From Planctomycetaceae bacterium (lineage in GTDB: Bacteria; Planctomycetota; Planctomycetia; Planctomycetales; Planctomycetaceae): DNA of 57,986 nt. Below are positions 1-57,986 of the stretch, piece by piece. A program made the position numbers and the translations under genes. The stretch covers positions 1-57,986 of the forward strand of contig JAKFVC010000116.1 of the NCBI GenBank assembly GCA_021732415.1, given 5' to 3'. Positions within the stretch are counted from its first letter, which is position 1, and the number at the start of each line of letters is the position of its first letter. The notes under the pieces were generated by a model. It was given only the letters and a program-made list of their open reading frames with translations. It was not told the DNA's origin and did no database searches.

Positions 1-1
1 A

Positions 2-190
2 GTGGTCACCAAGCGGCCTCTCCCGAAAAAACTGCCGCAGCTATCCGAGATCATGCAGTTGCTGTCGCAACTGGGGGGCTACAACAACCGAGCCACTGAA
101 GCCCCAGCAGGACCTCAACCGATTTGGGTCGGGCTTCGAAGAATGACCGACTTCGCAACTGCCTGGATTGCTTTCGGTCCAGAAAATTGA
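2..190 (+). pseudogene. IS4-family transposase, C-terminal part (cut by window start)
   Basis: An open frame enters from the left edge and stops at 190, giving about 62 residues. The stretch LGGYNNRATEAP, then GPQPIWVGLRRMTDFATAW, has the layout of the C-terminus of IS4-type DDE transposases: a Leu-Gly-Gly turn, an Arg, a Pro-Gly-Pro, then a Trp-x-Gly-Leu-x-Arg helix ending in Phe-Gly-Pro. The catalytic DDE residues would lie to the left of the window, so I cannot tell an intact gene from a remnant. No inverted repeat marking the IS end was recognised in 191-400. The family call rests only on this tail. Confidence 0.6.
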
Positions 191-396
191 ATTCGTTGTG
201 TATAAGTGACAGGCTCCTCAACCACCGGCTACTCTCTGCGAACCCTTCAGGTTCGGAATTCAGCCTGGTATCAACCAGTTGAGAACGCTGTTGCTTCATG
301 AATAGCGCAGCTTCAAAACTTGCGATTCGAGCTTGTATACGTCGAACACGGCCTAAGGTACTTGCCTGATCAACGGCCAATTGCTGCGTGGATAAA

Positions 397-427
397 AGAA
401 GCCCGACTGCATGACAGTCGGGCTTCT
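397..427. terminator. Hairpin terminator between the IS4 end and the PilM operon
   Basis: Arms AGAAGCCCGACTG and CAGTCGGGCTTCT close on a short loop. On the minus strand it lies about 40 bases past the stop of the last PilM-operon gene (465). Runs of A/T flank both sides, so it could stop transcription in either direction. The rest of 191-464 shows nothing else. Confidence 0.6.
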
Positions 428-464
428 GAATTACATCTCGTGATATTGAGCTGAGGTGGAACCG

Positions 465-2720
465 TTATCTGCCGCCAGGACCCTTGAGCTTCCCACCCCT
501 GCCGGCTTTGCCAGGCTCCATACCAGGGCCAGCAGGCATCGTCATCATCGAGGAGGCTTTACCACCTTTTGCGCCCTTGCCGCGTTTCAAGGCACTCGAG
601 GGACCTGCGATCTGAGGCATCATCGGCCCGGCCCCTGGCCCTGCGGGTTCCAAGCTATTCAAACCTCCATCGGGCGTGCCAGCATCCTTCAAATACTCCC
701 ACGGCCTACGTTCGTCTAGGACTTTTTTCTCGATCTCTTTTTCCATCGGCTTCTGCGTATCCGAATCGAGAACCTTCAATTGACCAGCTTCATCGAGCAC
801 GATGGCTTCGGAAGGGATGTTCAAACCATCTTTGGCCTGCTTGGCATCGACCGTCAGATTCAGATCGGGATTCTCGGCCGGGATAATCGCTGGCGGCAGT
901 GCTGTATCCAGCAAGAAATCTTTCGTGGCAAACAACACTTGCTTTTCCTCGTACGACGGAACTCCCAGGTCCAGGCGGACCGACGGAGCCAGACCACCCA
1001 GGAACTGTCCGAACTTGGCCACCATCTTGGAATCAATGTATGTTCCCAAACTCGGATCCCACTGATAGGAGTGAATCTTGGCTTCACCCTTGGCTCGGGG
1101 GCGTTTGTCGACTTCCGTCAGAAACAGGTTCGAATCGGACTTCACAACCACCGGGGCCGACGGTTGCGACCAGTCGGTCGTGCGTGTTTCCCCTTCAGCC
1201 ACTGACGCTTCCTTGATCTTGTCCAGCGCCATACCGTAATTCGGGTTGGCAAATTCCAACTGGACGCGATAGCGATAGCATTCGCCCGGATTGACATCGA
1301 AATCCAGGTAGCGGAACAACATCAAATATCCGGCAGCATTAGCGCCGACTTGAGCCACCATGCCTCCTTGGCCCCCCATCATTCCGGGACCACCAGCGGC
1401 ATGTGGCATACCGGGCATACCACCGGCACCCGGACGCGACCCGCCCATCGGACTACCCATTGGCGGACGCGGTCCCCCCATTGGTGGCATCATTCCACCC
1501 ATCGGCGGCATCATTCCGGCCCCGCCACCTGCCGCGGGATTGATACCTGCCTTCTTATAAACTTCGCCAATGTTTCCACCGGCCCCCATGAAGCTGTTCC
1601 GCACGCCGCCAATATCAACCTGATCTTTCAAGAAGCCACGGCGTTTGCCGGATTGTTCTTCAACACCCAACTCGCCCGCGGACTCGAGCAGTGCTGAATT
1701 GAAGCGTTGCTCCATCTCACGTTGCTCCTTCGACAACTCAAATCGCTCGAGAGACGGATGGCTGACGATTTTCGTATAGTCTCCATCCAGACGTGTCGGC
1801 AATGGCATCGTAAAGACGGGGTTAATGCATTCCGAGGTGACCAGATCGGCTGCCTGACCGCTTTCCGACAGTACTTCGTCGGCGCGATCGAGACTCACGT
1901 CCTGCCACGAATCATCAGGCCAGGGGTTCGGTCCCGCAACGGCTTTCTGACGTTGAATCTTGAAGTCGATCACCTCAACCAGGGCCATCCCTTCGGCTGG
2001 TGTTTCCAGATGCAAAGCCTTCTGGATCGCCCGGCCGATTTCAAACAGATTGACGATGCCACGTACCGCCACATACCGCTGTCCACGGGGCAGCATGCCT
2101 GAACTTGAACCACTACCACCCATGGCACCCGGCCCCATGGCAGGCGGCATCATCGCACCAGGGCCTGCCAACGCATCTTCGCCCTTCTTGCTGGACTTCC
2201 CTTTAGCAGTCGGTCCACCAACTTTGGGAGGAGCAGACAGCGCGTCGGCCTCAGCCTGCAATGCCGCCAGCTCTTCCTCGGTCGGCGGCGGCGGAAAGAC
2301 ACCCAGCACCATCACGCCCGCATCGGCAATGAGATCCTGCGGAGCGGAAGGCCATTCGGGTTCGCCATCCGGTTCCTCACGGGCGTAGATGGGGAACGAC
2401 ATGGGCTTGTCGTAAGCAAACGGGGACATCGACTCCGCCATGTTCAATTCATCGAACATCGACGTCGCCGCCGACTGGTAAGTCGAGGGCTTAAACGCAG
2501 CCTGTCTTTCTTCGGGCCAGGCCCCCGTGTGGAGAGCGGTGCCTGCCGCCGTCGCTTTCGTCAGGAGTTCATCCGGCTGCTTTTGAAATCCACCCCAGGT
2601 GGTGGAAGCCAAAGCCAGCAGGACCATCAGACCCACAACTCCAAACACGAGTTTCTCGCCATGCGTCACCAGGATGCTCTTGATCGGCATGCCCTTGAGT
2701 TTCGCCATCAACCCTTTCAT
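465..2720 (-). CDS. Membrane-anchored protein of PilM locus, Gly/Met/Pro-rich
   Basis: This is the third gene of the minus-strand PilM locus. A single membrane helix lies at about residues 24-40 (KLVFGVVGLMVLLALAS), so most of the 751 residues are probably outside the cytoplasmic membrane. Residues around 390-470 are a low-complexity run rich in Gly, Met and Pro (repeats of the type MMPPMGG). A second Gly/Ala/Pro/Lys-rich tail ends the protein. The start is well supported: GAAGGGGG lies just upstream of ATG at 2720. I do not recognise a domain. By position it may take the place of PilP/GspC-like inner-membrane components, but that is inference from gene order only. The gap to the upstream gene is 246 bases. 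Confidence 0.75.
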   Translation of the reverse strand: MKGLMAKLKGMPIKSILVTHGEKLVFGVVGLMVLLALASTTWGGFQKQPDELLTKATAAGTALHTGAWPEERQAAFKPSTYQSAATSMFDELNMAESMSPFAYDKPMSFPIYAREEPDGEPEWPSAPQDLIADAGVMVLGVFPPPPTEEELAALQAEADALSAPPKVGGPTAKGKSSKKGEDALAGPGAMMPPAMGPGAMGGSGSSSGMLPRGQRYVAVRGIVNLFEIGRAIQKALHLETPAEGMALVEVIDFKIQRQKAVAGPNPWPDDSWQDVSLDRADEVLSESGQAADLVTSECINPVFTMPLPTRLDGDYTKIVSHPSLERFELSKEQREMEQRFNSALLESAGELGVEEQSGKRRGFLKDQVDIGGVRNSFMGAGGNIGEVYKKAGINPAAGGGAGMMPPMGGMMPPMGGPRPPMGSPMGGSRPGAGGMPGMPHAAGGPGMMGGQGGMVAQVGANAAGYLMLFRYLDFDVNPGECYRYRVQLEFANPNYGMALDKIKEASVAEGETRTTDWSQPSAPVVVKSDSNLFLTEVDKRPRAKGEAKIHSYQWDPSLGTYIDSKMVAKFGQFLGGLAPSVRLDLGVPSYEEKQVLFATKDFLLDTALPPAIIPAENPDLNLTVDAKQAKDGLNIPSEAIVLDEAGQLKVLDSDTQKPMEKEIEKKVLDERRPWEYLKDAGTPDGGLNSLEPAGPGAGPMMPQIAGPSSALKRGKGAKGGKASSMMTMPAGPGMEPGKAGRGGKLKGPGGR

Positions 2721-2966
2721 GGGACCCCCTTCTACGCTTGACGTAGGTTAGAGCCTGACAGGCTCAATTTGCTATTGGGAACTGAGATCTTCCGACTGGC
2801 GTGAATGAAAAAGTCATTCTGCTGACCGACGGATCTCAGTACCTGATTTGGTGCAGGACGGACAATCCTGTCCGTCTTCATGTGTCACGTGGGAACAATA
2901 CCGCTGATCTCTGGAACTACCGGAGCTGCTTTGTCCGGTCTGCAAATCTGGCAACTCGTTTCGACT

Positions 2967-4829
2967 CTATTTTGCCGCCCCCGGTTTGGCTTCTGCGGCC
3001 GGTGCCGCAGGTTTTTCCGGTGCGGGCGTCGCTGGCGCCGGATCGGCTGCTCCGGCCGGTGGAGTTCCTGCCGCGGGGGCAGCAGGCGGTTTCCCCGCCG
3101 CTGGATCTGGTGTTCCAGCGGGTGGTGCTGCAGGCTTGGTTTCGGCCGCAGGTTTCGTTTCTGTTGCTGGCGTGCCCGCTGGCGTTGTCGCAGGTGCTGC
3201 CGGATCAGCCGGCGCAGTCCCGACTGCTGCTGGAGTCGTGGCACCTGCGGGTGTTGTCGCCGCCGGTGTGGCAGCGGGATCAGTAGCCCCGGCAGCGACG
3301 GGTGCGGCACCTGGCGCGGCAGCACCGGCAGGAGCAGCGGCTGTCGGGTCCGTTGCGGCTGGAGTTGCTGCCGGTGCGCCTTCTACACCGGCAACAGCCT
3401 CAGGCGGCAGATACAGGGTGATGATCCCACTCAAGGCCACGTTGACCAGATACGGGTCAGACATTGCGGCCTGGACATCCATGGCGTTCTCTGGGGCTAC
3501 CCCCTCATTGTTGCCAACCGGTCGCTTACTAGCCCCCAGGCCTGGATTAGCACCTCGCCCACTTCCAGGCCCCATGAGCCCCGGTTGCCGCGCGGAGGAC
3601 GGCATCATGCCCATCCCAGGACCTTTGCCCATGCCTCCCATACCTCCCCCGCCGGCAGCGCCCATCCCCAATGCTCCGCCCCCAATGTCTGCCAGGTCCA
3701 TATCCACCTGTTGCACCCGGATCACACGCAGCGGCCATTTCGAATCGCTCAGTTCGGCAATGAATTCAGGCAGAATGCGGTGATCCAGTACCAATTCCAT
3801 ATAGAACCCGCGCGTCTTGAATCGCGGCGTTTCCTCAATGTAGCGTTTCTTGGCGGCCACTCCGCCTCCGAGACCGCCCATACCACCCGGGCCCGCTGGA
3901 CCGCCCGCTCCTGGGCCAGCAGCTGGAGCACTACCAGGAGCCCCACCTGCAGCCGGATCCACCGCCCCTTCAGCCGCGATTTCGTCAGGGCCGAGCTGTT
4001 CCGACGGATCAAACGAGGCCTTTAAAGTGTCCGCGCCACCTCCGAGCCCGCCCCCCTGACCGCTTCCACCCATTACCGGTCCGCCCAAGGCACCCGGACC
4101 ACCAGCAGGCATGGCACCTTCTCCACCCGGCCCAGCAGCGGCGACAGGGGCTGCGGCAGCCGCAGCCGCAGCGCCGCCCGGAGTCCCTCCGCGGAGTTCA
4201 AAGTACGTGATCTGCTTGATCTTCGAATCGAGGAGCGTCTCACATTTGAATTGGTCGTTATTAATGTTGTAGATCGCCTGCAGCAGCGTGCGGTACAACC
4301 AGATATCCTCTTGCGAGTCCCACATCTGCACACTGCTGGGAGGAATCGGCGAGGTTCCCCAGCTCAACGTCGGAATCAATTCGATGGGAAATTGGATCAG
4401 CCCCTGATTGGTTTCCGGATCAAAGGGAGTGACAATCTGGTGCAGATCCACGAGCTCCTGCTCGTAGGCAGACCGATATTCGCCACGGGTCTTCGCATCA
4501 ATTTCACCACGATAGCCCACCTTCTCGACGCCAGCCTTGACCACTTCCGGCCAGGTCATCAATGCCAACTGTTGGTTCCACAGATAGTCACCCGTCTCTT
4601 TGACCTTCCGCTCTTCTTCCGTATTCAAAGCGACGACGCGTTCGGTCCACTTCGCATTCGGACCCGGCTGGGGAATGCCCTTGAAGGCATCCTCGATCGT
4701 CTTGAGACGCGTGGAATATTCGAGAGCCATGGCTGCAGTCGCGAGCCACCAACCGGTGAGCGGCAACACCAGGCAAATGAACGACAGGATCCAGAATTTC
4801 TGGGCGAGGATGGGCTTAAGCTTATCCAT
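2967..4829 (-). CDS. PilO-like membrane protein with Ala/Pro-rich tail
   Basis: This is the second gene of the PilM locus. The protein has a short cytoplasmic start, one membrane helix (about residues 12-34), a region that looks helical, then an ordered alpha/beta part and a very long Ala/Pro/Gly-rich tail of about 200 residues. That order (short N-terminus, one helix, coil, small domain) is the layout of PilO/GspM, and its place after pilM fits. The tail is not typical of PilO. I chose ATG at 4829 (MDKLKPILAQ) because AGGAA lies 6-7 bases upstream; an upstream in-frame start at 4859 lacks such support. The skewed composition of the tail creates long open frames on the other strand, which are shadows. 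Confidence 0.7.
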   Translation of the reverse strand: MDKLKPILAQKFWILSFICLVLPLTGWWLATAAMALEYSTRLKTIEDAFKGIPQPGPNAKWTERVVALNTEEERKVKETGDYLWNQQLALMTWPEVVKAGVEKVGYRGEIDAKTRGEYRSAYEQELVDLHQIVTPFDPETNQGLIQFPIELIPTLSWGTSPIPPSSVQMWDSQEDIWLYRTLLQAIYNINNDQFKCETLLDSKIKQITYFELRGGTPGGAAAAAAAAPVAAAGPGGEGAMPAGGPGALGGPVMGGSGQGGGLGGGADTLKASFDPSEQLGPDEIAAEGAVDPAAGGAPGSAPAAGPGAGGPAGPGGMGGLGGGVAAKKRYIEETPRFKTRGFYMELVLDHRILPEFIAELSDSKWPLRVIRVQQVDMDLADIGGGALGMGAAGGGGMGGMGKGPGMGMMPSSARQPGLMGPGSGRGANPGLGASKRPVGNNEGVAPENAMDVQAAMSDPYLVNVALSGIITLYLPPEAVAGVEGAPAATPAATDPTAAAPAGAAAPGAAPVAAGATDPAATPAATTPAGATTPAAVGTAPADPAAPATTPAGTPATETKPAAETKPAAPPAGTPDPAAGKPPAAPAAGTPPAGAADPAPATPAPEKPAAPAAEAKPGAAK

Positions 4830-4974
4830 GAGAGATTCCTCGTTCGAACGGCAGGTCACATAAAGTGGCCACTAACCGTCTTGTCACGGGACTGAATTGT
4901 TGGTTGTCAAACAGACTTCAAAACTCTGACGAGTGTGGCTACGGCGAAAAGACTACGGTGTTTATCTAAGACCA

Positions 4975-7320
4975 CTAACTTCCCGCTGGCGCCCCCGCCC
5001 CCGGGACACCCGCGGGTGGTGCGCCAGGAACTGCTGGCGGTGGCATCGGTGTCCCAGGCGGGACGGCACCGGGAACTGCCGGTGCGCCACCCGGCGGAGC
5101 GACCGGTGGCACCGCTCCAGGTACTGCACCTGGAACTGCTCCCGGCACGGCCCCGGGGGCAGCCCCAGGAACAGCACCTGGTGCTGGGGGTGCATTGGGG
5201 TCAGTCGGAGCACCTGGGGCTCCTGGTGCCGCCGCGGCACCTTCCGGAACTGGCTGAGTGGCCGGCCGCTGATCTTCTGGCGTTTCCTTCCAGATGAATA
5301 CAATTTCGAAATCGGTCTGCCAGATATCTTCCGACTTACGTTCGTTGAATTGGTCAGCAGGCCCGCCCCCCATCGGATTCTTCGGCTGCTTGGCCACTCG
5401 CTGACCAAATGCGCCGGGACCCGCACCAGGACCAGCTGCAGCGGGTGGACGCATACCAAGTCCCCCTGCACCCGGCCCCGCACCACCCGCCGGATTGGCC
5501 GGCAGACCGTTGGGGAACCAAGGCTTTCGCGAGGCCAACGAACGTATTGACATCACATGGCTGATACCCATCTGGCGTACCGGAACCATCTGAAACCGGC
5601 CTCCCGCCAAATCCACCTTGGCTTGCCATTGTTGCAAAGTCTTCACGAAGTGCTGGATCATGAATTGATCTTTGCCTTCGTTGAAATGCAATCCACGCAG
5701 TGTAAAGACCCATCCCTGGCCTTCGGGTGGCTTCTCCTTATCTTCTGGCAAGATATAGTCCAGGACAGAAGGAGCACCCGTCTTGAGCTCTTCGAACCAA
5801 GTCTTCAGATCAACCACTTCCTTACAGGTGATACTGTAGATTCGAATGCGGTTCTTCTTGGCGATGTGTTTTTCATCAGCCGTGGCCCCTTCAGCAGGCA
5901 GACAGGCATTGATGGCCTTGTAGACTTCCAGCCAGCGAACGCGGCCAACGCCTGGCTTGACCAGAGCGTCACCCTTCTCGCGAAACTCTTTGTTCTTGGA
6001 TTCCGCTCCGTCGTAGGCACTCTTCAGCGAGGAGGCTTCGGTCTGAACCGATTTCACTTTGTCTTCGGCACTCTTCCACTTTTCTACTTTGACCGTGGTG
6101 TTAGCGATGGCAAAACCCATCGTCGACAGACACAGACCGGCCAGCAGACAGGCCGCGGACGCCACGGCCCACGGCTTCTTGCGGCGGATCATACGCGCCG
6201 TCCGGATTTCCGGCGGCAGCAGTGACGTCCGAATCGTCGTCTGTTGCAGCATCTGCAACCCCAGTCCATACGCCACGGCGAACGACATCGCATTTTCCTG
6301 GAAGAGGGGCTGTGACAAGACCGCGTCGCCCACCAATCCCGGAAAGTTCTCGACGCGTTCGACGTCGTACTGCAGATTCTGCTGCAGGAATTTTTGGAGT
6401 CCAGCCAACTTGAAACCATTGCCGATCGCCAGGATTTTCTCGATCTTGGCATCCCGATTGACGCTGGAGAAGAATCCAATCGATCGCTGAATTTCCGAGA
6501 CGTAATCATTGAAGACCGGCCGCAGGGCCTGGAACACAGCCTTGGGATCGGGGGCTTTGGTCGCATTGCACTTGAGATGTTCCGACTTGGCAAAGGTCAG
6601 CTTCATTTCCTTCGTCAACGCACGCGTAAACTGATTGCCGCCGATCGAAATATTACGCTGCCAGATCTTGCGGCCGTTCGAGACCAGCATGGTCGTGGTA
6701 TCGGCACCCATATCCAGCAATACCGTGTAGCCTTCGCGATCCAGGACCGCATCGCCCACTCGTTGTTCGAACTGGTCGTACGACATGAAATTGAACATCG
6801 CCAGGGACACTGCCTGGATCGTATCAATCTCCATCCGCTGCTCATTGAACGGCTTCAGGTGATTCTGCAGGGCTTCCTTTTTCATGGCGACCAACCCGAC
6901 TTCTGAGTCGAGCATGTAGCCACCTTCCTGGATCCCGCCACCCATCGTCTGCCAATCCCAGATCACATCGTTCAGATCGAACGGAATCTGCTGGCGTGCT
7001 TCGTACTTGACGATATCGCCGACCTTGCTGGCTTCTACCGGCGGCAATTGAATGAACTTCACGATCGACGTGTTGCTCGGCACCACGAAGCCGATTTTCG
7101 ACCCCCGCAACTGCGCCGCATTGCGGGTCACAAACGTCTTGAGTGCCTCGTTGATCAACTCGGCGGGGATCGCATCGGGTTGACTGAGGATTTTCGGATG
7201 TTGGATATAGTCGAAGCCGACAGCAATCACCTGCTGTGACGCTTCGTTGTAGCGCAGTTGCAGAGCTTTCAGACCGGCTTGGCCGATATCAATGCCCCAG
7301 ACGGTTCCGTTGTCAGCCAT
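4975..7320 (-). CDS. pilM: PilM-like ATPase fused to PilN-like membrane domain
   Basis: Residues 1 to about 350 form an actin-like ATPase of the PilM type: the start motif WGIDIGQAGLKALQL (phosphate-1 loop), KIGFVVPSNTSIVKFIQLPP, ARQQIPFDL, VLLDMGADTTTMLV (phosphate-2 loop) and ILAIGNGFKLAGLQ (adenosine loop). A membrane helix follows at about 382-405, then a coiled segment and an alpha/beta region resembling PilN/GspL periplasmic parts. The protein ends in a Pro/Ala/Gly tail with repeats of the type PGAVPGAV. PilM and PilN are usually separate, so this is a fusion. It probably recruits the inner-membrane platform of a type IV pilus or type II-like secretion machine. ATG at 7320 has GGGAG 10 bases upstream; a GTG at 7326 is too close to it. 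Confidence 0.85.
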   Translation of the reverse strand: MADNGTVWGIDIGQAGLKALQLRYNEASQQVIAVGFDYIQHPKILSQPDAIPAELINEALKTFVTRNAAQLRGSKIGFVVPSNTSIVKFIQLPPVEASKVGDIVKYEARQQIPFDLNDVIWDWQTMGGGIQEGGYMLDSEVGLVAMKKEALQNHLKPFNEQRMEIDTIQAVSLAMFNFMSYDQFEQRVGDAVLDREGYTVLLDMGADTTTMLVSNGRKIWQRNISIGGNQFTRALTKEMKLTFAKSEHLKCNATKAPDPKAVFQALRPVFNDYVSEIQRSIGFFSSVNRDAKIEKILAIGNGFKLAGLQKFLQQNLQYDVERVENFPGLVGDAVLSQPLFQENAMSFAVAYGLGLQMLQQTTIRTSLLPPEIRTARMIRRKKPWAVASAACLLAGLCLSTMGFAIANTTVKVEKWKSAEDKVKSVQTEASSLKSAYDGAESKNKEFREKGDALVKPGVGRVRWLEVYKAINACLPAEGATADEKHIAKKNRIRIYSITCKEVVDLKTWFEELKTGAPSVLDYILPEDKEKPPEGQGWVFTLRGLHFNEGKDQFMIQHFVKTLQQWQAKVDLAGGRFQMVPVRQMGISHVMSIRSLASRKPWFPNGLPANPAGGAGPGAGGLGMRPPAAAGPGAGPGAFGQRVAKQPKNPMGGGPADQFNERKSEDIWQTDFEIVFIWKETPEDQRPATQPVPEGAAAAPGAPGAPTDPNAPPAPGAVPGAAPGAVPGAVPGAVPGAVPPVAPPGGAPAVPGAVPPGTPMPPPAVPGAPPAGVPGAGAPAGS

Positions 7321-8387
7321 AATCACTGTTCTCCCGGTGGATTGGGACGATGTGTTGTTGCTATTTCACATTTCCGGCCGATGGGAGGGTGAGGCTCCCG
7401 CCGAACCGCAACTTCATTCGATATCCGCTAGACATAGCGGCTCGGCGGGGTACCCTCTGGGTCCCTCGCCCTCCATCAACCGCATACACTGACGACGAGC
7501 AGGGAACCAAATGCCAAGCTCTGTCGTCTACTATAGGTCGCCACAAACGAAGTCAGTTATCTGCCTGAGGAACCTCTGGCAGAATCTCTAACTTCAATGT
7601 TGAAAAGTCTTAAGGAACGGATCAGACAAAATCAATACGAGCTGCGCCCTGCCCAGCGAGCGCTGGCGAGGCCGACTTTTATTTGAAACTAAGTCTAAAT
7701 TATCCAACAAGTTGCAGCGAGTTCAAGTCATTTCAACTGACTGCCCCAGGAAATCCGCAACACACGAACTGCAGACTCCGATCAATCTCGCGGACGCCCC
7801 CAGAGCAAACACGAAGCGAGCACCGAGCGACCTCGAAATTGACAGCGAACATTGTTTACGAACGCTACTTGCGAACACTGCTTGACGTGAGACCCACGCC
7901 GACGATTTGAACGAAACCCATTCTTCCCCAACCCCATTTCCGGGGCCGCGGCGCGAAGCCAAGCTGTAAATGGCTACTTGCAAAGTAGTTATCACCTTGG
8001 CGAGACGGCCATTCTTTGCCATCGCGCCAGCTTCCATGACATTAGACGAGATAGTTCCTCAAAAGTTCCGGGATTTTCAAAAATCTTTTGAACGGGTCTT
8101 CTTGCACGCATCGCAAATTCCATAAGCCATTGCAATTTAATAAGTTAAATAATCGCAAAATCTTTTTCAGATTCTTCGAACGAACCAAAACTCACGTCGA
8201 ATGCAGATTGGCCAAGAAAAAAAGGCTTCGAGAAAGCGCACACACCGTCGTTCAATCACTTTTGAGATAAAAGCTTCGAATTCCAGTTCGGGCCAACATC
8301 TCCCGTCTGCGTGAATCCAAACTCACAGCCTGTTATTCTGATAGTCTCGCGGTGTACCGATTGACCTGACGCTGGATTGGCAGACTC
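7321..8387. other. Intergenic region with a degenerate palindromic repeat
   Basis: More than 1 kb lies between two divergent genes. A degenerate inverted repeat occupies about 7380-7478. Its left arm (GGGAGGGTGAGGCTCC, then GCCGAACC) is the same repeat that forms a near-perfect palindrome at 51366-51463. The rest has no convincing coding frame. From 8100 to 8260 it is AT-rich compared with its surroundings, and promoters for both flanking genes should lie in this gap, but I see no clear -10/-35 pair. Confidence 0.5.
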
Positions 8388-11330
8388 ATGGCCTACGAAG
8401 ATCTGATTTACCTCATACCCAGCCACAGCCTGGAAGATTTTCCCACCGAGGCCAATGACGCCCAGGCGGCTAGCCTGCTCAATTCGTTTATTCTCCCCTG
8501 GCATCCGCAACTGATTGCGTCGGCCGGAGTCGTCCCCCGCTGGCACCGAGCCGACACGCCCCCCGAAGTGACGACGAACCGTCTGGTCATGATCCCCACC
8601 AAGAGCCAGGACCTGGTTCCCCACGGTTGGGTCGAAGAAGCCCGGCGCAACGGCGCCACCGTCATCACCAACACCACCGATCGCCAGGAGATGCTGGCCC
8701 TCGCGCTGAAACCGCTCGACGAACCACCCGTCGATCCGGACTTGGCGGCCGATTTCTGGGCACTCGGATTCTGCTATTTGCAGATCGAATTGTTGACGAG
8801 ACACATGCGGCACTTCGGCAGCACCGATGAAGTTCACTTCCAGCGCGAGGCCGTCGCGGCGGCGCGCGCCGCCGTGGCTAATGACCCGGAGACCGCCAAG
8901 ACACGCTTGAAAGTCTGCTTCGAACTGCTGACCGAAGCTCGCGAACGTTTCTATCCGACCGACTGCTACTTGCTGGATATGTGCCTGTTGATCCCGCGCC
9001 TGGCAGATCAGCATTTGTCCGACACGTTACTCACCTTAAAGCCGATGAGCGTCATGGTCACCCCGCAGGATCTGGAAGAGATCGGGCGCGATCATGCGGA
9101 TCAATTGCGGCTCTTGAAAGAAGCCTGGCTGCGCAAATCAGTCGCCATCGTCGGGGGTGAGTTCCGCGAAGGTCCGTCGACGCTGCTGCCATTGAATTCG
9201 CTCCTCTGGCAGTTGGAGGCGGGGCGTGAACTCTATCAAAAACACTTGGGCAGGAAGCCGACAATCTGGGGTCGCCGGCGCTATGGCCTGATGCCGCCGT
9301 GGCCGCAAATTCTGCATCGCACCGGCTATATCGGTGCCATGCACGTCGCCTTGGACGATGGCTTCTATCCCGACCAGGAATTCAGCAAGATCCGCTGGGA
9401 AGGCACCGCGGGGCAGGCCATTGATGCCATCTCGCGGATCCCTCTGGCAGCCGATAGTGCCAACAGTTATTTGCGATTCCCCGTGCGGCTGTCGGAGTCG
9501 ATGGATAATGATTCGGTCGCGGCCGTGATGTTTGCCCGCTGGCCCGAGATCAAATCACCCTGGTTCGAAGACCTGCGGCGCATGCAGAATTACTCGCCGG
9601 TCCTCGGCCGCTTCGTCACGTTGGAAGATTACTTCGAACACACTGACAGCGCCAGCCGGCTCTCCTCTTACGATCCGAACGAGTATCTTTCACCGTACTT
9701 CGTCCAGTCGGTCGCTCGGCAGGAAGCCGATCCGCTGGGGCGATACGTCGCCCAGTTCCGCAATCGCCAGCGATTCGATTCCGCCGCGTGGTGTGCCGGG
9801 ATGACAGCCGCCTTCCGCCAGCAACCGTTACGCGGCGAGGAACTCCGCACTGTCGAGCGAGCCGTCGAAGAAGGCGCGGGCGAGGGGACTCCGGAACAAG
9901 CCACGACTGCCGAAACGCAGCTCGCCGCCTTCGAGCAATCGGCGGGTCAGCGGCTCGGAGAATTGATCACCAGCGGCGGCGGAACGCAACCCGGCCTCTT
10001 GCTCGTCAATACGCTCGGATTCCCGCGATTGGCCGTCGTCGATCTCGGCGCCCATCTCACTCGACCACCCGCCATCGGTGGAGCGGTAAAGTTTGTCCAA
10101 TGGGACCCCGTGGGGGACGCTGCCAGCGTCCCCGCCGACGCTGGCAGCGTCGGCCACGAGGCAGTACCGCGCAGAACGGCCACCATCGAATTCCCCGGCT
10201 CGGGATTCGTGTGGATCCCTCAGGAATCACCCGAAACGCCGGCTCCCACAGCCTCCGCACCGCTGGCCGAACCGAACCTCCTGCGCAACGACTTCTTCGA
10301 GGTCCTGCTCAGCGAGGTCTCAGGTGGATTGCGGCAGTTGAAGAACTATGGCCGCAGCCCGAATCGTCTCAGTCAGCAGTTGGCGTACCGGTTCCCACGC
10401 GAACGGAAAATCGTGTCCCCGGATCCCGAGGTCCCCGATACGAAGTCCTACTACAGCGAGATGCGGGCCACGAGTTCCACGGTCACCAGCACCGGCCCGA
10501 CACTCGGCGAAATCGTGACGACGGGGGACCTGATCGATCAGACTAACAACCAGAAGCTGGCAGGCTTTAAACAGACGTTCCGCGTGTGGCGCGGCCGACC
10601 GGTGCTCGAAATCGAGATTGAATTCGATTCCGTAAAGTTGCCCGACGGTGATCCGTGGAGCAACTACATCGGCGCTCGTTTCGCCTGGAATTCCTCCATC
10701 GCAGCCCTGACACGTTCCGTTCTCGGCGGTGCGCAAACTGACTGGAAAGACGAACGTCTGGAGTCCCCCCTCTATCTGGAAATCGCCGACGAAAATCAAC
10801 GTACGACAATCCTGACTCACGGCCTGCCATTCCATCGCAAGACGGGCGAACGGATGCTCGATTCGATCATGCTCGTCTCGGGCGAGACAACCAAGAAGTT
10901 CCGTTTCACTATCGCTGTCGATCAGCCGTATCCGATGCAGGCTGCCCTGGATGCGCTGACACCGATCACCGTCATTCCCACCACCAAAGGCCCGCCGCGA
11001 TCGGGCACGTCGGGCTGGTTTTTCCATACCAACGGCCGCAACGTGCAAATCGTGCAGTTGCTGGAATTAGTGGAAAATCCCGTCGAACTCACCGACGCCT
11101 GGGACCCCTTGGCCACTCAACCGACCCCGACCGGCCCCGGCATCGCACTGCGGCTCTTAGAGACGGAAGGCCGACCGGTCCGCGTGACATTGCAGTGTTA
11201 TCGAACTCCCACGTCTGCCCGCCAGCGAGATTTCCAAGGCCGTACCATCACCGATCTGCCGATTCACGGCGACGCCGTCCATATCGACATGGTGGCCCAC
11301 GAGATCGCGGACATCGAGTTCAAGTGGTGA
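8388..11330 (+). CDS. GH38-like (alpha-mannosidase fold) protein, probably not catalytic
   Basis: 980 residues. Around 255-310 the string GGEFREGPSTLLPLNSLL, a segment resembling 'Q-x-x-x-G-R-x-x-Y-x-K', IWGRRRYG and PPWPQIL match the order of the GH38 catalytic domain (GG-x-W-x-E, then the nucleophile segment W-x-P-D-x-F-G, then L-P-Q-I-L). The nucleophile and zinc-ligand Asp is replaced: alignment puts Arg there. The N-terminal HxD zinc motif is also absent. After about 625, LLRNDFFEVLLSEVSGGLRQL resembles the start of the GH38 C-terminal beta domain (N-x-F-x-V, then G-G-x-x-x-L-x). Residues about 573-591 are encoded by an inserted palindromic repeat. No signal peptide is seen. It is probably a binding or regulatory relative of GH38, or an enzyme using other residues. 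The ribosome-binding site is weak, so the start is less certain. Confidence 0.6.
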   Translation: MAYEDLIYLIPSHSLEDFPTEANDAQAASLLNSFILPWHPQLIASAGVVPRWHRADTPPEVTTNRLVMIPTKSQDLVPHGWVEEARRNGATVITNTTDRQEMLALALKPLDEPPVDPDLAADFWALGFCYLQIELLTRHMRHFGSTDEVHFQREAVAAARAAVANDPETAKTRLKVCFELLTEARERFYPTDCYLLDMCLLIPRLADQHLSDTLLTLKPMSVMVTPQDLEEIGRDHADQLRLLKEAWLRKSVAIVGGEFREGPSTLLPLNSLLWQLEAGRELYQKHLGRKPTIWGRRRYGLMPPWPQILHRTGYIGAMHVALDDGFYPDQEFSKIRWEGTAGQAIDAISRIPLAADSANSYLRFPVRLSESMDNDSVAAVMFARWPEIKSPWFEDLRRMQNYSPVLGRFVTLEDYFEHTDSASRLSSYDPNEYLSPYFVQSVARQEADPLGRYVAQFRNRQRFDSAAWCAGMTAAFRQQPLRGEELRTVERAVEEGAGEGTPEQATTAETQLAAFEQSAGQRLGELITSGGGTQPGLLLVNTLGFPRLAVVDLGAHLTRPPAIGGAVKFVQWDPVGDAASVPADAGSVGHEAVPRRTATIEFPGSGFVWIPQESPETPAPTASAPLAEPNLLRNDFFEVLLSEVSGGLRQLKNYGRSPNRLSQQLAYRFPRERKIVSPDPEVPDTKSYYSEMRATSSTVTSTGPTLGEIVTTGDLIDQTNNQKLAGFKQTFRVWRGRPVLEIEIEFDSVKLPDGDPWSNYIGARFAWNSSIAALTRSVLGGAQTDWKDERLESPLYLEIADENQRTTILTHGLPFHRKTGERMLDSIMLVSGETTKKFRFTIAVDQPYPMQAALDALTPITVIPTTKGPPRSGTSGWFFHTNGRNVQIVQLLELVENPVELTDAWDPLATQPTPTGPGIALRLLETEGRPVRVTLQCYRTPTSARQRDFQGRTITDLPIHGDAVHIDMVAHEIADIEFKW
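10106..10161. repeat. Palindromic repeat (GACGCTGGCAGCGTC family) inside the GH38-like gene
   Basis: Two head-to-head hairpins built on GACGCTGCCAGCGTC, flanked by CCCCGTGG and CCACGAGG, lie in frame within the gene and encode Asp-Ala-Ala-Ser-Val / Asp-Ala-Gly-Ser-Val. The same element is intergenic at 20903, 47965, 49185, 51479 and 56177, so this copy is an insertion that kept the frame. Confidence 0.85.
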
Positions 11331-11365
11331 AAGAGGCCGCGTTGGACTTGCCCGTGCCACTGTTT

Positions 11366-11448
11366 CATGACCGTACCCGGTCATTAAGCAGTGCGAGTTC
11401 GACGCTGATTGGCACTGCTTGTCCGCCGAGTACAGCGGACAAGCAGTG
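11366..11448. repeat. Two hairpins in the 11331-11474 gap
   Basis: A small hairpin (ATGACCG/CGGTCAT) is followed by a strong one at 11413-11448 with 14-base arms (CACTGCTTGTCCGC and its complement). They lie between convergent genes and may end transcripts of both, although no T-run follows. The arm word GTGCCACTG also begins the palindrome found in the membrane-protein gene at 31620. Confidence 0.55.
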
Positions 11449-11474
11449 GCACAAATCCACATGCTTGATACGCT

Positions 11475-11765
11475 TTAGGGAATTGGCGTCGCACCTGGCG
11501 GGGGCTTGCCGTGACCTGACTTGATGTGGTCGGCGCGCCCCGCGGCGTATTGCTCGGGAGTCAGTTCATCCTCGTCGATGGTCTCGCCGCGCTGGAATTG
11601 TTCGTAGTACTGCTTCAAGTACGGAATGCACCAGCCACAACCCGTTCCCGCACCGCCACATTCACTGATCTGGCTCGCGCGACGCGGTTTATACAGCCGA
11701 ATGTAATTGACGATCTTGCGTTTCGACACATGAAAGCAATAGCAGACTTTGTCATCGAGTTTCAT
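11475..11765 (-). CDS. BFD-like [2Fe-2S] domain protein
   Basis: 96 residues. Cys8-x-Cys10 and Cys43-x-x-Cys46 (VCYCF and TGCGWCIPYL), separated by a helical Arg/Lys-rich segment, are the four [2Fe-2S] ligands of the BFD fold seen in bacterioferritin-associated ferredoxin. A fifth Cys lies at 36. The acidic C-terminal part (GETIDEDELTPEQYAAGR) has no domain I know. The start was set at ATG 11765 because this ATG overlaps the TGA of the upstream glycosyltransferase as ATGA, a classic sign of translational coupling. A longer frame upstream is a shadow of that gene. No bacterioferritin gene is nearby. It probably carries electrons to a partner coded elsewhere. Confidence 0.85.
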   Translation of the reverse strand: MKLDDKVCYCFHVSKRKIVNYIRLYKPRRASQISECGGAGTGCGWCIPYLKQYYEQFQRGETIDEDELTPEQYAAGRADHIKSGHGKPPPGATPIP

Positions 11766-13096
11766 AGCGTGGAGGGCCCGTTCAACGGAGTTTTCTGATC
11801 GGGAGATCTTAGTGCCCGAGCCGCCAACAATGCGAGGATGGGAATCACGGGGGCTCGCATCCGCATATCGGTCCAATAAACCAGGTGCGTCAACCACAAG
11901 GTCAGCGGCAGGAGCAACAACACACTCCATGTCCTCCATTCTAACGCCGACAGCCGAGCCAGTCCGATGAACATGCCGCAGGTGATCAATCCGTAGAAGA
12001 TTGCAGTTCCCCAGAACAGGAATTTCGAGTATCCCGCCGGAACCTTCCACGGAGCTAAATCCCAGAACCGCAAGCCGCGCCACAGGCAGGCTCGAAAAAA
12101 CAACGCCGGTTCAGCGCGAATGTGAGACCAGGCCTTCCGATACATCCAGCGATCACGCGACACTTCGTCGGCCGGAGAGATTCCGTCAGCCACCATTTGG
12201 GTTTCCAGTTCCGTTTGCCAACGATTGAGACTCTCTCCCTGCCAGACAGTCCCCCACGACTGAGCCGCGACCTCGTGATAGAAAACCGAATTGTTGGCGA
12301 GCAACAGCGTGTAACCCCCGTGGGTGGTGGCCGGTGTGGCCTTGCCAATCACTAGCGCATTGCGAATCACCCATGGCGCCAGAACGATTGCCAAACCAAC
12401 CACGCTGAAGAGTGCCGCCATGACGCGGGGGCGAAGCGAAGTCGACTTCCAATTCCAAGTGGCGATTATCAGCATCCACGCGCCAGCCAGTCCCACCGCA
12501 GCGAGAAATCCAGGCCGGCACAGACAGATCAAACCAAAACAGAGACCGAAGAGCAGGGGAGCCCCCGTGGCCGACGCTGCCAGCGTCGGTGTCGCAGACG
12601 CTGGCAGCGTCTGCCACGGGGGCAACTCCAACATCACCCAACACCACATGGCCACCAGAGTCGCGCACAGGGTCTCCGTCATCGGCAGCGAGGTGTACTG
12701 CAACAACATCGGATCAATGGCGACGAGACTTGCCGCAAGGAATCTCACCCAACCCAGATTCAGCAATCGCCCAATCCGCAACGTCAAACCGACGGTGCAT
12801 GTTCCGAGTATGACCTGCATCAATCCCAAGCTAGCGGCAGTTCCACCACAAGCAAAAATGGCAGCGACCAACAGTGGATACAGAGGCGGGCGATAAGCCG
12901 TCAGATGAGGCGGCTGCCCCATTGAATAACCATCGCCAGCGACGACATGGCGGGCGATTTCCAGGTAAGCGTCAATGTCCTGAGTGAGTCGATCCCCCTG
13001 CAAATTCCATATCGCCAATCGCGAAACAAACGCAATCCCACAGACGGTCAGCGCCAGCCACCAGTTTCGACGAGACTCCTGCTGTTGTGAGGTCAT
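11762..13096 (-). CDS. Membrane glycosyltransferase-like protein (GT39/ArnT-type)
   Basis: About 444 residues with many hydrophobic helices. The N-terminal part has a first helix, then an acidic loop (QDIDAYLEIARHVVAGDGY) followed by TAYRPPLYPLLVA. This is the pattern of GT-C enzymes of the PMT/ArnT type, where an Asp in the first extracellular loop is catalytic. The likely role is transfer of a sugar from a lipid-phosphate donor. Residues about 160-180 are encoded by an inserted palindromic repeat (12562-12622), giving an Ala/Ser/Thr-rich loop. The start at ATG 13096 (MTSQQQESRRNWW) is preferred because longer versions read through the REP copy at 13150. Its ribosome-binding site is weak. 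It overlaps the ferredoxin gene by four bases. Confidence 0.75.
   Translation of the reverse strand: MTSQQQESRRNWWLALTVCGIAFVSRLAIWNLQGDRLTQDIDAYLEIARHVVAGDGYSMGQPPHLTAYRPPLYPLLVAAIFACGGTAASLGLMQVILGTCTVGLTLRIGRLLNLGWVRFLAASLVAIDPMLLQYTSLPMTETLCATLVAMWCWVMLELPPWQTLPASATPTLAASATGAPLLFGLCFGLICLCRPGFLAAVGLAGAWMLIIATWNWKSTSLRPRVMAALFSVVGLAIVLAPWVIRNALVIGKATPATTHGGYTLLLANNSVFYHEVAAQSWGTVWQGESLNRWQTELETQMVADGISPADEVSRDRWMYRKAWSHIRAEPALFFRACLWRGLRFWDLAPWKVPAGYSKFLFWGTAIFYGLITCGMFIGLARLSALEWRTWSVLLLLPLTLWLTHLVYWTDMRMRAPVIPILALLAARALRSPDQKTPLNGPSTL
12562..12622. repeat. Palindromic repeat (GACGCTGGCAGCGTC family) inside the GT39-like gene
   Basis: A full two-hairpin copy of the family, with outer arms CCCCCGTGGC and GCCACGGGGG, is inserted in frame in a loop between membrane segments of the glycosyltransferase. 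Confidence 0.9.
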
Positions 13097-13149
13097 GAAT
13101 ATTCCAGAATCCGCTCTGATTTGCCCAAAACACAGTGCGGGCGGATGGC

Positions 13150-13307
13150 ATCGTGGGATGGGTCTCCAGGCCCGTCCGTCCAGCTCTTTCGTAGGATAGG
13201 CATCCTCCCTGTCCGTACAATACTCCAACACAAAACACGGACAGGCAGGCTGCCTATCCTACGGTCTCAACACCGGACGGACGGGCCTGGAGACCCGTCC
13301 CACGATA
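13150..13307. repeat. Inverted REP pair, no gene inside
   Basis: Left unit 13150-13181 (plus orientation, foot ATCGTGGGATGGG) and right unit 13275-13307 (minus orientation, ending CCCACGATA) have their feet pointing outward. A second inverted repeat of another family is nested inside: 13191-13216 (GTAGGATAGGCATCC...) and 13236-13262 (...GCCTATCCTAC). The right end is 13 bases from the stop codon of the VWA gene. Confidence 0.85.
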
Positions 13308-13320
13308 CGAGCTGCCATAC

Positions 13321-16149
13321 TCAATTCGACCGCCGTTTCGCCCGCGCCTTAGCTTGTTCAAAGGGATCTCGTGCGGGTGGTGGCGGAGCTTGCGCCGCAG
13401 CCGCGGTCGTCGTCGGTGCGGGAGCCGGAACTGCGGCCGGTGTGGATGGTGTCGGTCGGCTCGGCGCCGTCGTACGGACTGGTTGCGGACGACTGACCGG
13501 CACGCCTCGCGCTTGTGGCATGACTGGCGCGACCGCGTCGATAAACTTCTCCCACAACGACAGCCGTCTCCCGGCAATCTCTAACATCAGCAACACGATG
13601 CTCAATAAGAACAAGACAGACGCAATCGGCCAGCGGGTGGAAGCGCGCGGAGGATCGGCCAGGACTTCCTGAGGATTAACTCGTGCCTTACCACCGGTCT
13701 TGCTCGCCAATGATTTCAGGATCGCCATGCCACTATTTGCCGCGTCACGGGGAGCGAATTCGGGTGAATAGGGCAGGGTCACGGTGGGACCGCGGACAAA
13801 GCTTTTTGCCCCCAATTTTACCAACGGCCGGTAGGTCCCTGTCTGCGACAATTTGAACCGTGCCTGCAACGTGTTGGCCCCTTGCCACTCGAACGGCAGT
13901 TCCAGCAGTTGTTGACGTTCATCCCCAGGCGGGACAACCGTCAGCACGGGAGATTCAATCACTTGCTTGCCGGGACGATCGGGGTCCAGCTCCAACGTCA
14001 CGACGGCATCCTGCCCGGCATGCTCCACTTTCAAGAACGCCTCATCAGGCTGATCTCCACCGAGCAACCAGCGCGCATGGGTGACCAGAAAATCGCTGTA
14101 GTTATTCCAGCGACCGAATTGACCAGAATAGGACCCGTCAACCTCCACGGTCACCGCCGCCGCACGACCCAATCCCAGATACCAGAAGGCAGACCATGGA
14201 GCGGCGAATTCATCTTGTGAGACCACCCCCATCGTCGCTTTCGGCTTGAGGTAGCTCAGGTTGTAACCATCCACGTTCGGAAAGGTGCCTGGCTTGAGTT
14301 CTCCCATCAAGCGGGCATCGGTCAATAGCCGCCCACCGATGCCGTCGGGCTGAGATTTCGCGTCCTTTTTCACAAAGCTGCTGCGAGCGATGCTCATCGT
14401 GTCTTCGGTAAACAGACGCGGCAGCTCCTCGGCGTCGGTCGTGAACATGATGTTGCCGTGGCCGAGCTTGGCGATGTCCTGCAACAAGGCCGCATCGACA
14501 TCAGTGTCATTACCCAGCCCGATCACACTCGTAGTGATTCCAGCCTGTTCGTACTTCGCCAGCAGATTGCGATAGTCGCCGGGTTCCTCGCTGTCCTGAG
14601 CATCCGAAAACAAGATGATGTGCTTCGTGAGTTGTTCCGCATTCAGCAATTGATCGCCGGCCGCGACGAGGCCTTCGTAAACGAATATTCCGCCCCCCTG
14701 GCTCTGGATGGTTAAGACTTTGCTGGCGATCGCCTCGGGATCATCGACTGGTGTCAAAGCCTGAATCACGTGGGGCTGACTGTCGACCGCAATCACGGCG
14801 ACACTATCTCCCGCCGACAGCATCCGCACACATTCGGCCGTTCCCAGGTCGGCCAGATCCATCTTGGTTTTGTTCCCTTTGACCGGCAGCGACATACTTC
14901 CCGAACGGTCGAGAACAATACACATCGCCAGGCTCATTTTTCGATGCTCCTGCCGCATCTCCATCGAGACCGGCAGCACGGCATCGAGGGGGCTTTTAAA
15001 ATACCCGCCGGTGCCGAAACTCCGTTCGCCCCCGGTCAACATCAAACCGCCACCGAGGTCTTCCACGAACTGCGCGAGACGCTCCATCTTAAGGCGTCCG
15101 AAGTCGCGTGCGGGAACATTTTCCAGGATCACCGCCCGATAGCGTTCCAAGGCGTCCTGGGTCAGCGGATGAGTCGACGCTTGAGCCACATCGACAGGCA
15201 GCTTGGCCGATCTGAGGGCTCGAACGCAGTTGTCTTCCTGACCGTCCTGATTGAGTACCAGCAACCGCTGTCCCGCCTCGACGCGGACGACGCCCGCCCC
15301 CCGGTTGTTTTCCGGCAGGGGATCGCCGGCGACTTCCAGCTTGACCTCGTAAGAATGCAGACCGCCACTTTCCAGCAGGTCGCGGAACAGGATCTGATTG
15401 GAGCCATGCGAAAAGTGCCGCGACTGACTGGCAATCGTCCGGCCCTCGCGTGAGACCGTGACTTTGCCGTCCGCCTCTTTATCAGAATAAATCACAGCCG
15501 AGAACTGAAACGGTTCACGCGGCGCCACGATCTCCGGCAGCAGCACGGCTTCGACCGCGACATCACCAGTCCGCAGCCGCTCGAAGCCACGATAATCAAT
15601 CGGCACCTGCATTTCCTGAGCCCGCCGGGCCGCAGTCGTGACCGGCGAACCGTTCGCTTCACCATCAGACAGGACCAGAATTCGAGACGGCCGGTAAGGG
15701 TCGACCAGATTGAGGGCCGTCTGCAGGCCAGCCTCGAGGTCACTGCCGTCGGGCAGAATCTGCTTGGTGTAGCCGCCTCCCGCGAGGACATCGGTCCGCG
15801 ACAGCATCAATTCGACGGCAGGCTCTTGTCCGAAAGTAACGATGCCGACTCGGTCACCAGCCCCGCGCCCCTTCAGCAGATTGGCGAGAAGTTCGACGAT
15901 CCGAGTTTCAGACTCGGCAGTCATCGAGCGTGAACGATCCACGACCGCGACGACATCGATACCGCGCCCCCCCAGATCCCATTCCGGCGCGGTGAGGACT
16001 AGGAGCAACAACAGTAGTTGGACAGCTCGCAACCAACCTGTGACGCCCCGCACTCGCCCCCAGCGCCAGAAGGCAAATCCCAACGGAATCCCGAGCAAAA
16101 ACAGCTCGGGATATTGGAACCGCAGCGGGATGGAGTGCCAGTCAAACAT
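13321..16149 (-). CDS. Double VWA-domain membrane protein with glutamine-amidotransferase-like domain
   Basis: About 942 residues. After two N-terminal membrane helices comes VWA domain 1 with a MIDAS motif VVAVVDRSRSM (about 60-70). A middle region (AVILENVPARDFGR, LGGGLMLTGGERSFG) resembles the class I glutamine-amidotransferase-like fold found in such planctomycete proteins. VWA domain 2 has LDRSGSMSLP near 408. A C-terminal membrane helix lies at about 836-855, followed by a Pro/Ala/Thr-rich tail. The layout is that of BatA/BatB-type membrane VWA proteins, which bind protein partners through a metal ion. ATG 16149 (MFDWHSIPLRF) is chosen; an upstream in-frame start would encode part of the palindrome at 16183. 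No MoxR-type ATPase gene, the usual partner, is in the window. Confidence 0.85.
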   Translation of the reverse strand: MFDWHSIPLRFQYPELFLLGIPLGFAFWRWGRVRGVTGWLRAVQLLLLLLVLTAPEWDLGGRGIDVVAVVDRSRSMTAESETRIVELLANLLKGRGAGDRVGIVTFGQEPAVELMLSRTDVLAGGGYTKQILPDGSDLEAGLQTALNLVDPYRPSRILVLSDGEANGSPVTTAARRAQEMQVPIDYRGFERLRTGDVAVEAVLLPEIVAPREPFQFSAVIYSDKEADGKVTVSREGRTIASQSRHFSHGSNQILFRDLLESGGLHSYEVKLEVAGDPLPENNRGAGVVRVEAGQRLLVLNQDGQEDNCVRALRSAKLPVDVAQASTHPLTQDALERYRAVILENVPARDFGRLKMERLAQFVEDLGGGLMLTGGERSFGTGGYFKSPLDAVLPVSMEMRQEHRKMSLAMCIVLDRSGSMSLPVKGNKTKMDLADLGTAECVRMLSAGDSVAVIAVDSQPHVIQALTPVDDPEAIASKVLTIQSQGGGIFVYEGLVAAGDQLLNAEQLTKHIILFSDAQDSEEPGDYRNLLAKYEQAGITTSVIGLGNDTDVDAALLQDIAKLGHGNIMFTTDAEELPRLFTEDTMSIARSSFVKKDAKSQPDGIGGRLLTDARLMGELKPGTFPNVDGYNLSYLKPKATMGVVSQDEFAAPWSAFWYLGLGRAAAVTVEVDGSYSGQFGRWNNYSDFLVTHARWLLGGDQPDEAFLKVEHAGQDAVVTLELDPDRPGKQVIESPVLTVVPPGDERQQLLELPFEWQGANTLQARFKLSQTGTYRPLVKLGAKSFVRGPTVTLPYSPEFAPRDAANSGMAILKSLASKTGGKARVNPQEVLADPPRASTRWPIASVLFLLSIVLLMLEIAGRRLSLWEKFIDAVAPVMPQARGVPVSRPQPVRTTAPSRPTPSTPAAVPAPAPTTTAAAAQAPPPPARDPFEQAKARAKRRSN

Positions 16150-16182
16150 AATCTTAAGAGCTGATTCCGGTATGGTATTCAG

Positions 16183-16346
16183 CCCCAAGGGGGCGCGCTA
16201 GGCCAGCCCAGGGCATCGCCCTGGGTTCGGGGATTCAATGAGCTCTTAAGCCCTGAAGGGGCGCGCCCCTTCAGGGCTTAAGAGCTCATTCCGGCGTCCA
16301 CCTAGGGCGTTGCCCTAGGCTGGCCTAGCGCGCCCCTTTGGGGCTT
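16183..16346. repeat. Large nested palindrome with a 54-base perfect core
   Basis: The core at 16237-16290 is a perfect palindrome centred on GGCGCGCC (AATGAGCTC at one end and GAGCTCATT at the other). The outer arms 16183-16230 and 16302-16346 (AGCCCC..GGGGGCGCGCTAGGCCAGCC and its complement) match with few differences. It lies between the starts and stops of two minus-strand genes and could form a very stable cruciform or RNA hairpin. Confidence 0.9.
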
Positions 16347-16393
16347 AGGTCATCCTCAATCTCACGTTGAATCTATCGACTAACAAACGCAAT

Positions 16394-17842
16394 CTAAAAC
16401 AAGAAGTAGATAAACGGATTGTACTGTTGCGTCGCCAGCAGGACGATGCTCAGCAGAAACAGGACACATCCCCAGACGGCTTTTCCCGGTGTTTGCCGCT
16501 CGGTGAAATTCCACGCGGTCGGGCAACCCCAGACAACGACGGCACCAGCCAGCAGACAGAGCACATGGTACGGCTGAAACAACAAACTCCACAAGAGGGC
16601 CGTCGCCGGTTGTTGGGGAGCCACGCCGACCAGCGCAGCATAGTAGCGCCCCGCATGAGCCATGTCGTGCCCGCGAAACAAAACCCAGCCCAGCAGCACC
16701 AGCAAAAACGCAAACGCCGCCGGGGCAATTCGTCCCAATGAACTACTGGCTGGCGGTGTCGGGGCACGGCCTCGAAATTCGCGGTAGGCTCGCTCACCAG
16801 CCAGCAACAACCCGTGGTAACCGCCCCAGATCACGAAATTCCAAGCGGCTCCATGCCACAACCCGCCGAGCAACATCACCAGAAACAGATTGAGATAAGT
16901 GCGAAAACGACCGTGACGATTGCCCCCCAGCGGGATATAGAGGTACTCGCGCAGCCAAGTTGAAAGTGTGATATGCCAACGTCGCCAGAATTCGGTGATC
17001 GAGGCCGAACAATAGGGCGACTGAAAATTCTCGGGAAAGGTGAAACCGAACATCAGCCCCAAACCAATGGCCATGTCGGAATAGCCACTGAAATCGAAGT
17101 AGATCTGGAACGCGTAACCGACGAGTCCCCACCAGGCCTGAAAACATTCCAGGGTCCCCGCGTTAAAGGCGGCCTCGGCCACGGAACCGCAGGGATTCGC
17201 CAGGATCACCTTCTTCGCCAATCCCAATTGAAATAACAGCACCCCGCGCGAAAATTTTTCACTGGTATGCGTGCGGTATTCCAGCTGATCGGCGAGGTCC
17301 TGGAAGCGAATAATGGGGCCGGCGACCAACTGCGGAAAGAGGGAGACGTAACACGCAAAATCCACGAAGCTGCGAGCCGGCCGGGCTTCAACCCGATAGA
17401 TGTCGATCGTGTAGCTGAGCGATTGAAAGGTGTAGAAACTGATCCCCAGCGGCAGGATCACCTGCCACAGAGCGTCGGGGACGTGCTGCGACCAGCCGAG
17501 TTGCAACATCAGACTGCGGTAGGCATCGGCCCCGAAATTGAAGTATTTGAAGAATCCCAGCAGCGCCAGATTCGAGCTCACTGAGATGACGAGCGCCGTG
17601 CGTTGGCGTGCAGTATGGGATCCGTTCTGCCGAGTCATGTCGGCGGAGATGATCGCGCCGGCGATGTAATCGATCGTCGTCGACAGCCACATCAAGGGGA
17701 CGTACAGCGGGTTCGTCCAGCCGTAAAAGACATAACTGAGCAGCGTCAGCACACCCAGCCGCCAGGCTTGCGGCGCGGAGTAGTACAACACCAGCGTCAG
17801 TGGCAAAAAGTAAAACAGAAACAGGAAGGAACTGAAGACCAC
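16394..17842 (-). CDS. MBOAT-family membrane O-acyltransferase (AlgI-like)
   Basis: 482 residues with about ten hydrophobic helices. The signature LLGGLWHGAAWNFVIWGGYHG (around 320-345) contains the MBOAT active-site His in WHGAAWN. Other AlgI-like features are the FPQLVAGPI segment, FWRRWHITLSTWLREYLYIPLGGNRHG, and the N-terminal FYFLPLTLVLYY. Such proteins move acetyl groups across the membrane to O-acetylate an exopolysaccharide or cell-surface glycan, usually with an AlgJ/X-type partner, which is absent here. It starts with GTG at 17842, with no strong ribosome-binding site, so a later start is possible. The glycan substrate cannot be read from the sequence. Confidence 0.9.
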   Translation of the reverse strand: MVFSSFLFLFYFLPLTLVLYYSAPQAWRLGVLTLLSYVFYGWTNPLYVPLMWLSTTIDYIAGAIISADMTRQNGSHTARQRTALVISVSSNLALLGFFKYFNFGADAYRSLMLQLGWSQHVPDALWQVILPLGISFYTFQSLSYTIDIYRVEARPARSFVDFACYVSLFPQLVAGPIIRFQDLADQLEYRTHTSEKFSRGVLLFQLGLAKKVILANPCGSVAEAAFNAGTLECFQAWWGLVGYAFQIYFDFSGYSDMAIGLGLMFGFTFPENFQSPYCSASITEFWRRWHITLSTWLREYLYIPLGGNRHGRFRTYLNLFLVMLLGGLWHGAAWNFVIWGGYHGLLLAGERAYREFRGRAPTPPASSSLGRIAPAAFAFLLVLLGWVLFRGHDMAHAGRYYAALVGVAPQQPATALLWSLLFQPYHVLCLLAGAVVVWGCPTAWNFTERQTPGKAVWGCVLFLLSIVLLATQQYNPFIYFLF

Positions 17843-17858
17843 AAATCAGCCAGCTATT

Positions 17859-17935
17859 TGTAGAAGAATTCGTAAGAATTCTTGAGTCTGTCCGCATGCG
17901 GCGGAAGTCTTACGACGTTCCGCTACAGCAGCGGG
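17859..17935. repeat. Composite hairpin repeat (minus-orientation copy)
   Basis: The GAATTC-TTAC-GAATTC type hairpin (17861-17882) is followed by the module whose complement reads TAGCGGAACGTCGTAAG, then ACTTCCGCCG (about 17899-17934). Both modules occur in the same order, reversed, inside the REP pair at 43736-43926. One of them is also found at 42709. Confidence 0.75.
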
Positions 17936-18026
17936 GCACCTCCACAACGAGTGGCACCCTGTAGAGTGGCATGTTAATGTAAAACAGGTGTGGTGAATGC
18001 GCTCAATTCCACGTAAGGACGAATTC

Positions 18027-20900
<2,874 letters not shown>

Positions 20901-20902
20901 CG

Positions 20903-20932
20903 CCCCCGTGGCGGACGCTGCCAGCGTCCGCG
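20903..20932. repeat. Palindromic repeat, two bases after the DUF1553 stop codon
   Basis: A single hairpin unit of the CCCCCGTGGC-GGACGCTGCCAGCGTCC family lies between the paired DUF1553 and DUF1501 genes. Confidence 0.85.
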
Positions 20933-20990
20933 TACCAGCATTCAGGCGCGTTTTGAATTGAATTCCATCGGTCGAAAGGCCAATTGAAAA

Positions 20991-22427
20991 ATGTCTCATT
21001 GCACCGGCTATCAACGCTACGTGACCCGCCGTGACTTTCTGCGCCAGATGGGTGGCGGACTAGGCTCGATCGCGCTGGCAAATCTGCTGCAGGCCGAAGA
21101 GCATCCCAACAACCCGCTGAAGGGTCGGCTGCCTAAGGCCACCGCGAAACGAGTGCTGCTGCTGTTTATGTCAGCGGGTGTCAGTCATATCGACACGTTC
21201 GATCACAAGCCGGCCCTGGTCAAGTACAACGGACAGCCGCTGGAAGGGCAGGGGAACATCACCGACGTCTTCTTCCGCGTCCCCGGCAAGCTGATGCAGA
21301 GCCCGTTCAAGTTCCGCCAGTACGGCCAGACGGGAAAATGGGTCTCGGAAATCTTCCCCCACATGGCCGAGAAGGTGGACGACATGTCGTTCATCCACTC
21401 GATGGTGGCTGAACAAAACAGCCACGGTCCTGCCATGTACCACATGAGCACCGGAGTCGGCCGCAACGGCTTCCCTTCACTCGGTTCGTGGGTCGTCTAT
21501 GGCCTGGGCAGCGAGAGTCGCAATCTGCCCTCCTTCGTCACGCTGATGGACCGCGGCATGCCGCCGTCTGCCGCTGCCAACTGGGGGAATGCGTTTCTGC
21601 CGGCGAAGTACCAGGGGACCGTGTTTCGGGCGGAAGGCAACCCGATCCTTGACCTCGCCCCGCCTGGTGATTACAGCCCGGAACGACAACGGGCCAGCTT
21701 TGATTATCTGGCGAAGCTCAACGCAGCGCATGCTGAAGAACATCCCGGCGATACCGAACTCGCGGCTCGGATTGAAGCTTATGAGCTTGCCGCACGGATG
21801 CAACTCAGCGCGCCTGAGGTCACCGATTTGTCGAGCGAGACCGAGGCAACGTTGAAAATGTATGGCGTCGATCGCGCCGACAAGCAACAGGCCCTGTTCA
21901 GTCGGACGTGTCTGCTCGGACGCCGGCTGCTGGAACGCGATGTGCGATGCGTGACCATCTACTGCGGAGGGTCGAACAACGTACCGGACTTCAATTGGGA
22001 CGCTCACGCGAATCTCGACAAGAATCACCGGTTGAACGCGGCGATCAGCGATCAACCGATTGCCGCACTGCTGACGGACCTCAAGGCCCGCGGATTGCTC
22101 GACGACACGCTGGTGATCTGGACGGGCGAGTTCGGCCGGACCCCGACGAGCGAAGGCTCAAACGGACGCGACCACAACATCCTGGGATTCACCATGTGGA
22201 TGGCGGGCGGCGGCATGCAGCCCGGCGTGGCCTATGGCGCGACCGATGAGCTGGGCTTCAAAGCGGTCGACAAGCCCGTGACGATCGCCGATCTGCATGC
22301 AACGATTCTGCACTGCATGGGGCTCGATCACGAGCATCTGACGTACTACCACAATGGTCTCGAACGACGCTTGACGGGTGTCGTGGGAGGGCATGTGGTA
22401 AATGGCGTGCTGCGAGATTCTGCGTGA
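20991..22427 (+). CDS. DUF1501 sulfatase-like protein with twin-arginine signal
   Basis: 478 residues. The N-terminus has a Tat motif (TRRDFLRQMGG, Arg13-Arg14), so the protein is probably exported folded. The body matches the DUF1501 family, a branch of the alkaline-phosphatase/sulfatase fold: LLLFMSAGVSHIDTFDHKP, PHMAEKVDDMSFIHSM, HGPAMYHMSTG, VIWTGEFGRTPTSEGSNGRDHN and ILHCMGLDHEHLTYYHNG. The His/Asp-rich segments are where metal ligands lie in the fold. It lies 90 bases after the DUF1553 gene, the standard planctomycete pair. Its TGA at 22425-22427 is three bases from the left end of the transposase cassette. No clear ribosome-binding site is seen. Confidence 0.93.
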   Translation: MSHCTGYQRYVTRRDFLRQMGGGLGSIALANLLQAEEHPNNPLKGRLPKATAKRVLLLFMSAGVSHIDTFDHKPALVKYNGQPLEGQGNITDVFFRVPGKLMQSPFKFRQYGQTGKWVSEIFPHMAEKVDDMSFIHSMVAEQNSHGPAMYHMSTGVGRNGFPSLGSWVVYGLGSESRNLPSFVTLMDRGMPPSAAANWGNAFLPAKYQGTVFRAEGNPILDLAPPGDYSPERQRASFDYLAKLNAAHAEEHPGDTELAARIEAYELAARMQLSAPEVTDLSSETEATLKMYGVDRADKQQALFSRTCLLGRRLLERDVRCVTIYCGGSNNVPDFNWDAHANLDKNHRLNAAISDQPIAALLTDLKARGLLDDTLVIWTGEFGRTPTSEGSNGRDHNILGFTMWMAGGGMQPGVAYGATDELGFKAVDKPVTIADLHATILHCMGLDHEHLTYYHNGLERRLTGVVGGHVVNGVLRDSA

Positions 22428-22430
22428 GCG

Positions 22431-23256
22431 TATCGTGGGACGGGTCTCCAGGCCCGTCCGTCCCCGTATTGAATGGCTCGCACAAGCAGAGTTTCGATCC
22501 CAGTCGAGAGGCATTCATCGTGTGGAATCTCCCCCCACCACCCGGGTTCCAAGGACTCCGCGAAGACCAACCTCTCACCTTCTACGAGCGACATCTGCCG
22601 CACTGGCGACAAGCTGGAGCAACCTGTTTCGCCACGTTCCGACTGGCCGACTCGTTACCGCACAGCAAACTGGATGAATTGGCCAGAATCAAACGTGAGT
22701 GGGAAGACACAAATCCCCCACCTCGTTCACGCGACGTTCTTGAAGTGTGGGCTCGTATGGCGTTTGAGCGTGTGGAACATTGGCTTGATCAAGGTTATGG
22801 CGACTGTATTCTCAACAACGATGAGTACGCGTCGGAGGTCATCAAATCATTGCACCACTTCGACAATCTGCGCTATGAATTGGATTGTTATGTCGTGATG
22901 CCAAACCACGTCCATGTGATTTTGCGGCCGTTTGATTCTTCAATAAGTTCTTTGGAAGAAATCATCGGAGGCTGGAAGTCTTATACGTCGCGTCGCATCA
23001 ATGCCACGCTGGGCTTACGAGGCGATCTTTGGCAAGATGAGAGCCACGATCGTATTATTCGAGATGAAGAGCACTTGTGGCGGGCCATTCAATACATCGG
23101 CCGCAACCTGGAAAAGGTTGGCATGCCACGTGATTCGAAACGCCTGTGGATCCGACCCGAATGGGAGCCGTTGGGTTGGACGTTTGAGTGGCGTCTTGAT
23201 CCGAATTCGAAATAAATGAGGGGGGACGGACGGGCCTGGAGACCCGTCCCACGATA
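22431..23256. mobile_element. REP-bounded Y1-transposase cassette
   Basis: An 826-base unit. Left end 22431-22463 reads TATCGTGGGACGGG...CCCGTCCGTCC. Right end 23224-23256 is its exact inverted copy, ending CCCGTCCCACGATA. A single gene for an IS200/RAYT-type transposase lies between. The cassette fills the gap between two convergent genes: 3 bases from the DUF1501 stop and 2 bases from the radical SAM stop. The same end sequences occur as gene-less pairs elsewhere in the window, so this is probably the autonomous member of the family. No direct target duplication is visible, as expected for a Y1 mechanism. Confidence 0.85.
22520..23215 (+). CDS. REP-associated tyrosine transposase (IS200-like Y1 family)
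   Basis: About 231 residues. The HUH motif lies in YVVMPNHVHVILRP, preceded by the usual short helix (LRYELDC). Downstream come GGWKSYTSRRINATLG, LWQDESHDRIIRDEEHLWRA and IQYIGRNLEKVG; the Tyr in IQYIGRN is the likely catalytic residue. The N-terminal string CFATFRLADSLP is common to RAYT-type proteins. A GTG at 22520 with GAGAGG upstream is the best start. A longer frame from 22424 would have to translate the left REP, so I reject it. The protein should nick and join single-stranded DNA at the flanking hairpins. Nothing looks broken in the frame. I could not find an internal ATG that would give a full domain. Confidence 0.88.
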   Translation: MWNLPPPPGFQGLREDQPLTFYERHLPHWRQAGATCFATFRLADSLPHSKLDELARIKREWEDTNPPPRSRDVLEVWARMAFERVEHWLDQGYGDCILNNDEYASEVIKSLHHFDNLRYELDCYVVMPNHVHVILRPFDSSISSLEEIIGGWKSYTSRRINATLGLRGDLWQDESHDRIIRDEEHLWRAIQYIGRNLEKVGMPRDSKRLWIRPEWEPLGWTFEWRLDPNSK

Positions 23257-23258
23257 CC

Positions 23259-24671
23259 TTACGCCACTTTACGGTCGCAGTCTGATGCCGTGACGATCGG
23301 CAGCGCAATCGTCGCGGGAGCCTGCGGCTCTGGGGCGGGGCTGTATCCAAATCCCAGCCATTTCGTCGTCGGCCACAACAGATGCGCGTGGGCCTTCACC
23401 CAATCCCAGCGGAAGTAGTACTTCGTGAAGCAACGAGCGTGCCAGGCGGTGACCTCGTCTACGGTCAGGTGCTGGTACTTCATCACTGGCGTGTAAACGT
23501 TGTACTTCGTGAAGTCGAAATCGGCGATGTCCTGGACGACCTGATTGTAGAACTCGGTCCCGGGATAAGGGGTCACGATGTTGAAATTTGCGAAGGTGGG
23601 ATTCACGGCTTTCGCGTAACGCAGCACGCCCTTGATGGACTGGGCGGTGTCCTCAGGGAAGCCAATCATAAAGCCCGCGACGGTGCGAATCCCCAGCCGA
23701 CGGCAGGTTTCGATGAACTGCCGTTGTTTGTCGTCGTTAATGGGGGCCCGCTTGTACTGCTTCAGGGTGCCTTCGTCGGGGGTTTCGATTCCTACCGTGA
23801 TCGCGGTCAAACCGACTTCGCTGAGAACAGTCAGCGTTTCCGGCTTCAACAGGTCGATGCGGCTCTCGATCGAGAATTGCACTTTGCGCGGAAGCTGGCC
23901 AATCAATTCGGCCATTCTCAGGACGCGCTTGCGATCCAGGCCAAACAGCGGATCGCGGAATTTGAAGGAGCGGAATCCGTACTCCTGCATGCCGCGGCGC
24001 ATTTCTTCCACGACGCTTTCGGGAGACCGGAAGCGGGTCTTGTTCTCGATGACGATGTAGGGGCAATAGTTGCAGGTGAATGTGCAGCCGCGACTTTGTT
24101 GAATCAAGCCTGTGGGGAACTGTGAGAAATCATAGGCGATGCGAAACTTTTTCGGTGCGAACAGATCCCAGTCGGGGAAGGGCAGGGCATCGAGATCCTG
24201 GATGGAACCCACGGCGACCGGTCCCGGCTTCTTGTTGAGAACCTCATCGAGCTTCCACAACAGTTGCTCGGGTTCGCCTTGCACGAGCGTCACGGGCAAA
24301 TCGGCAAACGCTGTGGTTAAAGTCGTTGCCAGAATTCCAACCACGAGAATCGTGGCTGAGGGCTGAGTGCGGACGACCTCGCGGATGGCATCCAGTTCGA
24401 GGTTCAACGTGATCAGCGAGGGGCTGAAAACATAGACGTCGCCATGGGGAATGATTTCGTCTTCGCCAAAGTGAACATCATGCCCCAGCTGACGAAAAAT
24501 GCTGGCCAGGTAAGCGAACGTGAGGGCCGTCGGCCGATGGTCGCGCTTATAAAATCGGCGCACAATCTGACCGCGAATGCCCCCGCCGCTGGCATACTGT
24601 CCCACGCCGTAACCGCCGGCAAAGTCCTTCGAGACATCGAGCTGTCGCGTATCCCACAAGACGATTTTCAT
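23259..24671 (-). CDS. B12-binding-type radical SAM protein
   Basis: 470 residues. The radical SAM cluster motif is SRGCTFTCNYC (about 194-201), a CxxxCxxC. The N-terminal part before it has the alternating pattern of a cobalamin-binding Rossmann domain (GDVYVFSPSLITLNLELDAI, ILVVGILATT), although no clear DxHxxG base-off motif is seen. After the motif, FSIESRIDLL, ITVGIETPDE and RTVAGFMIGFPEDTAQS are typical strands of the TIM barrel. The C-terminal part (WHARCFTKYYFRWDWV) is a helix-rich extension common to methylase or ring-modifying members. It lies 86 bases downstream of a lipid-type glycosyltransferase on the same strand, which suggests a shared role in lipid or glycan modification. The reaction cannot be told from the sequence. 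Confidence 0.9.
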   Translation of the reverse strand: MKIVLWDTRQLDVSKDFAGGYGVGQYASGGGIRGQIVRRFYKRDHRPTALTFAYLASIFRQLGHDVHFGEDEIIPHGDVYVFSPSLITLNLELDAIREVVRTQPSATILVVGILATTLTTAFADLPVTLVQGEPEQLLWKLDEVLNKKPGPVAVGSIQDLDALPFPDWDLFAPKKFRIAYDFSQFPTGLIQQSRGCTFTCNYCPYIVIENKTRFRSPESVVEEMRRGMQEYGFRSFKFRDPLFGLDRKRVLRMAELIGQLPRKVQFSIESRIDLLKPETLTVLSEVGLTAITVGIETPDEGTLKQYKRAPINDDKQRQFIETCRRLGIRTVAGFMIGFPEDTAQSIKGVLRYAKAVNPTFANFNIVTPYPGTEFYNQVVQDIADFDFTKYNVYTPVMKYQHLTVDEVTAWHARCFTKYYFRWDWVKAHAHLLWPTTKWLGFGYSPAPEPQAPATIALPIVTASDCDRKVA

Positions 24672-24757
24672 GGAGCTTTCTCAGATTCAAGCACGTATCC
24701 ACCGCAGCTGTTGCCGGTGGACTCTTTCATCACTGACAAGATGTGAAGGCTGACGAC

Positions 24758-26110
24758 TCAGCGGCGCGGTGTCTCGCGCGGCGGAAGACGTGTCTCGCGT
24801 TCCAGTGGAACACGATCCGAAGCGGGGGAAAGTGGTTCGGCGAGATCGTATCGCAATTGCCGACCGGCAACTGAGGATGGCAAAACAGCAGGTTGCAGAA
24901 CTCGCATCAGACGTCCTTGTCGATCCAAGTCGTAGGTAATTCCACGCCAGACAATGCGTGAGCCAAAACTGGCCGAGCACATCGCCAAGGTATTGTAGAG
25001 CAAGGACAGGGGAGCCGCCCAAACATCGAACAGAGCCGCCCAAGTTGTGCATTTCGTCCAGTTTTGCACATAGACCTGGGCCAGGCCATGCCGTAGCCAC
25101 CCGCGATAAACTTGCAATGCGTACCATGTTACCAAGAAGCCGGCAGCCCACCGAGACCAGTTTTCATTGAAAATTAGACTCGCTGTCAACAAACCGATCG
25201 CACCAAATACGGCGACCGTCGACAGGATCATCAGACACAACGACTGGTACCAGATCCGAGGTGCATAGATGCGACCGATCATGTGTTGACGTCGCAGGAA
25301 GCTGCCCAATCCCAGGAGCGAATAGTCCATGGGGGATTCGGTCATGCAGGCGGGTTCAAAATCGATGGGCAGACGCGCTGCCTGGACGGCCCGGGTCGCG
25401 ACAAGATCATCGCTGATCGTGCCTTGCCAGCTCTCACGGATTCCAAGTGATTCGAAATCAGAGCGGCGAATGGCCCAGGATCCGCCCCAGACGATACTCT
25501 GTCCGCCTGATCCCAGCAGCGCTGCAATCGAGGCATTGATGCTGTAGAGCAGGCAGTTCGCCAGTGTCAGCCGAACTGGCACAAACCAGCGATAGCCGGT
25601 GATGGCGCCAGAATCGGGACGCGACAAGCGGGTGACGAGACGGGCCAGCCAATCGGGCTCGGGACAGACGTCGGAATCGACGAATGCCAGGATCTCGACA
25701 TCGGCACCAAGTTGCGCGGTGGCCGTCGCGAGGTTGTGGATTTTTTGACCCGTTTCCAGTGCCCGGCCCGCAATGATAATCCGGGCAGGGACTTGGGATT
25801 CCCGTTGGATCAGGCGCTGAATGACTTCCAAGGCGGGATCCGTGTCACTTTCGACAATGAACACGACCTCGTAGTTCTGATAGTCCTGCCGCAGCAGATG
25901 GAGCAGATTGGACTCCAGTTGCAGGTCGAGCCCTTTGCAGGGGGACAGCAGGGCAACCCGGCGAGTCTGATCAACGGGACGTGAATCGCGAATTCGACGG
26001 CGCGCAAACCGGCGGTGCTCCCAGGTATGCAGTCCCAGGAGCACTCCTTGTACCAGGGCGACGATGCAGGCCGCACCCCAGATCCAGAAGGCGATGGTCA
26101 AATAAATCAC
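24758..26110 (-). CDS. Ceramide-glucosyltransferase-like GT2/GT21 enzyme (HpnI-like)
   Basis: 450 residues with an N-terminal membrane helix and two or three C-terminal ones. The catalytic core shows the GT2/GT21 order: LLSPCKGLDLQLESNL, IVESDTDPALEVI (D1), AFVDSDVCPEPDWL (D2, the DxD-like pair), GGSWAIRRSDFESLGI, then DDLVATRAVQA (D3) and FLRRQHMIGR, which takes the place of the QxxRW motif. Relatives join a sugar to ceramide or, in hopanoid clusters (HpnI), to a hopanoid. It starts with GTG at 26110. It is probably co-transcribed with the radical SAM gene downstream. No squalene-hopene cyclase is in the window, so a hopanoid role is only a suggestion. Confidence 0.85.
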   Translation of the reverse strand: MIYLTIAFWIWGAACIVALVQGVLLGLHTWEHRRFARRRIRDSRPVDQTRRVALLSPCKGLDLQLESNLLHLLRQDYQNYEVVFIVESDTDPALEVIQRLIQRESQVPARIIIAGRALETGQKIHNLATATAQLGADVEILAFVDSDVCPEPDWLARLVTRLSRPDSGAITGYRWFVPVRLTLANCLLYSINASIAALLGSGGQSIVWGGSWAIRRSDFESLGIRESWQGTISDDLVATRAVQAARLPIDFEPACMTESPMDYSLLGLGSFLRRQHMIGRIYAPRIWYQSLCLMILSTVAVFGAIGLLTASLIFNENWSRWAAGFLVTWYALQVYRGWLRHGLAQVYVQNWTKCTTWAALFDVWAAPLSLLYNTLAMCSASFGSRIVWRGITYDLDRQGRLMRVLQPAVLPSSVAGRQLRYDLAEPLSPASDRVPLERETRLPPRETPRR

Positions 26111-26548
26111 GCCAGCTTCTCATCCATGAGGAAGTTGGAGGCACAATCCGGGGAATCACGGCGATTTCAGCGAAGGTTGCTGAATTTGGTAGGGATCAAC
26201 GACCACGAAACTGAAAATCCAAACCCCACCCAAAACCAAGCAGCATATGGATTTACATTAACGAGCACCGCGTAACCAGCCGAGGGCGAGTTTGCGGATT
26301 AAGTAGGACGGGAGTGTGGTTGTCTGAGAAATCGACAAACGCCGCAAGATGACTTTCGGAAAAACGGGATGGGGTCAGCGATTGTGAAAAAGCTTTTATT
26401 TAAGTCCTTTCCGTCCTTCGTGTCCCTTTCCTAGTTTCAAAAAGGGACGTAAGGGACGGAAAGGGCATAAAGGACCAAAGCGATTCATTCAGCTATGACC
26501 TGAGACACGGTAGCATGGAAGGGCCCCCTTTTTCCGGAGAGTCCATTC
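26111..26548. other. Intergenic region with a long hairpin
   Basis: This 438-base gap separates divergent genes. A hairpin lies at 26404-26474: TCCTTTCCGTCCTTCGTGTC on the left, and AAAGGGACG...GGGACGGAAAGGGC...AAAGGA on the right. The word GTCCTTCGTGTCC recurs in the palindrome at 56350. Nothing else is recognised. Confidence 0.5.
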
Positions 26549-27958
26549 GTGTCGCAAATCATTCCGCCCGAGACCGCCAGTTCCACCGTGCATCCCAACC
26601 CCATGGCCCGTAATCGGGACGATGTCAATTGGGAACTGGCCGCCGAGGGAATCACCTTGCGCATCCGCTGGTTCGGGTTGTGCATCGGTTATTTTCTGGT
26701 CGACTTTCTCGACAGGCAACTCGTCAATCGACCGTTGATGAATTCGATCCTCTCCTTAGGAGCAGTCTTCGCTCTTCTGGATACTTACTGGAGTCTGCAG
26801 GGCAAAGTTTTTCTCAGTCGCTGGCCGCTAATCGTTTCATTGATGGAAGCGATTTTCATCGGCCTGCTGTGCCACTTCGACAAGGGGGTCGAGAGTCCGT
26901 TTCTGGTCTATTACTTCCTGTCGCTGCTGGTCTGCGCGATTCGGTATTCGTCGACCATCACGTACTCGACGTTTGCCCTGCATGCCTTCAGCTATCTGAC
27001 TCTCTTTCGACACGTCCGCACGCGTGAGGATTTGACGACATTTTTTCTCGTCCTGATGTTCCTGGGCTGGGTGACTTGGGCCAGTACGTCGTTGGCCGGT
27101 CTGTTGAAGACCGCCTGGAGACGTCTCTCAGAATTGAATGCCGCCTTACGCGTGAATCAAGCACTTCTGGAGCAACGCATCAGCGAGCGCACCCGAGAAT
27201 TGCAGCAATCACAAGCGTTACTGGTCCAGCATGAAAAGCAGGCCGCATTTGGACTGCTGGCGGCCGGCATCGCCCATGAAGTCGGGAACCCGCTCGCGGC
27301 CATCAGTGCCCTCGTCCAGATGCTGAATCGCCGCAACCCCGACGACTACACGCGTGAAAAGCTGCATCTGGTAGACGACCAGTTGCGACGGATTCAAGGC
27401 ACGTTACGCGAGCTCGTCGACTTCAGCCGCCCGGCGACCAAAGAGCGCAGCCTGTGCGACATTCACGACATGATCGGTGCCGCGCTGAACATTGCCAAGT
27501 ATTACAAACGCACCAAAGGCAAGCGGATTGTCACCTGCTTCGCCCCCGGACTGCCCAAACTCCGGGTGGCCCGCGATCAGGTGGTGCAGGTCGTCTTGAA
27601 TCTCGTTCTGAACGCCATGGACGCGACTGACGAAGGGGGCACGATCGAACTCGCCACATGGCTGACGGCGGGCTGGCTGCACGTCAGCATCCGCGACACA
27701 GGACATGGAATTTCAGCAGAACAGGTCAAGCACATCTACGAACCCTATTTCACGACGAAGCCTACAGGGACCGGGCTGGGTTTATTCGTGTGCAAAAACA
27801 TCATGGAGCAGGTTCTGGACGGCAAGATTGAACTGGCTGAATCGACGCCGGCGGGTTCGAAGTTTGTGGTCTCGCTGACGTGTGAAAATGCTCGGGCTCA
27901 TCCGGATGTCTTGCCGACTGAAACGGCGTCTACTGAAGTGGTGGAACGGGCAACTTAG
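26549..27958 (+). CDS. Sensor histidine kinase (membrane, no extracellular sensor)
   Basis: 469 residues. Residues 40 to about 170 form some five or six hydrophobic helices with short loops, so the signal is probably sensed in or near the membrane. A coiled coil follows (LLEQRISERTRELQQSQALLVQHEKQ). The H-box is GIAHEVGNPLAAIS (phospho-accepting His near 242), the N-box NLVLNAMDA, the G1 box DTGHGI and the G2 box GTGLGLFVCK. All catalytic motifs are present. It starts with GTG at 26549, backed by GGAGAG 8 bases upstream. No response regulator gene is beside it. A leucine-rich-repeat protein follows after 31 bases and is probably co-transcribed. Confidence 0.93.
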   Translation: MSQIIPPETASSTVHPNPMARNRDDVNWELAAEGITLRIRWFGLCIGYFLVDFLDRQLVNRPLMNSILSLGAVFALLDTYWSLQGKVFLSRWPLIVSLMEAIFIGLLCHFDKGVESPFLVYYFLSLLVCAIRYSSTITYSTFALHAFSYLTLFRHVRTREDLTTFFLVLMFLGWVTWASTSLAGLLKTAWRRLSELNAALRVNQALLEQRISERTRELQQSQALLVQHEKQAAFGLLAAGIAHEVGNPLAAISALVQMLNRRNPDDYTREKLHLVDDQLRRIQGTLRELVDFSRPATKERSLCDIHDMIGAALNIAKYYKRTKGKRIVTCFAPGLPKLRVARDQVVQVVLNLVLNAMDATDEGGTIELATWLTAGWLHVSIRDTGHGISAEQVKHIYEPYFTTKPTGTGLGLFVCKNIMEQVLDGKIELAESTPAGSKFVVSLTCENARAHPDVLPTETASTEVVERAT

Positions 27959-27989
27959 GATCGCAGAGTTTTTCTACAGGATGACTCGG

Positions 27990-29306
27990 ATGGCACGCCA
28001 GGACAGTGATGAGGTCATCATCGAGCCGACTCCGCCAGGGTTCACAAGACGCAATTGGTTCAAGTTAGCTCTCGTCCTATCCGCGTTGGTATCGATTGGC
28101 TTTGGGTGGATCTCACTGAAATCCCGATCTGAACGGTTCGCTCGACACGCGAGAATCTCTCGAGTTGCCGCTGGACATAAGATTTCCGTCCAGTGGCAAT
28201 ATCCTGATTACCTCTACTGGCAACTTCAGCGAAGATTTCCTCGACTGTCCCTGCCGAACTTCGTGTTCGAGGACCCGGGCGACGTCAGTTCTGTCAGTCT
28301 GAACCACAGCTTGAACAAGCAACTTCCCGATCAATTTTACGCCGATTTGCAGGATTATCGTTATATCTACCGTCTGACTTGGCTTGACGGCCAAGATTCG
28401 GAGGCTATCGCAAGAATCCTGCAACTACAGCAGAGGTTGAACGCCCTGACTTTGTCCGTCCGCCAATTTCACGATTGGTATCTCAATCATCACTCACTAT
28501 TTGTCAATCTCGATGAACTCTCAATCGACGGTCTCGAATCGCCAGAACTCAACGGCAGTTTCTTACAAGCCGCAGTTGGAGCCGGTCGCCTCCAGCGCTT
28601 GGCTCTGCACCATCTGAATCTGAGCCGAGAAGCCTGCTCCGCGATCGGAAAACTCGGCTCACTGAGACATGTCGACTTGACAGGCTGTAGACTCACCTCA
28701 AGCCTTGCAAGTGAGCTGGCCGGTCACTCTCAGCTGAAGCGATTGACATTGGACGACACATTTGTGGACGATGACTTCTCCGACAAGTTGGGTTGCCTGG
28801 TCGCCATCGAGAAGCTGAGTGTTCAACGCACCGCGTTGACCGCCGTGGGACTTCGCACCCTCGCTCGATGTACGGCATTGATAGACCTGACCACGGCCGG
28901 CATCCGCGGCGATCCGCAATTGCTGGCCGCTCTTAAGAACTGCCACAAACTCCGATCGGTCGACGTGGTGTGGAGCGGTCATTTCTCGTCGACAGAGATA
29001 GCCGACTTCAAAATGATTCCTGATGTGACTTATCTTTATTTCGCCCATATCGGGGACGCTGAAGCCGAGTCTCTCGTGCAGTGCGAGCATCTCACCGGTC
29101 TCGATATTCATTCCACACGGATGACATTACGCGGAATTCAATCTTTGATGAAGATGACTGATCTGCGTCATCTCAGGCTGGCAGGGACCGCCTGGGGGCG
29201 CGAGTTGGTTGATGTGCTCTATGAGTCACCGACGCTGGAAACAGTAACGATCCTCGATCGGCGCTGGGAATGGTGGGAGTTCGAGAATCTGCGCCAAAGG
29301 TTGTGA
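27990..29306 (+). CDS. Leucine-rich-repeat membrane-anchored protein
   Basis: About 438 residues. A short cytoplasmic start is followed by one membrane helix (FKLALVLSALVSIGFGWISL). The rest carries irregular leucine-rich repeats of about 24 residues: LRHVDLTGCRLTSSLASELAG, LKRLTLDDTFVDDDFSDKLG, IEKLSVQRTALTAVGLRTLA, and again toward the end LRHLRLAGTAWG. The repeats suggest a protein-binding surface, probably outside the membrane. I chose ATG 27990 with AGGA upstream; earlier starts would overlap the kinase gene. With only 31 bases between, it may work with that kinase, perhaps as an accessory sensor, but this is inference from spacing. Confidence 0.75.
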   Translation: MARQDSDEVIIEPTPPGFTRRNWFKLALVLSALVSIGFGWISLKSRSERFARHARISRVAAGHKISVQWQYPDYLYWQLQRRFPRLSLPNFVFEDPGDVSSVSLNHSLNKQLPDQFYADLQDYRYIYRLTWLDGQDSEAIARILQLQQRLNALTLSVRQFHDWYLNHHSLFVNLDELSIDGLESPELNGSFLQAAVGAGRLQRLALHHLNLSREACSAIGKLGSLRHVDLTGCRLTSSLASELAGHSQLKRLTLDDTFVDDDFSDKLGCLVAIEKLSVQRTALTAVGLRTLARCTALIDLTTAGIRGDPQLLAALKNCHKLRSVDVVWSGHFSSTEIADFKMIPDVTYLYFAHIGDAEAESLVQCEHLTGLDIHSTRMTLRGIQSLMKMTDLRHLRLAGTAWGRELVDVLYESPTLETVTILDRRWEWWEFENLRQRL

Positions 29307-29338
29307 AGTCGAGCCCAATGAAGGGAGCTGACGAATCG

Positions 29339-29382
29339 CGTCTGGCTTGCGCCAGACGCTGCCCGACTCTGGAGAGTCGGGC
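29339..29382. repeat. Two adjacent hairpins of the CTGGAGAGTCGGGC family
   Basis: The first hairpin is GCGTCTGGC/GCCAGACGC and the second is GCCCGACTCT-GG-AGAGTCGGGC. The second recurs at 39276 and as the long palindrome at 55205-55275. Confidence 0.75.
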
Positions 29383-29467
29383 TACAATTCGCCCTTTCGG
29401 AAAGTGGGCGTGGTCGCTACAATCCCCGCGTTCTGCCTGAATGATTGAATTTTCACACGCGTGACGC

Positions 29468-30088
29468 ATGCAAGCTACGACTCGACCGCTTAGTTTGGCC
29501 CTGCTGGAAGTCAGCAACTTGTCCCCTGCCTTGATGGTGGCGGATTTGTGCGCGAAGGCTGCCGGGGTCCATATCCTGGGGATCGAAAGCACCGATGGTG
29601 CCGAACAGTGCATCAAACTGGTCGGGAACGTCGCGGAAGTCACCTACGCGGCAGAGCAGGGTGCCGCCCTCGCCAAAAGAATGGGGGCGACCTCGTTCTT
29701 CAGTGTGATGGCTGCACCGCTGGAAGTCACTCAGGCGTTAGCCAATACCAAACCCGCATTTAGCCCATTGCTGGGCTGTTTTGATTACCGTATTCCGCGA
29801 GAGTCGCACATGAGCAGTTCGGAAGCCCTCGGTCTGTTGGAAACTCAAGGTCTGGTCGCCGCCCTTCACGCTACCGACGATATGTTGAAATCGTCGAATG
29901 TGAAGCTGGTCGGCAAGGAAAAGATCGGGGCGGCTTACGTCACGATCATGGTGCGCGGCGACGTTGCCGCCGTGCAAACCGCCATCGAAACCGGCAAGGC
30001 CACCGTCGTCCGTCTGGGCGGGAAACTGATCCTCGCCGACGTGATCGCCCGGCCGCACCCGGAACTGGCGGCTTTGCTGCCCAACTAA
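29468..30088 (+). CDS. Bacterial microcompartment shell protein, tandem BMC domains (BMC-T)
   Basis: 206 residues with two BMC folds. Domain 1 (about 8-95) is LALLEVSNLSPALMVADLCAK..GVHILGIE. Domain 2 (about 118-200) is the more canonical EALGLLETQGLVAALHATDDML..SNVKLVGKEKIGAAYVTIMVRGDVAAVQTAIETG. Proteins of this type form pseudohexameric trimers that tile the shell facets and often carry a larger gated pore. The gene stands alone: no other shell protein, aldolase or encapsulated enzyme is within the window, and a terminator follows at once. It would have to join a shell coded elsewhere or do something separate. No strong ribosome-binding site is seen before ATG 29468. Confidence 0.9.
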   Translation: MQATTRPLSLALLEVSNLSPALMVADLCAKAAGVHILGIESTDGAEQCIKLVGNVAEVTYAAEQGAALAKRMGATSFFSVMAAPLEVTQALANTKPAFSPLLGCFDYRIPRESHMSSSEALGLLETQGLVAALHATDDMLKSSNVKLVGKEKIGAAYVTIMVRGDVAAVQTAIETGKATVVRLGGKLILADVIARPHPELAALLPN

Positions 30089-30176
30089 TTGGTCAAGATG
30101 GAAGTCGGTTGGTGCAGATCGAGAGATCGGTCGTGCGGCAGCCGATTTGCATCCAATAGTCTATTTTCAGACGACG

Positions 30177-30208
30177 TAAGGTACTCTAGTTGGAGTACCT
30201 TTTTTGTT
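30177..30208 (+). terminator. Rho-independent terminator after the BMC-T gene
   Basis: Stem AAGGTACTC/GAGTACCTT with loop TAGTTG, followed by six T. It lies 89 bases after the stop of the shell-protein gene. Confidence 0.85.
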
Positions 30209-30260
30209 GCCTGTACGAATTCCCCGAAGGGGATACGTCGAATATCCCAAATTCGTGTTT

Positions 30261-30460
30261 AGCCCCGGATGGGGCGACCGCATAAAAGCCTGGGGCGGAA
30301 GCCCCAGGTCCGCTGCATGTCAGGAAATCCAAGCCCCGGAGGGGCGACCGACAATATCCAACGCCGGTTTCGGTCGCCCCTCCGGGGCTTGGACGTTCGT
30401 TTTGCGTCAGGTCCTGGGGCTTCCGCCCCAGGCTTTATGCGGACGCCCCTCCGGGGCTAC
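30261..30460. repeat. Nested double palindrome
   Basis: The outer arms are 30261-30308 (AGCCCCGGATGGGGCGACC, then GCATAAAAGCCTGGGGC) and 30411-30460 (its complement). The inner arms are 30327-30352 (CCAAGCCCCGGAGGGGCG) and 30369-30393. The whole fills the gap between the terminator and the next gene. Confidence 0.85.
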
Positions 30461-30555
30461 CAACGATTCGTCAGATTCAATCCACGCTATTTGACGTTAT
30501 CCCTGTGCGCAATTCAGGGCACGCATGAGCTTGAGCATCGCCCGGAGTCTGAATC

Positions 30556-32943
30556 TTGAACTCGCAGGCCATCCGTGCTGACGCTCTCAGTCTGAATCCG
30601 CCTCTCTGGCAGGTCGCGGCCGCGATCGTCTGGCTACTGGTATTTGCGGCCTGCTTCTACCGCTTCGATTTGCCCAACAGTAGCCCGCGGGTCAACCGTA
30701 CCGAAGTCTGGCGGCAGCTCCCGGCATTGCTCGTAAATATGGTCGATCCTCCCTCACCGGCGGCCGACGACATTGAGGCACGCCAGTTGTGGAAGCACGC
30801 CGGATGGCGATTTTGGCCACAACGGTTCGGGATGTATGGGATCAGCCTCGTGATTCTGGCGGGGGCATTTGGTTGGGGCAGTGCCGTCCTGCGGCTGATG
30901 CGAGTGCCGCTGCCCGGCTGGTCGCCGGAACGAATCTTTTTTGCTTTTGCCTGCGGACTGTCGGTCGTTTCGCTGCTGACGTTGGGCTGTGGATTAGCGG
31001 GTTGGCTGTCGCGCGAGGTTCTCGTGGGCTGCTTGATGGCCGGTTGGATCCTGGACCTCCTGCTGAGTCAGTTGGCCAAAAATCCCCACGCTGGTCCGGC
31101 GTTGGAAGGCCGATCATTCGCGATTCGGTTGAAACAACTCTGGCCGCTAGTGGTGCTGGTTCCGTTTCTGATGATTTACGTGGGAGGCGCGTTCCTGCCC
31201 GAGACCGATTTCGACGTGAAGGAGTATCACTTTGGCGGGCCGAAGGAATGGTATCTCGCCGGGCAGATTACGTTTTTGCCGCATAACGTTTACACCAGCT
31301 TTCCATTTCTCACCGAGATGCTGACGCTGCTCGGCATGGTCCTGTATGGAGATTGGTATTGGGGGGCCCTGGTCGGAAAAGGCGTGTTGATGAGCTTCGC
31401 GCCGTTGACGGCGCTGGGGTTATTCATCGCAGGCCGGAAGTGGTTCTCGCCGCAAGCGGGAATGTGGGCGGCTCTGATTCATCTCAGCACGCCGTGGATC
31501 TATCGGATTTCGATCATCGCGTATGCCGAAGGTGGGCTGACTTACTATCTGTTCGCGGCCCTGCTGGGTGTACTGTTCTATGTTGAGACTGTCTCAAGTC
31601 ACATGCATCTTCCAGCCCTGGGTGCCACTGGCTCTGCCAGTGCCGGGAGTTTATCTGCTGGCACCCCAGACACTGGCACAGCCAGTGGCACCCCGATTCA
31701 CCATCGCGATCAGACTCGAGTGCCTCCGGAACTCTCGTGGGCCATCCTGGCCGGTTTTCTTGCCGGAAGCGCGATGGCCTGTAAGTATCCCGGGGTGGTT
31801 TCAGTCGTCATTCCCCTGGGGCTGGCGTTGCTGTTGATTACTTACCGCTCGCAGCAGTCGAGTGACTGGCGTCCGGTAATCCAGATCGGGCTCGTCTTCT
31901 CACTGGGTGTTGCCAGTGCCATCGGCCCCTGGTTGCTGAAGAATCTTGTGGAGACAGGGAATCCTGTTTACCCCCTGCTATACGGGGTTTTTGGCGGCGC
32001 GGATTGGAGTCCGGAACTCAACGCGAAATGGAAGCACGGCCACAGTCCCGACCATCACCAGTTGGGTGATCTGGCCATCAAGCTGATGGACGTGACGCTA
32101 AAAAGCGATTGGCTGAGTCCGCTGTTGTTTGGGCTTGCTCCGCTGGCATTACTGACTGCTCGGCGACGACTGGTGAGACAGTTGTGGTTGTACGTCGCCT
32201 TTCTGTTCGCGACGTGGTGGCTGCTGACACATCGCATTGACCGCTTCTGGGTCCCGCTGATTCCGGTGGTTGCCTTGCTGGCGGGAGTGGGGGCGACGTG
32301 GACCAAGCAACGGGTCTGGCGGATTTTTGTCACCGGTTTTGCCGTCTGTGCGGTGACCTTCAATTTTGCGTTCATGACGACATCGCTGTGTGGGTACAAT
32401 GCGTATTTGCTGGACTTGAATCGGGCTGCCGATCAGACCGCGCGGATCACGGCTCCGGAAATCGTCACGCTGAATTCGACGCTGCCCCCGGGATCCAAAG
32501 TACTGTGCGTGGGCGAGGCAGAACTCTTTGATGCTCGCTTTTACTATGTATACAATACGGTGTTTGACGTCTCGATCTTCGAGCAATGGTTTGGAGTCGC
32601 CAATCATTCTGGCGGATCAGCCAGTCGTCCGCTGAAACCTGCGGCCGAGATTCGCCAACTCCTGAAGGAGCAGGGCGTCACTCATGTCTGCGTAAACTGG
32701 CAGGAGATCCTGCGTTACCGGCTGACCTATGGCTACACTGACTTCGTCTCTCCGCGACGATTTCAGGAGTTGCAAGCCGCCGGTGTCCTGGACGCCGAAT
32801 GGCAGATGCCGGGCGGGCAGTTGTTCGACAAAATGGATGCCCGCAGCCAGCAGGAAGTCCAGAGTTGGGGTCCCGCGCTGATTCGCGAAGAGACCGGACA
32901 GCGGATATTCAGAACCTTCGAAGTTTTTCCCGTGTTGCCCTGA
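30556..32943 (+). CDS. Large multi-pass membrane protein, GT-C glycosyltransferase-like
   Basis: 795 residues with ten or more membrane helices. An acidic loop after an early helix (LPETDFDVKEYHFGGPKEWYLAG) followed by HNVYTSFPFLTEML resembles the catalytic first loop of GT39/GT83-type enzymes, where Asp/Glu residues bind the metal and the lipid-linked sugar. A soluble C-terminal part from about 625 (PPGSKVLCVGEAELFDARFYY) is typical of such planctomycete proteins. It starts with TTG at 30556, with GGAG 9-10 bases upstream. Residues about 356-380 are encoded by a palindromic insertion (31620-31694), giving a Gly/Ala/Ser/Thr-rich loop. The sugar and acceptor cannot be read from the sequence. 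Confidence 0.75.
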   Translation: MNSQAIRADALSLNPPLWQVAAAIVWLLVFAACFYRFDLPNSSPRVNRTEVWRQLPALLVNMVDPPSPAADDIEARQLWKHAGWRFWPQRFGMYGISLVILAGAFGWGSAVLRLMRVPLPGWSPERIFFAFACGLSVVSLLTLGCGLAGWLSREVLVGCLMAGWILDLLLSQLAKNPHAGPALEGRSFAIRLKQLWPLVVLVPFLMIYVGGAFLPETDFDVKEYHFGGPKEWYLAGQITFLPHNVYTSFPFLTEMLTLLGMVLYGDWYWGALVGKGVLMSFAPLTALGLFIAGRKWFSPQAGMWAALIHLSTPWIYRISIIAYAEGGLTYYLFAALLGVLFYVETVSSHMHLPALGATGSASAGSLSAGTPDTGTASGTPIHHRDQTRVPPELSWAILAGFLAGSAMACKYPGVVSVVIPLGLALLLITYRSQQSSDWRPVIQIGLVFSLGVASAIGPWLLKNLVETGNPVYPLLYGVFGGADWSPELNAKWKHGHSPDHHQLGDLAIKLMDVTLKSDWLSPLLFGLAPLALLTARRRLVRQLWLYVAFLFATWWLLTHRIDRFWVPLIPVVALLAGVGATWTKQRVWRIFVTGFAVCAVTFNFAFMTTSLCGYNAYLLDLNRAADQTARITAPEIVTLNSTLPPGSKVLCVGEAELFDARFYYVYNTVFDVSIFEQWFGVANHSGGSASRPLKPAAEIRQLLKEQGVTHVCVNWQEILRYRLTYGYTDFVSPRRFQELQAAGVLDAEWQMPGGQLFDKMDARSQQEVQSWGPALIREETGQRIFRTFEVFPVLP
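31620..31694. repeat. Palindromic insertion inside the GT-C-like gene
   Basis: The arms GGTGCCACTGGCTCTGCC and GGCACAGCCAGTGGCACC (about 22 bases each) are separated by 28 bases and kept in frame. It is a third instance of a repeat lying within coding sequence. Confidence 0.8.
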
Positions 32944-32967
32944 TTCCGGAGTGATTTCCCCAAACGT

Positions 32968-33070
32968 TTGCGAGAGTATGAGTGTGTGAGAGTAACGGAG
33001 TGACATGACTGCTCCAAAGTGCAACTTCTTACTCTCATACTCCCCCACTCTGGTACTCTCACACATTCTG
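32968..33070. repeat. Imperfect inverted repeat before the methyltransferase gene
   Basis: GCGAGAGTATGAGTGTGTGA on the left and TTACTCTCATACTCCCCCAC on the right, with GTACTCTCACAC after it, form imperfect arms. They fill most of the gap between two plus-strand genes. Confidence 0.6.
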
Positions 33071-33111
33071 CGTATTCGATTTGTTGTAACGCTACGACTC
33101 GAGGTCCTTCC

Positions 33112-33795
33112 ATGTTGCCGCGCATTCTCGAACCCGAGGTCATGGATTCCGTCACTGAGGCCGCCGATTATGACTCGATGGACCATTCGGAGGTGAATCG
33201 CCGGTTCGTTGATCAGTTGCTGGAGCAGCGCTTGCCGACCGAAGGTCTGAAAGACCGCCCGATTCGCGTGCTGGATGTCGGCACGGGGACCGCGTTGATT
33301 CCGCTGGAATTGTGCCGGCGTGACGTCCCCACGCACATCACGGCGATCGATCTGGCGGCCTATATGCTGCAGGTCGGACAGCGGAATGTGATCCGCGAAG
33401 GGCTGCAATCACGCATCAAACTCGAGCATCTGGATGCGAAAAACCTGCCGTATTCCAGCGGCTCGTTCGATTGGGTGATCTCGAACAGTATCGTACACCA
33501 CATCCCCGATCCGCTGCCGTGTGTCCGGGAAATGATCCGCGTGCTGGCCCCGGGAGGGTTACTGTTTGTTCGCGATCTGCTGCGGCCGGCAGATCTGGAG
33601 ACTCTCCAGCATTTCGTCCAAACCTATGCTGCCGGAGCCAACGCGCATCAACAACAGATGTTTGACGATTCATTGCATGCGGCCCTGACGTTGGAAGAAG
33701 TTCGAGGGATGCTTACTGCGTTAGATTTACCAACCGACTGGGTTACGCAGACAACGGATCGGCATTGGACGATATGTGGCCGCGTCACAAAGTGA
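33112..33795 (+). CDS. Class I SAM-dependent methyltransferase
   Basis: About 227 residues. Motif I is IRVLDVGTGTALIPLELC (glycine-rich SAM loop), the second strand is HITAIDLAAYMLQVGQ (acidic residue for the ribose), motif III is LEHLDAKNLPYSSGSFDWVISNSIVHHI, and APGGLLFVRDLLRP follows. This is the UbiE/Methyltransf_11 type. The C-terminal segment has no known substrate signature. ATG 33112 (MLPRILEPEVMD) with GAGG upstream is the better start; an upstream frame runs through the repeat at 32968. The target molecule is unknown. Confidence 0.9.
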   Translation: MLPRILEPEVMDSVTEAADYDSMDHSEVNRRFVDQLLEQRLPTEGLKDRPIRVLDVGTGTALIPLELCRRDVPTHITAIDLAAYMLQVGQRNVIREGLQSRIKLEHLDAKNLPYSSGSFDWVISNSIVHHIPDPLPCVREMIRVLAPGGLLFVRDLLRPADLETLQHFVQTYAAGANAHQQQMFDDSLHAALTLEEVRGMLTALDLPTDWVTQTTDRHWTICGRVTK

Positions 33796-33801
33796 CGACC
33801 G

Positions 33802-34023
33802 TATCGTGGGACGGGTCTCCAGGCCCGTCCGTCCCTTCCGGGGCGACTTCACCTACCTTGAGAATATCGCGCAGTGCATGACTCACGCACACTGAAATCG
33901 TCGCTTTTCTCAGACAATTGGAACAAAACGCCGTCAGCCGCTGCGAGATGGTCGCGAGGTCTTTACCCCAAATAACGTCGAAGAATACGGGGACGGACGG
34001 GCCTGGAGACCCGTCCCACGATA
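33802..34023. repeat. Inverted REP pair, no gene inside
   Basis: Left unit 33802-33834 (TATCGTGGGACGGG...) starts six bases after the methyltransferase stop. Right unit 33991-34023 ends CCCACGATA. The 156 bases between hold no frame or motif I recognise. Confidence 0.88.
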
Positions 34024-34213
34024 CCGCGATGCCTCGTTACAAGCGTCATCATGAAGCACTTCCGCACGGTAGGAGTTCCCCGTGTGATCGGGTTGACCGG
34101 GTCAGGAAGATAATCGCTGAGATGCCTGCGTCGCGCTGGTCGATGGAAAAAATGTTCTACGTGTCCCTGGCAGGGCGGCCTGGGGTTGATCGCCTTGAAT
34201 CCAGAGATTCCGG

Positions 34214-34594
34214 ATGCACTCATTCCACCCTTCCGACGAGCGCCCAGTCCCACGTTCTAAACTCGGTGCCACGTTGCTCAGGCTGCATCGCAACCTCGAG
34301 GGCAGCCGCCAGCGCGAACAGGCGGCTCTGGAACTGTTCGAGACGTGGCAATCTCGCTGGTCAGATCATCGCGAAGTCATCGCCAGACGTCTCGAGTGCC
34401 TGGATCAGGAGCTCGCTCAGTTAGTGACACCGGAAAGCGTGATTCCCAGTCCGCATCTCTCGTTGATGGCCATGTCCGAGACCTCCGAAGAGCAAGGACT
34501 GGCGGCAACGCCGGACGAGCAAGACGCCAAGTCGGGCAATGCCTCAGCAGACACACAACCCCGTTCGCGCCACATTCTGTGGCAGGGCGAATAG
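34214..34594 (+). CDS. Small hypothetical protein with a helical core
   Basis: 126 residues with no domain recognised. Residues 20-75 are a charged, probably helical or coiled segment (RLHRNLEGSRQREQAALELF, WQSRWSDHREVIARRLECLD). The last 40 residues are acidic and polar. The codon use and amino-acid pattern look like a real protein rather than a shadow frame. The ribosome-binding site is weak (AGAGAT). It stands alone on its strand between a REP pair and the csrA gene. Confidence 0.45.
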   Translation: MHSFHPSDERPVPRSKLGATLLRLHRNLEGSRQREQAALELFETWQSRWSDHREVIARRLECLDQELAQLVTPESVIPSPHLSLMAMSETSEEQGLAATPDEQDAKSGNASADTQPRSRHILWQGE

Positions 34595-35002
34595 CAGGCA
34601 GCCAGAGTCTTTACGCAGCGGCGTAAAGAAACTCGTCAGACTGATTGCGCACGCTGGCCCAAAGCAGGAATTCTCACGAATTCTGCTCGACAACGGGGCT
34701 TGTTTTCAGGGATTACGACAACTTCGCGGGCAGGGTGTCTCTGCGGGCGGGGGGGTTGCTGCGGGCATTCTGTAGCCAAGAGCCAGCGATTGTCGGCGAG
34801 CCTCGACAAATCTCAACAGTTAATACTGCATTTCAGATTTGATCGTCGGCGAATCGCTTGCCCGGCTAGACAGTTTTCAAGATAGCAGGTCCTGATCTCA
34901 TCCACTTGTCTCATTCACTTACCAGGGGCCATACCCTGCAGGGCAGTGCCACGGTTCTTATCTTACAGGTCTTACTGATCGCTTAGTCCACACGCTTATA
35001 GA
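34595..35002. other. Intergenic region with small hairpins
   Basis: Hairpins lie at about 34612-34629 (CTTTACGC/GCGTAAAG) and 34665-34686 (GCAGGAATTC/GAATTCTGC). The second resembles the GAATTC-TTAC-GAATTC hairpin at 17861 and 43862. No coding frame looks real. Confidence 0.4.
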
Positions 35003-35215
35003 CTACAACAACGAACAGGGCGCGCAAGCTTCAGTAGACACTTGCGGAGCAATGGTGACTTCGAAGTCCCGGATCACCTCGTCACGCAGCACCGTGACGT
35101 CGCGGGGAGCAGAGATCCCCAATCGAATACGGCCGGCACCAATGTCCACAACTTTGATGCGGATATTGTCGCCAATCAGGATTTCCTCATTCACCTTGCG
35201 GGTCAGCACTAACAT
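35003..35215 (-). CDS. csrA: Carbon storage regulator CsrA
   Basis: 70 residues. MLVLTRKVNEEILIGDNIRI, then VVDIGAGRIRLGISAPRDV and TVLRDEVIRDFE, follow the CsrA family closely. They include the N-terminal Leu-Thr-Arg strand and the Arg of V-x-R-D-E-V, which binds GGA in RNA hairpin loops. It would block or expose ribosome-binding sites of target mRNAs. The C-terminal tail (about ten residues, with two Cys) is longer than in enterobacteria. ATG 35215 has AGGAG 8 bases upstream; a GTG three codons earlier is worse placed. The leader contains GGA within its own ribosome-binding site, so self-control is possible. FliW, the usual antagonist, is not in the window. Confidence 0.95.
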   Translation of the reverse strand: MLVLTRKVNEEILIGDNIRIKVVDIGAGRIRLGISAPRDVTVLRDEVIRDFEVTIAPQVSTEACAPCSLL

Positions 35216-35812
35216 GATCAACACTCCTTTGTTTGGATCTTCGTTCGGTACATCGGTACCTGAGTCTGGAACGAAAACCTTAATCCAGATTGCTGATTGG
35301 GTCGATCAGCGATCCGGTTTCCCTCATCGCTAAGGAACATACGTCCGGCGAAGTTTGACTAGCTTCGCTAATGAGTCGGGACGTCAGCGGAATTCACTAT
35401 GATTTGCACAGACTGGCTAAGTCTGGTCGCTAAATCCAGCTAGCAGATGACGAATCTGTGTTATGGCACCGTTATCACACCGGCCCACAACAACTGCCCG
35501 CGGTGTCGGACTCAGTCCGCCCTCTGCGGGGTCATTCGCGTCTCGCGTCCCTGACATTACGAAGATTATAAACAATGTGTCAAGACAAACTTTAATAAAT
35601 CTTTACATTCCCAGCGTTCGGTTAGTAAATCTGGGAATTCTGGCGAAGCCGCAAAAGAGGTCGACAGACTCATTTCGAGTTGCAAAGCTGACAAGTCGGG
35701 CGGTCAAAAATCGCAGCTCTTCACTGATCCCTGTACTGATAGACGCTATTGGCGTGTAATCGGTGACACAGTTTCGGCAGAATTTGCTGGTTTTCTGAGA
35801 AATCTCCGAGCT
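35216..35812. other. Intergenic region upstream of csrA
   Basis: This gap of about 600 bases is AT-rich at 35560-35650. On the minus strand a perfect TATAAT lies at 35567-35572, some 350 bases before csrA, without a good -35 at the right spacing (a TTGACA lies too close). A long csrA leader is possible but not shown. No coding frame is convincing. Confidence 0.35.
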
Positions 35813-36376
35813 CTATGCTCCACAACGCAGCACGTACTCGAGAACCGGCAGGCCGCAGCGATGCGTCGCGCGCCAGAATTCCAAGCCGACCTTCTCCGCA
35901 ACACGCAATGACGCAGTGTTAGCTGGCTCGATGACGGCAATAATCTGCTGGACACTTGGAAGCAGACCAACCAAGTCTCGACAGGCGGCTGCGGCTTCGG
36001 TCCCCAAACCCTGTCCCCAGTGGTTGGGAAGAAACCGATAAGCCAACTCCCACACGTCCGGCTCACCTGTTTCCCGCCGCAGGAACCCGCAAAGTCCTAT
36101 CAAACTCAGTCCCGATTTCTCAATCACTCCCCACAGACCCAACGGCGATTTTTGATAGGACGCGAGAATCTGTTCCAAAGCCTGCTCGACTTGGCTGGCA
36201 GCCAAAGGTCCGGTCACCGAGAACCGCATCACATCCAGAGACCCGAATAACTCGATGAGAGTGGGCAGATCGGCACGCGTCAACTTGCGGAGCACCAGTC
36301 TCTCGGTTTCGACAAGACATGGTTCGGATCGGATTTCCGCACTTTGCGCGGAAGTCGCTGCCATCGAGACCGACAT
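35813..36376 (-). CDS. GNAT acetyltransferase, RimJ/RimL-like
   Basis: 187 residues. ETERLVLRKLTRADLPTLIELF is the N-terminal strand-helix of the RimJ/RimL group. GVIEKSGLSLIGLCGFLRR forms the central strands. WELAYRFLPNHWGQGLGTEAA holds the acetyl-CoA pyrophosphate loop (Q/R-x-x-G-x-G/A, here W-G-Q-G-L-G-T). IIAVIEPANTASLRVAEKVGLEF is the last helix-strand. Members acetylate protein N-termini or small amines; the substrate is not evident. GAGGTG lies about 10 bases before ATG 36376. Confidence 0.9.
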   Translation of the reverse strand: MSVSMAATSAQSAEIRSEPCLVETERLVLRKLTRADLPTLIELFGSLDVMRFSVTGPLAASQVEQALEQILASYQKSPLGLWGVIEKSGLSLIGLCGFLRRETGEPDVWELAYRFLPNHWGQGLGTEAAAACRDLVGLLPSVQQIIAVIEPANTASLRVAEKVGLEFWRATHRCGLPVLEYVLRCGA

Positions 36377-36679
36377 GTGAAAGACACCTCGCCCACGACA
36401 CGGCCAGCCACTTTCTCAGGCTGCTGTCGCGGTTGCAAAATACAAAAATCGCCTGCAATTCAGACCCAAAATCTTACCCCGCCAAGCCAGCATTCTGAAG
36501 GACAAATTCTTCAACTGCGAGATTTTCGGCCCCACAAATCAAGCGATCAAACAGTTAAATTGTGTTTAGATGGCAGGTCAAACATCTTGGCAATTGATCA
36601 GAACGCCCGCATGATCCAAGCTTCCCGCGCGATCGTCCTGCGGAATGAACTGCCTTTTGAGGCTTAAACACCAGAACTG

Positions 36680-37684
36680 ATGCGCATGCGAAATCTGAAT
36701 TCGAATCGTCTCCGGCAGGGTTTCACTCTGATCGAGCTACTGGTCGTGATCGCCATTATCGCCGTGCTGATTGCATTGTTGCTGCCAGCCGTCCAGCAAG
36801 CGCGCGAGGCGGCACGGCGGTCGCAGTGCAAGAATCACCTCAAGCAGTTCGGCGTCGCACTCCACAATTACCACGATACCTTCAATACGTTTCCGCCGGC
36901 TTCGTGCCTGAAAATCGGGGTGACGTTCGAAGGCTGGTCGGCTCAAGCTCGATTGTTACCCTATCTGGATCAGGCCAATCTGCAGAACCTGATCAACTTC
37001 AGTGCTGAATTTGACACTCAACCGAATGTGACGAAAACGCGCGTGCCGATTTTCCTGTGCCCCAGCGAGAGCAATGACCGAGCTCGGGTCGATCCTAATT
37101 TGACCTACTATCCGATCAATTACGGTGTCAACGAGGGCTCGTGGCATATCTTCAATCCGCTGACGGGGCAGGGGGGCGACGGAGCATTCTCGCCGAATGC
37201 GAAGATCGGCAGCCGCGACTTTACCGACGGCATGAGCAACACGCTGGGTATGGCGGAGGTCAAGGCCTTTCAGCCGAGCCTGGTCGACAGCCAGAACCCG
37301 GCGACGGCCAACGCTCCGATCCCCTCCTCCGCGGCCAGCATCGCGGGCTACGGCGGCACCTTTTTCGCCAGCGGACACACCGAATGGGTGGAAGGCTGCG
37401 TCAATGAAACGGGCTTTACGACAACTTTCGTCCCGAACACCGTCGTCCCCTACAGCTCGGGCGGCCAGAATTATGACATCGACTTCACCTCGAATCGGGA
37501 AGGCGAATCGGCGACCCCGAATGCCTTGACCTACGCTGCGGTGACGTCACGCAGTTCGCATGTCGGGTTGGTGCAGGTCTTGTTGATGGATGGCTCGGTG
37601 AAGTCGATCAGCAACAACATCAATCAGGGAACCTGGCGTTCGTTGGGAAGCCGGAGCGGCGGTGAAGTCGTCGGTGAGTTTTAG
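36680..37684 (+). CDS. DUF1559 pseudopilin-like protein
   Basis: 334 residues. The N-terminus [20 protein letters not shown] is a type IV pilin/type II secretion pseudopilin signal: prepilin peptidase would cut after Gly and methylate Phe. [19 protein letters not shown] follows, then the DUF1559 domain ([30 protein letters not shown], and at the end [20 protein letters not shown]). Planctomycetes carry many such paralogs. They are probably surface or periplasmic fibre subunits using a pilus-type machine such as the PilM locus at 465-7320. There is no clear ribosome-binding site; ATG 36686 is an alternative start. Confidence 0.93.
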
Positions 37685-37870
37685 GCGCGGCCGGCCGGAA
37701 CAACGACAAATCAATGCCCCAGGGCCAAACTGCAAACGTATTCACCATCTCCACTTCAGGCTTACGAGATCGTCACACTCCAGCCCGGCATGACGTCCTC
37801 CCCCTCCGTAGTCCCCCCTGCTACGATGGATTGAGTCTTTCAATCGGTTTCGCTTAAGGGAGGTCTGCGT

Positions 37871-39271
37871 ATGCCCCGTCATCGTCTGATGGAGATCATC
37901 GGTTCGCTGCGATTTCGGCTAACGCTGTGGAACATGACCACGTTCCTGGCGATGATCCTGTTCACGATGTGGGCGGTTCGCCTGGGATTGCGGTTTACTC
38001 TCCGTCGTGAAGCTGACGAGCAGTTGATGGAAGATGCCAACGAGGCTCGGCTGATTTTCGAAAGCCTGTACCCGCACGATTTCGATCAGATCAAGGCGGA
38101 ACTGAATCTGAAAGCGATAACCCACACCCATCGTGGATTTTACGTCCGGCTCTATGACGAAAACCGGAATCTGCTGTGGACTAGTTCGAATGCTCCGACA
38201 CAGATCTTTCCGGAACGAATTCTGGATTTTCGCGACAAGCCGGTCAGCTATGAACAGTTTCGCCTGATCAACGCGTCCCCGCGCAAGCCAGGCATTCCGA
38301 AATGGACGATTCGCGTCGCAACGTCATTCGATCCCCTCGAAAATGATGTTGGACGGCTGACGCAATCAATGATCTGGGTGGGTGGTATCATCCTCATTAT
38401 TTCCCCATTGGGCGGGTATTGGCTGGCTGGCCGCGCCACGCGACCGTTGGCGGAAATCATTCAGACCACAGGGCGTCTGCATCCGGACAAGCTGGTCGAG
38501 CGGCTTCCGATACGGGGCACCGGCGATGAACTCGACAAGCTCTCGCGGACGATCAACGGCTTCCTGGATCGCATTGCCAAATACATCGCCGACAATCGCG
38601 AATTCACCGCCAATGCCGCTCATGAGTTGCGGTCGCCATTGACCGCCATTCAGAGTTCCATTGAAGTCAGTTTGAACGAAGACCGCACTCCCGAGCAGTA
38701 CAAGGAGTTGATCTGGGTCATCCTGGATGAATGCAGTGATCTCCGAGTTCTGGTCAATCAATTACTGCTGCTGGCCGAAAGCGATGCCGGTCTGCTGCAT
38801 ATTGAGAAAGAACCGTTTGATCTCCAGGTGATTGTGGTACGCGCTCTCGACATGTTCCAGGGAGTCGCCGAGACGCGATCCATCAAACTGACCCTGCATT
38901 GCCCTCATACGGTCTTCATTCACGGTGATTCGGGCCGGTTGCGGCAGGTGGTCAACAATCTCATCGATAACGCGATGAAGTTTTCGCCAGACGGCACGCA
39001 GGTCGCGATCTCATTGGGTTTGGATACGGAAAATCACCAGGCGGTCTTTAGCGTGAGCGACCAGGGAAGCGGTATCGAAGAAGCTGATAAGCCACATCTG
39101 TTCGAACGCTTTTTTCGCGGCGATAAAGCGCGTCAACGTGACCAACAGACCAAGGGTACCGGCCTGGGGTTGAGCATCTGCCAGGCCATTGTGCAGGCCC
39201 ATCGCGGGACGATCACCGTCGACAACAATCCGACAGGTGGTTGCACATTTACCGTCCGCCTCCCGACGTAG
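37871..39271 (+). CDS. Two-component sensor histidine kinase with HAMP domain
   Basis: 466 residues. The first membrane helix lies at about 20-42, then a periplasmic region of about 120 residues with the FYVRLYDENRNLLWTSS element common in CusS/QseC-type kinases, then a second helix (MIWVGGIILIISPLGGYWLAG). A HAMP segment follows (RATRPLAEIIQTTGRL). The H-box is NAAHELRSPLTAIQSS (His near 250). The N-box is VVNNLIDNAMKFSP, the G1 box SDQGSGI and the G2 box GTGLGLSICQ. A strong GGGAGG lies before ATG 37871. The usual OmpR-type regulator gene is not beside it. Related kinases sense metals or envelope stress, but the ligand here is unknown. Confidence 0.93.
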   Translation: MPRHRLMEIIGSLRFRLTLWNMTTFLAMILFTMWAVRLGLRFTLRREADEQLMEDANEARLIFESLYPHDFDQIKAELNLKAITHTHRGFYVRLYDENRNLLWTSSNAPTQIFPERILDFRDKPVSYEQFRLINASPRKPGIPKWTIRVATSFDPLENDVGRLTQSMIWVGGIILIISPLGGYWLAGRATRPLAEIIQTTGRLHPDKLVERLPIRGTGDELDKLSRTINGFLDRIAKYIADNREFTANAAHELRSPLTAIQSSIEVSLNEDRTPEQYKELIWVILDECSDLRVLVNQLLLLAESDAGLLHIEKEPFDLQVIVVRALDMFQGVAETRSIKLTLHCPHTVFIHGDSGRLRQVVNNLIDNAMKFSPDGTQVAISLGLDTENHQAVFSVSDQGSGIEEADKPHLFERFFRGDKARQRDQQTKGTGLGLSICQAIVQAHRGTITVDNNPTGGCTFTVRLPT

Positions 39272-39275
39272 TTCT

Positions 39276-39302
39276 GTAGCCTGGCTCTCCAGAGTCAGGC
39301 GA
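39276..39302. repeat. Hairpin of the CTCTCCAGAGTC family, 5 bases after the kinase stop
   Basis: TAGCCTGGCTCTCCAGAGTC is one arm of the element that is a long palindrome at 55205-55275. Here only a single unit is present. Confidence 0.7.
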
Positions 39303-39417
39303 ACCCAACGTGGAATTGTTGGGTCCAGTTGGCGTGAATTAAACGCAATGGGTTGATACAAGTTCAAACATGGTCGTCTCGTTCAGCGACTGGATTGTTC
39401 TCTTTCCGACTGTTGCT

Positions 39418-39448
39418 GGACGGACGGGCCTGGAGACCCGTCCCACGA
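39418..39448 (-). repeat. Single REP unit, minus orientation
   Basis: A minus-oriented unit ending CCCGTCCCACGA lies 24 bases before the aminotransferase start. No plus-oriented partner is within 1 kb to the left, so it is an unpaired copy. Confidence 0.85.
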
Positions 39449-39472
39449 ATACCGACGCAATGAAGGTGACTT

Positions 39473-40765
39473 ATGTCAGATTCCAGCTCGTGCCCCATCC
39501 CCCTGAGCGATCGCTGGCGCTGGGGGAGCCGACAAGCCATCAGTTTCTTGATGGAGCAGGGGGTCGATAACCCCGATATCCTGACGCTCGGCGCCGGGCT
39601 GGTCGATTCGGAAACGCTACCGGTCGAGGAAGTCGGACAACTGGTTGCGGACATCTGCAGCGATCCGGTCGAAGGACGCGCGGCCCTGCAATACGGATCA
39701 ACACCCGGTTCTCCCCGTTTGCGAGCCGCCTTGCTGAAACATCTGGCTGCTCTGGAAGGCTGCACGCCGGAAGAACTGGGAATTTCCGCCAACCAGATGT
39801 TATTAACGACCGGTTCGCAACAGTTGCTGTCCCTGCTGTGCGAGGTCCTGTTCAATCCGGGTGACATCGCGTTTGTCGCAGCGCCGACCTACTTTGTCTT
39901 TCTGGGAACCCTGGCGGGTGTCGGTGCCCGGGCAATCCCCATCCGCAGTGATGAGCACGGGATGGTGATCGACGACTTGGACCGCGAAATCGCACGCCTC
40001 GCGGAGGCGGGCGAATTGCACCGCGTGAAGTTGATCTATCTGGTCAGCGACTTTGAAAATCCTTCGGGCATCTGCCTCTCGGCTGAGCGCCGTCAGCAAG
40101 CCCTCGCGGTGGCTCAGAAATGGTCTCGCCAGCAGCGGATTCTGATCCTGGAGGACGCCGCCTATCGGGAATTGAGATACTCGGGCGAGCCCATCCCCTC
40201 CATCTGGGGTTTTGATCGCGATCGTCAGCATGTGATTCTCGCCCAGACATTTTCCAAGAGTTTTTCGCCGGGCCTGCGAGTCGGCTACGGCGTAGTGCCC
40301 GCCGACTTGGCCGGCCCATTGGCGGATCGGAAGGGCAACGAAGACTTTGGCTCGGCCCATTTCAATCAGCATCTGCTCGCCCGGGCGTTGGAATCGGGAG
40401 TCTATCATCGCCACGTCGCCCGGGTCCGACGAGCCTACACCATCAAACGCGACGCCATGCTGGCCGCCGCGGACCGCTATTTCAGCGACATCCCCGGAGT
40501 CGAGTGGGTGCATCCGGACGGGGGCTTGTACGTCTGGATGTCACTGCCCACAGAGATCCCCACGAACTTCGACAGCCCGCTCTTCAAGCATGCGACCACG
40601 GCCGAGCAAGTCATGTACGTCCCCGGATACTTGTGTTACACAGGCCCCATCGAAGAACGTCCCCGCCATCAAATGCGTCTCAGCTTCGGTGTTCTGGAAC
40701 CAGGTCTGATCGACGAAGCCATGAAGCGGTTAGCGATAGCAGTGCGGAAGTTCGTCGGCACCTAA
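39473..40765 (+). CDS. PLP-dependent class I/II aminotransferase (LysN/2-aminoadipate type)
   Basis: 430 residues. ILTLGAGLVDSETLP and LQYGSTPGSPRLRAALLKHL are the N-terminal substrate-binding parts of the MocR-related, GntR-less aminotransferase group. LLTTGSQQLLSLLCEVL and VAAPTYFVFLG follow. LVSDFENPSGICLS takes the usual place of P-x-x-Q-N-P-T-G (Asn-Pro-Ser-Gly kept). ILEDAAYRELRY holds the PLP-ring Asp. QTFSKSFSPGLRVGY holds the Schiff-base Lys (near 261). Relatives act on 2-aminoadipate, aromatic or branched-chain amino acids; the substrate is not settled by sequence. AAGGTG lies 6 bases before ATG 39473. Confidence 0.9.
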   Translation: MSDSSSCPIPLSDRWRWGSRQAISFLMEQGVDNPDILTLGAGLVDSETLPVEEVGQLVADICSDPVEGRAALQYGSTPGSPRLRAALLKHLAALEGCTPEELGISANQMLLTTGSQQLLSLLCEVLFNPGDIAFVAAPTYFVFLGTLAGVGARAIPIRSDEHGMVIDDLDREIARLAEAGELHRVKLIYLVSDFENPSGICLSAERRQQALAVAQKWSRQQRILILEDAAYRELRYSGEPIPSIWGFDRDRQHVILAQTFSKSFSPGLRVGYGVVPADLAGPLADRKGNEDFGSAHFNQHLLARALESGVYHRHVARVRRAYTIKRDAMLAAADRYFSDIPGVEWVHPDGGLYVWMSLPTEIPTNFDSPLFKHATTAEQVMYVPGYLCYTGPIEERPRHQMRLSFGVLEPGLIDEAMKRLAIAVRKFVGT

Positions 40766-40785
40766 TCCCCCTCAATCCCATAAGT

Positions 40786-40915
40786 CCCATCCGTCCCATT
40801 GGTCCCATAAGTCCCATGTATTTCAGATGGGACCAATGGAACTTATGGGATCAAATACATCCAAAGAATATAAAAGCCGGAAACCCTGAGGGATCAGAGT
40901 TTCCGGCCTTTTAAA
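40786..40915. terminator. Hairpin repeat and bidirectional terminator between convergent genes
   Basis: 40786-40850 holds a repeat of the word CCCATAAGTCCCAT and its complement. The terminator proper is 40872-40912: GCCGGAAAC on one side and GTTTCCGGC on the other, with A-runs before and T-runs after, so it can work on both strands. It ends both the aminotransferase gene and the minus-strand redoxin gene. Confidence 0.85.
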
Positions 40916-41100
40916 AATTGCAACTGTCAGAGGTTGGGGGTTCCACTGACAGTCGCGTGCTCGCACAAGTTTTTTGTGATGTCCGTTCGTTACAGGTTGT
41001 CTCGAACGTGGGGTTGACACCACATTACCGTGGGGGATTTGACGGTAAGCGACTGAGGTCGCACTTGAGGAGCGGGGAGAGTTGCACGATCAAAGGTTTA

Positions 41101-42426
41101 CTACCTTGGTTGACGGGGTTGTGAGCTAATCTGCTTCGCCTGACGGGGCGTCGCGGCAGGTCGATTCAACTGAGTGAGTTGATCTTCCAGTTCCGCAACT
41201 TTGACTGACGTACTGACCACGGTTCCCTTCGAATCAATCAGCCAGTTGCTGACATCCTGGACTCCGTAGTAGCTGGCAATCGGGTTATTCCAACCCTTCT
41301 TGCCGGTTTCGCTATAGAAGATCTGGGGCCACACGATTTTGTGATCTTCGAGAAACTTCTCAGTCGCAGCTTGATCTTCATCCAGGCAGACTCCGACCAG
41401 CGTCAGACCCTGCTTGGCGTAGGCTTTGTGAAACTCTTGCAGTGCGGGCAAGTCATTCATGAAGGGAGTCGCTTGAGCTGACCAGAAGACGAGCAACACC
41501 GTCTTACCAGCCACATCTTCCATCGACAGGAAACCGCCATCGATCGTCGGCCCCCCCAGCTTCACTGATTGACCGGGCAGTTGGAGGCGACGAATCACCC
41601 CTTTCGCACGAGCAGCCTGGCTGCTCTGCGGATAAATCTGTTGCAGTTGAGCGTACGCTTCGACGGCCGGCTTGGTCAGTCCGTGCAACTCGCAACTGCG
41701 AGCTGCCGTGAACAACATGGCCAATCCACGTCGATCTTCTTGTGGAAAGTTCTTGGCGAAATGAATCGCCTGACGATTAAATTCGCTCAGCCACTTATTG
41801 TCTTTGGAGGTCGTATTCTTGGCGTTGGTGTAGGCGAGGTTCACCAGGGTGAAGGCCGCGTCGGCAGCCGGTTTCGATTTCGGATCGCGTTCCCACAGGG
41901 ACGCGGCATCGTCATAGACTGCGTCGATCGCTTCCTTATCACCCTGCAAAGCCAGCTCCATGCGGGCTTCGAGCATGTAATTGACGGCGACTTCGAAGAT
42001 TCGCACCTTCTTGGGATTCTGATGCGTCTGCTTGATCACAGCCGCGGTCAGGTCGATGATCTTCTCGTTGCGTTCCTTGCGAAGCTTGCGGGCTTCGTCA
42101 ACGTCACCGGTCGTCGGCACCGGTTGAAATCTCAGTTGAGCCACTTCACGTAAGGTGAACTCAGGAGTCCCGGGTTGAGGGTCGTCGATGATTTCGACAT
42201 CATCTTCGGCCATCTCGGGGTCTTCTTCGAGTTCCATCCCATCGAGCTTCTTCAACGGCTTGACGGGCTGAGCACTGATCGACGCGGTCGGGATAATATT
42301 TCCATCGGCAGCGGTACCGTCACCTTGTTCGGTGTTCGCGGCTGTCGTTGGTGTGGCTGCCTGCTGACATCCCACCAGCGCCCAGGCGATGAGGGTCAAT
42401 CCGCACCAGCGTTGAATTGCTTGCAT
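41101..42426 (-). CDS. Redoxin-fold lipoprotein without redox cysteines
   Basis: 441 residues. A lipoprotein signal ends in ALVGC (lipid Cys20), so the protein is membrane-tethered outside the cytoplasm. Residues about 60-270 look helical and TPR-like (AVEAYAQLQQIYPQSSQAARAKG). The C-terminal 140 residues form a TlpA/AhpC-type thioredoxin fold: FLSMEDVAGKTVLLVFWSAQA, HKAYAKQGLTLVGVCLDED, YYGVQDVSNWLIDSKGTVV. The active-site CxxC is replaced by A-Q-A-T in FWSAQATPF, so it should not do thiol-disulfide exchange. A strong GGAAGGAG lies before ATG 42426. The protein may be a binding or scaffolding relative; the N-terminal helical part suggests protein contacts. Confidence 0.85.
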   Translation of the reverse strand: MQAIQRWCGLTLIAWALVGCQQAATPTTAANTEQGDGTAADGNIIPTASISAQPVKPLKKLDGMELEEDPEMAEDDVEIIDDPQPGTPEFTLREVAQLRFQPVPTTGDVDEARKLRKERNEKIIDLTAAVIKQTHQNPKKVRIFEVAVNYMLEARMELALQGDKEAIDAVYDDAASLWERDPKSKPAADAAFTLVNLAYTNAKNTTSKDNKWLSEFNRQAIHFAKNFPQEDRRGLAMLFTAARSCELHGLTKPAVEAYAQLQQIYPQSSQAARAKGVIRRLQLPGQSVKLGGPTIDGGFLSMEDVAGKTVLLVFWSAQATPFMNDLPALQEFHKAYAKQGLTLVGVCLDEDQAATEKFLEDHKIVWPQIFYSETGKKGWNNPIASYYGVQDVSNWLIDSKGTVVSTSVKVAELEDQLTQLNRPAATPRQAKQISSQPRQPR

Positions 42427-42676
42427 GGCCTCTCCTTCCTTTGAGAGCCAACATCTGAAGTCCAGATGTGCTCGTCACAAGTCATTGTCCTGCACGACGT
42501 TTTGAGCATCCTTTGCTCGTCGCTGCATGGTTGTGACGGGGGGGGTTGTATTTGAAAGACTGGGAATGACGCAAGAGAAAAAGTTACAAAACGAAAGAAA
42601 CTGAAAACGCCGGAAAAGAGACCCTCAAAGGACTTATCGCGGCCGGCAAGCGGAGGGTGTAATTTCTGCAACCTGC

Positions 42677-42768
42677 ATCGTGGGACGGGTCTCCAGGCCC
42701 GTCCGTCCCGCTGCGTAGCGAAATGTCGTAAGACATCCGCCGAGTTACCGTTTGACTCTGGTCCATAT
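42677..42768 (+). repeat. REP unit plus TAGCGAAATGTCGTAAG module (first of two long copies)
   Basis: A plus-oriented REP unit (42677-42708) is followed without a break by the second module (CGCTGCGTAGCGAAATGTCG..CCGCCGAGTTACCG..CTGGTCCAT). The same 90-base string, with three differences, is at 43736-43825. No minus-oriented partner closes this copy. The rest of 42427-43071 holds a small hairpin (GCGGTTGTGGCCAACCGC, 43020-43038) and no gene. Confidence 0.85.
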
Positions 42769-43071
42769 TCGCATCGGAACAAAAACATCTGAGCAAGTCC
42801 GCCAGGCCTCTTACATCAATCTTTTTGAATTCTTGTTCCCAATTTCTTGATCAATCAAAGTTTGGATTAATTCGAGTTTAATCCTGGACTAAAAACCTCG
42901 TTCTTCACCAGAAATCGGCCATGATGTGGAGTATCCCCAGCAATTGTCGCAGGTCGGCGATACGGCGGCGGGCCACTGACTGGAAGCTGCGACTGCGACT
43001 GGCTGAGCACATCACATTGCGCGGTTGTGGCCAACCGCGAGAGTTTCGACAAGTGTTTTAAGGAATGAACC

Positions 43072-43641
43072 ATGTCAATGACCAAATGGCTGAGCGGCAC
43101 TGTGGTATTGGGAGCATCTCTCTTCGCCAACATCGCCTACTGCGAAGAAACAAAGATCGATGTGAAAGACCTGCCCAAGGCGGTCGTCGATGCCATCCAC
43201 GCCAAGTATCCGAAGGCGGAAATTGAGGGAGCTGAAAAGGAGACCGAAGACGGCAAGACGATTTACGAAGTCGAAATTGAATACGAGGTCGGCGACAAGG
43301 AACACGAGCTGGAAATCTCGTTGACTCCCGAGGGAAAAATCCTCGAAATTGAAAAGGAAATCGACGTCAAGGACCTGCCCAAGGCCGTTGCCGAAGCGAT
43401 CGCAAAGAAGTTCCCCAAAGCCACCCTGAAGGAAGCCGAAGAAGTCTCCAAGGTTGCTGACGGTAAAGATGTTGTCGACAGCTACGAGGTCACACTGGTG
43501 ACTGCCGATAAGAAGACCATCGAAGTCACTGTCACTGCTGCCGGCAAGATTACCGAAGAGGAAGAAAAGAAGGACGACGACAAGAAGGAAGACAAAAAAG
43601 ACGAGAAGAAAAAGGAAGAGAAGAAGGCTGAGAAAAAGTAA
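43072..43641 (+). CDS. Secreted tandem PepSY-like protein with Lys/Glu tail
   Basis: 189 residues. A signal peptide (WLSGTVVLGASLFANIAYC) is followed by two copies of a small domain. Copy 1 (about 27-100) starts KIDVKDLPKAVVDAIHAKYP and copy 2 (about 100-165) starts EIDVKDLPKAVAEAIAKKFP. Each is followed by a YEV-x-I/V strand and GKI-x-E, the PepSY-like pattern seen in small periplasmic proteins. The last 30 residues are almost only Lys, Glu and Asp. Related domains bind or inhibit partner proteins or metal ions. The AAGGAA ribosome-binding site supports ATG 43072. The charged tail could bind metal or another polymer, but this is inference. Confidence 0.8.
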   Translation: MSMTKWLSGTVVLGASLFANIAYCEETKIDVKDLPKAVVDAIHAKYPKAEIEGAEKETEDGKTIYEVEIEYEVGDKEHELEISLTPEGKILEIEKEIDVKDLPKAVAEAIAKKFPKATLKEAEEVSKVADGKDVVDSYEVTLVTADKKTIEVTVTAAGKITEEEEKKDDDKKEDKKDEKKKEEKKAEKK

Positions 43642-43735
43642 GCATCTCGTCCAGAGAGACCCACCTCCGGCCACGGCCTGCAAACGCGGTGGCGGGAGGC
43701 ATTGGATGGACGTCGAGCTGACTCAGGCACGCTGC

Positions 43736-43926
43736 ATCGTGGGACGGGTCTCCAGGCCCGTCCGTCCCGCTGCGTAGCGGAATGTCGTAAGACTTCCGCC
43801 GAGTTACCGTTCGACTCTGGTCCATCATCGAGCGGTCATCGAATGTCAGAGACAGCACCAAGAATTCTTACGAATTCTTCTACGCCATTGGGGGGACGGA
43901 CGGGCCTGGAGACCCGTCCCACGACA
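43736..43926. repeat. Inverted REP pair carrying a composite hairpin module
   Basis: Left unit 43736-43767 (plus) and right unit 43894-43926 (minus, ends CCCACGACA). Between them are the module TAGCGGAATGTCGTAAG/ACTTCCGCC and a hairpin AAGAATTCTTACGAATTC. The right end is 3 bases from the stop of the TrmB-like gene. Confidence 0.88.
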
Positions 43927-43929
43927 CGA

Positions 43930-44700
43930 TCACTCCCGCTCCAGAGCATCGAGCGCCTGCAGGCGCCGATCGGCATTAAATACGGGCGGCGGCAGTTGCT
44001 CAGCGAGGCGTAAGGCCTCCTCGGAACTCAGATCGATCCGCGACGTTCCCCAGCCCCTGAAGACCGGCAGTTCCTCACGCAGGGCAATGATCTCGCGACG
44101 TGTCCGACCACGAGGAGAATCGGCCCATGGTCCGCGTTGTTCTTGAAACTCAAAAAACAACGACACGATCTGCTGCATGTAGCGCCAATAGCCGGGGTTA
44201 TCGGTTTGCAGTACGAACTTGCCCCCCGGCACCAGCGACCGATGCACGAGCGCCAGAAACTCGGGCGTTATCAGCCGCTTGCCGATGTCCCGTTGATCGT
44301 AGAACGGCTGCGGGTGATAGACGTGAATCTCGGCGATGCTGCCGGGAGCGACATGTTCGGCGAGCAGTTCACGGCCACCGATCACGCCAAATCGCAGGTT
44401 CTTATAGCCGCGCTGATTGCCCCGTCGCGTCGCGTAGCGAATGACGACTGGCAAAATATCGGTCGCCAGATGGTCCATCTCCGGCCGCCACATGGCAGAC
44501 GCCAGCATGTACCGGCCGTTGCCGCAGCCCAACTCCAGCACGATCGGCGCCTGCCGGCCAAACAACTGCTGCCAGTCAATGTGCCCGTCGGGAATTTTTT
44601 TAAATGCGGTTTGAGACCAGCGTTCCGGTTCCAGGATTTCTCCGGGAACCGGAACACCGAATTCACGTTCGCGATGTTTAGAGGGTTTGTTGGATGTCAT
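43930..44700 (-). CDS. trmB: TrmB-like tRNA (guanine-N7)-methyltransferase
   Basis: 256 residues. PIVLELGCGNGRYMLASAMWRP is the SAM-binding motif I as in TrmB. DILPVVIRYATRR..NQRGYKNLRF and GSIAEIHVYHPQPFYDQRDI hold the place where TrmB has F-P-D-P-W-x-K-x-R-H; here it is Y-H-P-Q-P-F-Y-D, so the tRNA-contact part is altered. KRLITPEFLALVHRSLVPGG and FVLQTDNPGYWRYM follow the family. TrmB makes m7G46 in the variable loop of tRNAs. The changed motif may mean a shifted substrate or a diverged lineage. The extra N-terminal 45 residues are longer than in short bacterial TrmB. Confidence 0.75.
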   Translation of the reverse strand: MTSNKPSKHREREFGVPVPGEILEPERWSQTAFKKIPDGHIDWQQLFGRQAPIVLELGCGNGRYMLASAMWRPEMDHLATDILPVVIRYATRRGNQRGYKNLRFGVIGGRELLAEHVAPGSIAEIHVYHPQPFYDQRDIGKRLITPEFLALVHRSLVPGGKFVLQTDNPGYWRYMQQIVSLFFEFQEQRGPWADSPRGRTRREIIALREELPVFRGWGTSRIDLSSEEALRLAEQLPPPVFNADRRLQALDALERE

Positions 44701-44789
44701 AGCCCATCGATTTTAGCACGGGCGCATCCCAATGGCACCAGCCGCTCTGTTTTGGAAAGCGGTGATGAATCACCGCAGTCCAAATCTCG

Positions 44790-45932
44790 CTACCCCATCA
44801 CCTCAGCCAGTTTGACCAACCGGCTCTTTTCCGTGAGGGACTTGGCAGCCGCATGCACAATGGCGGTCACTTCCAGGATCTCCTGATGGGGAACCGGTTC
44901 CTTGCCGGTCAACAACATCTGGCGGAAGACGGCCGCCATGCGGAACATCTCGTAGTGATGACCGTATTCGAAATCTCCTTCGATCGATGGAGTGTACTGA
45001 TAGCGCTTATTTTTGAAGTGAATCTCAGTGCGGCAATACTCAAACTTTTCGTAAGGCTCGCCATACCAGACATGGGCGGGATAGCGGTCAGGCCAGGTGA
45101 TCAGTGCATGACAGGTGTCGTTGTTGTGTTCGTACATACTGACGGCATCGACCCCGGGCCCCATCAACGTCATCACCGTCCAGACAGGATGTTGGCCATA
45201 GATCATCCACGCATCGAGTTTATAGCGGCTGTGGAGAGTCGCCGTAATGAATTCGATCGGACCGAAGACATTCGAATCACGCATCCGCAACGCCGCTTCC
45301 ATGCCCCATTCGTGACGGAAGAGACTTGACGACATGATGTTCGCCTTGTTTTGGCGAGCGAACTCCAGAATCTTACGCGTCCCCGCCACCGTGCCGCCGA
45401 TCGGTTTGTCACAGAACGTCGGCAACCCGCGAGCCAACCCGGGGGCCACCAGATCGAAGTGATCTTCCCCGTAGCCCGAAGCATCCCCCATCCAGACGGC
45501 ATCCACTTCCTTCACCATTTCTTCGAGCGAAGTGGCCACCTTCACACCCGGGAAGACTTCCGTGAAGGCTTGGGCGGCGCTTGGATCTGTGTCGTAATAG
45601 TGCGTGATCTGCGTGTCGGGAAAGGGTAATTCGCCAAAGTTGAACTTCGGGTTGCGATAGTACTTGACGAACGACTCATAGGCGGGCTGCCAGTGCTTTT
45701 TGAAGGCATCAAAGTCCATCGTCGGATGCAGGTATTGGGCAAAACTCCACGTATGGCCGTTGCGCGGTTGCGGCTTTCCACGGATGGCGGCAGAGACGAC
45801 CCCAATCCGAAACGTCTTGCGAGGCGGCGTCTCTTCGGCACGTACCGCACCGGTCGCGGCCAGCGAAACCAGGCCGGCTGTACCGACAGTCTTCAGGAGA
45901 TCACGTCGCGTTGTCGGAAGCGGATCGAACAT
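44790..45932 (-). CDS. Gfo/Idh/MocA-family oxidoreductase with Tat signal
   Basis: About 380 residues. The signal TTRRDLLKTVGTAGLVSLAA (Arg9-Arg10) directs it to the Tat pathway, as in many planctomycete members. The NAD(P)-binding fold shows IGVVSAAIRGKPQ, then EMVKEVDAVWMGDASGYGEDH. LARGLPTFCDKPIGGTVAG holds the catalytic Lys of the E/D-K-P motif. The C-terminal part (FGPIEFITATLHS..) is the substrate domain. Exported members probably carry a tightly held cofactor and act on sugars outside the cytoplasm. GAAGGAC lies 7 bases before ATG 45932. The sugar is unknown. Confidence 0.9.
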   Translation of the reverse strand: MFDPLPTTRRDLLKTVGTAGLVSLAATGAVRAEETPPRKTFRIGVVSAAIRGKPQPRNGHTWSFAQYLHPTMDFDAFKKHWQPAYESFVKYYRNPKFNFGELPFPDTQITHYYDTDPSAAQAFTEVFPGVKVATSLEEMVKEVDAVWMGDASGYGEDHFDLVAPGLARGLPTFCDKPIGGTVAGTRKILEFARQNKANIMSSSLFRHEWGMEAALRMRDSNVFGPIEFITATLHSRYKLDAWMIYGQHPVWTVMTLMGPGVDAVSMYEHNNDTCHALITWPDRYPAHVWYGEPYEKFEYCRTEIHFKNKRYQYTPSIEGDFEYGHHYEMFRMAAVFRQMLLTGKEPVPHQEILEVTAIVHAAAKSLTEKSRLVKLAEVMG

Positions 45933-46073
45933 GCGAAGTCCTTCAATTTGTTGAGCTGCCGGTGTCACAAAATGCGTGTGAATTCTGTGACACGATCTCT
46001 GGCAGGGGCACGGTTCAAAAACGCGGGAAGTCTATCAGGAATTGGCTGTATTCTGACGAAGTTACGCGAAGAA

Positions 46074-46343
46074 CCCCTAACAAAACCGATTAGGAATCGC
46101 CCCCGTCGGGCTTGCCCCGACGGAGCGCTGACTGGCCAGCTACCGACCCGAAAGTTTTGCCGAATTCTCAACCTTTATGTCTCCGATGCCCCCTGCCGCC
46201 TTCCAGTCGCTGCTGTGACAAAGGTTCGCTCACGGCGGCAGGGGGCATCGGAGACTGCGCGTTGAGGGGCCAGCGCGTTTCGCTCCGGTAGCAGTCCAGT
46301 CAGGGCTCCGCCGGGACAAGCCCGACGGGGGCCTGATCGGCCA
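46074..46343. repeat. Nested inverted repeats in a 490-base gap
   Basis: The outer arms CGCCCCCGTCGGGCTTG (46097 on) and CAAGCCCGACGGGGGC (46317 on) enclose a second pair, GATGCCCCCTGCCGCC (46184) and GGCGGCAGGGGGCATC (46234). CCCCTAACAAAACC at 46074 matches the start of the repeat at 49261. No gene is seen in 45933-46420. Confidence 0.75.
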
Positions 46344-46420
46344 GTTTTTTAGCGGTTCTAAATCAAAGCCGACCGAACTTAGCAATTCGCTGTACAGATT
46401 GCGAACAGGTCCATTCGCCT

Positions 46421-47212
46421 TCAACTCAACGCGGTGATCGATCGGTCGAGGTGGACGTAGCCCCCGTCGACATGAATCAGCTGACCCGTGGTGTGACTCG
46501 ATTTCGCAGAGAGCAAGAAGGCGACCATGTTGGCGATCTCTTCGCAAGTCGTCATGCGGTGTTCGAATGGAATACGGGCTTCGATCTGGGCGCGGGTCCC
46601 TTCGGGATCGGGCAGGGTGGCCAGCCATGTCGCATACATCGGAGTCCAGCATTCAGCCACGATCACGGCGTTGACGCGAATGCCATACTTCGCCAGTTCC
46701 ACCGCCCATTCGCGGGTCAAGGCATTGCGTCCACCGTTCGCCGCCGCGTAGGCCGAGGTCCCACCCTGGCCGGTTTCGGCCACCTTTGAGCCCACGTTGA
46801 CGATCGCTCCCCGCGACTTCTTCAATTCGGGCAGGGCAAAATGAGCCATCTCATAGTAGTGAATCAGATTCTTGCGTAACGAAGCGAGAAACCGGTCCGT
46901 ATCGCCGTCCTCCAGATTGACTCCGTCATTCACGCCAGCGTTATTGACGAGACCATCAATCCGCCCCCACTGAGTAACAGTCTGCTCAACCGCCCGGCGA
47001 CAATCGGCGGTCTCATTCAATTCTGCGTCGACGGACCAGGCCTGGCCTCCTTGGGCGACGATGTCTTGAACGGCAGTCGCATTGTCAGCAGCATTGCGTC
47101 CCACGATGACAGGAATCGCCCCTTCCGCAGCGAGGACCTGGGCCACGCCGAGGCCGATCCCCTTGGCTCCGCCGGTGACGAGGACGATTTTGTTCCGCAA
47201 TCCGAGGTCCAT
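46421..47212 (-). CDS. Short-chain dehydrogenase, L-fucose-dehydrogenase-like
   Basis: 263 residues. IVLVTGGAKGIGLGVAQVLA is the TGxxxGxG cofactor loop. LVNNAGVNDGVNLEDGD holds the NNAG motif. GAIVNVGSKVAETG holds the Ser position (here Gly-Ser-Lys). SAYAAANGGRNALTREWAVEL holds the Tyr of YxxxK, but the Lys is Asn. RVNAVIVAECWTPMYATWLA and SHTTGQLIHVDGGYVHLDRS are close to sugar dehydrogenases of the L-fucose type. The Asn in place of Lys would normally weaken catalysis, though this subfamily may use it. ATG 47212 is taken, with a weak ribosome-binding site. The gene stands alone; no fucose pathway gene is next to it. Confidence 0.85.
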   Translation of the reverse strand: MDLGLRNKIVLVTGGAKGIGLGVAQVLAAEGAIPVIVGRNAADNATAVQDIVAQGGQAWSVDAELNETADCRRAVEQTVTQWGRIDGLVNNAGVNDGVNLEDGDTDRFLASLRKNLIHYYEMAHFALPELKKSRGAIVNVGSKVAETGQGGTSAYAAANGGRNALTREWAVELAKYGIRVNAVIVAECWTPMYATWLATLPDPEGTRAQIEARIPFEHRMTTCEEIANMVAFLLSAKSSHTTGQLIHVDGGYVHLDRSITALS

Positions 47213-47467
47213 GCTGAGCTTTCGTAAAATGCGTTGTCCGCCGAGGGAGCAAGTCGGTTGGAACTCACACCGTAGCATAGACTTCCAACCAATAATACGG
47301 TCCGAACCGGACGCTCAATGCGTTCCGACTCAATTGAGCACATTTTCCTTGCATTTCTGCCATGAAAAAGATTATAAGAGATATGGGCAGAGCGTTTCGA
47401 GCTGTCAGATGATCTCAATCTGCCAGATTCCGCCCCCCCGAAACATGAGTTTCTCAGGTCCTTTCAC

Positions 47468-47896
47468 GTGTCCGAGTCCTGCTACAACTTGCTCAGTGCC
47501 ACACGGCGCCACCTTTGGCTGGCAGCCGCGGTGATCGCTGCTTGTTTTGTAGCGAGTCCCCAAACCGCTGAAGCTTCGTGCGGTGATTACGTGATCATCG
47601 GGGGAGCAGGGCAGGGTGCTCATTCGGACTCGGCTCCGATGGCCAGCGGCCATTCGGGATCCAACCGTGGTATCCCCATTTGCCGCGGAGCAGGCTGTCA
47701 GCAACGCCGCGAAGTGCCGGCGTCAGCTCCGCAGCGAATGACTCTGGATGAGATTAGCTGGGGCTGGTGCCCCACGCTGTCGACTTCAACCGCTGCCCAA
47801 TCTTGGGCGCTACGTGCCCCCTTCGAACAACCGGTGTGTGCCGTTTTCCTGGCCGCCGGAGTGTTTCGACCACCGCGATTGACCGCGGACTTCTAG
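47468..47896 (+). CDS. Small secreted Cys-containing protein, unknown
   Basis: 142 residues. A signal peptide (HLWLAAAVIAACFVASPQTAEA) is followed by SCGDYVIIGGAG and PICRGAGCQQRREVP, a pair of Cys-containing strings I believe recur in short planctomycete secreted proteins. The C-terminal part has two more Cys and no known domain. It starts with GTG at 47468, with AGG about 10 bases upstream. The function is not known. Confidence 0.55.
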   Translation: MSESCYNLLSATRRHLWLAAAVIAACFVASPQTAEASCGDYVIIGGAGQGAHSDSAPMASGHSGSNRGIPICRGAGCQQRREVPASAPQRMTLDEISWGWCPTLSTSTAAQSWALRAPFEQPVCAVFLAAGVFRPPRLTADF

Positions 47897-47964
47897 GGTC
47901 CGCCAGAGTCATTGCGCACTGTTGATGTGTCATTGGCCCAGGCGGTGTCCTCATTAAATCACGC

Positions 47965-47993
47965 GCCGTGGCCGACGCTGCCAGCGTCGGCGT
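47965..47993. repeat. Single palindromic unit of the GACGCTGCCAGCGTC family
   Basis: GCCGTGGCCGACGCTGCC, then AGCGTCGGC, lies in the gap before the second DUF1559 gene. Confidence 0.8.
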
Positions 47994-48181
47994 CCGTGCG
48001 TAAGGTGTAATTCATCGTGGCTGGCGCCGCCTGCATCGCCTGATGTATCTACCAATCCAACGGAATGCGACTCCGTCTGTCGCTTCGTTGTTGGCTGTTT
48101 ATCCCGGTTTTCTCGTGTCTTCAAAGCAGAGTTCGCTACTCATTCATCATTAAAACTCATCTGCTTTTCAAGGGTTTGATC

Positions 48182-49171
48182 ATGTTGTCTCAGAAACGTC
48201 GTCCTGGTTTTACTCTCATCGAACTGCTGGTCGTGATTGCGATCATCGCGGTTCTGATTGCCCTCTTATTGCCTGCCGTGCAGCAGGCCCGTGAAGCCGC
48301 CCGGCGGTCGCAGTGCAAGAACAACCTCAAGCAAATGGGGCTGGCCATGCACAACTATCACGATACGTATAAAGTGTTCCCGTCCGCATCGGGAGGCAAC
48401 GGATTCTCGCCCCATGCCCGCGTTCTGCCGTACATCGATCAGGGTCCGCTTTATAACACGCTGAACTTTCAGACGACCACGTCGATTTCCCAGTCATCGG
48501 TCCCAGTTGATGCCAACAATGCCACAGCCTGGGCCTTGTCGCTGACAGTGTTCCGTTGCCCGTCAGACGTGGACACCCTGCCGGCCGCGACATCAGCCGG
48601 GGGCCGCAATAACTATTGGACAAACTCGGGGACCGGGGTTCTCAACGGGGTTCCTGGAGTGTTGCCCGGAGACACCAATTATGGCATGCCCGAGAATAAC
48701 GGCTCGATCATTCAGAACCGATATCTCGGTCTCCACGAAATGACTGACGGCGCCAGCAACACGGCTTTGATGTCCGAAAAACGTCTCGGCGACGGAAGCA
48801 ACGCGATCACGACCCCCGCGACCGACACATACGCCCCCGGCACGTATCCAGCCAACGCTGACGAGGCTTACCAGTTCTGCATGGCGACCGACGTGACCGA
48901 CCTGTCCAAGCAGGGGAAATCGAACATTGGCGTATCGTGGCTGGCGGGCTCGAACGATTCCACGTTCTACTTCCACGCCCAGCCGCCCAACGGCCGCTCG
49001 TGCCGGTTCCCACCCAGCCGCATGTCGTCGACATCCAACAGCCTGCATACCGGCGGCGTGCATACGCTGCTGTGCGACGGCGGAGTCCGCTTCGTTTCGT
49101 CCAATGTCAGTCTGGTCGTCTGGCGCGCCATCGGGACGCGAAATGGCAATGAAGTCGTAGGCGAGTTCTAG
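48182..49171 (+). CDS. DUF1559 pseudopilin-like protein (second copy)
   Basis: 329 residues. The N-terminus [20 protein letters not shown], then [19 protein letters not shown], is almost identical to the protein at 36680 and carries the pseudopilin signal. The DUF1559 body follows: [66 protein letters not shown], ending [10 protein letters not shown] (the first copy ends SGGEVVGEF). It is probably assembled by the same machine as its paralog. ATG 48182 with AAGGG upstream is preferred to an upstream frame. Confidence 0.93.
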
Positions 49172-49184
49172 TGCGGTTCAAAGG

Positions 49185-49340
49185 CCCCGTGGCAGACGCT
49201 GCTAGCGTCTGCGATCCGACGCTGGCAGCGTCGGCCACGGGAGCGATTGAACTAATAAACCCTAACAAAACCTCTGCGTCAGTTCAGAACTGCTTGAAAG
49301 ATTGCGGTTCTGAACTTCCCACAACCGGTTTTGTTAGGGG
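49185..49340. repeat. Two palindromic repeats in tandem
   Basis: 49185-49241 is a double-hairpin copy of the GACGCTGGCAGCGTC family (left loop GCTAGC). 49261-49340 is a separate element, CCTAACAAAACCTCTGCGTC..GTTCAGAACTGC..GGTTCTGAAC..CAACCGGTTTTGTTAGG, whose inverted copy lies at 54341-54420. Confidence 0.88.
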
Positions 49341-49384
49341 ATATAAGCCCCAATTCTCCATCGATTTCGTTGAAGGCCAGTCTG

Positions 49385-49771
49385 ATGTCCATGTGTCGGA
49401 TGACAAACTCACCTCGCGGGCTGCTAGTTGCCGCGTTGATCTGTTTCGCGATCAGCGGTTGCCAGCCCTCCGCCAGCAATCTGTCCGTAAACGAACCTCA
49501 AGCCCGTCAGGCTTGCGAAAAGTTTCTGACAGCCTGGAAGGAGGGCCAGCACTTGAAAGACCTCGAACCAGACATCATCGGCGGCGACTTCGAGTGGACC
49601 AACGGGCTGAAGCTTGTTGGTTTTGAGTTGCTTCCGAAGGTCCACAACGACGGGGCGAATTTGCATATTCCTGTCCGCCTGACCGTTCAGGACGCGAAGG
49701 GACGCGAGTCCAAATCAGAAGTCATGTACACGGTCAGCACGTCTCCGTCAGTGACCGTTTTCCGTGAATAG
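49385..49771 (+). CDS. Small lipoprotein, unknown
   Basis: 128 residues. The signal ends in FAISGC (lipid Cys26), so the protein is a lipoprotein. The mature part has a helix (QARQACEKFLTAWKEGQHLK) and then a beta-rich segment (FEWTNGLKLVGFELLPKVHN, LHIPVRLTVQDAKGRE), a layout like NTF2-like small binding domains, though not close enough to name. ATG 49385 with GAAGG 8 bases upstream is chosen; ATGs at 49391 and 49400 are possible. It may be co-transcribed with the AhpD-like gene 72 bases downstream. Confidence 0.65.
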   Translation: MSMCRMTNSPRGLLVAALICFAISGCQPSASNLSVNEPQARQACEKFLTAWKEGQHLKDLEPDIIGGDFEWTNGLKLVGFELLPKVHNDGANLHIPVRLTVQDAKGRESKSEVMYTVSTSPSVTVFRE

Positions 49772-49843
49772 CCATGTCCTTATTCCAATGCGCTGATGGA
49801 TCATTTCTAGACGGCACATTGAACTCCACCGGGAACATAAAAC

Positions 49844-51307
49844 ATGCGAATCTCCTCGACATTGATGCTGGGTCTCCTACTCGTCCCGTTCGGTAGTAGT
49901 CGTGCCGCCGAGCCCTCCAAAGACACCCCTCGTCCGCTGCCGATCACTCGGCCGGAGATGAAGCAACTGATCGAGGACGTCAAAGTCCGCAAACCGCGAA
50001 TTCCGCTCCCTGAAGCGACTGCTGAAGAACGGGAACAGCAGGGGGGAAGACAAGGGGATAATTATGAAGGGCGATTGCGATCGCACTACTTGAAGGGAAT
50101 TGACGACGGCCGCACCAGCGGACGCATCACCGGAGCCGCCGGCAGCGGAGGCGGCAGAACGGGCAACGGACGCGGTCAACAACCGCAAGACCCCAACATG
50201 ACGCTCGACAATGCCTTCAAGGTCGAGCTGTTCTGGATCGTCTCGCGCGCTAACAACTGTCAGTATTGTATCGGCCACCAAGAGTCCAAGTTGCTCGCCG
50301 CCGGATTGTCCGAAGACCGGATCGCGGCACTCGATTCGAACTGGTCCGAATTCAAACCAGAAGAGCAACTCGCGTTCGCGTTTGCTCGCAAATTTAGCTT
50401 CGAACCGCACTTGCTCTCCGACGCCGACATCGACGGCTTGCGGAAGAATTACACCGATCCGCAGATTCTCGAGATGATTCTGTCGATGGCCGGTAACAAC
50501 TCAATCAATCGGTGGAAGGAAGGAGTCGGGGTCCCGCAGCGCAAGGACGAAGGCGGCTATTCCCGCCGCGAACTTGCTCCCGAAGCCACCTCCACCGAAC
50601 AAGCCGCCGACGCGAAACTGCCGCGTGGCACATACCTGACCCCCACGTCAACGGCCTACGCCAAGAAGATCAGCCTGGTCGCCCCGTTGGTGAAAGACGA
50701 AAAGACCGGCGAGGTCACCCAGGCCACAGTCAACCAGCGTCCGCAGCTGGAATCCCGAGCAGTGGTGGAAGAAAAACTCGCCGCCTGCCAGCAGCGCAAG
50801 GCCCGCCTGCCCCTCGTGGAAGAAGCCGCCGCGCGGACCGTCCTGGCTGACAAATGGAAAGACACCGCACCATTGCCGAATTGGGTTCGATTACTGGTGA
50901 CCTTCCCTCGCACCGGAGTCAGCCGCATCACAACCACAGTCTCCTCAGAAGAGAAGGGCGACCTGACGCCACTCCTGAAGGCTCAACTCAGCTGGATCAT
51001 CGCCCGCCAAGATCGAGCCTGGTACGCCTTGGCCCTCACGCAAAAACGATTGCGAGAGCTAGGTCAATCAGACGATCAGATCTTCGCCCTGGATGGCACC
51101 TGGAAAGAGTTTACGCCCCGTGAACAAGCCTTGTTCGTTGTGGCGAGACAACTCGGTGCCTCACCGGTCGTGCTGACCGACGCCGAAGTCGCGAAGGCCG
51201 TAGAACTTGCCGGCCCACGAGACGTCGTCCAAGCGATCAGCTACACCACCAACCGAGCGGCGTTCAATCGCATCACCGAAGCAGCTGGGTTGCCGATAGA
51301 GAAGTAA
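49844..51307 (+). CDS. Exported double AhpD/carboxymuconolactone-decarboxylase-like protein
   Basis: 487 residues with a signal peptide (MLGLLLVPFGSSRAA). Domain 1 (about 120-240) holds FWIVSRANNCQYCIGHQESK, with the AhpD-type CxxCxxH (Cys138, Cys141, His144), and LAFARKFSFEPHLLSDADID. Domain 2 (about 360-480) has the same order (QLSWIIARQDRAWYALALTQ, then ALFVVARQLGASPVVLTDAE), but the Cys and His are gone. Domain 1 could reduce peroxides or pass electrons through its Cys pair; domain 2 is probably structural. A Gly/Arg/Asn-rich stretch lies between the signal and domain 1. This is a duplication followed by loss of the active site in one half. Confidence 0.85.
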   Translation: MRISSTLMLGLLLVPFGSSRAAEPSKDTPRPLPITRPEMKQLIEDVKVRKPRIPLPEATAEEREQQGGRQGDNYEGRLRSHYLKGIDDGRTSGRITGAAGSGGGRTGNGRGQQPQDPNMTLDNAFKVELFWIVSRANNCQYCIGHQESKLLAAGLSEDRIAALDSNWSEFKPEEQLAFAFARKFSFEPHLLSDADIDGLRKNYTDPQILEMILSMAGNNSINRWKEGVGVPQRKDEGGYSRRELAPEATSTEQAADAKLPRGTYLTPTSTAYAKKISLVAPLVKDEKTGEVTQATVNQRPQLESRAVVEEKLAACQQRKARLPLVEEAAARTVLADKWKDTAPLPNWVRLLVTFPRTGVSRITTTVSSEEKGDLTPLLKAQLSWIIARQDRAWYALALTQKRLRELGQSDDQIFALDGTWKEFTPREQALFVVARQLGASPVVLTDAEVAKAVELAGPRDVVQAISYTTNRAAFNRITEAAGLPIEK

Positions 51308-51365
51308 AGACCGTCGACTTCCGCGATCGGAATCACGGCCATTGCGTTATAGCGCAGCGAAAACC

Positions 51366-51505
51366 GGCTACATGGGAGGGTGAGGCTCCTGCCGAACCGC
51401 TTAGTCTGGTGGGATCCGAATGACGCTCGCGGTTCGGCAGGAGCCTCACCCTCCCACGTAGCCGAGAGTTCGCGGACACGGACGCTGGCAGCGTCCGCCA
51501 CGGGG
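51366..51505. repeat. 35-base-arm inverted repeat plus a GACGCTGGCAGCGTC unit
   Basis: 51366-51400 (GGCTACATGGGAGGGTGAGG...) and 51429-51463 are inverted copies with one difference and a 28-base loop. 51479-51505 is a single unit of the other family. The pair lies just upstream of the RHH antitoxin gene, so it may affect its transcription. Confidence 0.9.
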
Positions 51506-51521
51506 TCTTCATGGAGAATCT

Positions 51522-51770
51522 ATGGTCAACAAGCTGCGACTGTCGCTGACCGACGAACTCCGGGAGTTCATCGACCGTAACTGCGGAGACGGGACGTTGT
51601 ACCTGACGCCCAGTGAATTCATTCGGGATCTAATCAGGCAACGAAAGTCCCAAGTCGAAACATCCCAAATCAGGGATGCGATACTGGAAGGCTACCAGGA
51701 CGCCATTGAAGGACGAACGGTTGCATTTAAGGGCAATTTGCGAGCCCTGCTAGAGGATGCCCGAAACTGA
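51522..51770 (+). CDS. ParD-like ribbon-helix-helix protein, no toxin partner
   Basis: 82 residues. KLRLSLTDELREFIDRNCG is the DNA-binding strand and first helix of the ribbon-helix-helix fold, and LTPSEFIRDLIRQRKSQ is the second helix as in ParD antitoxins. The C-terminal helix (SQIRDAILEGYQDAIEGRTV) is the part that in ParD wraps the toxin. No ParE/RelE-type gene follows: a terminator comes within 33 bases. It could be an orphan antitoxin or a small regulator. Confidence 0.75.
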   Translation: MVNKLRLSLTDELREFIDRNCGDGTLYLTPSEFIRDLIRQRKSQVETSQIRDAILEGYQDAIEGRTVAFKGNLRALLEDARN

Positions 51771-51802
51771 ATTCCCGCAGACAATTGTGTAACACCAAAC
51801 GC

Positions 51803-51832
51803 AAACAGCCGCCCCCAAAGGAGCGGCTGTTT
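51803..51832. terminator. Bidirectional terminator between RHH gene and UDP-sugar dehydrogenase gene
   Basis: AAACAGCCGC and GCGGCTGTTT form the stem, with A/T ends on both sides. The loop is CCCCAAAGGA. It lies between convergent genes. Confidence 0.85.
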
Positions 51833-51869
51833 GTCAGCGACCAACTGACGTTCTGCGTTGATTCGTAAC

Positions 51870-53252
51870 CTACGCCTTGAAAATCTTCTCGCGGCCCACC
51901 GTGACGTTCTTCGTCGCGTTGCGGGTATCCAGCACCAGGCTGGAATGCTGCACGATGAAGTCATAGTCGTAAGCCGAGTGATCCGTCGCGATCAACACGA
52001 CGTCCTGACTCGCCAGGAATTCCGGGGTCAGCGGTGTGCTGTCCATATCCGGAACGTTGTGGTGACGCACTTGAGGCAGCTTCGGCACCCACGGATCGTT
52101 GTAGGTCAACTGGGCACCGCGTTCGCGCAGCAAGTCCATCAACTCGAACGACGGGCTTTCACGCGGGTCGTCGACGTCCTTCTTGTACGCGACACCCAGC
52201 ATCAACACCTTGCTGTTCTTGATCGGCTTGCCAATATCGTTCAAACGTTCGGCCAGCTTGTGAATGACGTATTCCGGCATATGAGTATTCACTTCACCCG
52301 CGAGTTCAATGAACCGCGTCGCCATGCCATACTTACGAGCCACCCACGTCAAATAGTACGGGTCGATGGGAATACAGTGCCCGCCCAAACCGGGGCCGGG
52401 ATAGAACGCCTGGAAACCAAACGGCTTGGTCTTCGCAGCGTCGATGACTTCCCACACATCAATGCCCATCTTGTCGAAGAGCATCTTCAATTCGTTGACC
52501 AGGGCGATGTTCACGCACCGGTAAGTGTTTTCGAGAATCTTGCAGGCTTCGGCGACTTCCATGCTCGACACGGGCACGACTTGCACGATAGCCGAGGCAT
52601 ACAATTCTTGAGCCAGCACTGAGCTCTGCGGATCGTAGCCACCGACGACTTTCGGGATGCCAGCCGCAGAGAATTTCGGGTTACCCGGATCTTCGCGTTC
52701 CGGGCTGAATGCCAGGAAATAATCTTCCCCAGCCTTCAGGCCAGTTGCCTCGAGAATCGGCAGGACAACATCGCGGGTTGTGGTCGGATAAGTGGTGCTC
52801 TCGAGGACCACCAACTGCCCTTTGCGGAGCGTCGCGGCAATGTATTTCGCGGTGTTTTCGACGTACGTCAGATCAGGATCGCGGCTTTCCGACAACGGGG
52901 TCGGCACGCAGATCAAAATCGTATCAGCATCAGCCAGACGACGCATATCGGCGGTCGCTTCGAACTGCTGCAGCTCGTTCCATTCTTGAATGGTTTCGGC
53001 TTTGATGTGCTTGATATAGCTTTGGCCGGCCTGCAACGCATTGACCTTGCGTTCGTCAATGTCGTAGCCGATGGCCTGAAATCCCGACTTCACGAAGGCG
53101 CTGATCAACGGCAGGCCGACATAGCCCAAACCGACGACTCCGATTTTCGCCGTGCGATTCCGGATTTTCTCGGACAATTGCCGAGCCAGCGGGGACAAAA
53201 CGGGTGCTTCGGGCATGGTGACAGACGCCGGTTCGACACAAACAGTAGCCAT
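51870..53252 (-). CDS. UDP-N-acetylglucosamine 6-dehydrogenase-like nucleotide sugar dehydrogenase
   Basis: About 460 residues. KIGVVGLGYVGLPLISAF is the NAD-binding Rossmann motif. YIKHIKAETIQEW, ILICVPTPLSESRDPDLTYV and VVLESTTYPTTTRDVVLPIL follow the UDP-glucose/UDP-ManNAc dehydrogenase family. PGPGLGGHCIPIDPYYLTW holds the catalytic Cys (near 290), and MLGVAYKKDVDDPRESPS the C-terminal domain start. Such enzymes oxidise C6 of a UDP-sugar twice to make uronic acids for surface polysaccharides. The WbpA/VipA-like spacing suggests UDP-GlcNAc or UDP-GalNAc rather than UDP-Glc, but this is not certain. ATG 53252 is preferred; the upstream extension lacks family match. Confidence 0.93.
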   Translation of the reverse strand: MATVCVEPASVTMPEAPVLSPLARQLSEKIRNRTAKIGVVGLGYVGLPLISAFVKSGFQAIGYDIDERKVNALQAGQSYIKHIKAETIQEWNELQQFEATADMRRLADADTILICVPTPLSESRDPDLTYVENTAKYIAATLRKGQLVVLESTTYPTTTRDVVLPILEATGLKAGEDYFLAFSPEREDPGNPKFSAAGIPKVVGGYDPQSSVLAQELYASAIVQVVPVSSMEVAEACKILENTYRCVNIALVNELKMLFDKMGIDVWEVIDAAKTKPFGFQAFYPGPGLGGHCIPIDPYYLTWVARKYGMATRFIELAGEVNTHMPEYVIHKLAERLNDIGKPIKNSKVLMLGVAYKKDVDDPRESPSFELMDLLRERGAQLTYNDPWVPKLPQVRHHNVPDMDSTPLTPEFLASQDVVLIATDHSAYDYDFIVQHSSLVLDTRNATKNVTVGREKIFKA

Positions 53253-53571
53253 CGGTGACTCGACCTCACGGGGTACAACGTGACAAATGGGACGCGTAAC
53301 AAGTAGTTCTCTAGCACACGGACTAATTGCACCGGTCGTTTTCGACAGGCGCAGTGCGAATCCCACGAACGGCAATTAACAAAAAAGCCAAATTCGTGCC
53401 AGACCAATCCCTTCCGGGACCATATCCAGTGTGCTTGGTTCAGCAAGGTTAGGTCATGGCCACCAGATGTCCAGAAAAATCACCATGTCTCAGGAACAAG
53501 ACACACCGCCCAGATCGTGTAGCAAGGTTTGATGCGAGGAGACGGAAACGTTGCGAAGAGGCATCAAAGAC

Positions 53572-53838
53572 TATCGTGGGACGGGTCTCGCGTCCGTGGG
53601 ATGGGTCTCCAGGCCCGTCCGAGCCCGTAATCACCGACGCCACACACCTAAATCCCTCGCGAACGTCGCGCAACGCACGACTTGCTTTGTATTGAATCTT
53701 GATTGAATGCTTTACGTGTCCGGCATGCAACTCGTACGCTGCGCGAAGCTCCTGAACGTCAATACTGTGTCGCGCCGATGGTTACAGGCTCGGACGGGCC
53801 TGGAGACCCATCCCACGAAAACAGACCCATCCCACGAC
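53572..53838. repeat. Inverted REP pair with duplicated feet
   Basis: The left side has two plus units in tandem: a short one (TATCGTGGGACGGGTCTCG, 53572 on) and a full one (53596-53626). The right side mirrors this, with a minus unit 53789-53818 and a short one ending CCCATCCCACGAC at 53838. The right end is 6 bases from the stop of the GNAT gene. The middle holds no gene. Confidence 0.8.
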
Positions 53839-53844
53839 GACACT

Positions 53845-54315
53845 CTACAGTTCCGGTTCGTTCGGCTTTTCCAATTCTCGCGTCTGGATGAACAACGCCT
53901 TCTTTTCCCCCGGCAGAGTAAAATCAAAACCGCAAGTCTTAAAAAACTCTTCCGACGACGTAATCGCCATGACCTCTAGAATATTCAGCTTTTTCGCGCA
54001 CTCCACGCACGCCTGCACCAGCCCCTGTCCGATTCCCATCCGGCGAACCTCCGGAGCCACCGCCAGGCTCCGCAACTCCGCCAGCTTGTGAGAATAGATC
54101 TCTAAGGCAGCACACCCGACGATCCGCCCTTCATAAACGGCCACGTAGCAGTGAGCGACCAGAATCTCCAACTCCATCGTCGTCCGGCGTAAGAGCCGGC
54201 CCTGTGCCACGAACGGCTCGATGAACTTACTGAGTTCCGCGACGTCCGCGATCGTGGCCTGACGAATGGTCACATCCGGATGGGTTACGTTGGGCTGAGA
54301 TACAGGGTCCGACAT
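53845..54315 (-). CDS. GNAT acetyltransferase, N-acetylglutamate-synthase-like
   Basis: 156 residues. TIRQATIADVAELSKFIEPF and RLLRRTTMELEILVAHCYV resemble the stand-alone ArgA-type C-terminal domain. GRIVGCAALEIYSHKLAELRSLAVAPEVRRMGIGQ carries the acetyl-CoA loop (R-R-M-G-I-G), followed by GLVQACVECAKKLNILEVMAITS, FFKTCGFDF and PGEKKALFIQ. Such short versions make N-acetylglutamate, the first step of arginine synthesis, in some bacteria. No other arg gene lies here, so the role is by family likeness. Confidence 0.85.
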   Translation of the reverse strand: MSDPVSQPNVTHPDVTIRQATIADVAELSKFIEPFVAQGRLLRRTTMELEILVAHCYVAVYEGRIVGCAALEIYSHKLAELRSLAVAPEVRRMGIGQGLVQACVECAKKLNILEVMAITSSEEFFKTCGFDFTLPGEKKALFIQTRELEKPNEPEL

Positions 54316-54340
54316 GGTATTCCAAAGTCATTATGAGGCC

Positions 54341-54420
54341 CCCTGACAAAACCGGTTGTGGGAAGTTCAGAACTGCGATATTTCTGGCAGTTCTGAACTG
54401 ACGCAGAGGTTTTGTCAGGA
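54341..54420. repeat. Inverted copy of the CCTAACAAAACC repeat, supplying a stop codon
   Basis: CCCTGACAAAACCGGTTGTG..GTTCAGAACTGC..GCAGTTCTGAAC..GCAGAGGTTTTGTCAGGA is the reverse complement of the element at 49261-49340. Its right end contains the TGA of the SRPBCC gene (54415-54417). Confidence 0.88.
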
Positions 54421-54915
54421 TTTTTGAACCAGTTTTGTGCCAAAATGCCGCTCGAGAACCTGTCTGCGAAACGTAAAAATCCGCTCCAGATCCCGACGCA
54501 CCAGGAGGGCATGGACCAACCGACCGCCGGGGCATTGGTATTCGACCCGGTCTCGGACAAGCGTTCCACCCTCCTGTTCCTGAAATGTATGCTCATGAAC
54601 CCAGAAGTGGTAGGGGCCTTTCAGTTGCCGATCCACAAATCGAAAAGGTGGCTCCCACGCCGAGATCTCAGTCCGCCAACAAATCGGCACATAGTGCAGC
54701 CGCAATTTGTAATCGATGAGCTGTCCGGGATGCATCTCGATCGGCCGCGGCGTCAGGACTTCAAAATGGAGCCACGGCGGCGTAATGGCCTCCAGATTGC
54801 CGGCATCCCCGAAAAAGGGAAACACCGTTTCACGTGGAACCGGAAACCATTGATCGGTCGCCAGCAAATAGGCACCAGGACGCGTAGGATGTCGAGTGAT
54901 CTGAATTTCGGACAT
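54415..54915 (-). CDS. SRPBCC (START-like) ligand-binding protein
   Basis: 166 residues. WFPVPRETVFPFFGDAGNLE, AITPPWLHFEVLTPRPIEMH, GQLIDYKLRLHYVPICWRTE, WEPPFRFVDRQLKGPYHFWVHEHTF and VRDRVEYQCPGG are the order of the polyketide-cyclase/SRPBCC ligand-binding group found next to sugar-epimerase genes in many bacteria. It has a deep pocket fold for a hydrophobic ligand, unknown here. ATG 54915 (MSEIQITRHP) has GGAG 6 bases upstream. The last codons and stop lie in an inserted repeat, so the original C-terminus may have been changed. Confidence 0.85.
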   Translation of the reverse strand: MSEIQITRHPTRPGAYLLATDQWFPVPRETVFPFFGDAGNLEAITPPWLHFEVLTPRPIEMHPGQLIDYKLRLHYVPICWRTEISAWEPPFRFVDRQLKGPYHFWVHEHTFQEQEGGTLVRDRVEYQCPGGRLVHALLVRRDLERIFTFRRQVLERHFGTKLVQKS

Positions 54916-55086
54916 GAAAACTCCAGGGTCTGTGGGCTTTCTGATCCATCCGACAACGTCTCGTTCCATTAACCGCGCATTGTCTGCCTGGGGGAACAAT
55001 CAGGATACAGCCGCTATTGGTGAGAAATAACCTTTGAGATTCTGGGTGCCTGTGTCACAGTGAAACGCACGATTGCGATCTGTTGT

Positions 55087-55117
55087 CGCCCCCGTTGGGG
55101 CAAGCCCAACGGGGGCG
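55087..55117. repeat. Hairpin CGCCCCCGTTGGG / CCCAACGGGGGCG
   Basis: A perfect 13-base-arm hairpin with loop GCAAG. It is of the same family as the arms at 46097 and 46317. Confidence 0.8.
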
Positions 55118-55204
55118 GTTTCCCAATGCGTCCAACCGAATAGCTGGCAAGATGCCTGGGTTGCGAGGCACGCCCATGCTGTGTTATCACGGGGTTTCTC
55201 AATA

Positions 55205-55275
55205 CGTAGCCTGACTCTCCAGAGTCGGGCGAATTTGCGATGAAGAATCGCCCGACTCTGGAGAGTCAGGCTACG
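55205..55275. repeat. Perfect 28-base-arm inverted repeat next to the UDG start codon
   Basis: CGTAGCCTGACTCTCC, then AGAGTCGGGCGA, is followed after 15 bases by its exact complement. The right end is 8 bases from ATG 55284, so it fills the place of the ribosome-binding site and could mask it in the mRNA. Confidence 0.92.
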
Positions 55276-55283
55276 AGAACACC

Positions 55284-56168
55284 ATGTCCGAAACAGTCGA
55301 AACCGACTTACGCCGAGTCATCCTGCAAACGCTCGAGAGCTGGCACGCCGCGGGCATTTCCCATTTAACGTCAATCCCCGTCCTGGAAGCTCCGGCCCCG
55401 ACACCCGCCGAGGCAGCACCCACCTCCGCGACCGCAGCCGACACCGAACCGACTCGACCACAAGAATCATCCACCGAAACGACATCCGACATGGCCAAGA
55501 AACCGGTGGCAGCGAAACCCCAAACGGGTCTCGATCAGCCCGCCGAAGTCGCCGAACAGGCTCAAGCAGAACTCCGATCTGGAAAATCCTTACCGCAGGC
55601 CCAACGCATCACCGAGCTCCAGGTATTGCAGCAAAAGGTCGCCCAATGCACGCGCTGCACCGAGCTCGCCGAAACGCGAACGCAAACCGTCTTCGGCGTC
55701 GGCAATCCTGAAGCGCGACTGGTCTTTATCGGCGAAGCCCCCGGAGCGGACGAAGACGCCCAGGGAGAACCCTTCGTCGGCAAGGCAGGGCAGTTGCTCA
55801 ACAAAATCATCGAAGCCATGAAGCTCAAGCGGGAAGACATCTACATCTGCAACATCCTGCGTTGCCGCCCCCCGGGAAACCGACTTCCATCCCCCGAAGA
55901 AGCCGGCCACTGCCGCGAATACCTCGACGGACAACTCGGAATCATCCAACCCGAATACATTGTCTGCTGGGGCTCGTGTGCCGCCCAGAATCTGTTAAAC
56001 GAAACAACCTCCATCGGCAAACTGCGCGGCCGCTTTTTCCAATACGGCGGAGCCCAGGTCCTATGCACCTACCATCCGTCCTATCTATTGCGAAATCCCG
56101 CCGCCAAAAAGGACGTCTGGGAAGACATGAAGATCCTCATGAAGGAAATGGGCCTCCCGATTGATTGA
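55284..56168 (+). CDS. Family 4 uracil-DNA glycosylase
   Basis: 294 residues. The N-terminal 100 residues are low-complexity (Ala/Pro/Thr-rich), longer than in most members. The catalytic domain shows [20 protein letters not shown] (two of the four [4Fe-4S] Cys), [20 protein letters not shown] (motif 1), [13 protein letters not shown] (third Cys), a further Cys in [12 protein letters not shown], and [12 protein letters not shown] (motif 2, His). This is the iron-sulfur family-4 UDG, which removes uracil from DNA in base excision repair. No Shine-Dalgarno is visible because a repeat takes that place. Confidence 0.93.
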
Positions 56169-56176
56169 TTGAAAAA

Positions 56177-56234
56177 CCCCCGTGGCAGACGCTGCCAGCG
56201 TCTGCGAACCAACGCAAGCCGCGCCAGCCACGAG
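56177..56234. repeat. Palindromic repeat after the UDG stop, one half degenerate
   Basis: The left half is a full CCCCCGTGGCAGACGCTGCC, then AGCGTCTGC, hairpin. The right half (AACGCAAGCCGCGCCAGCCACGAGG) has decayed. Confidence 0.75.
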
Positions 56235-56312
56235 GATCCCAACAACAACGCGACTTCTTTGATCCCTTCGAATTCTTTGATTTCTTTGGTGTCCTCCACA
56301 AAAGGGTACTTA

Positions 56313-56515
56313 GGCGAGCCGGGCGGCGTGAGCCCCCGGATTCTTCGTCCTTCGTGTCCTTCGTGACCTTCTGTAAAAAAAATAATTGGAACAGAAGGTC
56401 ACAAAGGACACGAAGACAGGCAGAGAGATGACTTCTGTCGAAGTCAGAGCCTCTGTGTTTCGCGGGAAATGCTGGATAGCGTACGAATCCCGGGGCTTAC
56501 GCCGCCGGGCTCGCC
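56313..56515. repeat. Nested palindrome with three levels
   Basis: The outer arms are 56313-56343 (GGCGAGCCGGGCGGCGTGAG...) and 56485-56515 (its complement). The inner arms are 56350-56374 (CTTCGTGTCCTTCGTGACC...) and 56391-56415. Related words flank it on both sides (GCGACTTCTTTGA at 56249 and 56554). Confidence 0.85.
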
Positions 56516-56550
56516 TGCCCAGTTGTTTTTGCGTTTCTGCTGGCAATCAA

Positions 56551-57986
56551 CTACGCGACTTCTTTGAACTCTTTGACCCCTTCAACTTCTTTGACTTCTT
56601 CGATCTCTTCGCCCCGTCCTAAATCTACTCTCAGCTCACTCCCATCAACTCTCTCGCCGCAGGCGTCCCAAATCCACTGGCCCTGCGCTTCCCGCGCTTT
56701 GTAGCACCGAATCCCCAGCTCCTGTTTCGCACGTTTCACCTGCCCGATCGACCACCCCGCCGCTCCCGCCGCCGCCTGCACTTCCTTGGCCGGGCAGGGT
56801 CCCTCCACAAGGTACTCCCGGAGCCACCTGGCCGTCTCTTGCAGTTGCCGGCACCGTGCGTGCTTCGCCGAGGCCCCGCGTACGCGATCCGCAGCCGGGA
56901 CGTCAGATCGCTGCTGCCAGGCCACTCCCGTATCATTCACCCGAAACGCCAGCCCAGCGGGCAAGGGCCCCAAGTTGTGCCTCACCGGAACCCAGCAGCG
57001 CGAGGTCGCATCCAGCACCTCGCAGTCGACCCGCCACACATTCTTCACCGGCAGATCGCACCGGGTCGCCGCGGAAATCACGACGACCGCCACATCACAG
57101 TCTTCTGCCAGTTTCGTCAACTCCGTAATCAATTCCCGCAGCTTCGCCCGGTTCGACCCCATTTTCCCGCAATACGCTTCGAACGGATCGATGATCACCA
57201 GCCGGACGTTCGCCAAGTCTTCAATCCGATCTCGCAGTAAAGGAAGATCGCGTCCCAGATCAAAACCGCGCAACGCCGTCGGCAACGGAACTGAGACTCC
57301 CGGAGGAATTGGCGGCAACTGCGGCCGCATGCCCGCAATGACAGAAATGTTCTGCCGCTGAGCCCCACTGCTTGTCAACCGCGGGCAGATCGAATCCCGC
57401 ACACGATCTTCGCCATTGACGATCACCACGCGCCCCGCCTCCGGAGCACCAGACTCATCCGGCCAGTTGATCCCAGCTGACACACGTGACGCCAGATCGA
57501 GCGCCAAGCTCGTCTTACCGATCCCCGCCTCACCATAAATCACCGTGACACGTCCGAGCGGAATCTTCCCCGGCCACAACCAGCGCACTGGCTCAGGAGA
57601 AACGTCCGCCAGCGAAAACTCCAGCAATTCGACAGGCTCAGCATCCATCTTCACTGCCGGCCGTGCCGTACCGGCTGCCTCCGCCGCCTCTTCCGCCTCC
57701 CACAGCGCATCCCAGGCCGACTGAATAATCCCCGCGAGACTCATCGGCGACAGCGGTGACCAGGAACGGCTCTTCGCAAACTGTCCCAGCGTCGCCTGCA
57801 CTTCGGGAACCGACACCCCCTGGTCGAGTAACATCTGAGCACACATCACCAACTCCGCCCGCTGCTCCAGCCGCAGACCACAGAGCTCGATCTCGCCCAG
57901 CTCATCCCCGCAGACATCCTCCACAACCCGCGCCCCCTGCGACGCGATCACGGCTGACTTCCCACCCACCAGCGCCCCCTGTCTAC
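56551..57986 (-). CDS. RecA-fold (AAA_25-type) ATPase, 5' end outside the window
   Basis: At least 472 residues. The frame stays open to the right edge, so the start may lie outside. Walker A is VIYGEAGIGKTSLALDLASR and Walker B is RLVIIDPFEAYCG, as in the RepA/RadA-like ATPases of replication or primase-type modules. Between them is RVVIVNGEDRVRDSICPRL. The C-terminal part (ETARWLREYLVEGPCPAKEV, then WSIGQVKRAKQELGIRCYKA) looks like a winged-helix segment. The last 20 residues (EEIEEVKEVEGVKEFKEVA) are a simple acidic repeat coded by the same words as the repeat at 56249. It could be part of a mobile or phage-like replication unit, but no other such gene is seen. Confidence 0.75.
   Translation of the reverse strand, partial: RQGALVGGKSAVIASQGARVVEDVCGDELGEIELCGLRLEQRAELVMCAQMLLDQGVSVPEVQATLGQFAKSRSWSPLSPMSLAGIIQSAWDALWEAEEAAEAAGTARPAVKMDAEPVELLEFSLADVSPEPVRWLWPGKIPLGRVTVIYGEAGIGKTSLALDLASRVSAGINWPDESGAPEAGRVVIVNGEDRVRDSICPRLTSSGAQRQNISVIAGMRPQLPPIPPGVSVPLPTALRGFDLGRDLPLLRDRIEDLANVRLVIIDPFEAYCGKMGSNRAKLRELITELTKLAEDCDVAVVVISAATRCDLPVKNVWRVDCEVLDATSRCWVPVRHNLGPLPAGLAFRVNDTGVAWQQRSDVPAADRVRGASAKHARCRQLQETARWLREYLVEGPCPAKEVQAAAGAAGWSIGQVKRAKQELGIRCYKAREAQGQWIWDACGERVDGSELRVDLGRGEEIEEVKEVEGVKEFKEVA

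Follow-up and report, generated by a model that had tools for sequence, protein, structure and literature searches.

The closest described systems are the RAYT (TnpA-REP) proteins and REPtrons of E. coli, Stenotrophomonas and Pseudomonas. In these, an HUH-Y1 protein with the RAYT fold is encoded between two inverted REPs, the hairpins carry a GT[AG]G foot, dispersed units number in the hundreds, each RAYT has a cognate REP, several such sets occur in one genome and the RAYT itself is single-copy; the locus described here resembles them in all these respects. PMC8266576 states that evidence for mobility of tnpAREP is lacking and describes RAYTs as domesticated genes, while PMC3733652 attributes to such elements an inability to self-propagate, and the spread of REPs is described as unresolved (PMC8266576, PMC3116915). 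In the REPINs and BIMEs of Pseudomonas fluorescens SBW25, as here, inverted REP doublets are the apparent moving unit (PMC3116915), and SBW25 REPs share the GTGG foot (PMC2817692), a word that falls within the GT[AG]G definition of PMC6006769. The GTAG repeats of the PVC group are likewise tagged REPs, with GTGG in most Opitutus terrae GTAG-20 elements, and the text examined on them names no planctomycete REPtron (PMC3733652). Our literature search, which took in few subscription papers and no preprints, found no paper devoted to a planctomycete RAYT or REPtron. The CGTC-tagged REP superfamily was set aside, as it is reported without a transposase (PMC3733652) and the foot here is GTGG.

The window, that is, the whole stretch of 57,986 nucleotides analysed here from a Planctomycetaceae bacterium (GCA_021732415.1, contig JAKFVC010000116.1), contains a RAYT gene between two exact inverted REP-A hairpin units with outward-facing feet, which we designated REPtron-A (Table 1). 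This arrangement of an HUH/Y1 transposase and its bracketing units agrees with the original prediction, and both units are copies of GTATCGTGGGACGGGTCTCCAGGCCCGTCCGTCCCC, identical over at least 33 bases. The left GTATC flank lies directly 3' of the stop codon of a DUF1501 gene. All twelve units predicted in the window were present, nine with a perfect GGACGGG-N8-CCCGTCC core, the other three differing at a single stem position (cores at 13157, 53600 and 53793). Shuffling the window 100 times gave a mean of 0.00 perfect cores and the reversed-pattern control over the whole genome gave 0, which rules out a chance origin. The interior of pair P1 holds a nested inverted pair of another hairpin, GTAGGATAGGCATCC. 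At window positions 53572-53620, and also at L188 1031-1293, a REP-A unit is partly duplicated at one end of a pair, and positions 30259-30463 hold a self-complementary dispersed repeat, about 200 bp long, of which the congener G003 has many copies.

Table 1 Features of REPtron-A and of the REP-A units in the window
Feature	Position	Strand	Remark
REPtron-A cassette, 818 bp	22435..23252	+	From one outer foot to the other (GTGG...CCAC); lacking at the orthologous sites
Left REP-A unit	22435..22463	+	GTGG foot, GACGGGTCTCCAGGCCCGTC hairpin, CGTCC tail
RAYT-A gene, CDS, 231 aa	22520..23215	+	GTG start judged from homologues
Right REP-A unit	23224..23252	-	Exact inverted copy of the left unit
GTATC (GYRYC), probable left target half-site	22430..22434	+	Suggested mainly by the G002 junction
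GATAC (GYRYC on the other strand), probable right target half-site	23253..23257	-	Suggested mainly by the G002 junction
REP-A pair P1	13153..13303	.	Left unit with one stem change
REP-A pair P2	33806..34019	.	Orthologous site in G002 without the pair
Single REP-A unit	39418..39446	-	
Single REP-A unit	42680..42708	+	
REP-A pair P3	43739..43922	.	Orthologous site in G003 without the pair
REP-A pair P4	53596..53816	.	Both units with one stem change

REP-A units are dispersed far beyond the window. The 9.87-Mb genome to which it belongs (G000; 9,868,874 bases, 350 contigs, 98.3% complete) contains 598 matches to the 22-base core with up to three mismatches, compared with 0 for the reversed pattern, and 553 matches to foot plus core with up to two, a high copy number, as in REP elements. 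For closer analysis we used 41 stretches totalling 844 kb, including the window and chosen non-randomly around listed exact hits or Y1 genes, which yielded 135 REP-A units, 107 of them matching the 20-base core exactly. Of the 135 feet, 124 read GTGG and 8 GTAG; only CGTGG is near-invariant on the foot side, and 5' of the foot a strong C (94%) is preceded by a graded G-Y-R-Y pattern. The original prediction had taken TATCGTG as the conserved foot and as the counterpart of the GTAG word; this heptamer is found on only 5 of the 12 window units, and the counterpart is GTGG. TATC is the commonest outer flank, yet it occurs on 39 of 135 units as one of many GYRYC-like flanks, a degenerate sequence that is probably the target.

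Stem and loop are near-invariant and are followed by the CGTCC tail (scored on 124 of the sampled units). A simple scan gave a 9-pair stem that includes a T-G wobble, the folded minimum has 8 pairs including the last foot G, and the left REP-A unit as single-stranded DNA folds at -8.4 kcal/mol (z -2.9). A GTCC-type tail accompanies 116 of 158 GTGG units compared with 1 of 14 GTAG units in the G000 and G003 stretches, a covariation that is only a lead towards guide pairing, as the GTAG units may belong to another subfamily. Overlap with crudely and greedily called ORFs of at least 100 aa was seen for 21 of the first-found 53 pairs versus 89% of random 180-bp pieces.

The units are organized mostly as pairs. 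Among the 135, 124 make 62 foot-outward pairs, while same-direction neighbours occurred once and foot-inward neighbours never, so that inverted doublets are over-represented as in REPINs. Core-to-core distances are 75-369 bp, corresponding to a doublet span of about 103-397 bp, and the RAYT cassette, with 790 bp between cores, is one pair among others, with the same ends and a gene inside. The 62 interiors fell into clusters of 28, 4, 3, 3 and 2 with some common sequence, and for the remaining 22 no sampled pair had a related interior; the conserved spacer common to REPIN doublets was not found. With 22 of 62 interiors unmatched among the sampled pairs, simple amplification of one master element is insufficient as an explanation. 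Many interiors also enclose inverted hairpins of other kinds, such as one with a CTTCGTGTCCTTTGTGACCTTCTGTT arm, or further GTAG hairpins. In nine homologous pairs, chosen for alignable interiors from the first-found 53, the ends were identical at 507 of 522 positions and the interiors at 1419 of 1689. A similar pattern was found at five sites common to G000 and the same-genus genome G003 (87% complete, about 1050 contigs), where the ends differ at 0-3 of 24-25 bases, the interiors are 60-83% identical and the flanks 81-93%.

Several single sites illustrate this variability. P1 and L147 10383-10527 occupy the same site in two species and have REP-A ends with different interiors, and the interiors also differ at the common sites L182:6326 and L205:3643, and L188:11429 and L208:1860, as if cargo had been exchanged or independently inserted. 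At one orthologous post-stop site (L188:8898-9098, L208 4371-4466 and L213 9080-9307), the inverted pairs in three congeners belong to three different hairpin families.

RAYT-A is encoded by a single-copy gene and contains the motifs PNHVHV, LWQ and YIGRN. It scored below the cut-offs of both curated family models, with 21 bits against Pfam Y1_Tnp (E 4e-4, cut-off 23) and 59.4 bits against NCBIfam REP_Tyr_transpos (NF047646; E 3e-16, cut-off 80), so its RAYT membership was rested on fold and anatomy; the transpos_IS200 model gave 14.7 bits. Twenty-six sequences, chosen by length and quality, were aligned, with most starts picked by length and some N-termini therefore arbitrary. H130 is invariant in this alignment, and H132 and Y192 are found in at least 90% of the homologues; by its position Y192 is the putative catalytic Tyr, which completes the combination of an HUH motif and a single Tyr in an IS200-like fold that characterizes RAYTs. 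The AlphaFold model built from the 26 sequences has a mean pLDDT of 94.3, and its best match among solved structures is 4er8, a RAYT in complex with a REP hairpin (Foldseek E 2.2e-6; Z 14.1 and 3.2 A for 148 residues), followed by IS608 (Z 10.8) and ISDra2 at 10.8 and below. tRNA-His guanylyltransferases reach Z 9.4, which we judge to reflect the common fold core only, and a phmmer sequence search of RAYT-A against solved structures gave no match. The nearest RAYT homologues that have a named source, 47-51% identical, come from MAGs of Planctomycetota, Pirellulaceae and Pirellula. On the strength of the predicted fold and the anatomy of the locus, RAYT-A thus appears to be a divergent RAYT.

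The genome encodes at least three further RAYTs, RAYT-B, RAYT-C and RAYT-D, which are 66%, 50% and 42% identical to RAYT-A. Each of the four is bracketed by its own inverted hairpin (GTGG-GACGGGTCTCCAGG, GTGG-GACGGGTCTCCGA, GTAG-GATGGCCGCC and GTAG-CCCGACTC); that of RAYT-B reads GTGG-GACGGGTCTCCGACCCGTC, that of RAYT-C GTAG-GATGGCCGCCCCGGCCGTC and that of RAYT-D GTAG-CCCGACTCTCTGAGTCGGG. With up to three mismatches, the A, B, C and D hairpins matched 132, 5, 36 and 56 places in the 844 kb, which include the loci of RAYT-B, -C and -D themselves, compared with 0, 0, 1 and 0 for the reversed controls, and a GT[AG]G foot was present at 131, 4, 33 and 46 of these places. This bracketing extends to homologues: in a strict scan, a matching inverted GT[AG]G hairpin was found at 17 of 50 loci versus 19 of 2450 mismatched upstream/downstream combinations (the 50 loci remained from 66, relatives plus named genomes, after removal of 10 duplicates and 6 with alignments shorter than 80 residues). 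The strict scan gave no match at the close homologues L059, L061, L084 and L087. By eye or by inverted-repeat search, the RAYT genes of L059 (1200-2500) and L084 (1067-1096) are flanked by GTAA-foot hairpins, L087 has several hairpins with GTAGGG or GTAGGA, and L061 has none.

Another RAYT, for example RAYT-B, could mobilize REP-A, with the RAYT-A cassette as a passenger. RAYT-B's hairpin equals REP-A in the foot, the 5' stem arm and the start of the loop, the sample contains 15 matches to mixed forms (..CCAGACCCGTCTGAGCC), and G003 keeps REP-A units without a close RAYT-A. This reading is nevertheless improbable, considering that the REP-B form is rare beside REP-A and that, among the 18 scanned Y1 loci (19 if the window locus, present twice, is counted both times), REP-A units bracket RAYT-A only. 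At L044, two same-direction REP-A units lie beyond the Y1 gene. Of eight loci tested for long inverted repeats, L031, L032, L034, L035, L036 and L041 have Y1 genes between repeats of about 47-97 bases, resembling the TIR type described in PMC3733652, and the equal-score Y1 genes L037 and L038 (G000:C1:49482 and 52274), 2.8 kb apart, are possibly a recent duplication.

The same-genus genomes G002 (97% complete) and G003 were then compared with G000 at orthologous sites. The cassette is absent at the orthologous site of both, without a REP-A unit at either. Homology to G003 breaks off at 22427 and starts again at 23257, the two parts being separated by 45 bases, and 34 extra bases are present at the G003 site; for G002 the corresponding positions are 22428 and 23321, and the separation is 96 bases. 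Sequence identity at the locus is 87.1% for G000-G003, 78.6% for G000-G002 and 78.8% for G003-G002, which makes G002 the outgroup and one insertion in the G000 line simpler than two losses. Since the segment missing in the two congeners runs from hairpin to hairpin, the RAYT gene appears to have been inserted as a unit at this site. Among nine G002 sites with both flanks found, none carries a REP-A unit: six are simple empty sites (the cassette, P2, P4, L182:3457, L182:6326 and L188:6985), two hold other repeats and the unit at 39418 is ambiguous. Among twelve such sites in G003, seven have REP-A units too, several with another interior, two are empty (the cassette with its extra bases, and P3) and two hold other repeats. 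The remaining site, P4, has no unit in G003 and 148 bases with a remnant-like GCGGGACGGGTC. The P1 site is occupied in G003, with a different interior. Altogether 72 elements were compared, the remainder having no relative with both flanks among the stretches examined. L172 830-958 and L182 10022-10164 are dispersed repeats roughly 130 bp long, of which G002 and G003 have many copies, the first matching on both strands.

At the RAYT-B site the cassette is absent in G003, but another inverted element is present, so there is no clean empty site, and at the RAYT-D site of G001 and G002 homology ends at the element edges with no alignment across, hence no empty site. A RAYT-D homologue occupies the same site in G000 and G003, showing that not every REPtron of this clade moves often. 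G001 has five RAYT matches and zero REP-A units, and G003 has 95 REP-A units (up to two mismatches) with RAYT homologues only 38 and 43% identical. G003 is thus a related genome that has the units without a close homologue of RAYT-A, one of the outcomes that the original prediction named as refuting it, a finding weakened by its 87% completeness, at which loss of a close RAYT-A and missing data cannot be told apart.

The flanks suggest a target sequence. Among the 62 pairs, a perfect GYRYC adjoins the outer side of 40 left and 37 right ends, and of both ends in 25 pairs, against a background of 0.84% of positions (computed with the first-found 53 pairs). The joined flanks align with G002 as GTGAG--CGTATC|GATACC against GTGAGGCCGT-TC|GCTACC, with indels of 1-2 bases, so that TATC and GATA are largely matched by the cassette-free sequence and there is no duplication. 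The target is probably the degenerate palindrome GYRYC|GRYRC, with insertion between the halves without duplication, and both readings depend chiefly on a single locus, the readable G002 cassette junction. There, 8 of 10 half-site letters are matched, compared with 4, 6, 6, 5, 6, 6 and 0 of 10 at other junctions, most of which are too diverged to read; at L182:3457 the relative is without half-sites altogether and 53 bases shorter. Given these weak matches, the GYRYC flank may instead be part of the element's end. Correlation between left and right flank letters at ten positions in the first-found 53 pairs was not convincing at any (lowest shuffle p 0.036 and 0.079).

A Y1 transposase whose whole cassette is inserted, duplication-free at the one readable junction, would also suit an IS200/IS605 insertion sequence with MITE-like relatives in place of a REPtron. 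We consider this very improbable. IS200/IS605 elements are without terminal inverted repeats (PMC2817692), whereas REPtron-A is terminated by two hairpins that are exact inverted copies and whose GT[AG]G feet point outward, and both the fold and the bit scores given above (REP_Tyr_transpos versus transpos_IS200) place the protein nearest to RAYTs. The assignment to the REP/RAYT systems is well supported, considering 4er8 as the best fold match, the own GT[AG]G hairpins around three related genes and the foot-outward pairs. The original prediction of such a system is likewise supported by cognate bracketing, RAYT fold, about 600 copies and, in the sample, mostly inverted pairs.

Placement relative to genes suggests a role for the host. 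Within the sample, 41 of 62 pairs lie within 20 bp, and 37 within 15 bp, of a stop codon closing an open frame of at least 120 codons, as compared with 8.2% of 1475 intergenic GYRYC sites. PMC12306157 reports ribosome stalling in E. coli at REPs no more than 15 nt from a stop codon, and cites an earlier study in which 260 of 496 REPs were proposed to act in this way. Since such stop-proximal pairs make up about two thirds of the sample, it is likely that, as a second layer, the host uses or tolerates the hairpins at mRNA 3' ends. Taken further, RAYT-A could be a domesticated, immobile gene whose units are kept as host-serving post-stop hairpins (at mRNA 3' ends, in ribosome stalling), the cassette-free sites being losses or rearrangements. 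Besides stop proximity, this explanation would fit the ends that are far more conserved than the interiors, between species too, the single copy of RAYT-A, the RAYT-D homologue shared by G000 and G003, and the three hairpin families at one site in three congeners, as if a hairpin were wanted there. We regard it as rather unlikely, because it needs two losses, in the sister G003 and the outgroup G002, instead of one insertion, no REP-A unit remains at either cassette-free site, and the GYRYC flank on both sides is unexplained by host use. Domestication or host use and mobility can, however, hold together.

Very probably, then, this is a REP/RAYT system in which RAYT-A would cut and rejoin DNA so that REP-A-bounded segments are excised and inserted elsewhere. 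RAYT-A would be an HUH single-strand endonuclease that recognizes the GTGG foot and the REP-A hairpin in single-stranded DNA, cuts beside the unit and rejoins the ends by a single-stranded, IS200/IS605-like mechanism. Segments between two outward-facing units would thereby leave one place and enter another, probably between GYRYC|GRYRC halves and without duplication of the target, and the dispersed units would descend from the RAYT-A/REP-A system. The original prediction that this cassette is the autonomous source of the dispersed units finds support in its absence from the orthologous site of two congeners; that RAYT-A is the source of all units is only what we infer, since no fewer than three other RAYT/REP sets are present in the genome and G003 has its units without a close RAYT-A. 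More tentatively, and with somewhat less than even confidence, we propose that REPtron-A is a complete, recently active transposon that still inserts itself at GYRYC|GRYRC sites next to stop codons. Its ends would in addition transport arbitrary DNA, other hairpin families among it, which would make the pairs shuttles with variable cargo and not fixed miniature elements. With a RAYT cassette absent in two congeners, a testable target word and four RAYT/REP sets in one genome, target choice, the pairing of guide words (GTGG vs GTAG) and REPtron mobility become directly testable.

Compared with known systems, REPtron-A shares with IS200/IS605 elements (IS608, ISDra2) the Y1 transposase and the lack of a larger target duplication (PMC2817692; one junction here), and differs in its inverted ends with outward feet, its probable palindromic target and a weaker fold match (Z 10.8 and below). 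Unlike the REPINs and BIMEs, and the 89-bp repeat family cited for SBW25 (PMC2817692), the doublets here span a wide range of lengths and their interiors are often unrelated or occupied by other hairpin families. RAYT-A has 231 aa, whereas the 4er8 chain has 165, and its Tyr motif YIGRNLE is without the P after N that is present in at least 90% of the 26 homologues. Finally, in contrast to the tnpAREP genes without evidence of mobility in PMC8266576, two congeners lack the cassette described here at the orthologous site, and this absence of an 818-bp cassette, from hairpin to hairpin, is new relative to the literature examined.
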